From the NCBI GenBank assembly GCA_015490875.1, contig WFWZ01000129.1:1-64000 (forward strand): a stretch of 64,000 nt of DNA. The letters are read 5' to 3'. Position 1 is the stretch's first letter, and each line of letters opens with the position of its first letter. Of the stretch, positions 1-64,000 are shown piece after piece. Position numbers and translations under genes: made by a program. Origin of the DNA: Planctomycetaceae bacterium. GTDB lineage: Bacteria; Planctomycetota; Planctomycetia; Pirellulales; Pirellulaceae. A model generated the notes under the pieces. That model had not been told where the DNA came from. It ran no database searches and saw nothing but the letters and a program-made list of their open reading frames with translations.

Positions 1-473
1 AGTGCCTTGAGGATCGCTTCTTCGGTCTTGGCACCGAACCCTTTGAGCTTCTGCACGCGGTGAGATTCGCACGCTTTCTTCAAATCGTCGAGCGTTTCGA
101 TGTGGAGCTCCCGATAAAGGGCCGCTGCCTTTTTCGGTCCCATTCCGGGAATCCGCAGCAGATCGAGTACCGAGGCGGGAATCTGTTTCTTGAGTTCCTC
201 CAGTTGCGGCAAGCGGCCCGTGTCGACGATCACCGCGCATTTCTCGGCCACGTGCCGGCCGATGCCGGGGATCTTCTCGAGTTCCCTTGGATCAGAACGG
301 GCAACGGCGGCGATGGAACCGGGATAATCGCGGATGGCGCGAGCCGCATTGCGGTAGGCACGCACTCGGAAAGGGTTTTCGTTTTGGAACTCGAGCAGAT
401 CCGCTAGCTGCTCAAAGATCTCCGCGATCTGGGCGTTGTTAAGCGCCGTCGGCGTGTCGGGCGATTCAGGCAT
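1..473 (-). CDS. polX: DNA polymerase X family (PolX), N-terminal part, cut by window start
   Basis: Reverse-strand reading from ATG at 473 stays open to base 1, so only about 157 N-terminal residues are visible. They form the 8-kDa-type domain of bacterial PolX: an opening NNAQIAEIFEQLADLLEFQ helix, NPFRVRAYRNAARAI, and two helix-hairpin-helix segments (IPGIGRHVAEK, IPGMGPKKAAAL). In this family the domain is followed by the nucleotidyltransferase palm and a PHP exonuclease domain, which lie outside the window. The protein is expected to act in short-gap DNA repair synthesis. The start overlaps the end of the upstream GTPase gene by 8 bases, suggesting co-transcription. The gene symbol is by family resemblance of the N-terminus only. 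Confidence 0.88.
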   Translation of the reverse strand, partial: MPESPDTPTALNNAQIAEIFEQLADLLEFQNENPFRVRAYRNAARAIRDYPGSIAAVARSDPRELEKIPGIGRHVAEKCAVIVDTGRLPQLEELKKQIPASVLDLLRIPGMGPKKAAALYRELHIETLDDLKKACESHRVQKLKGFGAKTEEAILKA

Positions 474-1455
474 GGATCTCAACGATGTCTTTGTCGTGAA
501 GAACGTAATCCCCCTTGACCATCGTTCCGTCGTGGACGTGGCTACCCCATACTTTGGCGCCCTTCAGGTTCTTCGCCAAGTCCTTGTGGATCAACTCGGC
601 CACGTCCAACAGTGTTCCGCCACGGCGCAGCGTGTACGGGCGATCGAGATCCGGCTTCTTCTGCCCCGGTTCCTTCGTGTAGACACGCACGACATCGAGC
701 GCTCGAAAAATGGCCTCCTTCAGTTCGGTGACGCCCGTTTGCTGTGTTGCGGAAATCACATACTCGGGGAAATCCCACGGAAAGAACTCGTGGAGAATCT
801 CGAGTCGATCCGAAGCCTCGGGTAGGTCGATTTTGTTGGGGACCGAAAAGGTACGTGTATACGAAAGCCCCACGTCGTTTTCGTCGAGATAGGAATCGCG
901 AGCGAGCCGAGTCTTCGTTTCCTCAAGACGGTCGATCACTTCTTGAGCCTGTTCAGGACCTTCGTCGCTTCCGAGATCCACCATCAACAGCACGAGATCG
1001 GCGCCGCGGATCAGTCCGAGCAGGTTGGGATCGAGCACGTCCCGAGTGATCGGCGGCGTATCGATCACCTGAATCTGAATGTCCTCGAACGGCATCATGC
1101 CCGGAGCCGGTTCGCGAGTCGTAAAGGGATATTCGGCCACCGTCGGTGTCGCACGCGTGACACTGGCTAGAAACTGACTCTTGCCCGCGTTGGGACCACC
1201 CAGCAACACGACTCGACCGGCTCCCTGCCGAGGAATGCGAAGCCCAGCCCGCCGCTTGCCGGCTCGCCCCGACTGCAACTCCTTCTTGACGCGGCTGATC
1301 TTCGCCTTCAGTTCCGCTTGGAGTTTGTCCGTCCCCTTGTGTTTGGGCAACTCCCGCAGCATCTCCTGCAGACACTGCAACTCTTCTTCGGGCGTGGAAG
1401 CTCGGCGATACGCTTCCTCGGCTTTGAGATACTGAGGCGTGAGATTGGCAGGCAT
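466..1455 (-). CDS. Obg/DRG-like GTPase with C-terminal TGS domain
   Basis: A 329-residue GTPase. G1 is GGPNAGKS (about 86-93), followed by the switch region TTREPAPG, G3 DTPP (132-135), G4 NKID (207-210) and a G5-like SAT (235-237). The last 70 residues form a TGS domain (RRGGTLLDVAELIHKDL to DKDIVEIHA). The arrangement matches the DRG/Obg superfamily, whose members generally bind RNA or ribosomes; the specific role is unknown. An ATG at 1455 preceded by GAGGGGAG is preferred over the upstream TTG at 1473. It is followed by polX with an 8-base overlap and preceded by the HTTM gene with a 22-base gap, so it sits in a minus-strand operon. Confidence 0.9.
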   Translation of the reverse strand: MPANLTPQYLKAEEAYRRASTPEEELQCLQEMLRELPKHKGTDKLQAELKAKISRVKKELQSGRAGKRRAGLRIPRQGAGRVVLLGGPNAGKSQFLASVTRATPTVAEYPFTTREPAPGMMPFEDIQIQVIDTPPITRDVLDPNLLGLIRGADLVLLMVDLGSDEGPEQAQEVIDRLEETKTRLARDSYLDENDVGLSYTRTFSVPNKIDLPEASDRLEILHEFFPWDFPEYVISATQQTGVTELKEAIFRALDVVRVYTKEPGQKKPDLDRPYTLRRGGTLLDVAELIHKDLAKNLKGAKVWGSHVHDGTMVKGDYVLHDKDIVEIHA

Positions 1456-1477
1456 CGTCCCGTCTCCCCTCAAGTCG

Positions 1478-2398
1478 CTAAGTACGCGCTCCCAACCGCT
1501 GTGGTGGCAGGAAGGCCAACAACCCCAGCGTCATGGCAAACCACCAGGCGACCTGTCCGGTCAGCAGGGCCAACGACCCCCACACGAGAGTCAGGGCGGC
1601 GACCATCGCCAGACGAAAGCGAGGCAGCCAAAGCAAGACCACTGCGGACAACTCGAGAGCAACGACCAGATGCGTCCAAAGGTTCACGAGGTAGAACTGA
1701 GGCAGACTGGCCAAGCCGGTTAGATTGACCAGACGGGATTCGGGTAGAGCGATCAACCACCAGACCCCCATGCCCGACCACCAAGGTTCCCCGGCCAGCC
1801 GGTTCGTTCCGATCATCAGGACGAGTGCCGAAAGATGAAGCTGAATCAGCCGCGTCGCCACGGTCGCTGTCCCACTTGCCTCGTTTCGTAACTCGTCCCC
1901 GCGCCGCATTCGCCACCATCGGTCGAGCGACCAGGCTCGCCCCCCCGGTTCGATCACCAAGTACGCGAGTAACATCGCCAAGACCGGTTCCACAAGACTG
2001 TTGGCGAACGGAATCCGATGGAGATAACTCAGAAAGAACAGCCACGTCAGCGCCGTGGTGATACGAGTCCAAAGCCCTACGGCCATCGCCAGTGCCGACG
2101 CCATCGCCAGGACGTGCAGCAATTGCACCCCGGTCGCTGACGGAATGTAGTCGAAGAGAGAAAGCTGAGCCCAGGAGCGCTCAAACAACCGAGATACCGT
2201 CTCTGTCGGAACGATGCTCTGCGCAGGATGCAGCCACGAGACAGCCTGAGTGCCCATGGACAGCAGATAGAAAAGGACCAGCAGTCCGACACCGAAGCGG
2301 ATCACCGCCAGGACCATCGTCGATCGCGGAGCGAACCAGAAGCTGTTCCAGTCGAGCCGTTCCCGGTCGGGCGCGTCGGTCACTTCGAATCCGCTCAT
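1478..2398 (-). CDS. HTTM-domain integral membrane protein
   Basis: 306 residues with several hydrophobic helices (about 28-47, 88-108, 112-130, 137-155, 188-200 and the last 80 residues). The pattern WLHPAQSIVP, LFYLLSMG, GLWTRITTALTWLFFLSYLHR and LRRG/WRM-type loops fits the HTTM family, which is related to the membrane part of vitamin-K-dependent gamma-carboxylase. Bacterial members are of unknown function. Its ATG overlaps the TGA of the upstream gene (ATGA, 2395-2398), a sign of translational coupling to the following unknown protein as a conserved pair. Confidence 0.85.
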   Translation of the reverse strand: MSGFEVTDAPDRERLDWNSFWFAPRSTMVLAVIRFGVGLLVLFYLLSMGTQAVSWLHPAQSIVPTETVSRLFERSWAQLSLFDYIPSATGVQLLHVLAMASALAMAVGLWTRITTALTWLFFLSYLHRIPFANSLVEPVLAMLLAYLVIEPGGRAWSLDRWWRMRRGDELRNEASGTATVATRLIQLHLSALVLMIGTNRLAGEPWWSGMGVWWLIALPESRLVNLTGLASLPQFYLVNLWTHLVVALELSAVVLLWLPRFRLAMVAALTLVWGSLALLTGQVAWWFAMTLGLLAFLPPQRLGART

Positions 2399-3114
2399 CG
2401 AGTTCCCTCCCGCGTTGCGGCTTCTTCGCTCGCCGACGCCCGACCGATTATCTCGACGCGCTGGCCGTCCACCACAATATCTGCCCGGTAAACCGTGTCA
2501 AAGTAGACCGAGCTGTTCGGGTCACGATCGTCGGCATTGGTGGACGAGATCGCTTCGGGGGGCTGAAGCGTATGGCGGCGCAGTCGGATCGCTTTTGCAG
2601 GCTGGCCTCGGTCGACGCGTAAATCGCGAGCCAGTGCCTGCGCGAGCAGCGCGGCTCGCTGCGCCGCTTCGGGGTCGTCCTCGGCCGCAAGCAGCGCTCC
2701 CAGTTCACGCAACAATGCAGCCTCACGATGGTGACGCGGCGAGAAAGGAGGACTCGAGGGTAGCGCGATCCTCCACGCCGACTCGTCTGATTCATTCTCT
2801 CCTTCGGGAAGCCACTCCAGACGCCAGTCGACATCGAGGTAATCCCCATGGGTCAGGTAAAACGGAGTTCCTCCAGGGTGGAAGCCCAAACCGCTGACGT
2901 AGGGTCCGAGAATCTCCAAGACGCGAGATTGCAATGGGGAGGGCGAATAGTTGGCCGCCAGCGCGATGCCGACGCAGATCCCGTGCAGGACGATCGCCAG
3001 CGATACCCAGCTCTGCCACGTACCGTCGCGGCTTTCTTCGACGTGCGTGCCATCCCGTCCCCGCTCAGCACTCTTTCCCGGCGGCGAGACTTCCTGACGC
3101 ACTTTCTTGCTCAC
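2395..3114 (-). CDS. Unknown single-pass membrane protein coupled to the HTTM protein
   Basis: 239 residues from a GTG at 3114, chosen because GTGA overlaps the stop of the upstream gene by 4 bases; the reading frame upstream of this has no credible start. A charged 30-residue N-terminus is followed by one membrane helix (WVSLAIVLHGICVGIALAA, about 36-54). A soluble C-terminal part is rich in acidic and arginine residues (LLAAEDDPEAAQRAALLAQALARDLR). I do not recognise a domain. Coupling on both sides (4-base overlaps) suggests it works with the HTTM protein. Confidence 0.75.
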   Translation of the reverse strand: MSKKVRQEVSPPGKSAERGRDGTHVEESRDGTWQSWVSLAIVLHGICVGIALAANYSPSPLQSRVLEILGPYVSGLGFHPGGTPFYLTHGDYLDVDWRLEWLPEGENESDESAWRIALPSSPPFSPRHHREAALLRELGALLAAEDDPEAAQRAALLAQALARDLRVDRGQPAKAIRLRRHTLQPPEAISSTNADDRDPNSSVYFDTVYRADIVVDGQRVEIIGRASASEEAATREGTR

Positions 3115-4028
3115 GAATGGCTCCTTGTCATTTGGTCGAAGAGTTGGCGTTGTCGAGCCAGAGCCTCGATACGCTTCGGTGTTTCCTTGGGAAAGTCTCG
3201 CCCTTCCAACATCACCCAGCCCGTATAGTCGCTGTCGAGGAGCAGCTTTAGTAGCTGGGCGAAGGGGTACTTTCGATTGTCGAGTTCGCGCACGTGAAGC
3301 GTCTGACCGAAGCGGGGCCGCAGCGTCTTGAAATTGGCCTCGAGTCCCGGAGGTTTCAAGTCTTGCGGATTCGAGTTCCAACAAACGGCCACGTTTGGAT
3401 GATCGGCGACTTTCATGATGGCCGCCATGATGGGAATCTCGGCACATTGACCGTGCACTTCGAGCCGGATCTGCTGTCCAAAACCGGAGGCGAATTCCCC
3501 CAGCAGATTGAGCGACTCGCCGATCTGCCGAATCGTCTTTTCTCTGGGAACCCCCTTGTGAAACTGATTCGGCTTCACTTTGACGCCGCTTCCTCCGACA
3601 TCGTGACTCAATTCCACAAACCGCTTGGTCGCTTCGATCGCCTTTTTCAAGTCCGCCGGATCCGGATGATCGAAGCGCTCGTTCGACCCCAGTCCCACCA
3701 ACTCCACGCGGCTCTGTTCAAAACGCCGGCGCACCGCCGCTCGTTCTCGCGCCCCAAGCGACGGTTCGACACCGTGCGCATGCGTCGTTCGCAATTCGAC
3801 TCCCCAGACCTCGGCCTTCTCACATGCATCCAACAATTGGGGCAGCTTCCAGTCGGCGCCCCACATATACGTCACCAGACCAAACCCCATGCGAATGGGA
3901 GCTCGAGCTGCCGAGGACCGAGGCAGCGCCGTTGCCACTAAGGATGCCGCCGCCCCTGCCATGACCGCTCGACGGTTGCACGTCGGGCAGGAGTTTCCGG
4001 AGATCGTCCGTCGGGTGGTCTCTTTCAT
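3111..4028 (-). CDS. Secreted (Tat-type) TIM-barrel sugar isomerase/epimerase-like protein
   Basis: 305 residues from ATG at 4028, preceded by AAGAGG. The N-terminus has NRRAVMAGAAASLVATALP, a twin-arginine-like signal, so export as a folded protein is likely. The rest matches the xylose-isomerase-like TIM-barrel superfamily common in planctomycetes: MGFGLVTYMWG strand, GVELRTTHAHG, SGVKVKPNQF, IRLEVHGQ, VAVCWNSNP, LHVRELDN and GWVMLEGRDFPKE. Several His/Glu/Asp residues could bind metal. The substrate is unknown. It heads the unit with the membrane pair downstream and lies 91 bases after the end of cstA. Confidence 0.83.
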   Translation of the reverse strand: MKETTRRTISGNSCPTCNRRAVMAGAAASLVATALPRSSAARAPIRMGFGLVTYMWGADWKLPQLLDACEKAEVWGVELRTTHAHGVEPSLGARERAAVRRRFEQSRVELVGLGSNERFDHPDPADLKKAIEATKRFVELSHDVGGSGVKVKPNQFHKGVPREKTIRQIGESLNLLGEFASGFGQQIRLEVHGQCAEIPIMAAIMKVADHPNVAVCWNSNPQDLKPPGLEANFKTLRPRFGQTLHVRELDNRKYPFAQLLKLLLDSDYTGWVMLEGRDFPKETPKRIEALARQRQLFDQMTRSHS

Positions 4029-4118
4029 GGGAGGCCTCTTTGCGTTAGGAGTCCGAGTGGGAAGATCGGAGGACGGAAGGGGACATTCCACGGCCGAACG
4101 GTTGATGGACTTGGCATT

Positions 4119-6002
4119 TTAGGTCGCTGTCAGGTCGACGGCCGAAGTCGTGGGATTCGTGGTCGCGGCTGAAGCAGTTGGCACATCGGGAAGAGCTTCT
4201 TCGAGGACCCCGCGAGCTCGAGGCAGAATCAGGAGGGCCTCGATAACCAGCCACACTTGGAGACCTAGAGCGATCGTACCGATCCCGGCGAGTAACCACT
4301 TGCGGCTACTAACAAAACCTCCTGAACCGAAGATCTCCACTGCCAGAGCCCACGCGGGAAGGACGATCATGAGGATCATGGGGGGCACGAGAAACCAGAC
4401 CGGCTTCTTGCGTCGCCAGAGATAAAATGCTGTCACGAGAAACGCGAGACCGGCCAGCATCTGATTGGTGGCTCCAAACAGCGGCCACAACAACAAGCCG
4501 CCGGTGCCGCGTGGCAGGGCTGGAGCTCCCTTCATCACGGCGATGATGCCGGCGGTCGCCAGTGCGAAGAGTGTGGCCGAGTACTTGTTCTGCAAGGGGC
4601 GCAGGCGCACGGTGGCCGCCAACTCTTGCACGACGTACCGCTGGAGCCTCGTCGCAGTATCAAGCGTCGTTGCGGCGAAACTGGCCACGAGCACGGCAAT
4701 GATGCCGATACCCAATTCCAAGGGCAACCCGAGTGCCGCGAGAAAGTTGCCGCCTCCCTCGATGAATGCGCCGACTTTGTCGACGAGTTTGAATTCGCGC
4801 CATCCCCGCTGAGCGTCATACCGCTGTCGCCACGCGGCTCGCCCCACCAGCGGACTCCCGTCTTGCACGACCGCGACATAGCGAGTCGCCTGGCCTGCCT
4901 CGCCCGTTGCCTGCCGCTCGAACTTGCCCATACCGACCCCAGCAGAGCACGCGAGAATGACGACGACCGCCAGAGCTCCTTCCAAGAGCATGGCTCCATA
5001 TCCGACCAACTGGGCATCGGGTTCCCGCTCGATCTGCTTGCTGCTGGTGCCGCTAGAAACCAAACAATGAAAGCCGCTCACTGCTCCACAAGCGATCGTA
5101 ATGAAGAGGAAAGGCCAAATCGGCGGCGCGTCGGCCGGCACTTCGGCGGCTGCCGCGATGGCAGGAGCACTTGCGGTGAGATTGGCCTGACCGCTGAATC
5201 CGGCGGCAAACATCCCCAGCACGAGCAGCCCTAACGCGAGCAACAGTTCGTGGCTGTTGATGAAATCGCGAGGCTGCAGGAGAACCCACACAGGCAAGAC
5301 CGACGCAAAGAAGCAATAGACGAATAGCACGGCCGTCCACACCATCACGGGATTGACCGAGGCCGGCAACGTGATCGGCAGGTAATAGACGCCGACATAA
5401 ATGGCCGCGTACATGACCGCCAGGGCGATCAGCGAGGGCACCAGGAGATGGCGTCCTCGCCGACGGACCCAATAGCCAACCAAGAGCGCCAACGGCAATT
5501 CGATCCACACACTCAAGACCGACTCGGGATAGGTGGTGAAAATCTGCGCGATGACCAACCCAAAAATGGCCAGCACGATCATCAGAGCAAAGAAGAGGAT
5601 GGACAGGAACAGGATGCGAGCACGCGGGCTGATGATCCGGCCAGCGATCTGCCCCACCGTTTCGCCTCGGTTCCGCAGGCTCACGACGAGCGCCCCGAAG
5701 TCGTGGACTGCTCCGATAAAGATCGACCCGAAGACCACCCAGATCAGGGCAGGCAGCCATCCCCAGAACACGGCGATCGCTGGCCCGACAATGGGGCCCG
5801 TCCCGGCGATGCTCGTGAAATGGTGGCCGAAAACGACCTCTTTGTGCGTGGGGACGTAGTCGACATCATCGCGAAACTGCCGGCTAGGGACCGACGCACG
5901 GGGATCGAGTCCAAAGATGCGGCCGGCCAGCCAGCGGCCATACGTGTGGTAGGCCAGCAGAAAACCGAAAAAGCTGGCGATGGCCACAAGCACGGTGCTC
6001 AT
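4119..6002 (-). CDS. cstA: CstA family carbon-starvation / pyruvate or peptide transporter
   Basis: About 627 residues, nearly all hydrophobic helices, typical of full-length CstA. Recognisable are FLLAYHTYGRWLAGRIFGLDP, VPTHKEVVFGHHFTSIAGTGPIVGPA, the GAVHDFGALV segment and GFHCLVSSGTSSKQI. Characterised members import pyruvate or peptides under carbon limitation; the substrate here is not determined by the sequence. The ATG at 6002 is chosen because TCGAGGA lies at a good distance; an ATG at 6011 is in frame but abuts that purine stretch. It is divergent from trxB across about 210 bases. Confidence 0.93.
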   Translation of the reverse strand: MSTVLVAIASFFGFLLAYHTYGRWLAGRIFGLDPRASVPSRQFRDDVDYVPTHKEVVFGHHFTSIAGTGPIVGPAIAVFWGWLPALIWVVFGSIFIGAVHDFGALVVSLRNRGETVGQIAGRIISPRARILFLSILFFALMIVLAIFGLVIAQIFTTYPESVLSVWIELPLALLVGYWVRRRGRHLLVPSLIALAVMYAAIYVGVYYLPITLPASVNPVMVWTAVLFVYCFFASVLPVWVLLQPRDFINSHELLLALGLLVLGMFAAGFSGQANLTASAPAIAAAAEVPADAPPIWPFLFITIACGAVSGFHCLVSSGTSSKQIEREPDAQLVGYGAMLLEGALAVVVILACSAGVGMGKFERQATGEAGQATRYVAVVQDGSPLVGRAAWRQRYDAQRGWREFKLVDKVGAFIEGGGNFLAALGLPLELGIGIIAVLVASFAATTLDTATRLQRYVVQELAATVRLRPLQNKYSATLFALATAGIIAVMKGAPALPRGTGGLLLWPLFGATNQMLAGLAFLVTAFYLWRRKKPVWFLVPPMILMIVLPAWALAVEIFGSGGFVSSRKWLLAGIGTIALGLQVWLVIEALLILPRARGVLEEALPDVPTASAATTNPTTSAVDLTAT

Positions 6003-6210
6003 CGTCGGCATCCTCGAGGAAGGCGATTACCCCCTGCCCACGCAAGGGTAGCTCCGTCTATGATAGCACGGTCGTCGCCCGACTCGCAGGTGCCAAGTGA
6101 CCGTTCGGGGCGACAGTTCCTGTTCTCCGCACAGGCGTGTCAGTACCCGCACCAGCATCGGGGTCGATGGGACGCCTGCACCCTCGCCGACAGAAAAAAG
6201 GATCGATGTC

Positions 6211-7263
6211 GTGGCAGAGAAAGTAGTGATCATCGGCAGTGGTCCGGCCGGTTGGGCCTCCGCCATCTATACGGCTCGAGCCAACCTACGGCCGCTCGTT
6301 TTCGAAGGTGCCGTCACCGAAGAGAACCGCCAGGCGGGAACTCTTCCCCTTGGGCAACTGGCGCTGACGACGGAAGTCGAGAATTACCCCGGCTTCCCCA
6401 AGGGGCTGCTCAAACCCTACTTGGAGTCGGCGATCGACGAGTCCCGCCGCCAGATGATGGGACCTCTCAGCGATGAGCCCCACGCCGTCACCGGTCCCGA
6501 ACTGATGGAGCTGATGCGGCAGCAGGCGGTCAACTTCGGCACGCGCATCATCACCGACGACATCGTTGCCGTCGACTTCCAGCAGCGCCCATTTCGGCTC
6601 ACCGCTCGAGAAGGAACCGTCACCGAAGCCCACACGGTGATCGTGGCGACTGGCGCTCGAGCCAATTATCTCGGTCTTCCGTCCGAGGAACGATTCAAGA
6701 ACCGGGGGGTCAGCGCGTGCGCCGTGTGCGATGGAGCTTTACCCCGCTTCCGAAACCGGCCGCTGGTGGTGGTCGGTGGCGGAGACTCGGCCGTCGAGGA
6801 AGCCACCTATCTCACGAAGTTCGCATCGATCGTCTATCTCGTCCATCGTCGCGATGCTTTGCGTGCGTCGAAGATCATGCAGCAGCGAGTCTTCAACAAC
6901 CCCAAAATCGAGATCGTCTGGAATCACGTCGTCGACGAGGTCTTGGGGAATGACGAAGACGGGGTGACCGGCGTGAGACTGCGCAGCACGGTCGATGAAT
7001 CGACTCGGGAACTCGAAGCAGCCGGCATGTTCCTCGCGATCGGGCACACCCCCAATACGGCGTTTCTCCAGGGGCAACTCGAACTCCACGACAACGGCTA
7101 CATTCGACTCACCACGCCCTTCCGTACCTACACCAGCGTCGAAGGTGTCTTTGCAGCCGGAGACGTGGCGGACGACTACTATCGCCAGGCGATCACTGCT
7201 GCCGGGTCAGGCTGCCAGGCAGCTCTCGACGCCGAACGCTACTTGGCCGCCCAGGAGATTTAG
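6211..7263 (+). CDS. trxB: Thioredoxin-disulfide reductase
   Basis: 350 residues from a GTG at 6211 preceded by AAAAAAGGA; the longer reading upstream of it has no family similarity. The FAD-binding GSGPAG is at 9-14, the redox pair CAVC at 170-173, the NADPH-binding [10 protein letters not shown] follows, then HRRD, and the C-terminal FAD motif [11 protein letters not shown]. It transfers electrons from NADPH to thioredoxin in the cytoplasm. In this window its probable partners are trxA (35.8 kb) and, through it, the selenocysteine peroxiredoxin at 36.2 kb. The gene stands alone. Confidence 0.94.
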
Positions 7264-7407
7264 AGCGTGCAACCGAACTCGCCGGCGCGGTTCGCGTCGT
7301 CGGGTGTGTTGCTCGCGGCCGGAAGTTCGGTGGCATCCTCGTTCGCTCCCATCGCCTTGCCCTGCTCGCCCGAGTCGTGGTGATTACAATGGAGCCGACG
7401 CAAATTC

Positions 7408-7424
7408 GGCCGGGTGGACCGGCC
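7408..7424 (+). promoter_or_regulatory. GC hairpin in the leader of the Nramp-like gene
   Basis: GGCCGG, loop GTGGA, CCGGCC is a perfect 6-bp stem ending 37 bases before the start codon at 7462. It may be a leader hairpin or a weak terminator. No T-run follows and I do not recognise a known riboswitch class. Confidence 0.3.
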
Positions 7425-7461
7425 CAGTCTGCGGTTTCCGGCTTGAACGGAGAGTCCTTCT

Positions 7462-9195
7462 ATGGCCGATGATCGAGTCCAGACCGACCGGGAAATCCTT
7501 GCGGAAGCTCACGCGAAAGGCTTCGGCGCTACCCTGGCTGCCTACGTACGGCTGTCGGGCCCCGGTTGGCTGCAAAGCGCGATCACGTTGGGAGGCGGGT
7601 CGCTCGCCAGCGGACTCTATCTCGGGATCCTAGCCGGATACACGATGATGTGGCTTCAGCCGCTGGCCATGATGCTCGGCATCGTGATGCTTGGAGCGAT
7701 CGGCTACGTGACGTTGACGACCGGCGAGCGCCCCTTTCGAGCGATCAACGAACATGTGAACCCGGTACTCGGCTGGGGTTGGGCGCTGGCCGTCGCCGCC
7801 GCCAACATCATCTGGTGCCTCCCGCAGTACGCCCTCGCCCACGACGCGGCCAGCAACAATCTCCTGCCGGGCATCCTCGGTGCCGATGGCGCGCTCAACC
7901 GCGCCGTTGCTCCACTCCTCCCAACCGACGCACCGTGGAGCACATTCGTTGCGAACAACGCCGACAAGTTGACCGTCGCGGTGCTCCTCTTTCTCCTCTG
8001 CACCGCGATCACCTGGAGTTACGATCGCAAGGGCAAAGGTGTGCGCGTCTACGAGTTCATTCTCAAGATGTTCGTCGCGGCGATCGTCATCTGTTTCTTC
8101 GGCGTCGTGATCGTAATGACGGTCAAAGGACAGCTTCCGTGGCAGGACGTTTGGCGGGGGTTCGTGCCGAATGTCGGACAGGTGCTCCGTCCGAGCCCCG
8201 CGTTTGAACCGGTGCTGGCAGCGATCGGCAGTGATGAGGCGCGAGCATACTGGACTGATTTGATTGTGGATAAGCAGCGAGATGTCGTGATCAGTGCCGC
8301 GGCAACGGCTGTCGGGATCAACATGACGTTCCTCTTTCCCTACTCGTTATTGCGCAAGGGATGGACACGGGAATTCCGAGGCCTAACGATTTTCGATCTG
8401 GCGACGGGGATGTTCGTCCCGTTCGTCCTGGCGACCGGCTGTATCGTGCTCGCGTCGGCCACTCAGTTTCACGCGCGCCTCACGCCCGATTTTAAGGTCG
8501 ACGAAAAACAGGGCGTCGTGCAGCCTCCGGCCGACCTGGCCGCCGAGTTCACCACGTATCTCGATCAGCGAAAAAAGGCCGTCAGCGCCAAGGTCGACTT
8601 GGCCGAACAGAAGCTGGCCGCCATGCTGGTCAACCGCAAGGCGAACCATCTTTCGCAGTCCTTGGAACGACTGACGGGCAAGATCGTCGCCAACTACATC
8701 TTTGGGCTCGGCGTGATCGCCATGACGATCTCCACCATCACGATCCTGATGCTCATCTCCGGTTTCGTCATCTGCGAAATGCTCGGTTTCGAACCGGGCG
8801 GCTGGCCGCATCGTCTGGGAGCTCTCGTCGCGGGCATCAGCGGGATGTTCGGACCCTTCATCTGGAAAGGCAAGGCCCTCTTTTATCTGGCCGTTCCCAC
8901 TTCAGTACTCGGGTTCGTGCTGCTCCCCTTCGCCTACATCACCTTCGTCCTGCTGATGAACTCGAAGAGCCTCTTGGGAGACGACCGGCCTCGCGGACTG
9001 GCCAGGCTCGTGTGGAATCTTTTGATGTTCGTGGCGGCGGGTGCGGCCACGATCGGGAGTCTCTATACGATCTGGAACAAGGCCGGCTATTACGGCGTGG
9101 CCGCCGTCGCCGCTTTCGTGCTCTTGGCGACGCTCGTGGGTGTTAATCGCTACAACGAACGCCGTCGACGTGCGACGGCGACGCCAGAGAAGTGA
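7462..9195 (+). CDS. Nramp-family divalent metal transporter-like membrane protein
   Basis: 577 residues with about eleven or more hydrophobic helices. The start of the transmembrane region (LSGPGWLQSAITLGGGSLASGLYLG) and the overall helix pattern resemble the Nramp (Mn/Fe) family as found in planctomycetes. A soluble insertion lies at about 335-400 (FHARLTPDFKVDEKQGVV to AMLVNRKANHLSQSLERL), rich in Lys and Glu. The canonical DPGN metal motif of helix 1 is not obvious, so metal specificity is uncertain. The ATG at 7462 follows GGAGAG. asnS follows 33 bases downstream. Confidence 0.75.
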   Translation: MADDRVQTDREILAEAHAKGFGATLAAYVRLSGPGWLQSAITLGGGSLASGLYLGILAGYTMMWLQPLAMMLGIVMLGAIGYVTLTTGERPFRAINEHVNPVLGWGWALAVAAANIIWCLPQYALAHDAASNNLLPGILGADGALNRAVAPLLPTDAPWSTFVANNADKLTVAVLLFLLCTAITWSYDRKGKGVRVYEFILKMFVAAIVICFFGVVIVMTVKGQLPWQDVWRGFVPNVGQVLRPSPAFEPVLAAIGSDEARAYWTDLIVDKQRDVVISAAATAVGINMTFLFPYSLLRKGWTREFRGLTIFDLATGMFVPFVLATGCIVLASATQFHARLTPDFKVDEKQGVVQPPADLAAEFTTYLDQRKKAVSAKVDLAEQKLAAMLVNRKANHLSQSLERLTGKIVANYIFGLGVIAMTISTITILMLISGFVICEMLGFEPGGWPHRLGALVAGISGMFGPFIWKGKALFYLAVPTSVLGFVLLPFAYITFVLLMNSKSLLGDDRPRGLARLVWNLLMFVAAGAATIGSLYTIWNKAGYYGVAAVAAFVLLATLVGVNRYNERRRRATATPEK

Positions 9196-9228
9196 CAAGA
9201 GTCTGTCTTCAATGGAAGGAATCCCAAA

Positions 9229-10638
9229 ATGACGGGGGAACAGAAGGAGTGGGTGCGCGTTGTCGAAGCGCGGGCTCCAGAGTCCATCGGCCGCGAGGTC
9301 CTTTTGCGAGGATGGGTGCGCACGCGTCGCGACTCGAAGGCCGGCTTCAGCTTTATCGAGATCAATGACGGCTCGTGCCTGGCCAATCTGCAGATCATCG
9401 CAGATGCCAAGCTGCCGAATTACGAATCGGATGTGAGGAAGCTGACCGCCGGCGCCAGTATCGAAGTGACCGGCACGATCCAGGCTTCGCAAGGGAAAGG
9501 ACAGGCGACCGAACTCGTGGCCGATTCCCTGACGGTTTGTGGCGAGGCCGATCCGGCCACGTATCCGCTCCAGAAGAAACGGCACTCGTTCGAGAAACTT
9601 CGGGAGTGGGCTCACTTGCGGCCGCGAACCAACACGTTCGGCGCGATCGCTCGAGTTCGCAACACCGTCTGCCGTGCGATTCATGACTTTTTCCAGGAGC
9701 GGGACTTTCTGTACGTTCACACGCCGATCATCACGACGAGCGATTGCGAAGGGGCGGGGCAGATGTTCCGCGTCACGACGCTCGATCTGGAGAATCCGCC
9801 TCGCGACGAGCAAGGCAAGATCGACTACCGACACGATTTCTTCGAACGTCCCAGCTACCTGACCGTCAGCGGGCAACTCGAAGCGGAAATCTACGCCACG
9901 GCTTTGAGTAAGGTCTACACGTTCGGTCCGACCTTTCGAGCGGAGAACTCGAATACGTCGCGTCACCTCGCCGAGTTTTGGATGATCGAGCCGGAAATGG
10001 CCTTTTACGACCTGCGCGACAACATGGACCTGGCCGAAGCGTTCCTCAAGTCGGTTTTCCAGCGAGTTCTCGAGTCGTGCGAGGAGGACATGGCCTTCTT
10101 TGCCAAACGGATCGAACCAGCGGCCGTCGACCGGCTCCAGGCGATCATCGACGCCGAATTCGTTCGGTTGCCATATACCGAAGCGATTGAGATGCTGCAA
10201 AAGAGCGGCCAGGCATTCGAGTTTCCGGCCGAGTGGGGAGCCGACTTGCAGTCGGAACATGAGCGGTATCTCACCGAACAGCAGTTTCAGCGACCGGTGA
10301 TCGTTTACGACTACCCGAGGACGATCAAACCGTTTTATATGAGGCTCAATGACGACGAAAAAACGGTGACCGCGATGGATGTGCTGGTGCCGGGCGTCGG
10401 AGAGATTATCGGGGGAAGCCAGCGTGAGGAGCGATTGGACGTGCTGCGCACGCGCATGGCTGATCAGGGACTCGACGAAGCCGACTACTGGTGGTACCTG
10501 GACCTGCGCCGCTTCGGAACGGTCCCGCATTCCGGCTTCGGATTGGGACTGGAGCGATTAGTGCAGTTCATCACCGGCATGCAAAACATCCGTGACGTGA
10601 TTCCCTTCCCGCGGACCCCCGGGAACGCGGAGTTCTAG
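9229..10638 (+). CDS. asnS: Asparaginyl-tRNA synthetase
   Basis: 469 residues, the normal length. It has an N-terminal OB-fold anticodon-binding domain ([20 protein letters not shown], about 23-42), a class-II core with motif 2 ([19 protein letters not shown]) and motif 3 ([15 protein letters not shown]) near the end, and the AsnRS-typical terminus [15 protein letters not shown]. It charges tRNA-Asn with asparagine. Together with lysS downstream it forms a pair of class-II synthetases on the same strand, separated by a 164-base gap that carries its own promoter. Confidence 0.97.
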
Positions 10639-10654
10639 CCGGAGTGGGTGGGCA

Positions 10655-10677
10655 GTGGGCGGAGGCAGCGCCCGCAC
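10655..10677 (+). terminator. Possible terminator after asnS
   Basis: GTGGGCG pairs with CGCCCGCAC (one bulged base) 16 bases after the asnS stop. There is no T-run, so it is only a weak candidate. Confidence 0.3.
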
Positions 10678-10698
10678 CACCCCGCGCTCCTATTGGAA

Positions 10699-10726
10699 TT
10701 GACCCCACCGGCCAGCCCACTAAAAT
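10699..10726 (+). promoter_or_regulatory. Sigma-70-type promoter for lysS
   Basis: TTGACC (10699-10704), a 16-base spacer and TAAAAT (10721-10726) match the -35 and -10 consensus at five of six positions each. Transcription would start near 10733, giving a leader of about 70 bases before lysS. Confidence 0.6.
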
Positions 10727-10802
10727 GCAGCCTTCGCGCTGATGACCGAACTTCGCGTTATCGCGGCGGCTTGCGGCCCCCGCCTTTCCACCCGCCTAAG
10801 AC

Positions 10803-12479
10803 GTGACCACGACCTTTCCCATGAGTGCCTCGCCACCGAAGCCCCGACCTGGCCTCCATGAGGCGTCTCGCCGCGAGAAGCTGGCGAAGATCGCGGAGAT
10901 GGGTATCGATCCGTGGGGAGGTCGGTTCGATGATCGGACGCCGATCGGCGACATCCGGGCCATGGCGAACCAGGTGGCGTACCACCTAGAAGACGGGACG
11001 AAGCTCCCTATTCCGCCCGAGGTGGGCCAACCCGACTTCAGCCTCAAGGAATGGAAAGCCCAGCAGGGGCAAGGCGAGCTGGTCGGGCCGCGCGTGCGAG
11101 CCGCCGGGCGGATCGTGCTGCAGCGCCGCACCGGAAAGCTGATCTTCGTCAACCTGCGGGACTGGACCGGAGAGATCCAACTCTTCATCGGGAAGAAGCA
11201 GGTTGGGGAGTCGGACTTCGAGCTGGCCAAACTTTTCGACCTGGGCGACCTCATCGGCGTCGACGGCATGCTGGCCTACACGAATACCGGTGAGCTGACG
11301 ATCTTCGCCGAAAAGCTCCACTTCCACGCCAAATCGCTTCAGCCGCCCCCGGAGAAGCACCACGGTTTGCATGATGCCGAACTCCGGCAACGCCTGCGAT
11401 ATCTCGACCTCTTCTACACCGAGGGAGTGCTCGAGCGGTTTCGCAAGCGAACACGCATCGTCCAATCGATCCGGCGCACATTGGACAACCAGGGATACTG
11501 CGAAGTCGAAGGACCGACGCTGCATGCCATTGCCGGAGGCGCCGCGGCCCGGCCCTTCATCACGCATCACAACGCTTTGGATCTCGACCTGTACATGAGA
11601 ATCGCCCTCGAACTCCACTTGAAGCGGCTGCTTGTCGGGGGCATGGAACGGGTCTATGAACTGGGGCGGGTTTACCGTAACGAAGGCATTAGTCCGCGGC
11701 ACAACCCCGAATTCACGATGCTCGAGGTCTACCAGGCCTATGGCGACTATCGAACGATGATGGAACTCACCGAGCAAATCTTGGTGGACGCCATCGAGGC
11801 TCTAGGCGGACAGTACCAAATCCCGTGGGGCGAGTCGACGATCGACTTCACGCCACCGTTCGCCCGCCGGACGTACGACGAGTTGCTGGCCGAGCATGCT
11901 CAGGTCGATCCGTCCGATCCGGTAGCCGTGTCGACAGTCGCTCGGTCTTTGGGATTCGAACCGGAAGGGAAGCATCCCGACGTCGTCAAGAACTTCGTCT
12001 TTGAAGAGCACGTCGAAGATCGGCTGAAGGGGCCGATCTTTGTGATCGACTACCCGGCGAGCATCTGTCCGCTGACGCGGCGCAAGCGAGACAATCCCGC
12101 AATTGCCGAACGATTCGAGCTCTTTATTGAGGGAATGGAAATCGCCAACGCATACACCGAGCTGAATGATCCCGACTTGCAGGAGGAGCTCTTCCGTACT
12201 CAGTTGGCCGGGTTGCCCGAAGAAGAGTCGATGGCCAAGATGGACCACGATTTCATCCGGGCCCTTCAGCACGGCATGCCGCCGGCCGGCGGCCTGGGAA
12301 TCGGTATCGACCGACTCGTCATGCTGCTGACGGGAGCTCGTTCGATTCGCGAAGTGATCCTCTTTCCGCTGCTGCGCCCCGAGACGCCCCGTCCGGGAGG
12401 TTCGGGAACTTCGGCCACTTCGGAAGGAGGAGCCGAACGGGTTGATGTGCAAGAGGAGCAGAAACCTCCGTCGTCGTGA
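10803..12479 (+). CDS. lysS: Lysyl-tRNA synthetase, class II
   Basis: 558 residues from a GTG at 10803, or 552 from the ATG at 10821; neither has a clear ribosome-binding site. An N-terminal OB fold (VRAAGRIVLQRRTGKLIFVNLRD) is followed by motif 1, motif 2 (VYELGRVYRNEGISPRHNPEF) and motif 3 (GLGIGIDRLVMLLTGARSIRE). It charges tRNA-Lys. The C-terminus extends about 35 residues past the usual end with a Gly/Ser/Glu/Pro-rich tail (PRPGGSGTSATSEGG) that looks disordered. Its promoter is visible at 10699-10726. Confidence 0.96.
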   Translation: MTTTFPMSASPPKPRPGLHEASRREKLAKIAEMGIDPWGGRFDDRTPIGDIRAMANQVAYHLEDGTKLPIPPEVGQPDFSLKEWKAQQGQGELVGPRVRAAGRIVLQRRTGKLIFVNLRDWTGEIQLFIGKKQVGESDFELAKLFDLGDLIGVDGMLAYTNTGELTIFAEKLHFHAKSLQPPPEKHHGLHDAELRQRLRYLDLFYTEGVLERFRKRTRIVQSIRRTLDNQGYCEVEGPTLHAIAGGAAARPFITHHNALDLDLYMRIALELHLKRLLVGGMERVYELGRVYRNEGISPRHNPEFTMLEVYQAYGDYRTMMELTEQILVDAIEALGGQYQIPWGESTIDFTPPFARRTYDELLAEHAQVDPSDPVAVSTVARSLGFEPEGKHPDVVKNFVFEEHVEDRLKGPIFVIDYPASICPLTRRKRDNPAIAERFELFIEGMEIANAYTELNDPDLQEELFRTQLAGLPEEESMAKMDHDFIRALQHGMPPAGGLGIGIDRLVMLLTGARSIREVILFPLLRPETPRPGGSGTSATSEGGAERVDVQEEQKPPSS

Positions 12480-12561
12480 GGATCGTTTGTTGCGAAAACA
12501 GCAAAGCGCCGCGTGAGGAAGACGCGGGGAATGGAATCGACACTACGCCAAAGGATGGGCC

Positions 12562-14139
12562 ATGTACAAGCTGCTTCTTTGCTGGCGGTATCTGAAATCC
12601 CGCCACATCGCGCTGGCCTCGGTGATCAGCGTGACACTCGGCGTCGCCACACTCATCATCGTCAACGCCGTGATGGCCGGCTTCAGCCGGGAAATGGAGA
12701 AAAGGCTCAACGGCATCCTTTCGGATCTCGTGTTCGAAAGCCACAGCCTTAGCGGCTTTCCCGACCCGGAGTGGCACATGGAACAGATCCGGCGCGAGCT
12801 GGGGGATGACGTGGTCGGCATGACGGCGACGGTGCACGTCCCGGCCATGATCAGCATTCCCGTCAACGGCCAGTACTTCAACCGGCAGATCACTGTTATC
12901 GGCATCGACCGGCAGACCTACGCTCAGGTCAGCGATTTCGCCCGGTTCCTGCTCCACCCCGAGAACCAAAAGCAGGTGTCGTTTGAACTCCGGGAGGCTG
13001 GATACGCGCCGGGCCGGCGAGACTTTCCCGACGCGGGATGGCACTACCGCCGCAATCGCGTCCGGTTCGAACGAGCACTCGAAGCGCAACGCCAACGCGA
13101 GGCGCAGCGCACCGGTGGCAGCATCCCGACTCCGCCGGCAGGCATTCCGGCGCCTCCCAGTAGCATGGCACCAAGTGACACGTCCTTGTCTCCCGACGGG
13201 GTTCCAGCGCCTCCTCCCGAGGCACCCGGTGGTACGCACGGTGAAACAGTCGACCCGCTTAAGGACCAATATCCGGGAATCATCCTGGGGATCGCCGTAT
13301 GCAGCCAGCGAGGCCGCGATGAGAAGGGGAATGTCCGAGATCTCTACTTCTGTCGCCCCGGGGATGACGTCATCTTGACACTCCCCAACGCCGGCAATCC
13401 GCCTCGGCCGATCGATGCCAAGTTCACGGTTGTCGATTTGTATGAATCGAAGATGAGCGAATACGACGCCAACTTCGCATTCGTCCCGTTGGACGTGTTG
13501 CAAGATCTTCGAGGCATGTTCGATCCGCAAAGCGGCAAGGTCGCGGTTACGTCGATCTTGATCAAACTCCGACCGGGCGCCAATCTCACTGCGGCACGCG
13601 ATAAACTTCGCCGCCGGTTCCCGATCGATCGCTATCCCTACCGGATCAGCACGTGGCGCGACTTGCAGGGACCGCTGCTCGCCGCCGTCGCCATGGAAAC
13701 AACGATCCTCAACATCCTTCTCTTTCTGATTATCGCTGTCGCCGGCTTCGGCATCCTCGGCATCTTCTCAATGATCGTGGTGGAGAAGACGAAGGATATC
13801 GGCATTCTCAAGTCGCTGGGAGCCGGACAGTACGGCATCATGAGCATCTTTCTCCAGTACGGCGTGGGGCTGGGAGTCGTCGGAGCGGGAATCGGAATGG
13901 TCTTGGGGCTCCTCTTCGTCCACTACATCAACGAGGTAGCCGATGTGCTGGCCTGGTTGTCCGGCCGGGAACTCTTCGATCCGACCGTCTATTACTTCCA
14001 GGTCATTCCCACGCGACTCGATCCGTTCACTGTCAGTTGGGTCGTGCTGGGAGCCATTTTGATCGCCGTGTTGGCGTCGGTCTTGCCGGCACGCAAAGCC
14101 GCGCGTTTGCATCCTGTGGAGGCCCTACGCTATGAGTAG
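12562..14139 (+). CDS. ABC transporter permease, LolC/LolE type
   Basis: 525 residues. The N-terminal cytoplasmic/TM1 region is YLKSRHIALASVISVTLGVATLIIVNAVMAGF. A large periplasmic domain follows, then three C-terminal helices (about 385-410, 430-455, 485-505), ending in the FtsX-type tail LPARKAARLHPVEALRYE. This is the architecture of LolC/E, which extract lipoproteins from the inner membrane. It is unusual in a Pro/Ser-rich insertion at about 190-230 (IPTPPAGIPAPPSS and VPAPPPEAPGG) inside the periplasmic domain. The stop overlaps the start of the ATPase gene by 8 bases, so they form one transporter. Confidence 0.88.
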   Translation: MYKLLLCWRYLKSRHIALASVISVTLGVATLIIVNAVMAGFSREMEKRLNGILSDLVFESHSLSGFPDPEWHMEQIRRELGDDVVGMTATVHVPAMISIPVNGQYFNRQITVIGIDRQTYAQVSDFARFLLHPENQKQVSFELREAGYAPGRRDFPDAGWHYRRNRVRFERALEAQRQREAQRTGGSIPTPPAGIPAPPSSMAPSDTSLSPDGVPAPPPEAPGGTHGETVDPLKDQYPGIILGIAVCSQRGRDEKGNVRDLYFCRPGDDVILTLPNAGNPPRPIDAKFTVVDLYESKMSEYDANFAFVPLDVLQDLRGMFDPQSGKVAVTSILIKLRPGANLTAARDKLRRRFPIDRYPYRISTWRDLQGPLLAAVAMETTILNILLFLIIAVAGFGILGIFSMIVVEKTKDIGILKSLGAGQYGIMSIFLQYGVGLGVVGAGIGMVLGLLFVHYINEVADVLAWLSGRELFDPTVYYFQVIPTRLDPFTVSWVVLGAILIAVLASVLPARKAARLHPVEALRYE

Positions 14140-14971
14140 CTCGACCAGCGGTTTTCGCTTTACCCAGCGAAGGTTGGCGCCGAGTTCCGGGGCAGTCGCG
14201 CCGCCGGGTGGTTTCGACGGCGAGACGAACGCTTCCCAGACGTCACCGACCAACGATACGGCCGGACCGGCATCCCGGACTGCCGTGGCGCGTGCTCTGT
14301 CGGTTCACAAGAGCTATTGGAAGGGGCCGCACGAAATCGAGGTCTTGCGCGGTGTCGATCTGACAATCTACGACGGCGAGTTTCTGGCGATCATCGGCCA
14401 AAGCGGCTCAGGGAAGAGCACGTTGCTCCACCTGCTCGGAACGCTCGATGTGCCCGACCGAGGCGAGATCCATTTCGACGGCCGGCGCGTCGACCATCTT
14501 CCCGCCTCGGGGCGCGACCGACTACGGAACGAGTCGATCGGCATGATCTTCCAGTTCTACCATCTCCTGCCGGAACTGACGGCGCTCGAAAACGTCCTCG
14601 TCCCCGCCATGATCGGCCGGAGTGTCTGGCGGTATCGACTCGAGCGGCGGACTTGGCGGCGTCGAGCCGAAGAGCTGCTCGATCAAGTCGGTTTGAGTCA
14701 TCGCCGGCACCACCGGCCTCGCGAACTCTCCGGTGGGGAAATGCAGCGAGCGGCCATTGCGAGGGCTCTCCTGACACGTCCGAGACTGCTTCTGGCCGAT
14801 GAACCGACGGGAAATCTCGATGAAGAGAATGGCCGGAGCATTCTGCGGCTGCTGCGCACCTTGAATGCCGAACACGACCTCACTATAGTCATGGTGACGC
14901 ACGATGCCTCCATTGCCAGCCAGGCCGACCGCACTGTGCGGTTGAGTCAGGGCCGAGTGCAAGGATGCTGA
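14132..14971 (+). CDS. ABC transporter ATP-binding protein, LolD type
   Basis: 279 residues. A 50-residue low-complexity N-terminal extension precedes a complete ATPase: Walker A GQSGSGKST, Q-loop MIFQFYHLLPELTALENV, signature LSGGEMQRAAIARAL, Walker B LLLADEPTGNLD and H-loop VMVTHD. The FQFYHLLPELTALENV region is typical of the MacB/LolD subfamily that partners with FtsX-like permeases. An 8-base overlap with the permease gene supports a LolCDE-like complex at the inner membrane. Confidence 0.9.
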   Translation: MSSSTSGFRFTQRRLAPSSGAVAPPGGFDGETNASQTSPTNDTAGPASRTAVARALSVHKSYWKGPHEIEVLRGVDLTIYDGEFLAIIGQSGSGKSTLLHLLGTLDVPDRGEIHFDGRRVDHLPASGRDRLRNESIGMIFQFYHLLPELTALENVLVPAMIGRSVWRYRLERRTWRRRAEELLDQVGLSHRRHHRPRELSGGEMQRAAIARALLTRPRLLLADEPTGNLDEENGRSILRLLRTLNAEHDLTIVMVTHDASIASQADRTVRLSQGRVQGC

Positions 14972-15013
14972 GATGCAGGAGGTGCCACTGGGGACGCGGG
15001 TCCAAAGTCTGCC

Positions 15014-15877
15014 ATGACATTGCAAGTAAACATCAACGGCACGTTGGTGCCGAAGGAAGACGCCAAGATCAGCGTCTTCGACCACGGTCTGCTCTATGGC
15101 GACGGCGTGTTCGAAGGAATGCGTTCCTATGGAGGCCGCGTGTTTCGGCTCGAGCAGCACCTGCGGCGGCTGTGGGATTCGGCTCGCGCCATATGCCTCG
15201 ACATCCCGATTTCCCGCGAGGAAATGGCCGACCGTGTCAACACGACGCTCCAAGCCAACGGAATCCAAGACGGCTATGTGCGGCTGATCGTCACGCGAGG
15301 AATCGGCACCTTGGGCCTCGATGCCCACCTCACGCGCGATCCCCAAGTGATCGTCATCACTGATCACATCGCCTTGTATCCTCGCGAGTACTACGACGAG
15401 GGGCTGAAGATCGTCACCGCCAGCACGGTGCGCAATCACCCGGGAGCTCTTAATCCTCGCATCAAGTCGCTTAACTACCTCAACAACATCCTCGCCAAGA
15501 TCGAAGGTCATCAAGCCGGGTGCGTCGAGGCTTTGATGCTCAATCATCTGGGAGAAGTCTCCGAGTGTACGGGAGACAACATTTTCCTCGTGCGCGACGG
15601 CATCCTGCGTACGCCTCCCATCTCTGCCGGCATCCTGGAAGGCGTCACTCGGCAAGCCGTGATCGAACTGGCCAAAGAGGAAGGGATTCCCGTCGAAGAG
15701 ATCACGTTGACCAGGCATGATGTCTACAGTGCCGACGAGTGTTTCTTGACGGGAAGCGCCGCGGAAGTCGTCCCCGTCGTCATGGTGGATGAACGGACGA
15801 TCGGAGAGGGCAAGCCGGGACCGATCACCCGGCGACTCATTGACCGCTTCCACCGCCTCGTGCGTTCCTCGGAGTAA
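15014..15877 (+). CDS. ilvE: Branched-chain amino acid aminotransferase (class IV, PLP)
   Basis: 287 residues. FDHGLLYGDGVFEGMR (about 22-37) is the class-IV N-terminal signature. The PLP lysine is probably K151 in PRIKSLNYLNNILAK, and phosphate-binding loops are EVSECTGDNIF and LTGSAAEVVPV. The length and motifs fit the short archaeal/planctomycete-type IlvE that makes Val, Leu and Ile from their 2-oxo acids; a D-amino-acid aminotransferase of the same fold cannot be excluded. The start ATG has no strong ribosome-binding site. It follows lolD by 42 bases and is followed by the methyltransferase after 5 bases. Confidence 0.9.
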   Translation: MTLQVNINGTLVPKEDAKISVFDHGLLYGDGVFEGMRSYGGRVFRLEQHLRRLWDSARAICLDIPISREEMADRVNTTLQANGIQDGYVRLIVTRGIGTLGLDAHLTRDPQVIVITDHIALYPREYYDEGLKIVTASTVRNHPGALNPRIKSLNYLNNILAKIEGHQAGCVEALMLNHLGEVSECTGDNIFLVRDGILRTPPISAGILEGVTRQAVIELAKEEGIPVEEITLTRHDVYSADECFLTGSAAEVVPVVMVDERTIGEGKPGPITRRLIDRFHRLVRSSE

Positions 15878-15882
15878 CTTCG

Positions 15883-16704
15883 ATGGCCGCTTCCCGAACG
15901 GTTCGGCTCGCAACGTGCTGTGCGCAGCTCGCGGCTGCCTGGCTGCTGACCCTATCACCCCTTGTCGCTCAATCGTCGCGGGAGACCGGCGAGCTGTTCC
16001 AAGACGGCAAAACCGCTCGAGCGTCGTCGACGGCTCCGGCGAATGACACGAAAACGTCCATCCCACCGGCTCGCCAAACGTACATGGGCCGGCGCATCGC
16101 TCGGACGATGAGCTACAAGGGAGCTCCGTGGCTGTTGCGCACCGAGCGAGAAAAGGAAGAGGCGTGTTCCCGCATGCTGCAGGAATTGCGGCTCGAGCCC
16201 GGCATGGTCGTCTGCGACCTCGGCTGCGGCAACGGCTTTTACACGCTCCGAATGGCGGATCTGGTGGGACGAAAAGGCCACGTCTTCGCCGTCGACATCC
16301 AGCCTCAGATGCTCGTATTGCTCCGCCAACGCATGGAAACGAAAGGCGTCACGAACGTCTCCCCGATTCTCGGTTCGATCCACGACCCTCGGCTGCCGGC
16401 ACAGACGGTGGATCTGATCTTGCTCGTGGATGTCTACCACGAGTTCTCTCATCCGGAGTTGATGTTGCAGGCGATGCGTCGAGCTCTGAAGGAGGATGGA
16501 GTCGTTGCCCTGCTGGAGTACCGCGCGGAGGATCCGATGGTGCCGATCAAGCCGCTACACAAGATGACCAAGAAACAGGCCATCGCCGAATTCTCCGCGA
16601 ACGGCTTCCGAGTCCGTCGTCAATTCGACGGCCTCCCGTGGCAGCACATGCTCATCTTCGAAAAAGACCCGCAGTGGTCGCCAAGGTCGGGTTCCAACCG
16701 TTAA
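15883..16704 (+). CDS. Secreted SAM-dependent methyltransferase
   Basis: 273 residues. An N-terminal hydrophobic stretch (VRLATCCAQLAAAWLLTLSPLVAQ) looks like a signal peptide or anchor. The remainder is a Rossmann-type methyltransferase: motif I VVCDLGCGNGFYTLRMA (about 109-125), VFAVDIQPQMLVLLRQRM, and the motif-IV region VDLILLVDVYHEFSHPE. A SAM enzyme carrying an export-like signal is unusual because SAM is cytoplasmic; the N-terminus may instead be a membrane anchor facing inward. The substrate is unknown. Only 5 bases separate it from ilvE. Confidence 0.82.
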   Translation: MAASRTVRLATCCAQLAAAWLLTLSPLVAQSSRETGELFQDGKTARASSTAPANDTKTSIPPARQTYMGRRIARTMSYKGAPWLLRTEREKEEACSRMLQELRLEPGMVVCDLGCGNGFYTLRMADLVGRKGHVFAVDIQPQMLVLLRQRMETKGVTNVSPILGSIHDPRLPAQTVDLILLVDVYHEFSHPELMLQAMRRALKEDGVVALLEYRAEDPMVPIKPLHKMTKKQAIAEFSANGFRVRRQFDGLPWQHMLIFEKDPQWSPRSGSNR

Positions 16705-16810
16705 CGTGCCCGGGGTAATCGTAAGCTGCTGACAGACGTGTGGGGCGCACGGGGGATGCTGTCGTGGGCGGTTCCGTGAATTGGGAGGGCGAGGCTTTCG
16801 CTGAGCCGTA

Positions 16811-16832
16811 TTGTGCCATAAACATGGCACAA
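16811..16832. terminator. Perfect inverted repeat between convergent genes
   Basis: TTGTGCCA, loop TAAACA, TGGCACAA forms an 8-bp perfect stem between the convergent methyltransferase and gltA. A second small hairpin, CCCTG-TAG-CAGGG, lies at 16866-16878. Either could end transcription in one or both directions; neither has a long T-run. Confidence 0.45.
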
Positions 16833-16880
16833 GGCACGACCTGACACATGTGCGGCGTAAGGTTTCCCTGTAGCAGGGTC

Positions 16881-18167
16881 TTATCGCCGGTCGATCGGTA
16901 CGAACTCGCGCTTTTGCGGCCCGGTATAGATCTGCCGGGGCCGGGCAATGCGTTTCTTGGGCGATTGGTGCATCTCGACCCATTGCGCGATCCAACCTGG
17001 CAGCCGTCCCATGGCAAAGAGCGCTGTGAACATCTGCACCGGAATCCCGATCGCTCGGTAAATGACGCCCGAGTAGAAGTCGACGTTGGGATAGAGGCGG
17101 CGTTCGATGAAGTACGGATCGTTCAAAGCGATCTCTTCAAGTTCCTGGGCGACTTCGAAGAGCGGGTCGCGAATGTGCATCTTGTTCAACAGGCGATCGC
17201 AGGCCGCTTTGATCAGTCGAGCACGAGGATCGTGGTTCTTGTAGACGCGATGGCCGAATCCCATCAGCCGGAAGCCGCTCTCTTTGTCCTTGGCCATGTC
17301 AACGTACTTCTTGACATTGCGGCCGTCCTCGATGATGCGGTTCAGCATGTTCACCACCGCTTCGTTGGCCCCTCCATGCAGTGGCCCCCACAGCGCGCAT
17401 ATTCCGGCGGCGATCGAGGCGAACAGATTGGCGTCCGAAGAGCCGACCATCCGCACCGTGGAGGTGCTGCAATTCTGCTCGTGATCGGCGTGGACGATCA
17501 GCAGCATGTTGAGCGCGCTGGCGTAGTCGGGATCGATCTCGTACGGTTCGCTGGGAACGGCAAACATCATGCGCAGGAAGTTTTCACAGTAGCTCAAGTC
17601 GTTCTTGGGATAGATGAACGGCTGGCCGATCGACTTCTTGTGGCTGTAGGCGGCGATCGTGGGAAGCTTGGCGAGGAGCCGGATCATGGAGATCTGGACC
17701 TGGTCCGGATCGTGCGGGTCGAGCGCGTCTTGGTAGAACGTCGAAAGCGCCGCGACGACGGATGACAAAATGGCCATCGGGTGAGCGTCGCGCGGGAAGC
17801 CGTCGTAGAAAGACCGCACATCCTCGTGCAACATCGTGTGCTGCCGAATCTTCCCCTGGAACTCCTCGAACTGCGCAGCGGTCGGCAGTTCGCCATAGAT
17901 CAAGAGATAACAGACCTCGAGGAAGTCGCACTGAGCGGCCAGATCTTCGATCGGGTAGCCCCGGTATCGAAGGACGCCTGCCTCGCCATCGAGATACGTA
18001 ATGGCACTGGTCGTCGACCCCGTGTTGACGAAACCCTCATCGAGTGTGATCAGGCCCGTCTGAGCTCGCAAGGAGGAGATGTCGATGGCCCGCTCCCCCT
18101 CCGTTCCCGTCACCACCGGAAACTCGACTTCCTGATCCCCCACGATGAGCCTGGCAGAGTCCGACAT
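16881..18167 (-). CDS. gltA: Citrate synthase
   Basis: 428 residues from ATG at 18167, preceded by AGGGAG; the longer reading to 18266 is not needed. The catalytic residues are all visible: His in WGPLHGGANEAV, His in GFGHRVYKNHDPRA and Asp in YPNVDFYSG. The N-terminal beta-rich segment (ARLIVGDQEVEFPVV) is that of the hexameric, type-II bacterial enzyme, which in other bacteria is inhibited by NADH. It condenses acetyl-CoA and oxaloacetate at the start of the TCA cycle. A promoter is visible upstream at 18272-18300. Confidence 0.97.
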   Translation of the reverse strand: MSDSARLIVGDQEVEFPVVTGTEGERAIDISSLRAQTGLITLDEGFVNTGSTTSAITYLDGEAGVLRYRGYPIEDLAAQCDFLEVCYLLIYGELPTAAQFEEFQGKIRQHTMLHEDVRSFYDGFPRDAHPMAILSSVVAALSTFYQDALDPHDPDQVQISMIRLLAKLPTIAAYSHKKSIGQPFIYPKNDLSYCENFLRMMFAVPSEPYEIDPDYASALNMLLIVHADHEQNCSTSTVRMVGSSDANLFASIAAGICALWGPLHGGANEAVVNMLNRIIEDGRNVKKYVDMAKDKESGFRLMGFGHRVYKNHDPRARLIKAACDRLLNKMHIRDPLFEVAQELEEIALNDPYFIERRLYPNVDFYSGVIYRAIGIPVQMFTALFAMGRLPGWIAQWVEMHQSPKKRIARPRQIYTGPQKREFVPIDRR

Positions 18168-18271
18168 CGCTACTCCCTGTTCAAGCAACAGTAGCCAAGT
18201 GATTGCGGCCAAACAACTTGACGTTGATCGGCATTTCGGCGAACGCCGCGTGCTAGCGTCCAGCACCCGGT

Positions 18272-18300
18272 AGTGTAGCGAGCGGCGGGGAGTTGATCAA
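18272..18300 (-). promoter_or_regulatory. Sigma-70-type promoter for gltA
   Basis: On the minus strand, TTGATC (18300-18295), a 17-base spacer and TACACT (18277-18272) give a -35/-10 pair matching four of six at each box. The start point would be near 18265, leaving a leader of about 100 bases. Confidence 0.45.
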
Positions 18301-18371
18301 TTCGCCGAACCGGCAGGGGAGAATCCCAGAGGAGCCGGCGAACGCATGCTCAACGCAGGAATTTCAGCCCA

Positions 18372-19514
18372 TCAGGGGTTGTCGGGGTCGTCGAAGACCG
18401 TCCAAATGTAGGTTTCCCGCTCTACTTTCTTCAGATAGGCGTCGAGGTTCTTTTGAAAGCGCTCCTTGCGAATCTTTTTTCGGATTTCGTCCTGGACCTC
18501 TTCGAACGGCCGCCGTCCCGCCGGTTGCCGTTCGATCACGCGCACGATATGGAACCCCTGTTCATCTTCCAGGATCTGACTGAGCCGACCCACTGGGAGG
18601 GAGAAAAGGGCTTCGTCGAGCACCTTGGAAACGAGGGCTCCTTTGGTCGTCCAGTCGTGGTAGCCTCCTTCGTCCGCATGCGATCCCTGCGAGTACCGCT
18701 TGGCCACTTCGGCAAAGGGGACGCCCCGCAGCACGAGATTTCCCATCTCGACAATGGCTCGGTCGGCGGCCGCCTTGTCGGGGAACTTGTCGAAGCGGGC
18801 CGTCAACCGTTCCCAACGCACTCGCGCCGGATACTCATAGTCCGAAAGGTGCTCGTGGTAATAGTCCAACAGCTCCTCATGCGTGATCTCCTCGTCCCGC
18901 TTCACATTCTGCTGGACCATCATGCGTGCCACCGTCTGCTCGCGGAAATCGAGCTTCTGTTGTTCGAGCGACGAGCCGAAGCGGCGTAGCATCTGATCGA
19001 GCTCGGCGGCCGACTTCGCCTTGCTCTTCTTCAACAGATCCGGGACCTGTTCGTCGTAGAATTTCTTGTCGAGTTGCGAGTAGACTTTTTTCAAAATCTC
19101 ATCTCGCTTCTCCTCGGGGAGCGACTTGATGAACGCCTGATAGAGCATCCGGAGTTGAATGCGCTGCTTGAGCAGGCGCTCGAGAAGTTTGCGTTTTTGA
19201 CGCTCGTATTCTTCCGGTGGCATCTGCGACCGGGAGGGCTCGAGGATCTCACGCACCTGCGGTAGAATCTCACCCGCCAAGATGGGTGTCTCGCCGACCA
19301 CCGCCACGATTTCCGCGTCTTCGACTTCCTGGGCGGTCGGCGTGGAAAGAGAAGCCGCACGAGGCGGCGCGCCGGCCGCCGGGCCGAGCGGGGGGCCCTG
19401 GGCTCGCAGAGGAAAGCTCCACACCATCGCGCACAGACCGGCCCACGACGCACCGCGGCGAGCGCACGTTGCCACAAGATGCCAACACTTCCAAAGTCGT
19501 CGGGCGCTGTCCAT
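18372..19514 (-). CDS. Secreted peptidyl-prolyl isomerase of the SurA/PpiC type
   Basis: 380 residues. An N-terminal signal-like segment (ASWAGLCAMVWSFPLRAQ) is followed by a SurA-type helical chaperone region (about 65-230, with VVGETPILAGEILPQVREIL and repeated charged helices). A parvulin domain (about 245-345: FAEVAKRYSQGSHADEGGYHDW and ILEDEQGFHIVRVIERQPA) precedes a C-terminal helix. It is expected to assist folding of exported or outer-membrane proteins in the periplasm. It lies 73 bases downstream of mfd on the same strand and may be read with it. Confidence 0.9.
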   Translation of the reverse strand: MDSARRLWKCWHLVATCARRGASWAGLCAMVWSFPLRAQGPPLGPAAGAPPRAASLSTPTAQEVEDAEIVAVVGETPILAGEILPQVREILEPSRSQMPPEEYERQKRKLLERLLKQRIQLRMLYQAFIKSLPEEKRDEILKKVYSQLDKKFYDEQVPDLLKKSKAKSAAELDQMLRRFGSSLEQQKLDFREQTVARMMVQQNVKRDEEITHEELLDYYHEHLSDYEYPARVRWERLTARFDKFPDKAAADRAIVEMGNLVLRGVPFAEVAKRYSQGSHADEGGYHDWTTKGALVSKVLDEALFSLPVGRLSQILEDEQGFHIVRVIERQPAGRRPFEEVQDEIRKKIRKERFQKNLDAYLKKVERETYIWTVFDDPDNP

Positions 19515-19587
19515 AGAGGCCGCCGATGCCGTTTGCCGGAACTACCCCGCCACCCTCCGTGGCGGGCCGGCGATTATATCGGCCGTT

Positions 19588-22500
19588 TTACTGCGGCTGC
19601 AATACAGATTTCACCCACGACCAGAGTTCCTCATCGGTGTCGATCCGCTTCGGAATCGTCGCATAGACCGAACGGTCATCGACAATCCGAAGCATGCTTC
19701 CGTGCCGCTTCACCAATGTCTCGATTCGACCCCGATCGCCGAATCGCATCCCAAGATACTTTTTCTCCTCCACCCAAATTGCCTCGATTTGCCAGATTGC
19801 TGCATCGATTCTCATCTCGGCCAGGGTCAACAAGCGTTCGACCGGATCGGGCAACAGGCCGAATCGATCCATGAGTTCAGCTCGGAAGGCGTGAATCGCC
19901 TCAACATCCTGCAATCCGGCCATCCGCCGATAGAGTTCCATCTTCAATTGCCAGTCCTGCACATAGTAATCCGGCAGGTAGGCGTCTCCAGGGAGCCGAA
20001 TGTCGACTTCGAGTCGCTTCTTGGGAGGTTGGCGTTTGAGACGCCGGACGGCCGCTTCGAGCATTTCACAATAGAGTTCGTATCCCACGGCCGCGATGTG
20101 ACCACTTTGCTGCGTCCCCAGCAAGTTCCCTGCGCCTCGGATTTCCAAATCCCGCATGGCCAGGTGGAAGCCGGCACCCAACTCGCTGTACTCTTCGATG
20201 GCGTGCAGCCGTTTGGCCGCGTTGGGCGTCAATCGCTTAGACGGGTCGACAATCAAATAGCAAAACGCCCGATGCTTGTACCGGCCGACTCGTCCTCGAA
20301 GTTGGTGCAAGTCGGCCAGTCCGTAGCGATCCGCCTCGTCGATGAAGATCGTGTTCGCGCTAGGTATGTCGAGTCCGCTTTCAACGATGGTGGTGGCCAA
20401 AAGCACGTCATAGCGGTGGTCGACGAAGTCGACCATCACCTGCTCGAGTTCGTGTTCAGGAAGGCGCCCGTGACCGATGCCCAATCGCGCCTCGGGCACA
20501 ATGCGTTGCAACTGCGCCGCCACGAGGTGGATATCTTCGATGCGGTTGTGCACGAAATAGACTTGTCCGCCGCGGTGGAGTTCTCGGAGCACCGCTTGCC
20601 GGATAAGGGACTCGTCGAACCCGATGACGCGAGTCTCGACCGCCACGCGGTCTTCGGGCGCCGTTTGCAGGGTGGAAATATCGCGCACTCCCACGAGCGC
20701 CATGTGCAGCGTCCGCGGGATGGGCGTCGCTGTCATCGTGAGGATGTCGACGGTTGATTGGAGACTCTTGAGTCGCTCTTTGACGGCCACTCCGAAACGC
20801 TGCTCCTCGTCGATGATCACCAGCCCCAGATTGTGGAACTTCACATCCGGGGAGGCGAGTCGGTGCGTGCCGATGACGATGTCGATCCGCCCCGCCTCGA
20901 GTCCCTCCAAAATCTCCCGAGTCTCCCGAGTCGTGCAAAAGCGGCTCAAACGCGCCACATCGATCGGAAACTCGGCCATCCGTTCGCGAAACGAATGATA
21001 GTGCTGTTCCGCCAAAATCGTCGTGGGCACGAGAACGGCGACTTGATATCCGGACTCGACCGCCTTGAACGCCGCGCGCATCGCCAACTCGGTCTTCCCA
21101 AAGCCGACATCTCCGCACAGGAGCCGATCCATGGGACGAGGTGCTTCCATATCCGACTTGATTTCCTGCATCGCCCGCAGTTGATCGTCCGTTTCGGTGT
21201 AAGGAAACGAGGCGTCGAATTCGCGTTGCCACTCCGAATCGGGATCGAAGGCAATACCCGACCGCAAGAGCCGCTCGGCCTGCAATTGCAGCATCTCTGC
21301 CGCCAGATCTTCGACGGCCGCAGCCGCCGCCGTCTTTTGGCGACTCCATTGACGCCCTCCAAGCGTCGAGAGCATGGGACGCTTCTTGGTTCCGCCGACG
21401 TATTTCTGAACGAGCCCGATTTGCGAGGCGGGAACGAGGAGTCTGGTGCCGCCGCGAAACTCCAACACCAAGTGTTCCTCGCGAAATCCCTCCTTTTCAA
21501 CCACTTCAAGCCCGTGGTATCGGGCTATGCCGTGAGCCAGATGCACGACGAGTTCACCGCGTTCGAGTCGAAGGTACTCGTCGATCGGCCGGCCATAGTG
21601 GCGTCGCGGTGTCCGTCGGACTTGCGACCGGCGAAACATCTCGGCTGAAGAGAGGACGAGCGCGCCGGCTTCCTTCAATCGGAAGCCGCCACTGATCCGA
21701 CCCACCGTCAGGTGGAGACGCCCGGATTCGGCCACGGGTGAGTCGGCGAGTAACTCTCCGAGCCGTTCCCGTTCCGCGTCGGTTTCCGCCAAGAGCCACA
21801 CGTGGCAGCCGGCGGCCGCGATTTCCAATTCTTTCTGGACCCGGCCGATCTCCCCGGTAAACCGTTCGACACTTTCGACCGGCAAACGCTGCGCGCCGGG
21901 AGGCAGCGCCCCCAAAGGCAAAGCGTCGATGCAGGCGAACCTCGTCAATTCCTTTCCGAGTTGCTCGGGGGGAAGCCACTCGGGTGAGCCCTCCGTTTCC
22001 CGACGCAAGCTCTCCCAGACGTCGGCGATCCTTCCAAGATCTTCGGAGTAAAGCCAGGCGTTTTCGGGAAGGTACGCCATCAGCGAGCTGTCCGACCCGG
22101 TCTCCTTCTCCCACGCCATCATCGCCAGCGATTCGATCCGCTCGACGCTGCGTTGCGTCTCAACGTCGAAGCGGCGCATCGAATCAATGGTATCGTCGAA
22201 CCACTCGAGTCGGATGGGCTGCGCCGCATCGAGTGGGAAGACGTCCATGATGCCGCCGCGCACGGCGAATTCGCCTGGTAAAGCCACCGACGGCATCGGC
22301 TGAAATCCCCGAGCGGTCAACCACTGGATCAACGATTCCATCGCATAGGTCTGGCCGGAGCGCAGTTCCAACATCGCCTCGCGCAGCGCCTCCGGCGCCG
22401 GCACCGGCTGCAGCAAAGCCGCAGCTGAAGTGACGACGAGGCTGGGAGTCGCATCCCCTTCGAGCAACTGACGCAGGGTTGTCAGTCGCTGAGGCCACAT

Positions 22501-22827
22501 CTCGTCCAAGCGGGATCGATCTTGAGGCGACGTTTCGAGAGCGGGAAAGAGACAGACGTTGCGAACGCCGAACAGAGCCAGGTCGTCGACCCACGCGTCG
22601 AGACGTTCGGGATCGTGGCAGATGATGACACCCCATGAGCTGCGCGACTGGTGCACACCTGCCGCCAGCCACGCTCCAACCGCTCCGACCGCCGGTCCGA
22701 CGACCGTCTCGCGACGCGCGTCCAACGCCGCCAGCAAGTTGGCAGCGCCCGTCCACGCTCGCCAATGGGCAAGCCACTGGGCTAGAGGTCCTTCCCGGAC
22801 CACGTCGGCGGTTTCTGCTCGATTCAC
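19588..22827 (-). CDS. mfd: Transcription-repair coupling factor Mfd
   Basis: About 1079 residues. The UvrB-homologous N-terminal module comes first, then the RNA-polymerase-interacting region (LERGELVVHLAHGIARYHGL), the RecG-like translocase with Walker A GDVGFGKTELA, DEEQRFG box, TATPIPRTLHMAL, and the motif LRGRVGRYKHRAFCYL. The C-terminal TRCF domain ends the protein. Mfd removes stalled RNA polymerase and recruits UvrA. The start is uncertain: GTG at 22827 gives a 4-base GTGA overlap with the upstream gene, while GTG at 22857 is also in frame. It is coupled to the flavoprotein gene upstream. Confidence 0.95.
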   Translation of the reverse strand: MNRAETADVVREGPLAQWLAHWRAWTGAANLLAALDARRETVVGPAVGAVGAWLAAGVHQSRSSWGVIICHDPERLDAWVDDLALFGVRNVCLFPALETSPQDRSRLDEMWPQRLTTLRQLLEGDATPSLVVTSAAALLQPVPAPEALREAMLELRSGQTYAMESLIQWLTARGFQPMPSVALPGEFAVRGGIMDVFPLDAAQPIRLEWFDDTIDSMRRFDVETQRSVERIESLAMMAWEKETGSDSSLMAYLPENAWLYSEDLGRIADVWESLRRETEGSPEWLPPEQLGKELTRFACIDALPLGALPPGAQRLPVESVERFTGEIGRVQKELEIAAAGCHVWLLAETDAERERLGELLADSPVAESGRLHLTVGRISGGFRLKEAGALVLSSAEMFRRSQVRRTPRRHYGRPIDEYLRLERGELVVHLAHGIARYHGLEVVEKEGFREEHLVLEFRGGTRLLVPASQIGLVQKYVGGTKKRPMLSTLGGRQWSRQKTAAAAAVEDLAAEMLQLQAERLLRSGIAFDPDSEWQREFDASFPYTETDDQLRAMQEIKSDMEAPRPMDRLLCGDVGFGKTELAMRAAFKAVESGYQVAVLVPTTILAEQHYHSFRERMAEFPIDVARLSRFCTTRETREILEGLEAGRIDIVIGTHRLASPDVKFHNLGLVIIDEEQRFGVAVKERLKSLQSTVDILTMTATPIPRTLHMALVGVRDISTLQTAPEDRVAVETRVIGFDESLIRQAVLRELHRGGQVYFVHNRIEDIHLVAAQLQRIVPEARLGIGHGRLPEHELEQVMVDFVDHRYDVLLATTIVESGLDIPSANTIFIDEADRYGLADLHQLRGRVGRYKHRAFCYLIVDPSKRLTPNAAKRLHAIEEYSELGAGFHLAMRDLEIRGAGNLLGTQQSGHIAAVGYELYCEMLEAAVRRLKRQPPKKRLEVDIRLPGDAYLPDYYVQDWQLKMELYRRMAGLQDVEAIHAFRAELMDRFGLLPDPVERLLTLAEMRIDAAIWQIEAIWVEEKKYLGMRFGDRGRIETLVKRHGSMLRIVDDRSVYATIPKRIDTDEELWSWVKSVLQPQ

Positions 22828-24260
22828 GATCGACTCTGTTTGTACTCGAGAAGCCACTGTCTTTCAGGACGTTGCTTGTAGAAGGGATCGAGCGGATAAC
22901 ATCCCGAGACCCAGCCTTGGCGCGGCGCCGTCGTACAGTCGCTGAAGGTTCGGCAGATCCGCCGCCGCTGCAAGGGCCGGCCCGCCAGGACATCGGCGGG
23001 CAGCGTCGGGTAGGACAAGACCATTCGGCCTAGGCCAACCGCGTCCATCCAACCGTGGCGGATCAGCCCTTGCGCCACATGCGGCACGTAATCCTGGAGG
23101 TAGGTCAGTCCGGTGCCGACGACTTTGAGCGACGGAGCAGCCTGTTTCGCGCGGCGTGCAGCCTCGAGCAGCCGGACGGCTCCAACCAGCGGATCCTCCG
23201 GCGGCGGATAACCGTCGCTGGGCGGAAAGGCCGCCGGTCGTTGGATGTGCGGACAGTAGTAGGGACACCCTGCCGAAACATTCAGCATCGTCACTCCCCA
23301 ATCTTCCAACGCTCGCACCAAACGCAACGGTTCCTCCCACGCGACCTCTCCCGACTCCCAGTCGAGTTGGCCGAACATGGCTTCCTCAGGGGCCGGTTCC
23401 TCACCCGGCTGCATCGGCCACGGAGGGAGATCGAAAAGACTCAACCGAACGCCGATCCCCAATTCCGGAACCCGCTCGCGAACCCGCTCGATCACTGTCC
23501 GCAACAGCCGCGTCCGTCCCTCCCAGTCACCCCCGAAAGCGCCGCGTCTTCGGCGAGCCGAGAGGAACTCGTGGAGCAGATAACCGTGGCAACACTTGAT
23601 GTCGACAAAGTCGAAACCGACCTTCCAGGCGGTCTCGGCCGCTTCCGCATAGTCGTCGGCCAACGTAAGCAACTCCGTGTCCCCCCACACAATGTCCGCT
23701 CGATGCGGATCGATGCCGAAGCGAGCATCGAGGAGTCGGTGATGGTGCGCTATCCGCGGTTCGGGATGGTCGGACCGGGTCGGCCGGGAGAAACGCCCCG
23801 AGTGCGTCAGTTGCAAGCCGATGACCAGATCGTCGGTCGAGCCAAAGGCTTCTCGGTGAGCTGCCACGAGTGTGTCACGGAGCTGACGCAGGCCGTCCTC
23901 GTGAGCCGGAGTTGCCAAAATCTGCCTGGGGTTGGCCCGACCATCGAAACGCACGGCCGCCGCCTCACCGCCCCAAATCCATTTCGCTCCACTTTGACCG
24001 AAATGCCGCCATCGGCGCAGCGTCAGTTCAGAGGGACGGCCATCCGTTTCGCCATCCCACCCTTCCATCGGGTGAATGCACCAACGGTTCCCCGCGTCGC
24101 GCCCCGCCAACGTCAACGGCGCTGCCAAGGGAGACGACTCCGAGGCTGAAAGCGGCTGGTCGTCGACGGGAAGGATGCAACCGAGCTCCTCGAGTCGCTC
24201 TCGGAGCGCCTCGACAGACTTGAGCTGAGCAATCTTGGGAACGTCATAATCGGAAGACAC
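22824..24260 (-). CDS. Old Yellow Enzyme-like NADH:flavin oxidoreductase
   Basis: 478 residues from a GTG at 24260 with GGGAG upstream; the longer reading to 24521 lies inside the helicase gene. A FMN-type TIM barrel is shown by HPMEGWDG, GLQLTHSGRFSRP, DIKCCHGYLLHEFLSARRR, GVRLSLFD, LNVSAGCPYY, VVGTGLTYLQDYV and DAVGLGRMVLSYP. The C-terminus has three cysteines (CRTFSDC and later VSGCYPLD), suggesting a modified or lost iron-sulfur site as in dienoyl-CoA reductase relatives. The substrate is unknown. It is 2 bases from the helicase stop and overlaps mfd, an unexpected position for a flavoenzyme. Confidence 0.85.
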   Translation of the reverse strand: MSSDYDVPKIAQLKSVEALRERLEELGCILPVDDQPLSASESSPLAAPLTLAGRDAGNRWCIHPMEGWDGETDGRPSELTLRRWRHFGQSGAKWIWGGEAAAVRFDGRANPRQILATPAHEDGLRQLRDTLVAAHREAFGSTDDLVIGLQLTHSGRFSRPTRSDHPEPRIAHHHRLLDARFGIDPHRADIVWGDTELLTLADDYAEAAETAWKVGFDFVDIKCCHGYLLHEFLSARRRRGAFGGDWEGRTRLLRTVIERVRERVPELGIGVRLSLFDLPPWPMQPGEEPAPEEAMFGQLDWESGEVAWEEPLRLVRALEDWGVTMLNVSAGCPYYCPHIQRPAAFPPSDGYPPPEDPLVGAVRLLEAARRAKQAAPSLKVVGTGLTYLQDYVPHVAQGLIRHGWMDAVGLGRMVLSYPTLPADVLAGRPLQRRRICRTFSDCTTAPRQGWVSGCYPLDPFYKQRPERQWLLEYKQSRS

Positions 24261-24262
24261 GC

Positions 24263-26653
24263 CTACGACTCCCTCTCTGTCGCCGAGCGACGGATGACAG
24301 TCAACGGTGCGAAAGCTGCGCGAAACGACCGAGGGTCGGTTTCCTGGACGAACTGAACGCGTACGGTCTTGTTCTTTCCCTTGCCGTCGCAGTGGACGAT
24401 CTTTCCCAAACCGTAGTCGGGATGCGTTACCACGGCCCCTTGCTCGAGTCCTTCTTCTTCGCGTTGCTCGGATCGTCCCTCTTGCACGCCGGCCGCCGGC
24501 ATGGAATCGGCGCTCTCCCAAGCGCTGGCCGGCCGGATGGCGTCGGCCGAGATCTGGACTTTGCTCCTTGGGCGAGGATTCCTGCGAACCGAAGGAGTTT
24601 GCCGGGATTCGTCATCCCAGTCCAGCGATCTCTCCCAGTCGCCGTTGTCCGCATCGGTGTCTTCTGTGGCCTCTTCCCATTCGAGACTGGCAAGACTCCC
24701 CGACAGTCCTGACCGCTGCAATTCCTCGAGCGGCAACTCCTGCAGGAACTGGCTGGGAACGGCCGGTTGGCGTCGCTCTCCGAATCCGCGCGCGGCGGCC
24801 AAACTGAGATACAACTCGTCTTGAGCTCGCGTGATTCCCACAAAAAACAATCGCCGTTCCTCTTCCAGGGCGTGAGGTTGTTCGGACTGGAGGGAACGAT
24901 CGTGAGGCAAAATGCCCTGTTCGAGTCCGACGATGAAGACAACCGGAAACTCGAGTCCCTTCGAGGCATGCAACGTCATGAGGGAAACGGCATCGCGACT
25001 CTCCTCGAGCCCGTCTTGATCCGAGGCCAGGGCCGCGTGCTGCAGGAACAATTCCAAAGGACTCTCGTCGGTCTCCATGAGGGCGCACTGCTCGTCGAAC
25101 TCCCCAGCGTCGTCGATCAATTCGTGTACGTTCGCCGCACGCGATTGATCTTCCTCGTCGGAAGAGTCCTCAAGGCTTTTCAGATATCCGGTGCGCTCGG
25201 CGACGGCTTCCAGAAGCGTTCGCACCTTTCCCGTGTCCGCCCGGCTCAGCTCGTCCATCAAGTCGACAAACCGCTGCAATGCCTGCTGAGCACGTTTTCC
25301 CAGTGAGTCGATGCGATCCGCCGCGCGAGCCGCCTCCAAGAGGGACAGTCCGTGGTCGGCGGCGAACGCCGTGAGACGCGTCACGGTCGTCTTGCCGATT
25401 CCTCGAGTCGGAACATTGACGATCCGCTTGAAAGCTTCGTCGCAGCGCTGATTATAGATGAGCTGCAAATAGGCCACCATGTCCTTGATTTCCGCTCGCT
25501 GGAAGAACTCGGTTCCGCGGACGATTTGGTAGGGAACACCGGTTCGGCGCAGAGCCTGCTCCAGTACGCGTGACAAATGGTTGGCACGGTAGAAGATGGC
25601 AATATCCCTCGGGCGGTAGCGGCCGCGGTGGACGGTTGCCGCGATCCGAGCCGCAATCGCATCCGCCTCGTCGGCAGGCGTGGGAAACCGATCGAGGCGC
25701 ACGGGCGGACCTTCGGCCCGCTCAGTGACGAGCGATTTGTCCAGTCGTTGAGCATTGTGCGCGATGAGGCAGTCTGCCACTCGCAGAATCGTCGGTGTGC
25801 TCCGGTAATTCTGTTCCAGACGAACCATCTTGGCGTCGGGATAACTCCGGCGGAACTCGAGAATGTTCTTCACGTCGGCTCCGCGCCATCCGTAAATCGA
25901 CTGATCGGGATCACCGGTCACGGCAACATGCCGAAATCGACTGGACAACAGTCGGATGATTTCAAACTGAGCCGCATTCGTGTCCTGGTACTCGTCGACC
26001 ATGATGAATTGGAATCGATCGTCGAGCTCCGTGCGGATCGGTTCGTTTTCCGCCAGCAGCTTGACTACCAAGAGCAGCAGGTCGTCGAAGTCGACCGAGT
26101 TGGCAATGCGGAGGCGGCGCTGGTACGCTTCGTAGATTTCCGCCAGTGCCGAGTCGGCGCGGAAATCGGTCAAGCACCGCTGACGGTATTCTTCCGGAGT
26201 CAGCAATTCCCGCTTGCAACGACTGATCTGAGCCAGCGCGTGGCTGGGACGGACCGAACGGAAATCGGGACCGAGTTCCTTCAGGACCTGGCGGAGGGCA
26301 CTAAGCGAGTCGTCGCGGTCGTAGATGGAGAAGTTGTCTCCAAGTCCTGCCAATGAGGCGTACCAGCGCAGCAGCCGAGCACAAAAGCTGTGGAAGGTGC
26401 CGATCCAGACGCCTCCATGCCCGGCGAGTTCCTCGACACGCCGCCGCATCTCGCCTGCCGCTTTGTTCGTGAACGTCAACGCAAGCAGGTGCGAGGGCCG
26501 AACGCCCCGGTCCATGAGATAGGCAAGCCGGTGGGTGATGACGCGAGTCTTGCCGCTTCCGGGGCCGGCAACGACCAGCAGCGGCCCTTCTCCATGCAAG
26601 ACGACTTCCCGTTGAGCCTCATTGAGTCCTTCCAGCAGCCGCGCTGTCACCAT
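24263..26653 (-). CDS. UvrD/PcrA-family superfamily-1 DNA helicase
   Basis: 796 residues from ATG at 26653, which follows AAGGAG; the extra upstream residues lack a site. Motifs in order: LNEAQREVV Q-motif, VVAGPGSGKTRVI Walker A, DEYQDTNAAQ Walker B, GDPDQSIYGWRGAD, LEQNYRST, VSLMTLHASKGLEF and FVGITRAQDELYLS. The C-terminus carries VTHPDYGLGKIVHC...VRVQF, the Tudor-like fold with which PcrA/UvrD contacts RNA polymerase. A linker with many Arg/Ser/Asp residues precedes it. It is the first gene of the helicase, flavoprotein, mfd unit, consistent with transcription-linked repair. Confidence 0.94.
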   Translation of the reverse strand: MVTARLLEGLNEAQREVVLHGEGPLLVVAGPGSGKTRVITHRLAYLMDRGVRPSHLLALTFTNKAAGEMRRRVEELAGHGGVWIGTFHSFCARLLRWYASLAGLGDNFSIYDRDDSLSALRQVLKELGPDFRSVRPSHALAQISRCKRELLTPEEYRQRCLTDFRADSALAEIYEAYQRRLRIANSVDFDDLLLLVVKLLAENEPIRTELDDRFQFIMVDEYQDTNAAQFEIIRLLSSRFRHVAVTGDPDQSIYGWRGADVKNILEFRRSYPDAKMVRLEQNYRSTPTILRVADCLIAHNAQRLDKSLVTERAEGPPVRLDRFPTPADEADAIAARIAATVHRGRYRPRDIAIFYRANHLSRVLEQALRRTGVPYQIVRGTEFFQRAEIKDMVAYLQLIYNQRCDEAFKRIVNVPTRGIGKTTVTRLTAFAADHGLSLLEAARAADRIDSLGKRAQQALQRFVDLMDELSRADTGKVRTLLEAVAERTGYLKSLEDSSDEEDQSRAANVHELIDDAGEFDEQCALMETDESPLELFLQHAALASDQDGLEESRDAVSLMTLHASKGLEFPVVFIVGLEQGILPHDRSLQSEQPHALEEERRLFFVGITRAQDELYLSLAAARGFGERRQPAVPSQFLQELPLEELQRSGLSGSLASLEWEEATEDTDADNGDWERSLDWDDESRQTPSVRRNPRPRSKVQISADAIRPASAWESADSMPAAGVQEGRSEQREEEGLEQGAVVTHPDYGLGKIVHCDGKGKNKTVRVQFVQETDPRSFRAAFAPLTVIRRSATERES

Positions 26654-26726
26654 CGCACTCCTTACTCTCGCCCCCTGTTTGGTGCCTGTTCGTGTGTACA
26701 CTTCCTATTGTAGCGGAAAAATGGGG

Positions 26727-26754
26727 CTGACGCCTCGGTCAAAGCCACTATACT
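26727..26754 (+). promoter_or_regulatory. Possible promoter for the alpha-CTD-like gene
   Basis: CTGACG (26727-26732), a 16-base spacer and TATACT (26749-26754) lie about 107 bases before the ATG at 26861 in the divergent gap. On the other strand TACAAT (26712-26707) could be a -10 box for the helicase operon, with no good -35. Confidence 0.4.
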
Positions 26755-26860
26755 GTGGAAGCGCTGGGGACGCCGAGCCGGCAGTGGATGCCTCGGACTT
26801 GAGGGCGTCTGGCACTCGGCGCCATTGTATGTTTCCATCGCGACAGAAGGGAGGGAGCCC

Positions 26861-27109
26861 ATGGCGGTGACCCGCATTCCAGTCAACCCGGCTCAAGAGA
26901 AGGCACGCCAGCTACGCGAGCGGCTGCAGTTGACCATTGCCGAGATCGGACTACCGGTCCGCACCACCAACTGTCTCGAAGAGAACGGCATCTTCACGGT
27001 GGAAGACTTGCTCAACACGGAGCCGAAGCGGCTGTTGAGTATTTCGAACTTCGGCGAAAAGACGCTCCAGGAAGTCTACAAGGCGCTGGCGAAAATCGGA
27101 TTCGAATAG
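26861..27109 (+). CDS. Stand-alone RNA polymerase alpha C-terminal-domain-like protein
   Basis: 82 residues from ATG at 26861, preceded by the very strong AGAAGGGAGGGAG. Residues about 25-80 match the alpha-CTD helix-hairpin-helix fold: IGLPVRTTNCLEENGIFTVEDLL, then LLSISNFGEKTLQEVYKAL (compare the alpha-CTD pattern RSANCLKxxxIxTVGEL...NFGxKSLxEI). No N-terminal assembly domain is present, so it cannot replace RpoA. It might bind DNA UP elements or transcription factors, or be an adaptor; this is inference. Similar short proteins occur in planctomycetes as far as I know. Confidence 0.85.
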   Translation: MAVTRIPVNPAQEKARQLRERLQLTIAEIGLPVRTTNCLEENGIFTVEDLLNTEPKRLLSISNFGEKTLQEVYKALAKIGFE

Positions 27110-27218
27110 GGCCGCCTCCTCCCGCTGGCTCTTGGGCTGCCGAGGTACACCCGGCCGACGGTCGGCCGCTTGTCGCGCGGGCGGAAGGGGGCCTGAAGAG
27201 TCGACAAGGAAAGCGATC

Positions 27219-28289
27219 GTGCCCAAGCGGTTTCGGATCTGGGTCAAAAAGCAGGGCTCCCGCAGCACAAGCGCTCGTCGAGTCGGCGAGTGGGGCGAGC
27301 TGGCTTTCTTCGCCATCTGGTTCCTGTTGGGGCTCGCGTCGCTCGTTTACCTCCTCGCGGCTCCACTCCTATTCGAAGAGACGGTCCCGTGGGAACTGGG
27401 GGGGGGTCGGTGGCTCGTCCTGCTGGTCGTCAGCTCCTTTATTCTGCTGGGAGGTCGCGGACTGGTCGTAACGTTGCTGCAGATCCGCGCCAGTCGGGAA
27501 CGCCGATCGGCGCTAGCCCACAACGCTGCGAGGCTAGCCAGTCTTCCCGAATCCGATGGGGATGGGCCGCTGATGCCAACCATTCCCCGCGGCGTCAACT
27601 TGACGAATAGTCCGGGGATTCGGTTGGCCTACCGCCTTCCGACTTCCCACCACGGCGCTTGGGAGATGCTCGTTGCGTGCTCGTTCTGCATCATTTGGAA
27701 CGCCTTGACCCTTTTCCTCGCACGCGAAGTTTGGAAAGGCTATGCTCAGGGACACGCGATGCCGCTGGCGGCCGTGGCCGTCGTCCCCTTCCTGGCCATC
27801 GGCGTGTGGTCGATTCGCTTCTTTGCCGTTCAGCTTTCCCGACAAGCCCGCATCGGACCGACACTCGTCGAGATTTCCCAACAGCCGCTGCGCACCGGGC
27901 AGGCGTTTGCCTGTTTCGTTTCACAAAGCGGCTCGGTAACACTCAAGCAATTCACCGTTCACCTCGTGTGCGAAGAAGAGACAACCTGCCACCAGGGGAC
28001 CGACATCCGATTCGACCGGCAGGTCGTCTATCACGAGGAGATCGCCCGCCGGGAGAACGTGGAGCTTCGCAGCGGCCAGCCGCTGGAAATCGAAATCGAT
28101 TCAGAAATCCCTCCTTCCTTCATGCACTCCTTCCAAGCTCCGCATAACGCCGTCGTGTGGAAGCTGGTGGTGCGCGGCGAGCCCCACCGGGGGCCGCTAC
28201 TTGAACGCCCCTTCCCCATCGTCGTCGTACCCGAAGACGCTCCCGAACTCGAGATGGCCGGCACGTCCCATGATCGATCCGCTGATTAG
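27219..28289 (+). CDS. Membrane protein with C-terminal arrestin-like beta domain, unknown function
   Basis: 356 residues from a GTG at 27219 with ACAAGGA upstream. Two N-terminal helices (ELAFFAIWFLLGLASLVYLLAAPLL and WLVLLVVSSFILLGG), a cytoplasmic-looking charged linker, and two more helices (about 150-200) precede a beta-rich domain of about 150 residues. Its pattern CEEETTCHQGTD, VYHEEIARRENVEL, IPPSFMHSF, NAVVWKLVVRGE and PFPIVVVPED resembles arrestin-like beta-sandwiches. The role is unknown. It overlaps the next gene by 20 bases, and the three genes form a compact operon. Confidence 0.75.
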   Translation: MPKRFRIWVKKQGSRSTSARRVGEWGELAFFAIWFLLGLASLVYLLAAPLLFEETVPWELGGGRWLVLLVVSSFILLGGRGLVVTLLQIRASRERRSALAHNAARLASLPESDGDGPLMPTIPRGVNLTNSPGIRLAYRLPTSHHGAWEMLVACSFCIIWNALTLFLAREVWKGYAQGHAMPLAAVAVVPFLAIGVWSIRFFAVQLSRQARIGPTLVEISQQPLRTGQAFACFVSQSGSVTLKQFTVHLVCEEETTCHQGTDIRFDRQVVYHEEIARRENVELRSGQPLEIEIDSEIPPSFMHSFQAPHNAVVWKLVVRGEPHRGPLLERPFPIVVVPEDAPELEMAGTSHDRSAD

Positions 28290-28704
28290 TATCCGACTCC
28301 CCGGCCGGCGCAGCTATGAGCCCGGACAGGAGATCACGTGGCATTACCAAATCGATGCGGTGCGCCCTGCCGACGTGGCCGCCATCGAAGCGTCGGTGCT
28401 GTGGTACACGATCGGCAAAGGCGAGAGTGACCTTTCGGTGCTCTTCTTTGAACGGCGTGTTCCCGGGCAAACGGAGGTAGGAGACCTCCGGGAGATGCGC
28501 AGCGTTCGCCTGACGCTCCCCCCGACGCCGCTCAGCTACGACGGGGTGCTCCTGAAGATCCGCTGGTGTGCTCGCGTGCGGCTCTTTCTGCGCAGCGGCC
28601 GAGAGTTCCTCGAGGAACAAGTCTTCCGACTTGGAAATGTGCGCCCCGCCCGAGCCGTCGTCGGCCCTGGACAGCAACTGATCACCGTCGCCGAAACGCC
28701 ATGA
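28270..28704 (+). CDS. Small arrestin-like beta-domain protein, unknown function
   Basis: 144 residues from ATG at 28270, inside the end of the preceding gene. It is soluble and beta-rich with LPGRRSYEPGQEITWHYQI, LREMRSVRLTLPPTPLSYDG and LLKIRWCARVRLF, reminiscent of a single arrestin-like lobe, the same family as the C-terminal part of the gene before it. There is no signal peptide. Its stop overlaps the ATPase start by 4 bases (ATGA at 28701-28704), so the two are translationally coupled. Function is not known; the fold assignment is by pattern only. Confidence 0.72.
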   Translation: MIDPLISIRLPGRRSYEPGQEITWHYQIDAVRPADVAAIEASVLWYTIGKGESDLSVLFFERRVPGQTEVGDLREMRSVRLTLPPTPLSYDGVLLKIRWCARVRLFLRSGREFLEEQVFRLGNVRPARAVVGPGQQLITVAETP

Positions 28705-29480
28705 CCGCCGACAACCCGTTTGCCGCTTGTCACGTCGATCCACGCGCGCAGCCAGTCCCACCGAAAGTCTCCGACGTCGATGCATGGCTGGAAAGACTTC
28801 GACGTGCTCGCCCCGGCGTCTTCTTCTTCATGGGACCTCACGGCTGTGGTAAGACCTGGCACCTGGCGTCGCTCCAACGAGCCATCCGAAGCCAGTTCCC
28901 TGAAACGCCTGTGAGGTGGCTGAACGCCGACCGGACACCTTTCGCCAAGGCATGCCATCTTCTTGTCACTTCTCCGTGCAAGACGTGGTGGTTCGTCGAC
29001 GGTCTCGATCGATGGTCCCACTGGCAGCGGCAGCTTTGGTGTCGGCTGGCCAAGCTCCGACAAGGACACGTCATCGGTACGACGCATGATCCAATCCGAG
29101 GAACCGTGTTGGCTCGCTTTTCCCCTTCACCCGAGCAGCTCTGTCAGATCGTCCTGAGACTCGTCGAACGGGCCGACAGCAGGACGTCGAGTGTTCGACA
29201 TTTCTCGAGAGAACTCGAAACGAGTCCTTGTTTCGCACCGGCAGCCCAGTCGTTTACGACGCCCGCCGACCAACCGATTTCTCCGCCGCGCGCGTTGATC
29301 TTGCGACTCTATCACATTCACGGCGGCAACTATCGCCAGGTCTTTGCCGACCTCTACGACTGGTGGGAAGCCATGCAAGGGCACCATCCTGACGCGCGAA
29401 CATTGCCCGCATCGTTGCTTCGAGCGATTCGGAAGACGCCCGCAGCGATGCCTTTGTGTTTCGCGCGCAGATTTACGTAG
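28701..29480 (+). CDS. P-loop ATPase-like protein, unknown function
   Basis: 259 residues. Walker A is GPHGCGKT (45-52), a Walker-B-like strand is WWFVDGLD (96-103), and a sensor-type strand GTTHDP follows (126-131), like AAA/STAND NTPases. The C-terminal 80 residues (ALILRLYHIHGGNYRQVFADLYDWWEAM) are helical and end in an Arg-rich tail. No partner domain is seen. The stop codon TAG at 29478-29480 lies inside a palindromic repeat that begins at 29477. It is the last gene of the three-gene operon with arrestin-like proteins, so it may remodel or energise a membrane assembly with them. Confidence 0.72.
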   Translation: MTADNPFAACHVDPRAQPVPPKVSDVDAWLERLRRARPGVFFFMGPHGCGKTWHLASLQRAIRSQFPETPVRWLNADRTPFAKACHLLVTSPCKTWWFVDGLDRWSHWQRQLWCRLAKLRQGHVIGTTHDPIRGTVLARFSPSPEQLCQIVLRLVERADSRTSSVRHFSRELETSPCFAPAAQSFTTPADQPISPPRALILRLYHIHGGNYRQVFADLYDWWEAMQGHHPDARTLPASLLRAIRKTPAAMPLCFARRFT

Positions 29481-29501
29481 GTCCGGCTTTCTAGCCTGAC
29501 G
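29477..29501 (+). repeat. Palindromic dispersed repeat, copy 1
   Basis: GTAGGTCCGGCTTTCTAGCC followed by TGACG. Related to copies at 29.6 and 59.2 kb, with the inner palindrome TCAGGCT-TTCT-AGCCTGA in the best copy. The TAG is the stop codon of the ATPase gene. Confidence 0.75.
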
Positions 29502-29566
29502 GAATTCGGGTGGAATAGATCGTTGGTTCCCATAGGACCAATACGACGTACAGGACTTGTAGGATT

Positions 29567-29585
29567 CTCGCCGCGAAGCGGCGAG
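29567..29585. repeat. GC-rich hairpin within the repeat region
   Basis: CTCGCCGC-GAA-GCGGCGAG, a perfect 8-bp stem with a 3-base loop, lies between copies 1 and 2. The region 29481-29682 holds no convincing gene and appears to be a composite of repeats (REP-like). Confidence 0.6.
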
Positions 29586-29618
29586 TAGGAAGCGCCCGCG
29601 ACGCCGTAAGGCTGCACC

Positions 29619-29643
29619 TGACAAGCCGGAAGGCCTGATCTAC
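29619..29643 (-). repeat. Palindromic dispersed repeat, copy 2 (inverted)
   Basis: On the minus strand it reads GTAGATCAGGCCTTCCGGCT followed by TGTCA, a diverged and inverted copy of the unit at 29477-29501. Together they bracket about 167 bases. Confidence 0.6.
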
Positions 29644-29682
29644 AGCATGGCGGGCTCCTTTGAGTGAGGAGATCAGCAGAGT

Positions 29683-30930
29683 TTAGACGTGACGGGCCAC
29701 GACGTCACGCGGGTCGAGAAGACGCGGGGGTTCCTCAAGTCCATCGGGGCGGAGCTTCGTCGGGGGAGGTTCCGGCGACGGCTGAGTGGCTCGCGGGGTC
29801 GCTGGTCGACGCGATTCACTCGGACGGGCTCTCGGGATCGGCTTCAAATGAGGCGGTGGTCCCGAGGAACGCAGAGCGGCACCACCCGTTTTGGAACGAT
29901 CGTTGGCCGGACCCTGGAGAGCGGGACCTTCCGAACTACCTCGAGATTCGTTTCCTGGCGTGGTTGCCGAATCCGAACTTCGTTGTTCCTGCGACGTGGC
30001 CCGGGGGCGTTCTGCCGGCCGGCGCACTCGCTGAGCCTCCTCCGGCGTTAAGCTCGGTGGGACATCGGCCGAAGTGCCACTCGGTGTCGCCGATGGAGGT
30101 GGGCCGATCGACGGTGCCGGTGAAGCCGCCGGTGGGACAGTCGTTGTCGGATAACTCGGTGTCGCCGGCATCGCAGGCACAGCCGGCGCCGAGGGTACGG
30201 TGCTCCCTCCGACGCTCGGCCATCCCCCTGTGCTCGAAACCGTCGTGCTGCTTGTCGCAGGCACAGCTGTCGTTGTGGTCGGCCACGTGATCGTCGGAAT
30301 CGAACCGGCCGGCGGCGGCCCGTAGATCACGCGCACCGGTCGCCACTGGGTTACCGGCACGCGGCGCACCTGCCAGGTATAAGACTGACACGGATGCGTC
30401 ACGACTCGCGTCGCACCAGTCACAGGGTCCACCGTCGTCACCGGTCGATAGACGGTGACAGGAACCTGCACCCAGCGCGTGCGATAGCGCGTTTGGACTC
30501 GGTATTGGACGGTATACCCTTGAGCTCCGGCTGCAGCGTATCCCTGAGCGGCATAGGCCTGGGTGACATTCGTGGGGCCGGTCGTGGGCGAGGCTATGAC
30601 GGGCGGAGTGGAAGTCACTGGAGGCGTGACCGGAGGAACCGTTGACGTCGTCGGAGGAACTGTAGTAGAAGTGACCGGAGGAACTGCGGCACCCGTTACG
30701 ATGGGCGGCGTGTACGTCGTGACCGGCCGAGCCACCGACGTCGCCGTGGCGGCCGGCGGCGTAACCGGAGTGGCCGGCAGCACCGCTCCCGGCGGCACGT
30801 AAACGTTAACCACCTGCGTGCGACCGCGCCACCAATCAAGTAACGATTGGGCGCGAGCCGGCACAGCTGGGCCGCCTGCCAGCACGAGTGCCATCAACCA
30901 GATCCCCGTGGACCTTCGCCGCGTCCGCAT
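29683..30930 (-). CDS. Secreted Pro/Thr-rich protein of unknown function
   Basis: 415 residues from ATG at 30930, chosen because it begins a clear signal peptide (MRTRRRSTGIWLMALVLAGG to ARAQ). The mature part has long Pro/Thr/Val/Ala tracts, one repeat block with a tyrosine-rich core (YTVQYRVQTRYRTRWVQ, PVTVYRPVTTV) and a Pro/Arg/Ser C-terminus. Such sequence suits a wall- or surface-associated linker protein; the YRTRW core resembles segments found in other planctomycete secreted proteins as far as I recall. No enzymatic motif is seen. It could also be annotated from 30957 or 31008. Confidence 0.62.
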   Translation of the reverse strand: MRTRRRSTGIWLMALVLAGGPAVPARAQSLLDWWRGRTQVVNVYVPPGAVLPATPVTPPAATATSVARPVTTYTPPIVTGAAVPPVTSTTVPPTTSTVPPVTPPVTSTPPVIASPTTGPTNVTQAYAAQGYAAAGAQGYTVQYRVQTRYRTRWVQVPVTVYRPVTTVDPVTGATRVVTHPCQSYTWQVRRVPVTQWRPVRVIYGPPPAGSIPTITWPTTTTAVPATSSTTVSSTGGWPSVGGSTVPSAPAVPAMPATPSYPTTTVPPAASPAPSIGPPPSATPSGTSADVPPSLTPEEAQRVRRPAERPRATSQEQRSSDSATTPGNESRGSSEGPALQGPANDRSKTGGAALRSSGPPPHLKPIPRARPSESRRPATPRATQPSPEPPPTKLRPDGLEEPPRLLDPRDVVARHV

Positions 30931-31153
30931 CGTCACCACCGTGCTAAGCGTCATCATCGGAACCGGCTCGCGCCGAACACTCGGCACGCCAACACCGGTC
31001 CTGGTCAATCCTACGCCCTGGCCGGCGGGGAGTTAAGGAAATCCGCTGATTTTCGAGCAACTCGAGCTAGCCGCGTTCCAACTGGAACAATCAGGCAAGC
31101 GTTGCAATCTGCACAAGCAGGAGAAACGGGCGCAAATGCGGAGACCGGGGTCT

Positions 31154-32398
31154 TTACGCGCGGCCTTTGAGCATGCCTTGCCAGTAGAGCCAGGGAAGCC
31201 CGTACTTCTTGAGCCAGTACATGGTGCGCCGTTCCTTGGCCTGGTTGAACGGGAAAGTCTCTTCCGGCTGCTTGTCGTAGTCGAATTCGGCAAGCACCAA
31301 CCTGCCATACCCCGTGACCAGCGGGCAAGAAGTATAGCCGCTGTACCGAGCCACCGGTTCGCGGCCCGCCATGATCGCTTGCAAGTTCTTGACGACCACC
31401 GGAGCCTGCTTGCGAATGGCGGCTCCCGTCTTCGACGTCGGAAGATTGGCACAATCCCCCAGGCCGAACACGTTGGAGAAACGAACGTGCTGCAATGTGA
31501 AACGGTCGACGTCGACCCATCCTTTCTCATCCGCCAGAGAACTTCGAGCGATAAACTCGGGAGGCCCTTGCGGCGGCGTGACGTGGATCATGTCGTATTG
31601 GAGCGCTAGTTCGTCACCCGATTCGAGGTTCTCGAAGATCGCCTCACGCGTGTCAGGGCTGACCGCGATGAGGTTGTAGCCAAACATCGTCTCGATCTCC
31701 TTGCGCTCGATGACCCGTTCGAGCACCTTCCGGTATTTCTCGACCGCGAAGATCGACGACTCGGCCGAAGCGAAGATGACGCGCGCCTTGTCTCGCACAC
31801 CCGACTTGCGAAAATAGTCTTCAGCGAGGTAGCAGATCTTCTGCGGGGCTCCGCCGCATTTGATCGGTGGCGGAGGCTGCGTGAAGATCGCGTTGCCCCC
31901 TTGGAACTCGCGAATGCACTGCCACGTATAAGGAGCCGTTTCAAAGGAGTAGTTGCTGCAAACACCATTCTTTCCGAGCGTCTCTTCCAATCCCTTGATG
32001 GCATCCCATTTCAGACGGATGCCGGCTGCCACGACAAGGTAGTCGTATTCGATGACTTGTCCGTCACGAGTCCGCAGCCGGTTGGCTTTCGGTTCCAGTT
32101 CGACGACTGCATCTTGGATCCAGGTCGAGCGTCGTGGAATCACCGACGCCTCGGAACGCCGCGTCTTCTCGGGCCGGAAATCGCCGCCGCCCACCAGTGT
32201 CCAAGCCGGCTGGTAGAAGTGGTCGGAGGCCGGATCGATGATCGCCACGTCGGGAGCGCGGCGTCGTGATCGGGTGAGTCGAGCTGCCACGGTAATGCCG
32301 GCCGTGCCGCCTCCCACGATGACAACCTGATGGTGGGTCGCCGACGGAGCGGCAGAAAGAGACTCCGAAGAAGATGGTTGGGTCGTTGGCGTTGCCAT
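31154..32398 (-). CDS. sqr: Sulfide:quinone oxidoreductase, mitochondrial-like (type II)
   Basis: 414 residues. The FAD-binding motif VVIVGGGTAGITVAARL is near the start. Cysteines sit in VCSNYS, PPIKCGGAPQKI and SGYTSCPLVTGYGRLVLAEFDY; the last two positions align with the pattern of the catalytic cysteine pair in eukaryotic SQOR. FSNVFGLGDCANLPTSK is the second FAD contact. It oxidises sulfide to polysulfide or sulfane sulfur and passes electrons to quinone at the membrane; the C-terminal amphipathic MYWLKKYGLPWLYWQGML probably anchors it. It is divergent from the Trp-rich unknown gene. Confidence 0.9.
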   Translation of the reverse strand: MATPTTQPSSSESLSAAPSATHHQVVIVGGGTAGITVAARLTRSRRRAPDVAIIDPASDHFYQPAWTLVGGGDFRPEKTRRSEASVIPRRSTWIQDAVVELEPKANRLRTRDGQVIEYDYLVVAAGIRLKWDAIKGLEETLGKNGVCSNYSFETAPYTWQCIREFQGGNAIFTQPPPPIKCGGAPQKICYLAEDYFRKSGVRDKARVIFASAESSIFAVEKYRKVLERVIERKEIETMFGYNLIAVSPDTREAIFENLESGDELALQYDMIHVTPPQGPPEFIARSSLADEKGWVDVDRFTLQHVRFSNVFGLGDCANLPTSKTGAAIRKQAPVVVKNLQAIMAGREPVARYSGYTSCPLVTGYGRLVLAEFDYDKQPEETFPFNQAKERRTMYWLKKYGLPWLYWQGMLKGRA

Positions 32399-32544
32399 GC
32401 GTCAAACACTCCTGCGCTTGCATGAAAAAATGAGATCTGGTGGAAAAGGCATCTCCTGGCCGGTTCCATCTTATCCGCAATCGCCTTCATCTCCAAGTTG
32501 CACCAGCCCTATCGCGGACTTCTGCTCCCCAAAAGAGGCTTTTC

Positions 32545-33942
32545 ATGGACGCACAGCTCTCTCACGGATTGGCATTCCTGAACAACCAGGGCATTCGCTG
32601 TGAGGAGTCCGATCGCCACTTCGCCGGTCGACTGGCCAACCAGATCGAGGCGGCCTTTCGCATCACCACCTGGCCAGGAACAACGTCGGTGCCCCAAGGA
32701 CGACTCTTGTGGTGGTCGGAGGACGTGGCGGCGCGCTGGACCGGTCACGGCTGGACCTATCTCACTCGTCCTCTCGACAGCCTTCCGCTCCTGACAGCCG
32801 TCAGCTCGCGCTTGTCGCAGCCTTGGACGAGTCACACGAGATGGATGACGCATCTGCGTCAGTCTGTCGCCCTCTCGGAATCCTCTTGCCGATGGTTGAT
32901 CGGTTCGGGAACGACCACCGCACCCTGGCTGGAACACCTCTGTCGTCGCTGGCAGCGTTCGACGTTGCACGTCGATACTCCGCCACACCGCATGACATTC
33001 TCGAACGCGTGGACTTGGTGGCTTCGCAAAGTCGAAGCCTCCAACCGTCCGACCCCGGTACTTATCGTGGCGCCTCCTACGGAAGCATCGTCCTGCGACA
33101 ACGCCGATCCGACACCTGCCTTGGCGCCAGCCGACCGGTGGCTCTTCGCGCTGAGTGACGGTCTGTTCTGCCTCTATCGCCGTCCCGGAGGAGCCATCGA
33201 GGAGCTGTGGCGCCGGCGGGAACGCGAAGGTCGAAGTGGCCGCTGGCAAATCGCTTTCGATGGACCAGAGCAACCGTGGCCGATGTGGGATGCCGGTGAG
33301 CCCATGGCCGCTCGAGCCCACATCGTGGGCCGTCTTCCCTGGCCAGCACTGTGTCACTGGACTCGGGCATGCGACACGGCGTGGCCGGATGAAGATAACC
33401 AACTCTGGCGAGACCGAGTCTTGCTTCTGTCGGATGCGGCCCGCCACGGGGCATGGGAAGCGCTGCTGAAGATTCTCCGAGACGGTCGTCTTCTGGGAAG
33501 TACACGCGGCGTGCGAGGATCAACGCCGATGGTCTCGTGGACCCAGCAGCCACTCGAGCGCTGGCCGGAACTGCGCGTCTTTCGGCCCGGACGGCGGAAG
33601 TGGGACTTCGAGCTTTACGGAGTCGCCGTCCGGCGAGATCACGTCCGGCGGCACGGAGGACGGCCGGTCTGGTACGGCGAAGAAGCCGACTTCCGGTCGG
33701 CGTCTCCGGAGGAGCGACCATACGGCCAACTCCGCCGCAGCCGCCAGGCGTCGATCGATTGGCGAGCCGAACGGGAGTGGCGATCCCCGGGTGATTTTCG
33801 TTTCGACGGGCTTCCCACTTCGGACATCGTAGTCTTTGTGCCCCACTACTGGCAGGCAGCCCGGTTGGCGGCGGAGTTTCCCTACCGAGTCTATCTGGTG
33901 CGGGAAGGCAATCGGAGCCGGGAGGGAAGGCGGTCCGAGTAG
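32545..33942 (+). CDS. Trp-rich protein of unknown function
   Basis: 465 residues from ATG at 32545, preceded by AAAGAGG; the longer reading upstream is not supported. Trp is strikingly frequent (about 30 residues) along with Arg. Segments such as LLWWSEDVAARWTGHGWTYL, WLFALSDGLFCLYRRPGG and WEALLKILRDGRLLG are not from a family I recognise. No signal peptide or membrane helix is evident. It ends 94 bases before the acyl-CoA mutase gene. The sequence alone gives no function. Confidence 0.7.
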   Translation: MDAQLSHGLAFLNNQGIRCEESDRHFAGRLANQIEAAFRITTWPGTTSVPQGRLLWWSEDVAARWTGHGWTYLTRPLDSLPLLTAVSSRLSQPWTSHTRWMTHLRQSVALSESSCRWLIGSGTTTAPWLEHLCRRWQRSTLHVDTPPHRMTFSNAWTWWLRKVEASNRPTPVLIVAPPTEASSCDNADPTPALAPADRWLFALSDGLFCLYRRPGGAIEELWRRREREGRSGRWQIAFDGPEQPWPMWDAGEPMAARAHIVGRLPWPALCHWTRACDTAWPDEDNQLWRDRVLLLSDAARHGAWEALLKILRDGRLLGSTRGVRGSTPMVSWTQQPLERWPELRVFRPGRRKWDFELYGVAVRRDHVRRHGGRPVWYGEEADFRSASPEERPYGQLRRSRQASIDWRAEREWRSPGDFRFDGLPTSDIVVFVPHYWQAARLAAEFPYRVYLVREGNRSREGRRSE

Positions 33943-34036
33943 TGCCGGATGGGGCCGATCGTATAGAATGGCCTGGGGCAGGACACCACGCGGAGACTGG
34001 CGCCGAGGATTCTTTTTGGTGAGGCGAGGCACGATC

Positions 34037-35680
34037 ATGGCGACTTCGATCAGCGAAGCGCGGGAGCGATGGGAACGGGAAGTAGCCGAGACGGGTGGGG
34101 AGGACCGTCAGTTCACGACGGTGAGTGGCCGGCCGATCCGACCGCTCTATCTGCCCGAAGACCTCCCGCCGGGCGACTATGACACCACGATCGGTTACCC
34201 CGGACAGGCTCCGTTTCGTCGGGGCATTCATGCCAGCATGTACCGAGGCCGGCTCTGGACCATGCGTCAGTTCGCCGGCTTCGGAACGGCTCGAGAAACG
34301 AACGAGCGGTTCAAGTACCTCGTGCAGTGCGGTCAAACCGGGCTCAGCACCGCGTTCGATCTGCCCACCTTGATGGGACTCGACAGCGACGACGACCGGT
34401 CGATCGGCGAAGTGGGCAAGTTGGGAGTCGCCATCGACACGATGGAAGACATGCTGGTGCTGTACGACGGGATCGACATCGGCCGGCTCTCGGTGTCGAT
34501 GACGATCAATGCCCCGGCGATCGTGTTGATGGCGTTTTATTTGGCGGCGGCGCAGGAGCGAGGCTTCGACTGGAAACAGCTTCGCGGGACCGCACAAAAT
34601 GACATCCTCAAAGAGTTTCACGCTCAAAACGAATACGTCTTTCCTCCGGCTCCGTCGGTCCGCCTGGTCGTCGATGTCATCGAGTTTTGTGCTCGCGAAG
34701 TACCCCAATGGTATCCCGTTTCGATCAGCGGCTACCACATCCGCGAAGCCGGATCGACTGCGGCACAGGAACTCGCCTTCACGCTTGCCGATGGGTTGCA
34801 CTACGTCGAGGCGACACTCGAGCGGGGACTGCCGATCGACACCTTCGCCCATCGGCTGAGCTTCTTCTTCAATGCTCACAATGATCTGTTCGAAGAAATC
34901 GCCAAGTACCGAGCGGCTCGCGTGCTCTGGTGCGAAGCGATGCGCGACCAGTATGGTGCTCAGAAAGAGGCCTCATGGAAATTGCGATTCCATGCCCAGA
35001 CGGCTGGCTGCACTTTGCAGGACAAGATTCCCGAGTTGAATCTGGTGCGCGTCGCCTATCAGGCGCTGGCGGCCGTCCTGGGAGGCTGCCAGTCGCTGCA
35101 TACCAACAGCATGGATGAGACGTTGGCGTTGCCCTCGGAACATGCGGCCATGCTGGCGATCCTGACGCAACGCGTTTTGGCTCACGAAACCGGCGTGATC
35201 AATTCGGCGGATCCTCTCGGAGGTTCCTACCTTGTCGAGTCGCTCACCGACACGCTGATCCAGGAGGCTCGAGATTACTTCGACCGCATCGAGCACCTAG
35301 GCGGGATGCTCGCTGCCATCGAAACCGGCTTTTTCCGCCGGGAGATTTCCGAAGCCGCGTTCGCGTATCAACGCGAGGTGGACGCGGGACGGAAGTTGAT
35401 CGTCGGGGTCAATGCGTTTCAGGCCCCCGAGGAGAAACCGATCGAGCTTCTGCAAGTCGACCCGGAAGTCGAACGACGGCAGATCGAGGCTTTGGCGCAG
35501 ATCAAAGCGAAACGTGACCAGGAGGCGGTCCGCCGGACACTGGACGAGGTGCGTCGAGCGGCCGAGAGTGGTGAGAACTTGATGCCGCCGCTTATCGACG
35601 CCGCTCGTGCTCGGGTGACCGTCGGCGAGTGCATGAACGCGATGGCAGACGTGTTTGGGCGGTACACGCCGGTCGTGTGA
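34037..35680 (+). CDS. B12-dependent acyl-CoA mutase large subunit (isobutyryl-CoA mutase-like)
   Basis: 547 residues from ATG at 34037. The catalytic TIM barrel is complete: RLWTMRQFAGFGTARETNERF, STAFDLPTLMGLDSDD, SMTINAPA, SISGYHIREAGSTAAQELAFTLADG, SLHTNSMDETLALPSE, DPLGGSYLVE. There is no C-terminal B12-binding domain, so a separate small subunit is needed, and none lies nearby. F79 and Q197 stand where methylmalonyl-CoA mutase has Tyr and Arg; Phe/Gln is the IcmA pattern (family knowledge), so the likely substrate is isobutyryl/butyryl-CoA. A generic methylmalonyl-CoA mutase annotation would be misleading. Confidence 0.88.
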   Translation: MATSISEARERWEREVAETGGEDRQFTTVSGRPIRPLYLPEDLPPGDYDTTIGYPGQAPFRRGIHASMYRGRLWTMRQFAGFGTARETNERFKYLVQCGQTGLSTAFDLPTLMGLDSDDDRSIGEVGKLGVAIDTMEDMLVLYDGIDIGRLSVSMTINAPAIVLMAFYLAAAQERGFDWKQLRGTAQNDILKEFHAQNEYVFPPAPSVRLVVDVIEFCAREVPQWYPVSISGYHIREAGSTAAQELAFTLADGLHYVEATLERGLPIDTFAHRLSFFFNAHNDLFEEIAKYRAARVLWCEAMRDQYGAQKEASWKLRFHAQTAGCTLQDKIPELNLVRVAYQALAAVLGGCQSLHTNSMDETLALPSEHAAMLAILTQRVLAHETGVINSADPLGGSYLVESLTDTLIQEARDYFDRIEHLGGMLAAIETGFFRREISEAAFAYQREVDAGRKLIVGVNAFQAPEEKPIELLQVDPEVERRQIEALAQIKAKRDQEAVRRTLDEVRRAAESGENLMPPLIDAARARVTVGECMNAMADVFGRYTPVV

Positions 35681-35788
35681 ACAGCCGAATAATTCGCAGG
35701 CGTTCGGTTCTTTCGGGTGACTCCCCGAGCCGCTAAACTCAGGCAGGTGGACCCCACCGAATCTCTCTTTGGAAAAAGGAGTAAACTC

Positions 35789-36118
35789 ATGTCGAACGTC
35801 GTCCATCTTACTGACGACAATTTCGAGTCGGAAGTGCTGCAATCGGACGTCCCCGTGCTGGTCGACTTTTGGGCTCCCTGGTGCGGACCCTGCCGCCAAC
35901 TTTCGCCGCTGATCGACGAATTGGCGGGCGAGACAGAAGGAAAGTATAAGATCGCCAAGCTGAACACAGATGAGGCTCAGCAGACGGCCTACAAATACCG
36001 TGTCAGCTCCATTCCCACGCTGATGGTCTTTAGTGGAGGCAACGTAGTGCAAACGCTGATCGGCGTGCAGCCCAAAGCGGCGATCTTGCAGGCACTCGAG
36101 TCGGCCGTCAACGCCTGA
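35789..36118 (+). CDS. trxA: Thioredoxin
   Basis: 109 residues from ATG at 35789, preceded by AAAAAGGAG. The redox motif WCGPC is at 31-35 within [11 protein letters not shown], and the cis-proline follows in [13 protein letters not shown]. It is a full-length cytoplasmic thioredoxin with no signal peptide. It is the likely substrate of trxB (6.2 kb). The next gene, 61 bases downstream on the same strand, is a peroxiredoxin with a selenocysteine-type codon; the two would form a reductant/peroxidase pair, although the peroxidase carries a signal peptide and may be exported. Confidence 0.95.
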
Positions 36119-36179
36119 CCGTCGCCAGCGGTGTGCGTCTTTCCTTGTCCCGAGTCTTTGGCTCTGGAGGATTCCCCTA

Positions 36180-36701
36180 ATGAAGATCTGGACTTTGGCA
36201 GCAGTGTTTGCCGCCACTTCGGTGGCCACGCTTGAGGCCGCACCACCGAAAGTCGGCGATCAGGCTCCCGATTTCGAACTGGTCGGAAGTGACGGAAAGA
36301 CTTACCGGCTGAGCGATTTCAAGGGAAAGAAAGGACTGGTGATCGCCTGGTTTCCCAAAGCGTTCACCGGCGGCTGAACGCTGGAGTGCAAGTCGCTCCG
36401 TGCGAGCGGCGATGCGTTGCGGAAGTACAACGTGGCCTATTTTGCGGCCAGTTGCGACGATGCCGAGACCAATCGGAAGTTCGCCGAGTCCTTGAAACTC
36501 GATTATCCCATCCTGAGCGATCCGGGAGGCAAAGTCGCCAAAGCGTTCGGCGTCTATTCGCCTCGCGGCTTCCCCAAACGTGTCACGTTCTACATCGACA
36601 AGGACGGCAAGATTGTGGCCATCGACACGAAGGTGAACGTGAGGCAGCATGGGGCCGATGTCGCCAAGCGGCTGGGAGAACTGGGCTTCGAGAAGCGATA
36701 G
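36180..36701 (+). CDS. Selenocysteine-containing peroxiredoxin (AhpC/TSA type), in-frame TGA at codon 66
   Basis: A single frame runs from ATG 36180 to TAG 36701 with one internal TGA (36375-36377, codon 66). Before it: signal-like [20 protein letters not shown], then [21 protein letters not shown] and [12 protein letters not shown]. After it: [58 protein letters not shown]. Peroxiredoxins have the peroxidatic Cys exactly where the TGA lies (PKAFTxGC), with Thr next; the resolving Cys may be C70 (UxxxC). A hairpin at 36392-36410 fits a SECIS element. The product would reduce peroxides using thioredoxin. A nonsense mutation is the alternative, but both halves are intact and in frame. Shown as one gene of 173 residues. 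Confidence 0.85.
36392..36410 (+). promoter_or_regulatory. Putative bacterial SECIS hairpin after the TGA codon
   Basis: GUCGCUC (36392-36398) pairs with GAGCGGC (36404-36410), including one G-U pair, around the loop CGUGC. The stem begins 14 bases after the TGA, and GU lies in the apical loop at 36400-36401. Bacterial SelB recognises such a hairpin just downstream of UGA. An outer CGC/GCG pair (36379-36381 with 36409-36411) may form alternatively. Confidence 0.7.
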
Positions 36702-36722
36702 TTGTTCGCTTGGTTGCTCAGG

Positions 36723-38753
<2,031 letters not shown>

Positions 38754-39131
38754 TCACTCGGTTCCGCATTCGGGCGTCACCGGTGCCTGGTAGACGGAGT
38801 TGGGGACCAGGCACAGAAACCGCATTGGTCGATCGCCCGTGTTGCGGAACTGATGGACTTCATCGGGAGCAACGAAGACGACATCGCCTGCTTTCAGGGG
38901 GTGCTCCTGGTCGCCTTCGATGACGACCCCTTCGCCCTCGAGCACATAAACCTCGTGTTCATACGGGTGATGATGGCGGGGCGTGTAGCCTCCCACCTCG
39001 ACTTCGAACTCGCGCATGGCGAAGTTGGGAGCCTGTTCACTTTTGCCGATCAACCAGCGGACGCGACAGCCGTGAGCGCCCGGCATGGTGACCTCTTGCT
39101 GGGGCACTTCTTGATGGGATTGCACTTTCAT
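38754..39131 (-). CDS. Single-domain cupin protein
   Basis: 125 residues from ATG at 39131, preceded by AAAGGAAG. A cupin double-stranded beta-helix with the metal motif HHHPYEHEVYVLEGEG (about 54-69) and the second motif LKAGDVVFVAPDEVHQFRNTGD. These motifs predict a bound metal ion. Small cupins include sugar isomerases, dioxygenases and binding proteins, so function cannot be fixed. The ATG overlaps the stop of the preceding membrane-protein gene by 4 bases. Confidence 0.87.
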   Translation of the reverse strand: MKVQSHQEVPQQEVTMPGAHGCRVRWLIGKSEQAPNFAMREFEVEVGGYTPRHHHPYEHEVYVLEGEGVVIEGDQEHPLKAGDVVFVAPDEVHQFRNTGDRPMRFLCLVPNSVYQAPVTPECGTE

Positions 39132-39439
39132 GATTCTTCCTTTGCCGTTGAAGTGGGTGCAGAGGATGGAGGGGACGACGAGGGAAGGCCTCGCGTCCGC
39201 CACCATTGGTCGGTTGCCAAAGAAGCGAAGGTCAAAAGAGCGACGACCGCCAGTTCGATGGCCAGAACACGTTCGCCGCGGCGGCGGAGGAAATCGACCA
39301 GCACGTGGTTCTGCCATCCCCCGCGGTCGAAGACGCCTCCAAACCAGAGTGCATACGCGCAGCAAGTGACACAGAAAACGGCGGCCGCAACCAGCAAAGC
39401 GACGTAAAACGGGTTGGCTAGGGGCGATCGAATTTTCAT
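39128..39439 (-). CDS. Small two-helix membrane protein
   Basis: 103 residues. ATG at 39439 follows GAGAGA. Two hydrophobic stretches, FYVALLVAAAVFCVTCCAYALWFGG and LAIELAVVALLTFASLA, with a short charged loop and a Ser/Pro-rich tail. I do not recognise the family. Its stop overlaps the cupin start by 4 bases, so they are coupled. ligA may be read from the same transcript. Confidence 0.72.
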   Translation of the reverse strand: MKIRSPLANPFYVALLVAAAVFCVTCCAYALWFGGVFDRGGWQNHVLVDFLRRRGERVLAIELAVVALLTFASLATDQWWRTRGLPSSSPPSSAPTSTAKEES

Positions 39440-39509
39440 TCTCTCTCAGGTCACGACAACGTTATGTCACCGTATGCCCAAAGGATACAGCACGTGTGGA
39501 CGCTTCGCA

Positions 39510-41018
39510 TCAGGACAGTTCGGCGATTCTCGCAAAGTCGGCTTTCAGGGAACGGTAGAGCTGCTGGTACTCGGGGAAGGCACGATCGTAGACGGCTCGA
39601 GCTCGCCGCTGCACCTTCGTACTGCTCGTAATCTCGATCGTCGCCTGGCAGGCTTCTTGGACATTCTTGAAGCTGCCGCCTCCGACGGCTGCCAGGAGCG
39701 CGACTCCGTAAGCGGGTCCTTCCTCGGCGTTGATTGTCACGGCGGACTTGCCGAAGACATCGGCTTGGATCTGGCGCCACAGAGGGCTTTTGCTTCCGCC
39801 TCCGGAAACTCGAATCTGTCGGACCGGGACGCCCAGCTCGCGGATAATCTCAAGGCTATCGCGCATCGCGTAGGCGACACCTTCCATGATGGCTCGAGCC
39901 AGGTGGCCGCGGCCGTGCTTGAGGGTCAGACCGACAAAGGAGCCGCGGGCATGTGGGTCGGCATGGGGCGTGCGTTCACCGGCGAGATAGGGGAGGAAGA
40001 AGAGTCCTTCCGAGCCTGGAGGGATTTCGGCGGCTTCTTGATTGAGTACGTCGTAGGCTCGTCGTTTGAGTTCCGGACAGAGTTTCTGGGCGAACCACTG
40101 CAGAGCTCCCCCGCCCGTGAGACTGACGCCCATCATGTGCCACTTGCCTCGCACGGCATGGCAGAAGGTGTGGAGTCTCCCTTGAGGATCGATTTGCACT
40201 TCGTCGCTGTGGACGAACATGATTCCCGACGTGCCGATCGACGTGGAGAGAATCCCTTTCTTCACAACGCCGGTGCCGACGCCGTTGGCGGCACAGTCGC
40301 CGGCACCGCCGACGACGAGACAGTTCGTCGTCAGGCCCAATAGCTTGGCGGCTTTGGGCGTGAGTTGTCCTGTGACGTCTTCTGACTCGTAACAGACCGG
40401 GAGCAGGTCGGGGTCGAGTTCGAGTTTGGCAAGGAGGGACCGCGACCATTGGCGCCGGCGGACGTCGAGCAGCAACATGCCGCTGGCGTCGCTGACATCG
40501 GTGGCCAGTTCGCCGGTCAAGCGCCGTCGCACTTCGTCCTTGGGGAGGAGAATGTGCACGGTTCGTTCAAAATGTCGAGGCTCGTGGTTGCGCAGCCAGA
40601 GGATTTTGGGAGCGGTAAAGCCAGTGAGTGCCGGGTTGGCGACCATTTGGATGAGTCGTCGGCGTCCCCCGACTCGCTCTTCGATCTCCGCACACTCGGC
40701 GGCCGTGCGCTGATCATTCCAGAGGATGGCAGGGCGGATGACGCGCTGGTTTCGATCGAGGAAGACGGAACCATGCATTTGGCCTGAGAGGCCGATAGCG
40801 CGGACGTCGGCAGGCTTCAGTTTCGCCTTGCGCATGACCGCTCGCACCGTCCGGATCGTCGCTTTCCACCAATCCTCCGGGTCTTGTTCACTCCAAAGCG
40901 GCTTGGGATGATACAGAGGGTAGCGGGCGTCTGCATCGGCGAGGATGGTTCCTTGGTCGTTGATTGCCAGGGTCTTGGTGCCCGACGTCCCGATGTCGAT
41001 TCCCAGGTAAACGCTCAT
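39510..41018 (-). CDS. xylB: Xylulokinase (FGGY carbohydrate kinase)
   Basis: 502 residues from ATG at 41018; the reading up to 41366 overlaps the divergent gene and is not used. Phosphate motif [14 protein letters not shown], substrate motif [13 protein letters not shown] with [11 protein letters not shown]-site motifs [16 protein letters not shown] and [15 protein letters not shown]-like sequence near 430. It phosphorylates D-xylulose on the way to the pentose phosphate pathway; the length and motif order match XylB better than glycerol kinase. It is divergent from a solute-binding lipoprotein with a 41-base gap, so sugar uptake and use may be regulated together. Confidence 0.9.
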
Positions 41019-41059
41019 AGGGTGCCGTACCTCTTGCCGGAAAAAGGAACGATAGACTA

Positions 41060-42586
41060 ATGCCCAGCTTTCAGCTTTGCAGCGCCGAACCAGCTCGGTC
41101 GGGAGGATCAGCGACTCAAGGTGCGATTCTATCGCCCCCAGTGCGCCGCTGGCAACCATGCTCGACCCCTTGGCTGTTTCTGGTCCCCTGCTGCTTCGCG
41201 TTGGCCTTGGTCTCCTGCCGGCCGGCGGAGACGCCGCGAGACAAGACGGAGACTCCTCCTGAGCCGGTTCGATTGAAGCTTCTAGTCGTCGACGACCCGG
41301 GGCTGGCGCGGGAGATCGAGCGTCAGTGGAATGCGCGCGGTTCGGGAGAGCTGACGGTGGAAGCAATCGAGGGTAAACGACTTGAGACGATGCGCCGTTT
41401 GCCCGCCGACATGATCGTCTTTCCCTCGCGGCTGCTCGGCCGACTCGTCATCGAAGATCTGATTGGGCCGTGGCCGACCAGCGGCGAGGGGGCAGGTCGG
41501 AGCGACCCGGACATCTTTCCCTTGCAGCGGTTCCGCGAGATGCGATGGGGGGCGACGTGGTATGCCGTCACGTTCGGCTCGCCTCAGTTCGTGCTCTATT
41601 TGAGGAACGATCGGCTGGCATCGTTGCGGCGCGAGCCACCACAAACGTGGGAGGAGTATGCCGAGCTGGGTGGTCAGTGGCATCGCGAGGCGCAATCGAA
41701 GACGGGTGGCGCGACTCCCTTTGCACTGGCGGAGCCTTTGGGCCCGGGATGGGCGGCGCCGGTTTTGCTAGCTCGAGCCGCCGGTTACGTCGGGCATGCC
41801 AGCCAATACTCGGGACTCTTTGATTTCACCTCCATGGAGCCGCTGGTAAATGAGCCTCCATTCGTGCGAGCTTTGGAGGAGCTGGTGGAAGCGGCCAAGT
41901 TGGCGCCGCCGGCGGTACTCGAAGCCGATCCCGCAACCGTAAAACGATGGTTCTACGAAGGCAAAGTGGCGATGGCGTGGGGGTGGCCGACGCACACATT
42001 CGATATCGCCAAAGAAGTCGACAACCCGATCGACGTGGACACAGTGGGTTTCGCCCGGCTACCGGGTTCTCGGCGGGCCTATCTGTTCAGTCAGAGCGAA
42101 TGGGAAGCGCGGGAGTCGCGGGACGACCCGCGGGTACCCCTATTGGGAACGGCGGGGCGATTGGGAGCCATCGTGCGCGGCACGTCGCGGCGACAAGAGG
42201 CCGCAGCAGCGTTGGCTTGGTTGAGTGGCAGGGAAATCGGTGTGACGATCAGTGCGGCCAGCCCCGCAACGACGGCCTACCGGGCCAGTCACCGAGCCGA
42301 CGTACGGTGGCTAGACCAGGGACTCCCCGATGTCCTGGCTACTCAATACGGCAAACTCGTGCAACAGAACCAATCCCAAGGCACGGCGCTCTTCGCACCG
42401 CGCATTCCCGGTGCTTCCCGATATCTGTCGGTACTCGACGATGCCGTGCGACGAGCGGTCCGCGAAGAGGTTCCCCCAAAGCAATGCCTCGATGAAGTGG
42501 CTCAGAAGTGGGCAGCCATCACTCGCGAACTCGGGAAAGACGCTCAAGTTGAAGCCTACCATCGAAGTCTTGGGTTGCGGCGTTGA
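41060..42586 (+). CDS. Extracellular solute-binding lipoprotein
   Basis: 508 residues. A long N-terminus is followed by a hydrophobic stretch and the lipobox LVSC (C53), so the mature protein would be lipid-anchored. The body has features of family-1 ABC solute-binding proteins: [61 protein letters not shown] and [10 protein letters not shown]. The ligand is probably a sugar given the divergent xylB (41-base gap), but this is inference. No permease or ATPase gene follows. The start may be later than 41060 since the first 30 residues are not typical. Confidence 0.75.
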
Positions 42587-42682
42587 ACGACAACAGCCTC
42601 GCGTGCTGGAAGGCACGGAGGCTGCTGCCGGTTGCCGATCGTGCGTTCGGGAGCCATCGTGGGAGCGACTCCCGTCCGAGCG

Positions 42683-43999
42683 TCAATACAGGAACTCGAT
42701 TCCGAAGTAACCTCCGTGGAGGATCATACTCCCGTCGGAGTTGATGTCGCGCACGCCGCCGATGTCGGCGAAGTAGAGCGGAATTTGATCGGTCGTCAGC
42801 GCAACGCCGGTGATGCCGACAGCGCGATAACCCATCGTGGCACTCCAGTGAGGCAGAAACTGGTAGCGAAAACCGAAGTCGATTTCGCTGATGAAGGCCA
42901 CGCCCGTCGTCGACGTGTTGACGTTGAACGCTTGTCCGTTGTAAGGGCTGGCCGCGTTATTGACGACCGCATCACCGGCGCTACCGCTAATACGGGAGCG
43001 GTGGGAGATATGCGATCCATAGAATCCGGTCTTGGCCGTAGCGTAGGCGCTGAAGACCTGATGAAAGCGGTAATCGAGACCGAGGCCGACCTGGCCACCG
43101 ATGAAGTTGTTGTCGATGTCGATCAGATACGTCACTTCGTTGACGTCCCCGTCGAACACCGTGTTGGCATCGTCGGTCATGTATTCGAAACCGTCGTTGA
43201 ACTTCAGGTAGCGGATCCCCGCCAGCCAGCGAAAACTGACGTGGTGGCCGCCGCAAGTGAATCCGCTTCCGTAAAACGGCGAGCGAACCAGGTTGAGTTC
43301 GACGTTATGCGCCTCGTAACTTCGGACCAGTCGGTGGATAAACGCGTTGGTGTAGAAGTCGGCAACCGCCGTTCCGTTGTATTCCAGGGAGTCGAATGCG
43401 AAGACGGTGTCCAGATCGGTGGCGTTGCCAACCGTGCCATCGGGGTCGAAAGCATCGGCTTGCCGATTCGAGGGATCAATGCCCCAGTAACCGACTTCCA
43501 CGGCGTAGCAACCGCCGGCCAAAAGTCGCCCCAGAACAACGTCGCCTCCCCATCCCCAATTCGGTGATGCCTGGTCGGTGAACAACCGGCCGTCCCCCAG
43601 ATCAGCCGTGTTGTAGCTCAGCCACACAGGATCCAGGTCGTCGCGCGTCATGAAACTGGCACCCGCGCGGCCGTACCACAGGGCGCAGGAGTCGGCGCAC
43701 GGCCAGTAGCCGTATCCATCTCCATAGGAAGCGCCATAGCCTTTCCCTCCTTCTGGCATCAGGCCGCTGTTTCCGCCTGTCAACGGCGCCGGCTGGGGCT
43801 GGACGGCTTCCGCTTGGCCGCTGGCGGCAGGAGGAGCCGGCGGTTGTGGCTCGATGCGCGGGGACGCAGAAGCCCGATACGCGGTGGGTGGCGTCGCGTA
43901 CCCCGTGCTGGGGTAGCTCATTGAGGGAGGCTGAGCGAAGACAGAAGCGGCACTGGCGCAGACCGCTGCCAACGCGGTGAACGACCACGGACGAGGCAT
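42683..43999 (-). CDS. BBP7-family outer membrane beta-barrel protein
   Basis: 438 residues from ATG at 43999, preceded by AAGGAG. Signal peptide MPRPWSFTALAAVCASAASVFAQ, a Pro/Ala-rich linker (about 25-75), then a beta-barrel: ALWYGRAGASFMTRDD, WGWGGDVVLGRLLAGGCYAVEVGYWG, FRWLAGIRYLKFND, GGQVGLGLDYRF and the C-terminal aromatic ILHGGYFGIEFLY. BBP7 is a family of planctomycete-type outer membrane proteins. The function is unknown; it may be a porin or structural protein. A palindrome CGAGC-TCCGT-GCTCG lies upstream at 44046-44060. Confidence 0.85.
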   Translation of the reverse strand: MPRPWSFTALAAVCASAASVFAQPPSMSYPSTGYATPPTAYRASASPRIEPQPPAPPAASGQAEAVQPQPAPLTGGNSGLMPEGGKGYGASYGDGYGYWPCADSCALWYGRAGASFMTRDDLDPVWLSYNTADLGDGRLFTDQASPNWGWGGDVVLGRLLAGGCYAVEVGYWGIDPSNRQADAFDPDGTVGNATDLDTVFAFDSLEYNGTAVADFYTNAFIHRLVRSYEAHNVELNLVRSPFYGSGFTCGGHHVSFRWLAGIRYLKFNDGFEYMTDDANTVFDGDVNEVTYLIDIDNNFIGGQVGLGLDYRFHQVFSAYATAKTGFYGSHISHRSRISGSAGDAVVNNAASPYNGQAFNVNTSTTGVAFISEIDFGFRYQFLPHWSATMGYRAVGITGVALTTDQIPLYFADIGGVRDINSDGSMILHGGYFGIEFLY

Positions 44000-44297
44000 G
44001 GGGATCTCCTTTGTCAAGTATGTCCATTACTTCCAGTCAATCGAGCTCCGTGCTCGATGGGAACATCCGCTTTCCCAACCATGACGTCCGTGTCACGGGG
44101 AGCCCTTCCTGGCTCGCAATCACGTTCATCGTCCGCGGTCTTTCCCCACACCAAGAGAAAGTGGCTCGTTTCCGGCGTGCAATCCGAGTCGCGGCCGTCC
44201 AAGCAAAACGTCGCGAACAGTCCGGGGAATAGTCGCAACCGTCACTTCCCGGCTCAAGCTATCCACGGCACACATCCGTACCAGGATCGGCTGCAGA

Positions 44298-44963
44298 TCA
44301 ATCCAGCACCTTGATCCGGATATTCCGCCAGCGCACTTCGTAAGGCCCTTGGCCTCGAGGAATCGCATGTACCTGCAGACCGATAAAGCCTCGGGGATGC
44401 GTCTTGTAGATCGCTTCATCCGTGAGATCTTCAATCTTGTGGCCGTTAATCCAGGTCTGGATTCGAGGCCCTTTGGCGACGATACGGTAGTGATTCCACT
44501 GGCCGTCTTTGAAGTATTTGTGCGGTTTGAGTCGCTCGGGAGGAGTCAGCCATCCCCGACCGGTCGCCTCGCCATAGACGTAACCGGACTCGCATCCCTT
44601 CTCGCCGGCAGCTTCGATCTCGACCTGTGGGCCATAGACGCGGCCGGTCGGCGACCCCTTCGTCTTGGATCGGATCTGGACTCCCGAATTGAGCCGGTTG
44701 TCGACCTTGACATCGAACTCGAGTTCGAAATCGCCGTACTCCTTCACCGTACAGAGAAACGAGTTGGGACTTCCTTCCGCCGTCTTTCCGACAATACACC
44801 CATCTTCGACTCGATAGGTGGCTGTACCGTTCTTCTGGATCCATCCGTCCAACGTCTTGCCGTCGAACAGCGATACCCAACCCGAGTCCCCTCCTGCCGG
44901 CGCAGAAACCGTGACCGCCAACGTTCCCACGATCCCTACGATCCCCATCATTGTCGTTCGCAT
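44298..44963 (-). CDS. Secreted DUF1080 (3-keto-disaccharide hydrolase-like) protein
   Basis: 221 residues with an N-terminal signal peptide (IVGIVGTLAVTVSAPAGG). A concanavalin/LamG-like beta-sandwich of DUF1080: WVSLFDGKTLDGWIQKNG, DGCIVGKTAEGSPNSFL, YGDFELEFDVKVDNRLNSGVQIRS, VYGPQVEIEAA and GFIGLQVHAI. Characterised relatives hydrolyse 3-keto-disaccharides; planctomycetes have many copies. The position between the BBP7 gene and the 893-residue secreted protein gives no further clue. The 298-base gap after it (44000-44297) holds only the short palindrome noted for the BBP7 entry. Confidence 0.86.
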   Translation of the reverse strand: MRTTMMGIVGIVGTLAVTVSAPAGGDSGWVSLFDGKTLDGWIQKNGTATYRVEDGCIVGKTAEGSPNSFLCTVKEYGDFELEFDVKVDNRLNSGVQIRSKTKGSPTGRVYGPQVEIEAAGEKGCESGYVYGEATGRGWLTPPERLKPHKYFKDGQWNHYRIVAKGPRIQTWINGHKIEDLTDEAIYKTHPRGFIGLQVHAIPRGQGPYEVRWRNIRIKVLD

Positions 44964-45136
44964 CGTTGTTTCTCCTGCTGCCGTCGGCTGATCGGAAACC
45001 CTCGACTGCTACATCTACGCCCTAGGACGTGACTGACTCAGTCGTTCCCTATGATAACGAAAGAGGGACCACTTGGCGATCTACGGTTGCTACCGGATGA
45101 CGGATTACCGGGTGCACCTGCCGGATCTGTGCGTGA

Positions 45137-47812
45137 TCACGGTTTGACAAGGATCTGCTGGTTCAACAGCCGATTGCCGCGAATCTCTTCGGCGCGGACG
45201 CGCAGATGCCGTCCGATCAGCTCCTTCCCGTTGGGGAGGACGAACGTGACGGTCGTCCGACCCTGCCGCAGGTGAAACACCGACTGCCGCATGCGCCGTC
45301 GACCGGGTGCCAACAAGAGACAGTTGAAGCTGATCGGTTGATCACTTTGGTTGTCCAAATGCTGGTCGACGACGAGGTTCCCATCGGCATCGATACGGTA
45401 AACCACCTCCATCGTGACGTCTCCCAATCCCACTTCGATGGTGCGGTAAACACTGAATTGGTATCGGCGCTGCGCAGTCACATCGAAGTCGATGCGCACC
45501 GGCTGGGGACCGCTGGTGGCGTCCGCGCCGAGTGTGACACGCATCGAGTCGCTGTGAGTGTCTCCGCTGAGAAGCTTGAAGCGAGTTCCGTGATAGTCGG
45601 TTTCCCATTGCGGTGGCAGAACAAGTTGCAATTTGCCGCCGATACCACTGGGAAACGTGTTCTTGAAATGATATGACGCAACTTGCGCGCGACCGAACAG
45701 ACTGTCAAGTCTCGCTCGGTCAATCTGAAATGCCAATCGCCACTGGGCGATCGGGAGATGGACTCCGGTGATAAAGACCGGCATCGGCGTGATTTCCAGG
45801 TCTTGTTTGACAAATCCATTTCGTCGAATCGTGCGTGCCGATTGAGACCGCCCCCACAGGTCGTGAACGACGACGTCGTCCCCGAGATAGACCACCTCGC
45901 GCGTCGACCGCTCAGCCCACGCTACCAGAATCGCCTCGCCGTCACGCTCGAAAACGTAGTTATGGCTTCCATTCGGCAGTTGAAGACTTCCGAGAAAGCG
46001 AGCCTTTCCCAGAAGACGGGCCGTCGTCACCCAAGGGACCAGAAGTTCCGTAGGATATCCCTCGGGAGTAAAGAGCCCTGTTTCGCGATCGAACGGATTC
46101 GTGGCGATCACGGCTGTGGCTCCATGGACTTTCGCCGCCACCATCCGACCGACCAGGTCTTTCATGCGATCGGCTTCGCTATAAAACCGCTTCGACAAGG
46201 GACGCAGCATGACCCACCGCTGCACGGGCGTCTCCTCACCTTCGACGTACTGACCGAGTTCTTCGCCGGTAAACGGTGGGTCTTCCGAAAAGGAGAGAAA
46301 CGACCACGGGATCTCGTCGCCTCCTGGACCTTCCACGAGCCATTTCCAGCTCATCCCGATCTTGGTTTTCTGGCCGAACTGGTCAAACCGCTGCTTGATT
46401 TCGCGAATCTTGGCCGCAAGATGCGGAAAGTCGATGAAGCTGAAGTCTTCATCTCCACCCAATTGCCACCACCTCACCTTCAGAGACAGCCGCACCATCA
46501 CAGGATCGATCGAGGGCTGCCACAAATCGGAATCGAGAAAGATGGCGGCGATCGAGAGCCGGTCCCCGTTGGGCAGATGTTCCAATAGATCCCGCGGGGG
46601 TTGGTCCAGCATGCCCACCATCTCGATATTCTTCGCAGTTAGCCGCTCGGCAAACCACGCGAGCTTCTCTCCCACCTCGGGGGTGCTTGGGCCATACCAA
46701 GCCGGAAACTTCACCCAGCGGACTTGGAGCCGCGGTAGAAGCTCCACCAACTCCTTGACCGAGAAAGGACGTTCCCCCTGCGGCAGCGACCACCCGAACT
46801 CCCCTTGAACGGCCTCCGGAGTATCCTCCAGAACAGCCAACGAAATCGTGCGCCGAAGGCCATGCTCGGACTGCCCAGTCATCTCCGCTTCAATACGGTA
46901 ATAACCCGGCCCCGGCACCTCCGGATGCCACGTCGTTGTCCCAGCGAACTCTCGTCGCGAGTCGGCAGTGTCGGAAGAAGGCCCGTCGTCACGCTTGAGC
47001 ATGTTTCCGGCCAGCGCCCGCCGCTCCTGGTCGATCACTTTCCCGGTCGCGTCGCGAAGTATAAATCGAATGTCCGGGAACTCCTCGCCCGAACCGGACA
47101 CCGTACAGCGAATCTCGATGGAATCCCCATCGGTGTAGATGCCGCCAGCGGAGTCCGCCTCGAGACTCATCCGCGGCAGGCGTCCCACCCACAAGTCGTC
47201 GAACCAGGCTTCACCGGTCAGATCAATGCCATCATTGGGTACCAGACGCAGAACCACGATGGCAAACCGAGTCTGCACGTTGCCCGGTGTGACGGGTCCG
47301 ACCTGGAGGAGCTGCCACTGGGGGGTGGTCCCGCGGACGAGGCGGGATTCCCAGCGCTCGAGCGTCCGACCGTGAGCGTCCTGAAACCAGAGACTCACTG
47401 ACGCTACATCGTGCTTCAGGCCCGAAGTGCGAACGCGCCCTCGCAAGACGTAACTGAACAGCGGGCTGGCGGGGATCCGCGGACTGTAAAGCTCCGCGCC
47501 TCCCCCATCGAGACGAACGCGCAGTCCATGGTTCGCGCGACCCGACTCGACGGGATCGTCGGCAATTTCGATTTTCAAGTAATGAGGGAACCCCGGACCG
47601 GTCCGCCGCTTCCAGAAATCGGGCCATCGGTCATAATTGACATCTTCTGCGTCCTCGAAGGTCGCCCGGAACACGGCATCGGCTCCGCCTCGGCGCAACG
47701 CCATCTCTGCGGCGTCGACTTCGTGAGTCGAGGCCGTCGCCCATGCGAGCCACGCGAGTAGCCATCCGAATCCCACCATCCACGCGGACCTTTTTCGATC
47801 AAGACGCATCAT
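45137..47812 (-). CDS. Large secreted protein of unknown function
   Basis: About 891 residues from ATG at 47812 (the next codon, 47809, is also ATG). Signal segment KRSAWMVGFGWLLAWLAWATASTH. An N-terminal jelly-roll-like domain (FEDAEDVNYDRWPDFW, GAELYSPRIPASPLFSYVLRG, GEAWFDDLWVGRLPR) resembles carbohydrate-binding modules. A central part looks TIM-barrel-like (VRWVKFPAWYGPS, NIEMVGMLDQP, WWQLGGDEDFSF). A C-terminal beta-rich region ends in YRTIEVG. No catalytic residues can be fixed. A periplasmic or surface glycan-active protein is a guess. It is divergent from a TIM-barrel epimerase gene. Confidence 0.72.
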   Translation of the reverse strand: MMRLDRKRSAWMVGFGWLLAWLAWATASTHEVDAAEMALRRGGADAVFRATFEDAEDVNYDRWPDFWKRRTGPGFPHYLKIEIADDPVESGRANHGLRVRLDGGGAELYSPRIPASPLFSYVLRGRVRTSGLKHDVASVSLWFQDAHGRTLERWESRLVRGTTPQWQLLQVGPVTPGNVQTRFAIVVLRLVPNDGIDLTGEAWFDDLWVGRLPRMSLEADSAGGIYTDGDSIEIRCTVSGSGEEFPDIRFILRDATGKVIDQERRALAGNMLKRDDGPSSDTADSRREFAGTTTWHPEVPGPGYYRIEAEMTGQSEHGLRRTISLAVLEDTPEAVQGEFGWSLPQGERPFSVKELVELLPRLQVRWVKFPAWYGPSTPEVGEKLAWFAERLTAKNIEMVGMLDQPPRDLLEHLPNGDRLSIAAIFLDSDLWQPSIDPVMVRLSLKVRWWQLGGDEDFSFIDFPHLAAKIREIKQRFDQFGQKTKIGMSWKWLVEGPGGDEIPWSFLSFSEDPPFTGEELGQYVEGEETPVQRWVMLRPLSKRFYSEADRMKDLVGRMVAAKVHGATAVIATNPFDRETGLFTPEGYPTELLVPWVTTARLLGKARFLGSLQLPNGSHNYVFERDGEAILVAWAERSTREVVYLGDDVVVHDLWGRSQSARTIRRNGFVKQDLEITPMPVFITGVHLPIAQWRLAFQIDRARLDSLFGRAQVASYHFKNTFPSGIGGKLQLVLPPQWETDYHGTRFKLLSGDTHSDSMRVTLGADATSGPQPVRIDFDVTAQRRYQFSVYRTIEVGLGDVTMEVVYRIDADGNLVVDQHLDNQSDQPISFNCLLLAPGRRRMRQSVFHLRQGRTTVTFVLPNGKELIGRHLRVRAEEIRGNRLLNQQILVKP

Positions 47813-47839
47813 CGGTTGTCGTTCCACGGGTGTCTCGCC

Positions 47840-48619
47840 ATGCTGCAACTTAGAACCGCCGTGCAACTTGCCAGTCTGCGGCAGCCCTTCAAGAAAGCTT
47901 TGCTCACCGCAGCGCACTTGGGCGTCGATGCCGTGGAAATCGACGCCAGGCGGGAGTTACGACCGGCAGAATTGTCCCAAACCGCCGTGAGGCATATCCG
48001 AAAGCTGCTGGAAGACGCCAATCTCCGAGTCGCCGCTGTCGCCTTCCCGACACGCCGCGGGTATGAAGTGCCCGAGGATCTCCAGCCGCGAATCGAGGGA
48101 ACGCGCGCCGCCATGCGGCTGGCGTACCAGTTGGGAGCCCGACTCGTCGTCAATCACCTGGGCCACATTCCCGATGATCCTAACACCCGGGAGACACTCA
48201 TCCAAAGCCTGACCGAACTGGCTCGGTTCGGCGACCGCGAAGGATCCCATCTGGCTGTCATCCCAGGGGCTGTCGAACCGAGTGATGTGCGGCAGCTCGT
48301 CGAGGATCTCCCCGAGTCCACATTGCAGCTCACCCTCGACCCCGGCGAACTGGCCGCCCATGGGATCGCCGCGGAGGCGATGGCCGCGGAAGCTGGGTGC
48401 CCGATCCGCTACGTCTATGCGACCGACGGAGTGATCGATCCGACCCGCCGGGAGGGAATGGAGGTACCGCTGGGACGCGGCGTCGTCGACTTCCCCGCGT
48501 TGTTGGGAAAACTCGAAGAACAAGGCTATGATGGATATCTGTGCGTGCGGCGCGCCCAGTCACCGCACGCCATGGAAGAAATCCAGAACGCCCTTGAATA
48601 CCTGCATGCGCTTTTTTGA
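47840..48619 (+). CDS. Sugar phosphate isomerase/epimerase-like TIM-barrel protein
   Basis: 259 residues from ATG at 47840; a reading from TTG at 47816 is possible. The AP2Ec/xylose-isomerase-like barrel is shown by HLGVDAVEIDARRELRP, RVAAVAFPTRRGYEVP, ARLVVNHLGHIP, LQLTLDPGELAAHG, IRYVYATDGVID and GYDGYLCVRRAQ. No signal peptide is present, unlike the Tat-type relative at 3.1-4.0 kb. Metal-binding residues (Glu, Asp, His) are present but incomplete compared with typical epimerases, so activity is uncertain. It is divergent from the large secreted protein. Confidence 0.82.
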   Translation: MLQLRTAVQLASLRQPFKKALLTAAHLGVDAVEIDARRELRPAELSQTAVRHIRKLLEDANLRVAAVAFPTRRGYEVPEDLQPRIEGTRAAMRLAYQLGARLVVNHLGHIPDDPNTRETLIQSLTELARFGDREGSHLAVIPGAVEPSDVRQLVEDLPESTLQLTLDPGELAAHGIAAEAMAAEAGCPIRYVYATDGVIDPTRREGMEVPLGRGVVDFPALLGKLEEQGYDGYLCVRRAQSPHAMEEIQNALEYLHALF

Positions 48620-48695
48620 GCGGCCATTGATGTCGAGAGCCTGCCGCGGCGTTGCGGGCTGGTCTCCGATGGCAACCTTCGATGAGGACCTTCCC

Positions 48696-49238
48696 ATGCG
48701 ATTCTCCGCCCGGTCATTCCTGCTCCTGTGCCTGATTGTCGCTCCGACGGCGATCGCTCAGACACCGCCGGCCTCACCTTCGCCAAAGACACAGGAGAAG
48801 ACCGCCGAGCATTTCGAAGCGTTCGCCAAGTCCTTGCACGGCGTGCGACTGCGAGGCCACTTCACAGTGGTCGATGAGGGGAAAATCACCTCCCAGCACG
48901 AGGAGCAATACGAGATCCGCGAGATCCAAAAGCTGCCTCAGGGGGACCGTTGGCGGTTTCTTGCGCGAATCCGTTACGGACGCATCGATGTCACGCTTCC
49001 CCTGGTACTCCAAGTGAAATGGGCCGACACCACGCCCGTCATCACGCTCGAATCCGTGCGTATCCCCGGACTCGGTACGTTCAGCGCTCGAGTCCTCTTT
49101 CATGGCCAACGGTACGCCGGAACGTGGCAACATGGGGATAAGGGGGGCCATCTCTACGGGGTGATTGAAAAGCTAGACGGGGCCAACGACACGCCGTCAT
49201 CAGTCCCGACCCAGCAAGAGGGCGGCCGCAAAGGCTAG
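48696..49238 (+). CDS. Secreted protein of unknown function
   Basis: 180 residues from ATG at 48696, after GAGGA. A signal peptide MRFSARSFLLLCLIVAPTAIAQ is followed by a mostly beta-rich domain (LHGVRLRGHFTVVDEGKIT, YEIREIQKLPQGDRWRFLARIRYG, ITLESVRIPGLGTFSARVLFHGQRYAGTWQHG). The last segment (YAGTWQHGDKGGHLYG) looks like the lipocalin-like end of a small secreted barrel. Function is unknown. Its last 39 bases overlap the convergent rsmE gene. Confidence 0.75.
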   Translation: MRFSARSFLLLCLIVAPTAIAQTPPASPSPKTQEKTAEHFEAFAKSLHGVRLRGHFTVVDEGKITSQHEEQYEIREIQKLPQGDRWRFLARIRYGRIDVTLPLVLQVKWADTTPVITLESVRIPGLGTFSARVLFHGQRYAGTWQHGDKGGHLYGVIEKLDGANDTPSSVPTQQEGGRKG

Positions 49239-49931
49239 CGCCGCCGTTTCGATGCGCAGAATGCGCGGCCCCAAAGAGACCACCTTCCATCCCGAAGATC
49301 GGGCTCGCCCGATCTCCGACTCGGTGAATCCGCCCTCCGGACCAATCAGGACCGCAGACTCGGTCGCTTCCGCTCCGGTCTGATCGGGCGACCAGAAAGG
49401 GCCTCCCGGATGAGCAATCCAACGATCTGCGGTGGAGGGCGTTCCCGACAGGATCTCGTCCAACGGACGACACCGCACCGGCATGAGCGTGTTGCGGCCG
49501 CATTGCTTGGACGCTTCGATCACCGTACGCTCCGCCTTCTTCAAGAATCCACTCGAGCAGCGAGCGACTCCTCGCTCCGCTTCAAAGAACCACACCTCCG
49601 CCACTCCTAACTCCACCGCCTTTTCGACGAGGAACCGCTCCCGTCCCGCTCGCGGAAGAGCTGTCGCTAAGACCACGCGGCGCCCCGATTCGCGCGAAAT
49701 TCGCTCAATCTCCCCGCATTCCAGGTGCACGCACCCTCGCGCGGAGTGCGTGACCACCGCTTCGGCCTGCCGGCCCTTCCCGTCGAAGAGTTGGACACGC
49801 GTGCCGACTCGAGCCCGCAAGACGTGCAGCAAATGGTGGGCTTCCTCGCCGGTCAGCTCGACTCGAGCCCCACCCGTCCCCTCGCTGTCAGCAAGCTGCG
49901 GGCAATAGAACCGTCGGAAGTCGCGGGACAT
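49200..49931 (-). CDS. rsmE: 16S rRNA m3U1498 methyltransferase RsmE
   Basis: 243 residues. An N-terminal PUA-like domain (RRFYCPQL, EAHHLLHVLRARVGTRVQLFDGKGR) and a SPOUT methyltransferase domain with the knot motif VLIGPEGGFTESEI and the C-terminal LRIETAALAFAAAL. The region VEKAVELGVAEVWFFEAERG and TVIEASKQCGR is characteristic of RsmE. It methylates U1498 of 16S rRNA. It overlaps the convergent secreted-protein gene by 39 bases. Confidence 0.93.
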   Translation of the reverse strand: MSRDFRRFYCPQLADSEGTGGARVELTGEEAHHLLHVLRARVGTRVQLFDGKGRQAEAVVTHSARGCVHLECGEIERISRESGRRVVLATALPRAGRERFLVEKAVELGVAEVWFFEAERGVARCSSGFLKKAERTVIEASKQCGRNTLMPVRCRPLDEILSGTPSTADRWIAHPGGPFWSPDQTGAEATESAVLIGPEGGFTESEIGRARSSGWKVVSLGPRILRIETAALAFAAALLLGRD

Positions 49932-50060
49932 GGTCGTTCTCAGTCAGACTCGAGGTGACAACGGGCGGAAGGGCGGAAGGGACGAAACGAGAACTGAGCT
50001 GGTCCTGCGGAGAGCCATCATTACAATGGAAGTTTCACCTTTTGACGGAGTCTTTCCATC

Positions 50061-50684
50061 ATGTCAGAGAAGCCCGGGGTAACAACAGGCGGGGAGCAAC
50101 CATCTCGGACCGAAGTCCGTCACGTGATCGTACGGCTACGCCGCCCCGGCGTTGCCGCTTTGTGGGCATGGCTCGTTCCCGGAGCCGGACACTGGTATCA
50201 GGGGCGTCGAACGAAGGCGGCGATCTATTCGGTCTGCATCCTGTCGGTCTATTTCTTCGGACTGGCTCTCGGAGGAGGCCACGTCGTCTACGCATCGTTC
50301 GCCAAAGGCCATGTTCGCAAGTCCTATTTCTGCCAGATCGGCGTTGGTCTCCCCGCTTTCCCCGCACTCATTCAAACCTATCGTGTGCACAACGGCAAGC
50401 CACCGCTCCTGGGAGACATCATGGCTCCTCCCGGAAAAGTCCAAGATCGTGTCAAGGACAAGCTGGCTCGGTGGCACGAGAAGTATGGCAACAAGTTCGA
50501 GATCGGAACGCTCTATACGATGGTCGCCGGACTGATGAATGTCTGGGCGATTCTCGATGCCTATGGGGGCCCCGTCGGCTATAGTGAAGAATCGGGGAGT
50601 CAACCCTCGAAGTCGGAAAACGAAGGGGAAAACCAACGAAGCTCATCGGACAAAGAAAAGAGGCGAAGAAAGAAACGGCGATGA
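50061..50684 (+). CDS. TM2-like membrane protein with a basic tail, unknown function
   Basis: 207 residues. LRRPGVAALWAWLVPGAGHWYQGRRTKAAIYSVCILSVYFFGLALGG is the TM2-type GAGH pattern of small membrane proteins; another helix follows at about 145-165. The C-terminal 35 residues are Ser/Glu/Lys/Arg-rich and end in KRRRKKRR, so probably cytoplasmic. I believe it belongs to the DUF6677 group. Its last 4 bases overlap the following small gene (ATGA at 50681-50684). Confidence 0.75.
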   Translation: MSEKPGVTTGGEQPSRTEVRHVIVRLRRPGVAALWAWLVPGAGHWYQGRRTKAAIYSVCILSVYFFGLALGGGHVVYASFAKGHVRKSYFCQIGVGLPAFPALIQTYRVHNGKPPLLGDIMAPPGKVQDRVKDKLARWHEKYGNKFEIGTLYTMVAGLMNVWAILDAYGGPVGYSEESGSQPSKSENEGENQRSSSDKEKRRRKKRR

Positions 50685-50866
50685 TTGCGTTCTTGGACAT
50701 CTGGTATGCCGTTCCGTTGATCGTGGCGATCAGCCTCGTATACGGAGCGACACGCCACGAGGAGATGCGACCGATCTTGCACTATGCCTGGCAAATGGCC
50801 GTGTGGCTCGTGGGATTCGTAGTCATCCTCGGCACCGTGGTCTGTGTCATCGACTGGATGCTCTAG
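50681..50866 (+). CDS. Small membrane protein of unknown function
   Basis: 61 residues, too short for many gene finders but with clear coding signs: a 4-base overlap with the previous gene and two membrane helices (WYAVPLIVAISLVYGA and AVWLVGFVVILGTVVCVIDW). It probably works with the preceding TM2-like protein. No motif is recognisable. The 158-base gap to the next gene shows no strong promoter. Confidence 0.65.
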   Translation: MIAFLDIWYAVPLIVAISLVYGATRHEEMRPILHYAWQMAVWLVGFVVILGTVVCVIDWML

Positions 50867-51024
50867 GCAAACGCCGTCCCCGGCGGACAGTCCTCCGTTG
50901 GTTCGACCAGCCCTCGGAACGGATCGGAACACCGGCCCAAGCTTGCGAACTTCCCGTCGGTGCTGCGTCGTATAGACTTCCACGCAATGGGCTCCCTTCC
51001 TACCTTGAGCGAAAGGCGCCGACA

Positions 51025-52356
51025 ATGCCCCCTCAAGCCTACATCGAACGACTGATCAATCTGCTCGACCCGACCGCGGACATCTTTCTCCGAGGCACAC
51101 GGGAGGAGGCGCTGGCGGCACTGGGCGATGGCGACGCCGCTCACCTCCGAGCAATTCGCGGACAATACGCCCTGGTCGCTCAACGAGGAAAGACGGTCCG
51201 CATGGCGCGCACCATCGGGCGGCCCTTGCGTTATTTTCTAGCCAAACAAGCGGACGGCCCCTGCCTCATCGTGGCCGATCGTATCGACACCATCCACGAT
51301 CGGCTGAAGCAGGAGGGATTGGCCGACCAGTTTCATCCCTCCTACACCCGTATGGTCCCCGCGCATCACATCCTCGAGTTGCAATTGGTCGGTTGTCCCG
51401 ACCCCAATCCCGTCTACCGGCGTTACTTCACGCCCCAGCGGAATCGGCTGCCTGCTGACGTTGAGGCGATTGGTCGCCAGTACATTGGAGCGCTTGCCGA
51501 AGTCTGCCAAGAGTGGCTCGATCAGATCGACCGTCGTGAGCCGATCGGGGTCCTCTTTTCCGGCGGCATCGACAGTGGTTCGGTCTTGCTCGTGCTCTAC
51601 CATCTCCTTCTGGCCCGAGGCGAATCCCCCTCGCGACTCAAAGCGTTCACCCTCACCGTCGATGGCGATTCCGCCGACGCCCGGCAGGCCCGTGAGTTCC
51701 TGCGGCACGTCCAACTCGAGATGCTCTTAGAGACCGTCGACGTTTCCTCCGGAGAGCTCTCCTTTGAACAAGGGGTCGCCGTTCTCGAAGATTACAAGCC
51801 GCTGGACGTCCAAGCGGCGACGGTCGGCTGGGCGCTCTGTTCAGCGATCCGCAATCGCTATCCCGACTGGAAATATCTCGTCGACGGAGATGGCGGCGAC
51901 GAAAACCTCAAAGACTATCCAATCGAAGAGAACCCGGAACTCACGATCCGGAGCGTCCTCAACAATTTGATGCTCTATCAAGAAGGGTGGGGCGTCGACG
52001 CCATCAAACATTCGCTTACTTACAGCGGCGGCCAGAGTCGAGGGCATGTGCGGAGCTATGCACCCGCTCGGCTGCTTGGTTTCCAAGGCTTCAGTCCCTA
52101 CGCACTGCCGGACGTCATCGACGTGGCCGAAGGGATTCCCTTCATCGAGTTGACCGATTGGGACCACGAGCGATTGTATGCCCTCAAGGGGCAAATCGTG
52201 CAACACGGAGTCCGCGCGGTGACGGGAATCGAGATGCCGGTCTTCCCCAAACGCCGCTTTCAACAAGGAGCACTCTCCACCGACGACGACTTCCGGCGGC
52301 TCTTTCCTCAGGAAGAGAAAGCCTATCGCGAGGTCTTCGCCCGCACTTACGCCTGA
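51025..52356 (+). CDS. Asparagine-synthase-related ATP-pyrophosphatase protein
   Basis: 443 residues from ATG at 51025. A C-terminal ATP-pyrophosphatase domain has the PP-loop FSGGIDSGSVLLVLYHL (SGGIDS at 179-184), LVDGDGGDENLKDYPIEE and late KRRFQQGAL. The N-terminal 130 residues resemble a glutaminase-like domain (RAIRGQYALVAQRG, ARTIGRPLRYFL), but there is no Cys at residue 2, so glutamine hydrolysis is unlikely. It may form an amide or lactam by adenylation, as in AsnB and beta-lactam synthetase relatives. It is followed after 17 bases by a radical SAM gene. Confidence 0.83.
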   Translation: MPPQAYIERLINLLDPTADIFLRGTREEALAALGDGDAAHLRAIRGQYALVAQRGKTVRMARTIGRPLRYFLAKQADGPCLIVADRIDTIHDRLKQEGLADQFHPSYTRMVPAHHILELQLVGCPDPNPVYRRYFTPQRNRLPADVEAIGRQYIGALAEVCQEWLDQIDRREPIGVLFSGGIDSGSVLLVLYHLLLARGESPSRLKAFTLTVDGDSADARQAREFLRHVQLEMLLETVDVSSGELSFEQGVAVLEDYKPLDVQAATVGWALCSAIRNRYPDWKYLVDGDGGDENLKDYPIEENPELTIRSVLNNLMLYQEGWGVDAIKHSLTYSGGQSRGHVRSYAPARLLGFQGFSPYALPDVIDVAEGIPFIELTDWDHERLYALKGQIVQHGVRAVTGIEMPVFPKRRFQQGALSTDDDFRRLFPQEEKAYREVFARTYA

Positions 52357-52373
52357 AGTTCGGGTCTTCGCGC

Positions 52374-53312
52374 ATGACGACGGATCTCGATGCCACCGTT
52401 TTGTCACTTCGCCCGGCCAAGCGCCGACTCGATCCGAGCCGGCCCTACGCCTTCTTCGTGGAGGAAGAACGGGCACCCAGCGGCGAGGTCGAACCGGTAG
52501 CGACGATCTTTCTGACGAACCGCGAGTGTCCGTTCCGCTGCACGATGTGCGACCTGTGGCGTCACACCCTCGATGATCCTGTGCCCATTGGCGCGATCCC
52601 CTCTCAGATCGACTACGCTCTTGGCCGGCTTCCTCCCGCCCGTCATATCAAGCTCTACAACAGCGGGAGTTTCTTCGACCCGCTGGCGGTCCCGCCCGAC
52701 GACTACGAGCCGATCGCCCGGCGGCTCGAGTCCTTCCAAACCGTGATTGTGGAAAACCATCCCAAACTGTGCGGAGACCGGCTTCTGCGTTTTCGAGATG
52801 CACTGAGGGGGGAGCTCGAAGTGGCACTCGGCCTGGAAACCATTCATCCCGATGTCCTGGCCCAGCTCAACAAGCAGATGACGGTGGAGGACTACGGCCA
52901 AGCGGCCGCCTGGCTGCAGCGGCACGGCATTGCCGTCCGAACGTTCCTACTGCTCAAGCCTCCGGGGCTCGATGAAGAGGAAGCGGTCACCTGGGCCGTC
53001 CGATCGGTCGAATATGCCCGTGAAGCGGGGAGCCGGTGCATCGCTGTCATCCCGACACGCCTAGGGAATGGCTACCTCGATCAGTTGCACCGCGATGGGA
53101 AGTTTGCGCCGCCGCGTCTGACGTCGCTGGAGCGGGTGCTCGAACAGTGTCTCCCCCGCGCCCAGGCGCGCGTCTTCGCCGACTTGTGGGACCTCGAGCA
53201 GTTCAGCGACTGCCCGACGTGCTTTCCGCAGCGGCGCCGGCGTTTGGAATCGATGAATCGCCGGCAAGAAGTGCCACCTCCCGTTGAATGTCCCGACTGC
53301 GAGCAATCCTGA
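52374..53312 (+). CDS. Radical SAM protein of the RaSEA/TIGR01210-like group
   Basis: 312 residues from ATG at 52374. CPFRCTMC (C52, C56, C59) binds the radical SAM 4Fe-4S cluster. LYNSGSFFDPLAVPPDDYEPIA, VIVENHPKL, LEVALGLETIHPDVLAQLNKQMT, VIPTRLGNGYLDQL and VFADLWDLEQFSDC match the family of archaeosine biosynthesis protein RaSEA. Two C-terminal CxxC pairs (CPTC, CPDC) could hold a second cluster or zinc. No archaeosine pathway is expected in bacteria, so the substrate is unknown. It lies between the asparagine-synthase-like and FAD-oxidoreductase genes. Confidence 0.84.
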   Translation: MTTDLDATVLSLRPAKRRLDPSRPYAFFVEEERAPSGEVEPVATIFLTNRECPFRCTMCDLWRHTLDDPVPIGAIPSQIDYALGRLPPARHIKLYNSGSFFDPLAVPPDDYEPIARRLESFQTVIVENHPKLCGDRLLRFRDALRGELEVALGLETIHPDVLAQLNKQMTVEDYGQAAAWLQRHGIAVRTFLLLKPPGLDEEEAVTWAVRSVEYAREAGSRCIAVIPTRLGNGYLDQLHRDGKFAPPRLTSLERVLEQCLPRAQARVFADLWDLEQFSDCPTCFPQRRRRLESMNRRQEVPPPVECPDCEQS

Positions 53313-54817
53313 TGCGCTCGGTGCAATGCGAAGCGATCGTCTTTGGCGGAGGATTCTCCGGCACACTCCTGGCAACACTCCTGGCTCGGCAAGGGACCGA
53401 CGTCGTCGTCCTGGAACGACAACAGCATCCTCGATTCGCGATCGGCGAGTCCTCCACACCCTTGGCCAATCAGACGCTCCGGGATCTCGCCTCGACCTAC
53501 GACCTTCCAGAACTCGAGGCCATCTCCCGTTTTGGAATCTGGCGAGAAACCTATCCCGACGTCACTTGTGGGCTCAAACGCGGCTTCGCCTATTTCCGCC
53601 ATCGACCGGGGCAACCCTTTCACTCGCGCAATCGCGAGAACGAACTCCTCGTCGCGGCAAGCCGCAAAGATGCCATCGGAGACACACATTGGCTGCGTGC
53701 CGAGGTGGACCATTGGTTCGCCAGACTGGCCCGCCAGGCGGGCGTGCAGGTGATCGAGGGCTGGCAGCCTCGGAGACTGGAACAGGAAAAGGGAATCTGG
53801 ATAGCCGAGGGGCTCGCGCTCGAGGGGCCGCTTTGCGTGCGCACGCGAGGCTGGATCTTCGACGCGACGGGCCCCGCCGCCTATGTGGCGCGCACGGCGG
53901 GGAGCCGTGTCACTTCGCATGGTTTCCGAACGGCAACCCGTTCGGTCTACACTCACGTGCGTGATCTTCCCCCGTGGGAGCACCAATTGCAGGAAGCGAG
54001 CGTAAGCACGCTCGAGTATCCGTTTCGAGCCGATGATGCTGCCGTCCATCACTTGATCGAAGAAGGCTGGATCTGGCAGCTTCCCTTCGTCGACGGCCGC
54101 GTCAGTGTTGGGTGGGTGCAACCCTGGAAGCCATCGAACCACGGTGCAACTGTCAAGGCGTTGATTGACCAGGAATGGCTTGCGCGCTATCCGACGTTAC
54201 ATGCATGGCTCGGCCAAGCGAAACTGGCGAAGACTCCGGGGGCGTGGATCTCCACAGGCAGACTCCAACGGCGACTGACTCACCTGTTCGGCAACGGCTG
54301 GGTCGCGCTGCCCCATACGTACGCCTTCGTCGACCCCTTTTACAGCATGGGGATCGCCTGGTCGCTCTTCGGCATCCGGCGACTGGCTCGGTGGTGGAAC
54401 GAGGACGCCTCCACGTCCCGCTCGCTCGAAGCACTGGCTCTTTACGCAGGCCAACTCGAGCGGGAATCGAGGCACCTGGACCATCTCATTGCGATGGCTT
54501 ACCGGGCCATGCCTTCGCCCACCCTTTTTCACGCCGCGACGATGGTCTACTTCGCCGCGGCGACGCAGGCGGAACGATCAGGCTCTGCCAGCGCTCCGGG
54601 CTTCCTGGCGGCAGAAGACGCCGCGTTCTCATGCACCGTCGACGAAATCGGCGCGGCGATCGACCAGGCAGCACGAAACGGTGATTCATCGGTCCATCGG
54701 GAAACGGCAGCCTGGATCGAGCAGCGTCTGGCGCCGTTCAATCAGGTCGGGCTGTTTCATCCACGCGAACCCCACCTTTACTGGGAAACGGCCGCGCCGG
54801 ACACTTCTCAGGGCTGA
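53312..54817 (+). CDS. FAD-dependent oxidoreductase, flavin-halogenase-like
   Basis: 501 residues from ATG at 53312, whose A overlaps the TGA of the radical SAM gene (TGATG); an ATG at 53288 is also in frame. GxGxxG-type FGGGFSGT (11-18), VVVLERQQHPRFAIGESSTP, a WIWQLP motif like the WxWxIP of flavin-dependent halogenases, and a second FAD motif GWVALPHTYAFVDPFYSMG. The GES motif suits halogenase-like flavoproteins, but related geranylgeranyl-reductase-type enzymes are possible. The three genes 51025-54817 are tightly packed and form a likely biosynthetic unit of unknown product. Confidence 0.8.
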   Translation: MRSVQCEAIVFGGGFSGTLLATLLARQGTDVVVLERQQHPRFAIGESSTPLANQTLRDLASTYDLPELEAISRFGIWRETYPDVTCGLKRGFAYFRHRPGQPFHSRNRENELLVAASRKDAIGDTHWLRAEVDHWFARLARQAGVQVIEGWQPRRLEQEKGIWIAEGLALEGPLCVRTRGWIFDATGPAAYVARTAGSRVTSHGFRTATRSVYTHVRDLPPWEHQLQEASVSTLEYPFRADDAAVHHLIEEGWIWQLPFVDGRVSVGWVQPWKPSNHGATVKALIDQEWLARYPTLHAWLGQAKLAKTPGAWISTGRLQRRLTHLFGNGWVALPHTYAFVDPFYSMGIAWSLFGIRRLARWWNEDASTSRSLEALALYAGQLERESRHLDHLIAMAYRAMPSPTLFHAATMVYFAAATQAERSGSASAPGFLAAEDAAFSCTVDEIGAAIDQAARNGDSSVHRETAAWIEQRLAPFNQVGLFHPREPHLYWETAAPDTSQG

Positions 54818-54842
54818 CCCGTGGTCGAGAAAAACGAGCATC

Positions 54843-54858
54843 GAGCTCCTCGGAGCTC
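54843..54858. terminator. Palindrome between convergent FAD-oxidoreductase and fliM genes
   Basis: GAGCTCC-TC-GGAGCTC is a perfect 7-bp inverted repeat in the 39-base convergent gap, touching the fliM stop codon. It could end transcription in both directions; no T-run is seen. Confidence 0.35.
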
Positions 54859-55903
54859 ACTTCGATCGCGCCTCTTTCTCGATCACGCCCAGGAGTTCGA
54901 TGGCCTTGCGTCCCTTGTAGACTCCGGCTCGCGCGTGAAACTTGGGGACACCGGAGACGGTGACTTCGAGCGGCGCGTGGACATCGTGTTCGGTGGCGAT
55001 GATGTCACCGACACGCAATTGAAACAGGTCCGCCGATGTGATCGTCGACCGCGCTAACGTCACTTCCAATTCCACGACCGAACCACTGACTTGTTCTCGA
55101 ATGGTTCCTCGCGTCTCGTCGGTCGCCGAAGCCTTTGCATAGCTGAACCAGCTGTTTGAGGAAAGTTGGTGCGCGACGCGTTCAATCGAGTTGAACGGAA
55201 TACAGAGGTTCATCATGCCTCGCACGCCTCCGAGCGTGATTTCGAAGCCGATCAAGACGACGACTTCATTGGGCGGAACGATCTGCACCAACTGCGGGTT
55301 GCTCTCGACGCGTTCCACGGAAAGCTCGAGTTCCACGACGTTGGCCCAGGCCTTTTTCAGCTCTTCCAGAAAGAGATCGGTGATGCATGCCACGAGCCGC
55401 AATTCGATCTCCGTCAAAGCCCGTCGTTCGATAGGCGTCGGTTCCGTCCCGCCTCCCAAGAGACGATCGATGATCGGAAAGAGGATCGAAGGATTGATAT
55501 CAAGGATCAAGTTGCCATCGAGTGGATCGGCCTTCAAGAGGTTGAAGCAAGTTGGATTCTCGAGGCTGAACACGAATTCGCTGTAAGTCAATTGGTCGAC
55601 GCTAGTCAGCTTGACTTCGACGATCGTCCGAAGGAGGGCGGAAAGTGCGGCTCCATAGTTGCGGCCGAATCCCTCGTGAAGCGTCTGCAAGGCTCGCATC
55701 TGCTCCTTGCCGACACGCTCGGGACGTTTGAAATCGTACGGGGTGACCTTGGCTTTGCGTCCCACCGAGGGCGCCGACGTACGTCGATTTGCCGCCGGCT
55801 CCATCCCTCCGGCAGCCGCTACGGACTGCGCGGCGCCGCCTCCCTGCTCCATCGCGTTGAGTAGACTTTCGACTTCCGCCTGGCTCAGAACTTCGTCACC
55901 CAC
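54857..55903 (-). CDS. fliM: Flagellar motor switch protein FliM
   Basis: 348 residues from a GTG at 55903 with AGGAGG 5 bases upstream. The N-terminal CheY-phosphate-binding motif is LSQAEVESLLNAM. The middle domain has YDFKRPERVGKEQMRALQTLHEGFGR, LLGGGTEPTPIERRALTEIE and GGVRGMMNLCIPFNSIE. The C-terminal SpoA-like domain ends in GVPKFHARAGVYKGRKAIELL. It forms the C-ring with FliG and FliN and sets rotation direction. proA lies 24 bases upstream on the same strand, so it may be read from the proA promoter, apart from the flg operon. Confidence 0.96.
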   Translation of the reverse strand: MGDEVLSQAEVESLLNAMEQGGGAAQSVAAAGGMEPAANRRTSAPSVGRKAKVTPYDFKRPERVGKEQMRALQTLHEGFGRNYGAALSALLRTIVEVKLTSVDQLTYSEFVFSLENPTCFNLLKADPLDGNLILDINPSILFPIIDRLLGGGTEPTPIERRALTEIELRLVACITDLFLEELKKAWANVVELELSVERVESNPQLVQIVPPNEVVVLIGFEITLGGVRGMMNLCIPFNSIERVAHQLSSNSWFSYAKASATDETRGTIREQVSGSVVELEVTLARSTITSADLFQLRVGDIIATEHDVHAPLEVTVSGVPKFHARAGVYKGRKAIELLGVIEKEARSK

Positions 55904-55927
55904 CGCTGCCTCCTGCTACGGTTGTCG

Positions 55928-57199
55928 CTACGAACGCACGTGTCCCTGCCCGACAACGATGTACTTGTAGCTGGTCAACTCGCGAACACCACATGGGCCT
56001 CGCGCATGAAACTTGTCGGTGCTGATCCCGATCTCGGCGCCCAAACCGAACTCTCCCCCATCGTGAAAGCGCGTGCTGGCGTTGATGAAAACGGCTGCCG
56101 TGTCGACTTGCTGAGCGAATCGGCACGCCGTTTCCAGGTTGCGTGTCACAATAGCATCGCTGTGCCGCGAGCCATATTCGTTGATGTGGGCAATGGCTTC
56201 GTCGAGATCCGTGACGACTTTGACAGCGAGCACCCAATCGAGGAATTCGGTCGCATAATCCGCGGCTGTCGCCGGTCGAGCTTCAGGGATCACTTCCCGG
56301 GTGCGCTCGTCGCCTCGAATCTCCACGCCCTGATCGCACAACACTCGGCCGGTTTCCCGAAGCCACTCACCCGCGAGCGCCTCGTGCACCAATGCCGTCT
56401 CACAGGCATTGCAGACCCCCGGCCGCTGGCACTTGGCGTTGACAAGGATATCTCTTGCCATTTGAGGATCGGCATCCGCGTCGACATAGACGTGGCAATT
56501 GCCTGCATAGTGCTTGATGACGGGCATCGTTGCCTCATGTGCCACCCGTTCGATCAAGGACTGCCCTCCGCGCGGAATGACCACGTCGATGGCGTCGCCA
56601 AGCTTCAAGAAATGGTGGACCGCCTCCCGGTCGCGCGTCTCTACCCACTGGATCGCATCTCGAGGCAGACCCGCCTCCTCAAGTGCCTCCCATAGTAGCT
56701 CCACGATCGCCGCACTTGAGTGCGCCGCTTCCTTGCCGCCGCGCAGAATCACCGCATTACCACTCTTGACGCAGATTCCCGCCGCATCGGATGTCACATT
56801 CGGTCGCGACTCGTAGATGAAGAAGACGACTCCCAAGGGAACCCGTACCTTGCGGATTTCCAGCCCATTGGGGCGAACATGCCCTTCGATGACTTCCCCG
56901 ATCGGATCGGGAAAAGCCGCGACTTCTTCCAGACCTTGAGCCATTCCCTCGATGCGAGCCTCCGTCAACTGGAGACGATCGACCTGCGCCTCGGTCAGAC
57001 CGAACGAAGGCGCCGCTTCTAAATCACGTTGATTGGCTTCGAGCAATTGGGAGGTGCCGTCGCGAAGGAGACGCGCAGCGGTGCGAAGAAAGGCGTTCTT
57101 CGTGGCCCCCGTAGCCTGGGCAAGCTGGGCAGAGGCCGCCCGAGCCCGGTCGGCTACTTGCCGACAGTATGCTTCGAGTTGAGATGTCCCCGTTTCCAT
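55928..57199 (-). CDS. proA: Glutamate-5-semialdehyde dehydrogenase (gamma-glutamyl phosphate reductase)
   Basis: 423 residues. The ALDH-superfamily fold is complete; the catalytic cysteine is in CQRPGVCNACETALVH. Cofactor and substrate motifs are LGVVFFIYESRPNVTSDAAG, SGNAVILRGGKEA and DVVIPRGGQSLI. It reduces gamma-glutamyl phosphate to glutamate semialdehyde for proline synthesis. A promoter pair is visible at 57243-57271. No proB lies nearby. fliM follows after 24 bases. Confidence 0.96.
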   Translation of the reverse strand: METGTSQLEAYCRQVADRARAASAQLAQATGATKNAFLRTAARLLRDGTSQLLEANQRDLEAAPSFGLTEAQVDRLQLTEARIEGMAQGLEEVAAFPDPIGEVIEGHVRPNGLEIRKVRVPLGVVFFIYESRPNVTSDAAGICVKSGNAVILRGGKEAAHSSAAIVELLWEALEEAGLPRDAIQWVETRDREAVHHFLKLGDAIDVVIPRGGQSLIERVAHEATMPVIKHYAGNCHVYVDADADPQMARDILVNAKCQRPGVCNACETALVHEALAGEWLRETGRVLCDQGVEIRGDERTREVIPEARPATAADYATEFLDWVLAVKVVTDLDEAIAHINEYGSRHSDAIVTRNLETACRFAQQVDTAAVFINASTRFHDGGEFGLGAEIGISTDKFHARGPCGVRELTSYKYIVVGQGHVRS

Positions 57200-57242
57200 G
57201 TCTCACCGGTCTCTGAGAAAGTGCAAGCAAAGGTGTCGCGTA

Positions 57243-57271
57243 AGTATCCCCATTCGGGCTCGGCCGGTCAA
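57243..57271 (-). promoter_or_regulatory. Sigma-70-type promoter for proA
   Basis: On the minus strand TTGACC (57271-57266), a 17-base spacer and GATACT (57248-57243). The start point would be near 57236, about 37 bases before the ATG at 57199. Confidence 0.5.
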
Positions 57272-57485
57272 CGGCAAGCGATTGACGCCTCGACAGGGAC
57301 CGCGTCCGGGCGATAGGCGGGAACGGGCGGACGAACAGGCAGATCCTGCCGCCACACTTCGGCAAGACCTGCCGATCGGTGATGGCTGGACGACCGAGGC
57401 GCTCGACGAACCGGAAGTGCCAGCGGAGTTCTAACCTGCGACGAATCCCCAGTTTGTAGCTTCTCGCTCGTCGTGTCTCCTTGGG

Positions 57486-57502
57486 TTGGCACTCCGGTTG
57501 CA
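57486..57502 (+). promoter_or_regulatory. Sigma-54 (RpoN) promoter for the flg operon
   Basis: TTGGCAC-TCCGG-TTGCA matches the -24/-12 consensus (TTGGCAC, five bases, TTGCA), with GG (57488-57489) and GC (57500-57501) separated by exactly ten bases. A start near 57513 gives a leader of about 58 bases before flgF. Sigma-54 control implies a bacterial enhancer-binding protein elsewhere. Confidence 0.75.
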
Positions 57503-57570
57503 TTAGGAGGGACCGGTCTCATCCGAATCGGTTGCACGCAGGGGGGCTACCTGGGTGCTCATCCACGGCC

Positions 57571-58320
57571 ATGAGTTACGGGATGTACATCTCGGCCGCC
57601 GGTGCGGCCACGCAACAGAAACGACTGGAAGTGCTCAGCAATAATCTGGCCAACGTCAACACGCCAGGTTTCAAAGAGGCCTTTTCCGTCGTGGAAGCTC
57701 GCCCGTCGGCAGCCATCCTGCGCGGCGAAGCCACTCCCGGAACACGCACACTTGCCGACGTCGGCGGTGGCGTTTCAGTGAAAGAAACGCGTACCAGCTT
57801 TGCACCCGGCCCGGTGCGCTACACTGGCAACCCAACCGACTTTTCGATCGATGGTGAGGGCTTCTTTTGGGTGCAAGAGGGAGCCCAGCGGCTGTTGACT
57901 CGAGCCGGCAATTTTCGGCTCGACTCCTTCGGAAACCTCTTGACCCAATCAGGCCAACAAGTCCTCAGCCAGGAAGGCGCACCGATCGTCCTCGATATCA
58001 ACAATCCCTGGTCGGTCGACCCCGGAGGCGTCATTCAACAGGGCGGACAGTCCTGGAAACTGGGACTGGTGACTCCTCTGTCCCTCGAGGACCTGGTGCG
58101 CGTCGGCGAGAACTTGTTCAAGCCACTCTCGCCGGTCGAGCCGGTCGACGTCGATCAGAGGAAGATCCAGCAAGGCTATCTCGAGTTGTCGGCTGTCCGC
58201 CCGACCATGGCCATGATGGAACTCATCGAAACCTCCCGCGCCTTCGAAACCAACATGCGCATGATCCAAAACCACGATTCCGTAACTGGATCGCTGATCA
58301 GCAGGCTGTTGCGAACGTGA
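57571..58320 (+). CDS. flgF: Flagellar basal-body rod protein FlgF
   Basis: 249 residues from ATG at 57571. The N-terminal rod motif is VLSNNLANVNTPGFKE, the middle has IDGEGFFWVQEG and RLLTRAGNFRLDSFGNLL, and the C-terminal coil ends in MMELIETSRAFETNMRMIQNHDSV. It is a proximal rod subunit; length and divergence from the longer next gene assign FlgF rather than FlgG. It is the first gene of the operon, 58 bases after the predicted start site of the sigma-54 promoter. Confidence 0.92.
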   Translation: MSYGMYISAAGAATQQKRLEVLSNNLANVNTPGFKEAFSVVEARPSAAILRGEATPGTRTLADVGGGVSVKETRTSFAPGPVRYTGNPTDFSIDGEGFFWVQEGAQRLLTRAGNFRLDSFGNLLTQSGQQVLSQEGAPIVLDINNPWSVDPGGVIQQGGQSWKLGLVTPLSLEDLVRVGENLFKPLSPVEPVDVDQRKIQQGYLELSAVRPTMAMMELIETSRAFETNMRMIQNHDSVTGSLISRLLRT

Positions 58321-58387
58321 GCCTTTCCCTCTTTCGATTCTCATCAAACACCGTTTTCACGATTGACCTGAATAGCGAGAGATCCCC

Positions 58388-59191
58388 ATGAGCGTTCAAA
58401 CTCTCTACACGGCGGCCACCGGCATGGACGCCCTGCAAACCAAACTCGATGTCATCGCCCACAACCTGGCTAACGTCAACACAACAGGTTTCAAGAAGAA
58501 CCGTGCCAACTTCGAGGATCTCTTCTACCGAAATGAGATGCTCCCCGGAGCTCAAGACTCGGCCGGCAACCGCACGGGTACCGGAACGTCGATCGGCTTG
58601 GGGACTCGCGTCGCCAGCGTTCAAACCGACTTTCTCCAGGGAACGATTCTCAAGACGGGCAACCCGTTCGACGTCGCCATCGTCGGAACAGGCTTTTTCC
58701 AGGTGAAGGATCCCAACGGACAGATCCTCTACACACGAGCGGGCAACTTCAGCAAGAATCCAGAAGGCAACCTCGTCATGGGCTCCGCCTCGATTGGGCG
58801 CCTCCTTGAGCCGACGATCAACATCCCGCGTGATGCCACGCGCGTCGAAATCAAGGCCAACGGGGAAGTCGTCTACTATCTCAGCAATTCTCAACAAGCC
58901 CAAGTTGCCGGACAGATCCAGTTGGCTACGTTCGCCAATCCAGAAGGCCTCATCAAACTCGGAGACAACCTCTACCAACAAAGCGACTCTTCCGGAACGC
59001 CCAACATCGGCAACCCGCTCGATCCCGGCTTCGGCGAACTGCGCAGCGGCTTCCTCGAAGCCTCCAACGTCGACCCGGTCAATGAACTCATCGATCTGAT
59101 CACAACCCAACGCAGCTTCGAACTCAACTCCGAAGCCGTCAAAACGGGCGACCAGATCCTGCAACTGATCAGCAACCTGCGAAGACCGTAG
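58388..59191 (+). CDS. flgG: Flagellar distal rod protein FlgG
   Basis: 267 residues. ATG at 58388 follows GAGAGAT. VIAHNLANVNTTGFKKNRANF at the N-terminus and the C-terminal FLEASNVDPVNELIDLITTQRSFELNSEAVKTGD are FlgG signatures, and the length fits. It forms the distal rod that carries the P and L rings made by flgI and flgH downstream. The stop codon TAG lies within a palindromic repeat at 59188. Confidence 0.95.
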   Translation: MSVQTLYTAATGMDALQTKLDVIAHNLANVNTTGFKKNRANFEDLFYRNEMLPGAQDSAGNRTGTGTSIGLGTRVASVQTDFLQGTILKTGNPFDVAIVGTGFFQVKDPNGQILYTRAGNFSKNPEGNLVMGSASIGRLLEPTINIPRDATRVEIKANGEVVYYLSNSQQAQVAGQIQLATFANPEGLIKLGDNLYQQSDSSGTPNIGNPLDPGFGELRSGFLEASNVDPVNELIDLITTQRSFELNSEAVKTGDQILQLISNLRRP

Positions 59192-59212
59192 GTCACACTT
59201 TCTAGCCTGACA
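59188..59212 (+). repeat. Palindromic dispersed repeat, copy 3
   Basis: GTAGGTCACACTTTCTAGCC plus TGACA. It supplies the TAG stop of flgG, as copy 1 does for the ATPase gene at 29.5 kb. Confidence 0.75.
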
Positions 59213-59214
59213 AA

Positions 59215-59239
59215 GTAGGTCAGGCTTTCTAGCCTGACG
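59215..59239 (+). repeat. Palindromic dispersed repeat, copy 4 (best match)
   Basis: GTAGGTCAGGCTTTCTAGCC plus TGACG, with the perfect inner palindrome TCAGGCT-TTCT-AGCCTGA. It lies in tandem two bases after copy 3. Confidence 0.75.
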
Positions 59240-59252
59240 AGATCCATCATAA

Positions 59253-59272
59253 CCCAGACTTTCCACCCTGAC
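59253..59272 (+). repeat. Palindromic dispersed repeat, copy 5 (degenerate)
   Basis: CCCAGACTTTCCACCCTGAC, a diverged third tandem unit ending 26 bases before flgA. Confidence 0.55.
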
Positions 59273-59298
59273 AAAACTCGCATGAAACCGGAACCACA

Positions 59299-60156
59299 AT
59301 GCCCCCGAAAATGATTCGCAACACGATCGCGTGGTTTCTGCTCATCACGGCGTCGCAGGCAACCGCCCAGACACTCGAGGTGCGGCTTCTGCGGCACCCA
59401 GTCCGCGTGCGCCACGTCGTACGACTCGGGCACGTGGCGCAGTTGGACGGCCTGCCGAAATCGCGACTCCGAACACTCGAAACTCTGACGCTCTGTCCAG
59501 CTCCATCGCCGGGCGACCGAGTGGTACTCACCCGAGACGAAATCCGCCGTATCCTGGTGCTCGCCGGTGTGCCCGGCCGATCGATCCGGTTCACCGGCGT
59601 TCCGTCAGTCCTCCTAACAAGCGTCACTCAACCTGACTCATCCTCGTCGCCATCTACGTCAACGGCTGTCACGCCAGCCTCTGCGACGAGTCCCTCTGCC
59701 GACCATCCTTCGACGGTCCGCGTCCTGGTGCCGACTCGCTTCATCCCTCGCGGTCAGGTATTGCGCGCGTCCGATGTGCGGCTCGTCGACTGGCCACGCG
59801 GCAAGGGAAAAGTCGGTGGCGACGTCAGCGGATTTGTGCAAAACGAAGCGGAGATCGTCGGCCTGGAGACTCAGCAATCTTTGACACCCGGCCAACCCAT
59901 TCCTCGCCACGCTTTGCGATCGCCTCTGGTCATTCGGCGCCGCGACTCGGTGCTCGTTGAGGCTCGTGTACGTGGCATCACCGTGCGCACCATCGCCGTT
60001 GCCAAGGCCGATGCGCGCATGGGCGAGGTCGTTCAACTCGAGAATCCCGAGACGCGTGAGATCTTTGCCGCCACGGCTGCCGGGCCACGATTCGCTCAGC
60101 TGGTCCTGGCGCCTCTGCCGCCGCGCACCCAAACCAAGAAAGGGGGACAAGAATGA
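59299..60156 (+). CDS. flgA: Flagellar P-ring assembly chaperone FlgA
   Basis: 285 residues. A signal peptide (IRNTIAWFLLITASQATAQ), a Ser/Thr/Pro linker (about 112-142) and a C-terminal SAF domain (VRVLVPTRFIPRGQVLRASDVRLVDWP, LTPGQPIPRHALRSPLVIRRRDSV, VRTIAVAKADARMGEVVQLENPETREIFAA). It assists FlgI assembly in the periplasm. The start could also be ATG at 59311. It overlaps flgH by 4 bases (ATGA). Confidence 0.9.
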   Translation: MPPKMIRNTIAWFLLITASQATAQTLEVRLLRHPVRVRHVVRLGHVAQLDGLPKSRLRTLETLTLCPAPSPGDRVVLTRDEIRRILVLAGVPGRSIRFTGVPSVLLTSVTQPDSSSSPSTSTAVTPASATSPSADHPSTVRVLVPTRFIPRGQVLRASDVRLVDWPRGKGKVGGDVSGFVQNEAEIVGLETQQSLTPGQPIPRHALRSPLVIRRRDSVLVEARVRGITVRTIAVAKADARMGEVVQLENPETREIFAATAAGPRFAQLVLAPLPPRTQTKKGGQE

Positions 60157-60884
60157 GGAAAGCATGGATGCACTCCATCGGATTCGCTTGGCGTCTCGAG
60201 CGGCCAGGCACCGACGCGCGATGGTGGCGAGCCGCCATTTTACTCGCGGCCATCTCCATGGCCGGGTCGGCCGCAGCTCAGTCTTCGAGTCTCTATCACC
60301 GGACGATTCCCTATTCAGGAGACGGTCCGGTGCGCCTCGAAGACACCTACGGTTACATCCCCGCCCCGCCTCCTCGAGAACTGCGCAAACACGACATCAT
60401 CACGGTACGGGTCGACGAAGTTCAGCGAGTCAAGTCGACCGGGGAAACGAGTGCGCGGCGCAATGCTTTGTACGACGCGTTGCTTAAGGACTGGCCCATG
60501 CTCATCGGCCTGAAGGCGCTCAAACCATCGCCACAAGCTCAGGGCGACCAGCGCGTCAATGGCCAGCTCAATACGATCTACCGGTCCGAAGGAGAACTCG
60601 AAACCAACGAACTGGTCACGTTCAATATCTCGGCCGAAATCGTCGACATCCGGCCCAACGGCAACGTCGTCCTGGAGGCCCACAAGAACGTGCGAGTCAA
60701 CAATGAAGTGTGGTCGGTGAGTCTCACTGGAGAGTGCCGTCCGCAGGATATCAGCCCCGACAATGTCGTCCTCAGTCGCCACATCGCCAATCTGCAAATT
60801 CAAAAGTTCGAACGCGGCAATGTACGGGAGTCCTACCGCCGCGGCTGGTTCACGAAACTCTTCCACCTGTTCCAACCGTTCTAA
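60153..60884 (+). CDS. flgH: Flagellar L-ring protein FlgH, without a visible lipobox
   Basis: 243 residues. The ring domain is shown by LRKHDIITVRVDEVQRVKSTGETSARRN, LNTIYRSEGELETNELVTFNISAEIVDIRPNGNVVLEAHKNV, SVSLTGECRPQDISPDNVVLSRHIANLQI. The N-terminus (WWRAAILLAAISMAGSAAAQSSSLY) is a signal peptide with no cysteine at the cleavage site, whereas FlgH is normally a lipoprotein. It overlaps flgA by 4 bases. A normal L-ring in the outer membrane is still expected. Confidence 0.92.
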   Translation: MRKAWMHSIGFAWRLERPGTDARWWRAAILLAAISMAGSAAAQSSSLYHRTIPYSGDGPVRLEDTYGYIPAPPPRELRKHDIITVRVDEVQRVKSTGETSARRNALYDALLKDWPMLIGLKALKPSPQAQGDQRVNGQLNTIYRSEGELETNELVTFNISAEIVDIRPNGNVVLEAHKNVRVNNEVWSVSLTGECRPQDISPDNVVLSRHIANLQIQKFERGNVRESYRRGWFTKLFHLFQPF

Positions 60885-60978
60885 GATCCAGCTTTCCGCT
60901 AACGAACGCGAGGTGCAATTGCTGATCATGGAGGGTCATAACGGGATCAACGATAGTGCTTTTCTCTTGAGGGCTCTC

Positions 60979-62073
60979 ATGAGTATCCAAAATCTACTGA
61001 ATGGTCGCTGGCTGATAGCCGCATCACTGCTCGTCTTCGTGGTGAGGCCGGCAGCGGCGCAACCGAGTGTCAAGATCGGCGAAATCACGCGGGTCAAAGG
61101 CCAGGAGCCGGTAACCCTGCATGGCTTCGGCGTCGTCGTCGGCCTGCGAGGTACCGGAGACGGCAAGTCGCCATTGACGCTGCGCAAACTCGCGAGGATT
61201 CTCGAGATGTCCGGAAACCCCGTCAGCAAGGACACGTCGGGGAACTATCTGGCCGAAGAGCTCCAAGACACCAAGAATGTGGCCCTCGTGGCCGTAACTG
61301 CCACGATTCCCCCCGACGGTGCCCCTGAAGGCAACCGCATTACTTGTACTGTCACCGCCGTGGCCGCCAAGAGTCTCGAAGGCGGCCAGCTCATCCCCAC
61401 CGCGCTGCTGGGAGCTCCTGGTGACAACCGCGTCTATGCGATCGCCCAGGGCCCCCTCTCGATCTCCGATCCCTCCAACCCGACATTCGCCCGTGTCCCC
61501 AAGGGGTGTCAACTCTTGGAATCATTCGAGCATCCCTTCCTCAAGGACGGCGTAATCACACTTGTGATCAAGCCGCAATTGGCCAGTTTCCAAATGGCCT
61601 ACGACTTGGCTGCTCACATCAACGCTTCCTACAATCCGAGCTTCCGCGAGTCCGCCACCGGCGGTATTGCTCGAGCCAAGAATGCGACGACGGTCGAAGT
61701 GCGACTTCCCGAAGAGTATCGCAATGACGCCGTCGAGTTCCTTTCGATCATCCAGGAACAGCGTATCATCCTGCAGGCCAAACCGGCTCGCGTCATCGTG
61801 GATGAACGCGAGGGAATCGTCGTTGCCACCGATGAAGCTCGCATCGGGCCTGTCATCGTGACTCACCGCAACTTGACCATCGAAGCAGGCCAGCAACTCG
61901 TCGCCGAGTTCGTGGATGTCGACAGTGAAAACGGCCAATCGACGGCGGACACGGTCGAAGGACTGTTGCAGGCGCTGCGAGCCCTCAAAGTGCCACCCCG
62001 AGATGTCATCGCCATCCTGCGCAAGATCAACGAGTCGGGTTCACTCTACGCAGAGTTCGTCGACAGTCAATGA
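60979..62073 (+). CDS. flgI: Flagellar P-ring protein FlgI
   Basis: 364 residues from ATG at 60979, after GAGGG; ATG at 60928 is less likely. Signal peptide MSIQNLLNGRWLIAASLLVFVVRPAAA. IGEITRVKGQEPVTLHGFGVVVGLRGTGDG, NVALVAVTATIPPDGAPEGNRI, GGQLIPTALLG, FRESATGGIARAKNATTVEVRLPEEYRND and VIVTHRNLTIEAGQ are typical. It forms the periplasmic P ring, aided by FlgA. The order flgA-flgH-flgI differs from many proteobacteria. Confidence 0.94.
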   Translation: MSIQNLLNGRWLIAASLLVFVVRPAAAQPSVKIGEITRVKGQEPVTLHGFGVVVGLRGTGDGKSPLTLRKLARILEMSGNPVSKDTSGNYLAEELQDTKNVALVAVTATIPPDGAPEGNRITCTVTAVAAKSLEGGQLIPTALLGAPGDNRVYAIAQGPLSISDPSNPTFARVPKGCQLLESFEHPFLKDGVITLVIKPQLASFQMAYDLAAHINASYNPSFRESATGGIARAKNATTVEVRLPEEYRNDAVEFLSIIQEQRIILQAKPARVIVDEREGIVVATDEARIGPVIVTHRNLTIEAGQQLVAEFVDVDSENGQSTADTVEGLLQALRALKVPPRDVIAILRKINESGSLYAEFVDSQ

Positions 62074-62156
62074 ACCAAGCCGGCCACGCACCCGGCCTTT
62101 CCCATGGAACTCCGAAATCGACGCTCCTTCTCACGAAGTGATGGAAAGGAATCCCC

Positions 62157-62459
62157 ATGAACTCGGTCTCTTCCGTTTCCGTCGTTCAACTCACTCCGGA
62201 TAACGAACTAACGCCTCGCGAACGAGAAGTCCGCCAGGCGTTCACGAAGTTCGTCGGAACGACCCTCTTCGGACAGATGCTCGCATCGATGCGCAAGACG
62301 GTCGATAAGCCCGCCTATTTGCACGGCGGACGTGCCGAGGAGATCTTCCAAAAGCAGCTCGATCAGCAACTCACGGATCAGATCACAGAGAGCTCAGCCG
62401 ATCGTTTGGCCGGCCCGATGTTTGAACTCATGCTGGCTCGCATGCGAACCCCCGCCTGA
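62157..62459 (+). CDS. FlgJ-type rod-binding protein, no muramidase domain
   Basis: 100 residues. LTPREREVRQAFTKFVGTTLFGQMLASMRKTV followed by HGGRAEEIFQKQLDQQLTDQI is the N-terminal rod-binding domain of FlgJ. The peptidoglycan hydrolase half found in enteric FlgJ is absent, so another enzyme must open the wall. It is 83 bases after flgI and before flgN. Confidence 0.87.
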   Translation: MNSVSSVSVVQLTPDNELTPREREVRQAFTKFVGTTLFGQMLASMRKTVDKPAYLHGGRAEEIFQKQLDQQLTDQITESSADRLAGPMFELMLARMRTPA

Positions 62460-62514
62460 CGTGAGCCAACTTGCACCTCCACGCGATGTTTGAATCGAAA
62501 AACAAGGAGAAACC

Positions 62515-62997
62515 ATGGACGTGGGCCAATGGGAATCGAACCTCCTCACACTGCTTGATGATCTCGGTGACGCGCAAGAGTCCCTCCTTGCGCTCCTCAA
62601 TGAAAAACGACGGCACCTGGCCCGGCGAGATTGGACGGCGTTGTCGGCTACCCAAGAACAAGAAGCTTCACTTCTTCAACGGCTCGAAGCATGCCATCGG
62701 CGCCGACAGCAGCTCCTGGAACAAGCCCGGCAACTCGTACCTCAAGCGCGCACCCTGCGACAGGTGGCCCAGTGGATGCCGCTTGGAGAGGACCTGCAGG
62801 CACGCATGGATGGAGCTCGAGCGCGCATGACGCTCCTCCAGCACGAAAGCCTCTCCCACTGGGTCGTGGCGCAGCGTTCCCTGCTTCACCTTGCCCAGAT
62901 CCTCGAAGTCCTGGCTTCCGGCGGACGGCTCAAGCCGACTTACGGCCGCGAGACCCTCCCCGTTCACCAAGGGGCGCTCGTCGATGAGCAGATATGA
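62515..62997 (+). CDS. flgN: Flagellar export chaperone FlgN-like protein
   Basis: 160 residues, predicted almost entirely helical: WESNLLTLLDDLGDAQESLLALLNEKRRHLARRDW, LSATQEQEASLLQRLEACHRRRQQLLEQARQL. This length and coiled pattern with a position just before flgK match FlgN, which delivers FlgK and FlgL to the export apparatus. ATG at 62515 follows AAGGAG. Confidence 0.82.
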   Translation: MDVGQWESNLLTLLDDLGDAQESLLALLNEKRRHLARRDWTALSATQEQEASLLQRLEACHRRRQQLLEQARQLVPQARTLRQVAQWMPLGEDLQARMDGARARMTLLQHESLSHWVVAQRSLLHLAQILEVLASGGRLKPTYGRETLPVHQGALVDEQI

Positions 62998-63009
62998 GAG
63001 GGATCCGAC

Positions 63010-64000
63010 ATGAGTTTGATGTCGTCGTTGAGCATCGGTCGCCAGGGGCTTTCGGTCTCGCAAATCGGCCTCCAGGTCGCCGGCAACAACATCTCCAATT
63101 CGCAAACACCCGGCTTCATCCGCGAGGAGATGCTGCTGCAGCCGGGGCCCGTCCAGGAGAACGGAACGCTGCGCCTCGGTTCGGGCGTGCAGGTCGAAGC
63201 GATCGTACAGCAGATCGACAAACTGCTCGAACAACGACTCCGCTCCGCCACTTCGGATTTGGCCGGCAGCGCCATGCGGGACGAAATCTACACACAGTTG
63301 GAAGGGCTCTTGCAGGAACTAGGGTACAACGACCTGAGCACATCGCTCAACCGTTTCTTCAATTCCGTACAAGACATCCTCAATCAACCCGAAGATCCCG
63401 CCATTCGCAACTTGGCGATCCTCCAGGGCCAGCGGGTCGCTGACGACTTCCAGCGGCTCACGGGCCAGGTCGACCAGATGCGCGAAGACCTCAACCTTCA
63501 GGTCGAAGATGCAGCCAAAGAGATCAACCGACTATTGGAAACGGTCTCTGAGTTGAACGTTCGGATTGTGACGGCCGAGCAAGGAGGGGCCGTTCGAGGT
63601 GATGCCGGTGCCCTGCGCAGCGATCGGTACCAGGCATTGATGGAGTTGGCCGAGTGGATTCCCATTCGGGCTGTCGAACAACCAAGCGGTCTGGTCAATG
63701 TGTTTTTCGAGAGTGAAGCGCTCATCTACCAAACGACCGTTCGCCCCGTCGAGACGGTTTATTCGGATGACGGCAAAGGACTATACGCGGCCAATCTCGT
63801 CATCGCCGATACGCAAACACCGGTCGAGCCGTCGTCTGGAAAAGTTGCTGGTATTCTGGAATCTCGCGATGAGGTCCTCGGGGGTTTCCTCGACTCCATG
63901 AACGGCCTGGCCGGCGAAGTAATCCGCCAGTTCAACCGCGTGCACGCCTCAGGCCAAGGTCTCGTCGGTTACTCTCAGGTGGCTGCAGAACACGCTGTCG
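63010..64000 (+). CDS. flgK: Flagellar hook-associated protein FlgK, N-terminal part, cut by window end
   Basis: About 330 residues are visible, open to the last base. LSIGRQGLSVSQIGLQVAGNNISNSQTPGFIREEM is the FlgK/FlgG-type N-terminus, and LSTSLNRFFNSVQDILNQPEDPAIRNLAILQGQRVADDFQRL is typical of HAP1. GAVRGDAGALRSDRYQALMEL continues the FlgK pattern. It forms the hook-filament junction. ATG follows GAGAGGG, 12 bases after flgN. Confidence 0.95.
   Translation, partial: MSLMSSLSIGRQGLSVSQIGLQVAGNNISNSQTPGFIREEMLLQPGPVQENGTLRLGSGVQVEAIVQQIDKLLEQRLRSATSDLAGSAMRDEIYTQLEGLLQELGYNDLSTSLNRFFNSVQDILNQPEDPAIRNLAILQGQRVADDFQRLTGQVDQMREDLNLQVEDAAKEINRLLETVSELNVRIVTAEQGGAVRGDAGALRSDRYQALMELAEWIPIRAVEQPSGLVNVFFESEALIYQTTVRPVETVYSDDGKGLYAANLVIADTQTPVEPSSGKVAGILESRDEVLGGFLDSMNGLAGEVIRQFNRVHASGQGLVGYSQVAAEHAV

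Follow-up and report, generated by a model that had tools for sequence, protein, structure and literature searches.

The window analyzed here is a 64,000-nucleotide stretch of contig WFWZ01000129.1 from a Planctomycetaceae bacterium (assembly GCA_015490875.1). On its forward strand, a single frame of 173 residues runs from 36180 to 36701 and ends at a TAG stop when an in-frame TGA is read as a residue. This TGA, the only one within the frame, is codon 66 (36375-36377, +). The ATG is preceded by a Shine-Dalgarno-like TGGAGGA (36165-36171, +). Translation under table 11 yields a 65-aa ORF (36180-36377) and a 94-aa fragment (36417-36701), which is how an earlier note on this DNA had expected automatic callers to split the gene. 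A trxA-like gene for a thioredoxin of the cytoplasmic type (WCGPC; 35789-36118, +) lies 61 bp upstream. Downstream is a convergent gene (36723-38732, -) whose product we take, from its sequence, to be the NAD-dependent DNA ligase LigA. The same gene is found downstream of the peroxiredoxin gene in L097, a metagenome bin of the Pirellulaceae and the nearest relative. UGA terminates other genes within the window, and a by-eye scan of the window for further TGA read-through frames gave just ordinary gene ends and antisense frames. An Rfam search of the window returned no match.

The product of the read-through frame belongs to the AhpC/TSA peroxiredoxins and is PrxQ/BCP-like by both profile and structure matches. 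The Pfam AhpC-TSA profile aligns to it with 118 bits over positions 1-123 of 124, so that both halves are part of one domain. The TGA thus does interrupt an otherwise intact peroxiredoxin at the codon of the peroxidatic cysteine, as the note had claimed, in the context TGGU (P-x-x-x-T-x-x-U). An AlphaFold2 model built from 24 orthologues has a mean pLDDT of 93.7, and the PDB structures closest to it are Bcp1 (3drn), BcpB, AhpE and PrxQ. The peroxiredoxin fold, the PxxxTxxC/U motif and the conserved arginine (Arg134) are all present, which by analogy with the family imply the usual peroxiredoxin chemistry. A second cysteine, Cys70 (TGC, 36387-36389, +), lies four residues past residue 66 and is invariant in the Sec and Cys orthologues of the alignment (A1). 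A resolving cysteine at CP+5 is a feature of many, but not all, BCPs, and the canonical BCP of the same genome has its second cysteine at +5 (TPGCTKEACAFRD). Cys70 is a candidate resolving residue at +4, one residue nearer than the canonical one. In the model, residue 66 and Cys70 both lie inside helix 64-75, so formation of a selenenylsulfide would need local unwinding. Such unwinding is known for PrxQ. One Cys orthologue (L088, genome G130) carries an in-frame insert of about 20 residues directly past the active site (SSFRVGPIEEGFTLELLGGRTFEVKPSKGS).

The first 21 or so residues (36180-36242, +) are hydrophobic and form a probable export signal. Hydrophobic N-termini occur in about 95% of orthologues, which suggests that the peroxiredoxin is exported, and this region of the model is of low confidence, as for a cleaved leader. 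The trxA-like gene had been read as part of the context of a thioredoxin-type peroxiredoxin. It does adjoin the gene in this window, but it was rejected as a conserved operon partner because no thioredoxin match was found beside the orthologue at any other locus examined. Moreover, the neighboring TrxA has no leader, whereas the peroxiredoxin appears to be exported, and a direct partnership between the two is unproven. For these reasons, reduction is more plausibly achieved through a membrane relay than by TrxA directly, and DsbD-type transmembrane genes are present in the genome.

The export, the unusual U-x-x-x-C spacing and the lack of any NCBIfam equivalog that scores the protein above its cut-off would also suit a selenoprotein that is not mainly a peroxidase, but an exported thiol or selenol oxidoreductase that uses the peroxiredoxin fold for another substrate. 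This reading is unlikely, since the PxxxTxxU site and Arg134 in a peroxiredoxin fold match those of peroxidases, with these residues in the roles established for the family. A role in peroxide defence, as proposed in the note, would likewise follow from family membership.

Orthologues were drawn from 147 genomes of the order and from 80 named loci of a public genome collection. The codon aligned to residue 66 is TGA in 18 and TGC or TGT in 38 of the order set, and TGA in 50 and TGC or TGT in 30 of the named set, with no TAA or TAG in either. The two sets overlap, in that some loci represent the same organism or near-copies with identical proteins. With one partial Cys row omitted from the tree, 135 orthologues remain, mostly from the Planctomycetota, Verrucomicrobiota and Acidobacteriota, and the codon is TGA in 68, TGC or TGT in 67 and TAA or TAG in none. 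Because the TGA recurs in the same column in 68 of these orthologues and is otherwise replaced by cysteine codons only, it is neither a chance event nor a read error, and its presence in independent genomes rules out the sequence error that the note had named as a possible refutation. The nearest relative, L097, is 73% identical over the full length and also has the TGA. Between the two, the segment past the TGA has a dN of 0.14, a dS of 1.68 and a dN/dS of about 0.08, indicating that it is translated and constrained. Loss of the second half, another outcome that would have spoken against the gene, was seen in none of the TGA homologues of the sets analyzed.

Additional evidence comes from a hairpin that begins 14 nt past the TGA (GTCGCTC-CGTGC-GAGCGGC; 36392-36410, +), with arms at 36392-36398 and 36404-36410 (7 bp) and the loop CGTGC at 36399-36403. 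In the window alone, the minimum-energy structure of this region differs from the hairpin and overlaps it, and its stability is no better than that of shuffled sequences (z -0.71). Since folding of the single sequence shows no excess stability, the case for a SECIS element is built on covariation, with the Cys orthologues as a matched control. Standard pairs fill 95.7% of the pair cells in a set of 40 distinct TGA sequences, while registers slid along the same sequences pair at 32-62%. Compensatory double changes occur in 32 cells of the TGA set against a shuffled mean of 7.2, and none of 500 shuffles reached this value. Some of the pair swaps in the stem are synonymous, such as TCG...AGC to TCA...AGT, and RNAalifold recovers the same helix when no structure is supplied. 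The loop follows the form CGUGN, with G at positions 2 and 4 in 57 of 57 distinct TGA sequences and T at position 3 in 54. In contrast, the hairpin has decayed in the Cys orthologues (n = 40), where, under equal coding constraint, only 66.1% of pair cells are paired. The median hairpin energies in the two sets are -8.75 and -8.0 kcal/mol for TGA and -2.3 and -1.9 kcal/mol for Cys. Based on this comparison, the hairpin is a putative bacterial SECIS element of the expected kind, to which SelB may bind.

The source genome (94.7% complete, 429 contigs) encodes the machinery for decoding UGA as selenocysteine, and all four of the genes that the note had proposed to search for were found. These are a tRNA-Sec on contig C397 (66.3 bits; called SeC with anticodon tca, or UCA, by ARAGORN), SelB on C85 (358 bits summed over the frame), SelA on C165 (570 bits) and two SelD genes (399 and 389 bits), both with an in-frame TGA in the GGGU motif. 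One of these SelD genes is closely followed by a gene for a SelL-related redox protein that also contains a TGA (HLAUIPC) and matches NF040769 above the cut-off (128.7 bits), so that the two form a selenoprotein pair (L092 2834-4448, C216). The second selenophosphate synthetase (L094 7827-8867, C223) brings the genome to two of the Sec type. Elsewhere in the genome, a HEAT-repeat and AhpC/TSA protein with an in-frame TGA at the redox position (IYGDTUPICHGQL; L091 8356-9414, C126) is likely another selenoprotein, and a deiodinase-like protein has a TGA at the deiodinase position (GCLTUPPF; L093 4726-5835, C319), with a weak match to T4_deiodinase.

Across the order, every one of the 18 genomes that have the TGA form carries a full-score SelA, as do 12 of the 37 Cys genomes for which the data are full (Fisher p 8e-7). 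This association is inflated by relatedness: when counted on starred branches only, there are three well-supported independent pairs, and SelA agrees in one or two of them and opposes in none. A TGA-bearing paralogue in G053, a genome without a full-score SelA, was considered as a counter-example and rejected, its catalytic site being an ordinary TGC in a canonical BCP context.

That cysteine works at the site in half of the orthologues would allow the UGA to be read through as cysteine or another amino acid by a near-cognate or suppressor tRNA. This is very improbable given that, in the order-level set, the TGA forms are confined to genomes with SelA, that the genome has tRNA-Sec and SelB, a conserved SECIS-type hairpin and further genes with TGA at a redox cysteine, SelD included, and that UGA still terminates other genes of the window. 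Cys orthologues that differ at the third base of the codon alone would suit a pseudogene or a sequencing error, in which a nonsense mutation or a misread TGC/TGT truncates an ordinary Cys peroxiredoxin. This possibility is refuted in practice by the recurrence of the TGA in the same column at 68 loci, drawn from many genomes and assemblies, without a single TAA or TAG, by the strong purifying selection past it, by the covarying hairpin and by the Sec machinery.

Taken together, the decoding machinery, the TGA orthologues, the covarying hairpin and the purifying selection past the TGA support the note's suggestion of a selenoprotein, and the gene almost certainly encodes a PrxQ/BCP-like peroxiredoxin with selenocysteine as the peroxidatic residue, which is probably exported and would follow peroxiredoxin chemistry. 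In the mechanism proposed for this selenoperoxiredoxin, SelB and Sec-tRNA(Sec) would bind the hairpin and decode the UGA, and the protein would then be exported. Sec66 would attack H2O2 or organic hydroperoxides to form a selenenic acid, which the invariant Cys70 could resolve as a selenenylsulfide following local unwinding of the helix. A thioredoxin-like reductant would restore the enzyme, perhaps via a membrane relay of the DsbD/CcdA type.

Sec and Cys have been swapped repeatedly in this family. On the best topology of the 135-row tree, at least 19 changes of the Sec/Cys label are required, four of which are forced by well-supported branches. The full 7-bp stem is retained past TGT or TGC in a few Cys orthologues (L060, L046 and L173), and SelA is still present in the genome of L060. 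These complete stems are apparent relics of a recent change from Sec to Cys. With so many matched Sec and Cys orthologues, some of the latter with apparent SECIS relics, Sec-to-Cys replacement becomes directly testable inside one enzyme family. In addition, callers cut the gene in two, and selenium-dependent peroxide defence is therefore probably under-annotated in these phyla. A broader view, held tentatively and at somewhat less than even odds, is that the orthologues make up an unnamed subfamily of exported peroxiredoxins that use a Sec-x-x-x-Cys pair lying inside a single helical turn and are fed by an envelope redox relay, with many Sec/Cys swaps across the Planctomycetota, Verrucomicrobiota and Acidobacteriota and readable SECIS relics.

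Among known systems, the BCP/PrxQ thiol peroxidases (NF006960; Sulfolobus Bcp1, 3drn) are closest by sequence and fold. NF006960 is the best NCBIfam match, but its 88.1 bits are under the 140-bit equivalog cut-off, and the protein differs from these enzymes in having Sec for Cys, a second cysteine at +4 rather than +5 and an export signal. PrxU of Eubacterium acidaminophilum, the first Sec peroxiredoxin to be characterized biochemically as cited in PMC13188914, likewise carries Sec as the peroxidatic residue of a peroxiredoxin with the AhpC/TSA fold, and the PxxxTxxU motif is listed for the TxxU family (PMC13188914). Unlike PrxU, the window protein is shorter, PrxQ-like and probably exported, and it scores 55.6 bits against the 270-bit cut-off of the PrxU equivalog (NF040737). 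Prx-SUH (NF045827) is also a peroxiredoxin selenoprotein, but its listed motif is CxxU rather than TxxU (PMC13188914), and the window protein was not matched by this model at E 0.001. The TxxU peroxiredoxin selenoprotein family has been reported to comprise 91 proteins from 78 organisms (PMC5029168). The 43 peroxiredoxin genes with TxxU from the Sargasso Sea (COG1225) resemble the window gene, judged by description, in their COG-level kind and in the position of Sec within the motif, and this set may include the window lineage, although the text of that paper names no Planctomycetes (PMC1088965). No specific description of a selenoperoxiredoxin from Planctomycetes (Planctomycetota), or of a CxxxC peroxiredoxin, was found in the open-access literature searched. 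The TxxU peroxiredoxins as a class are thus already known; no NCBIfam equivalog fits the present member, and its U-x-x-x-C spacing and probable export are less usual.
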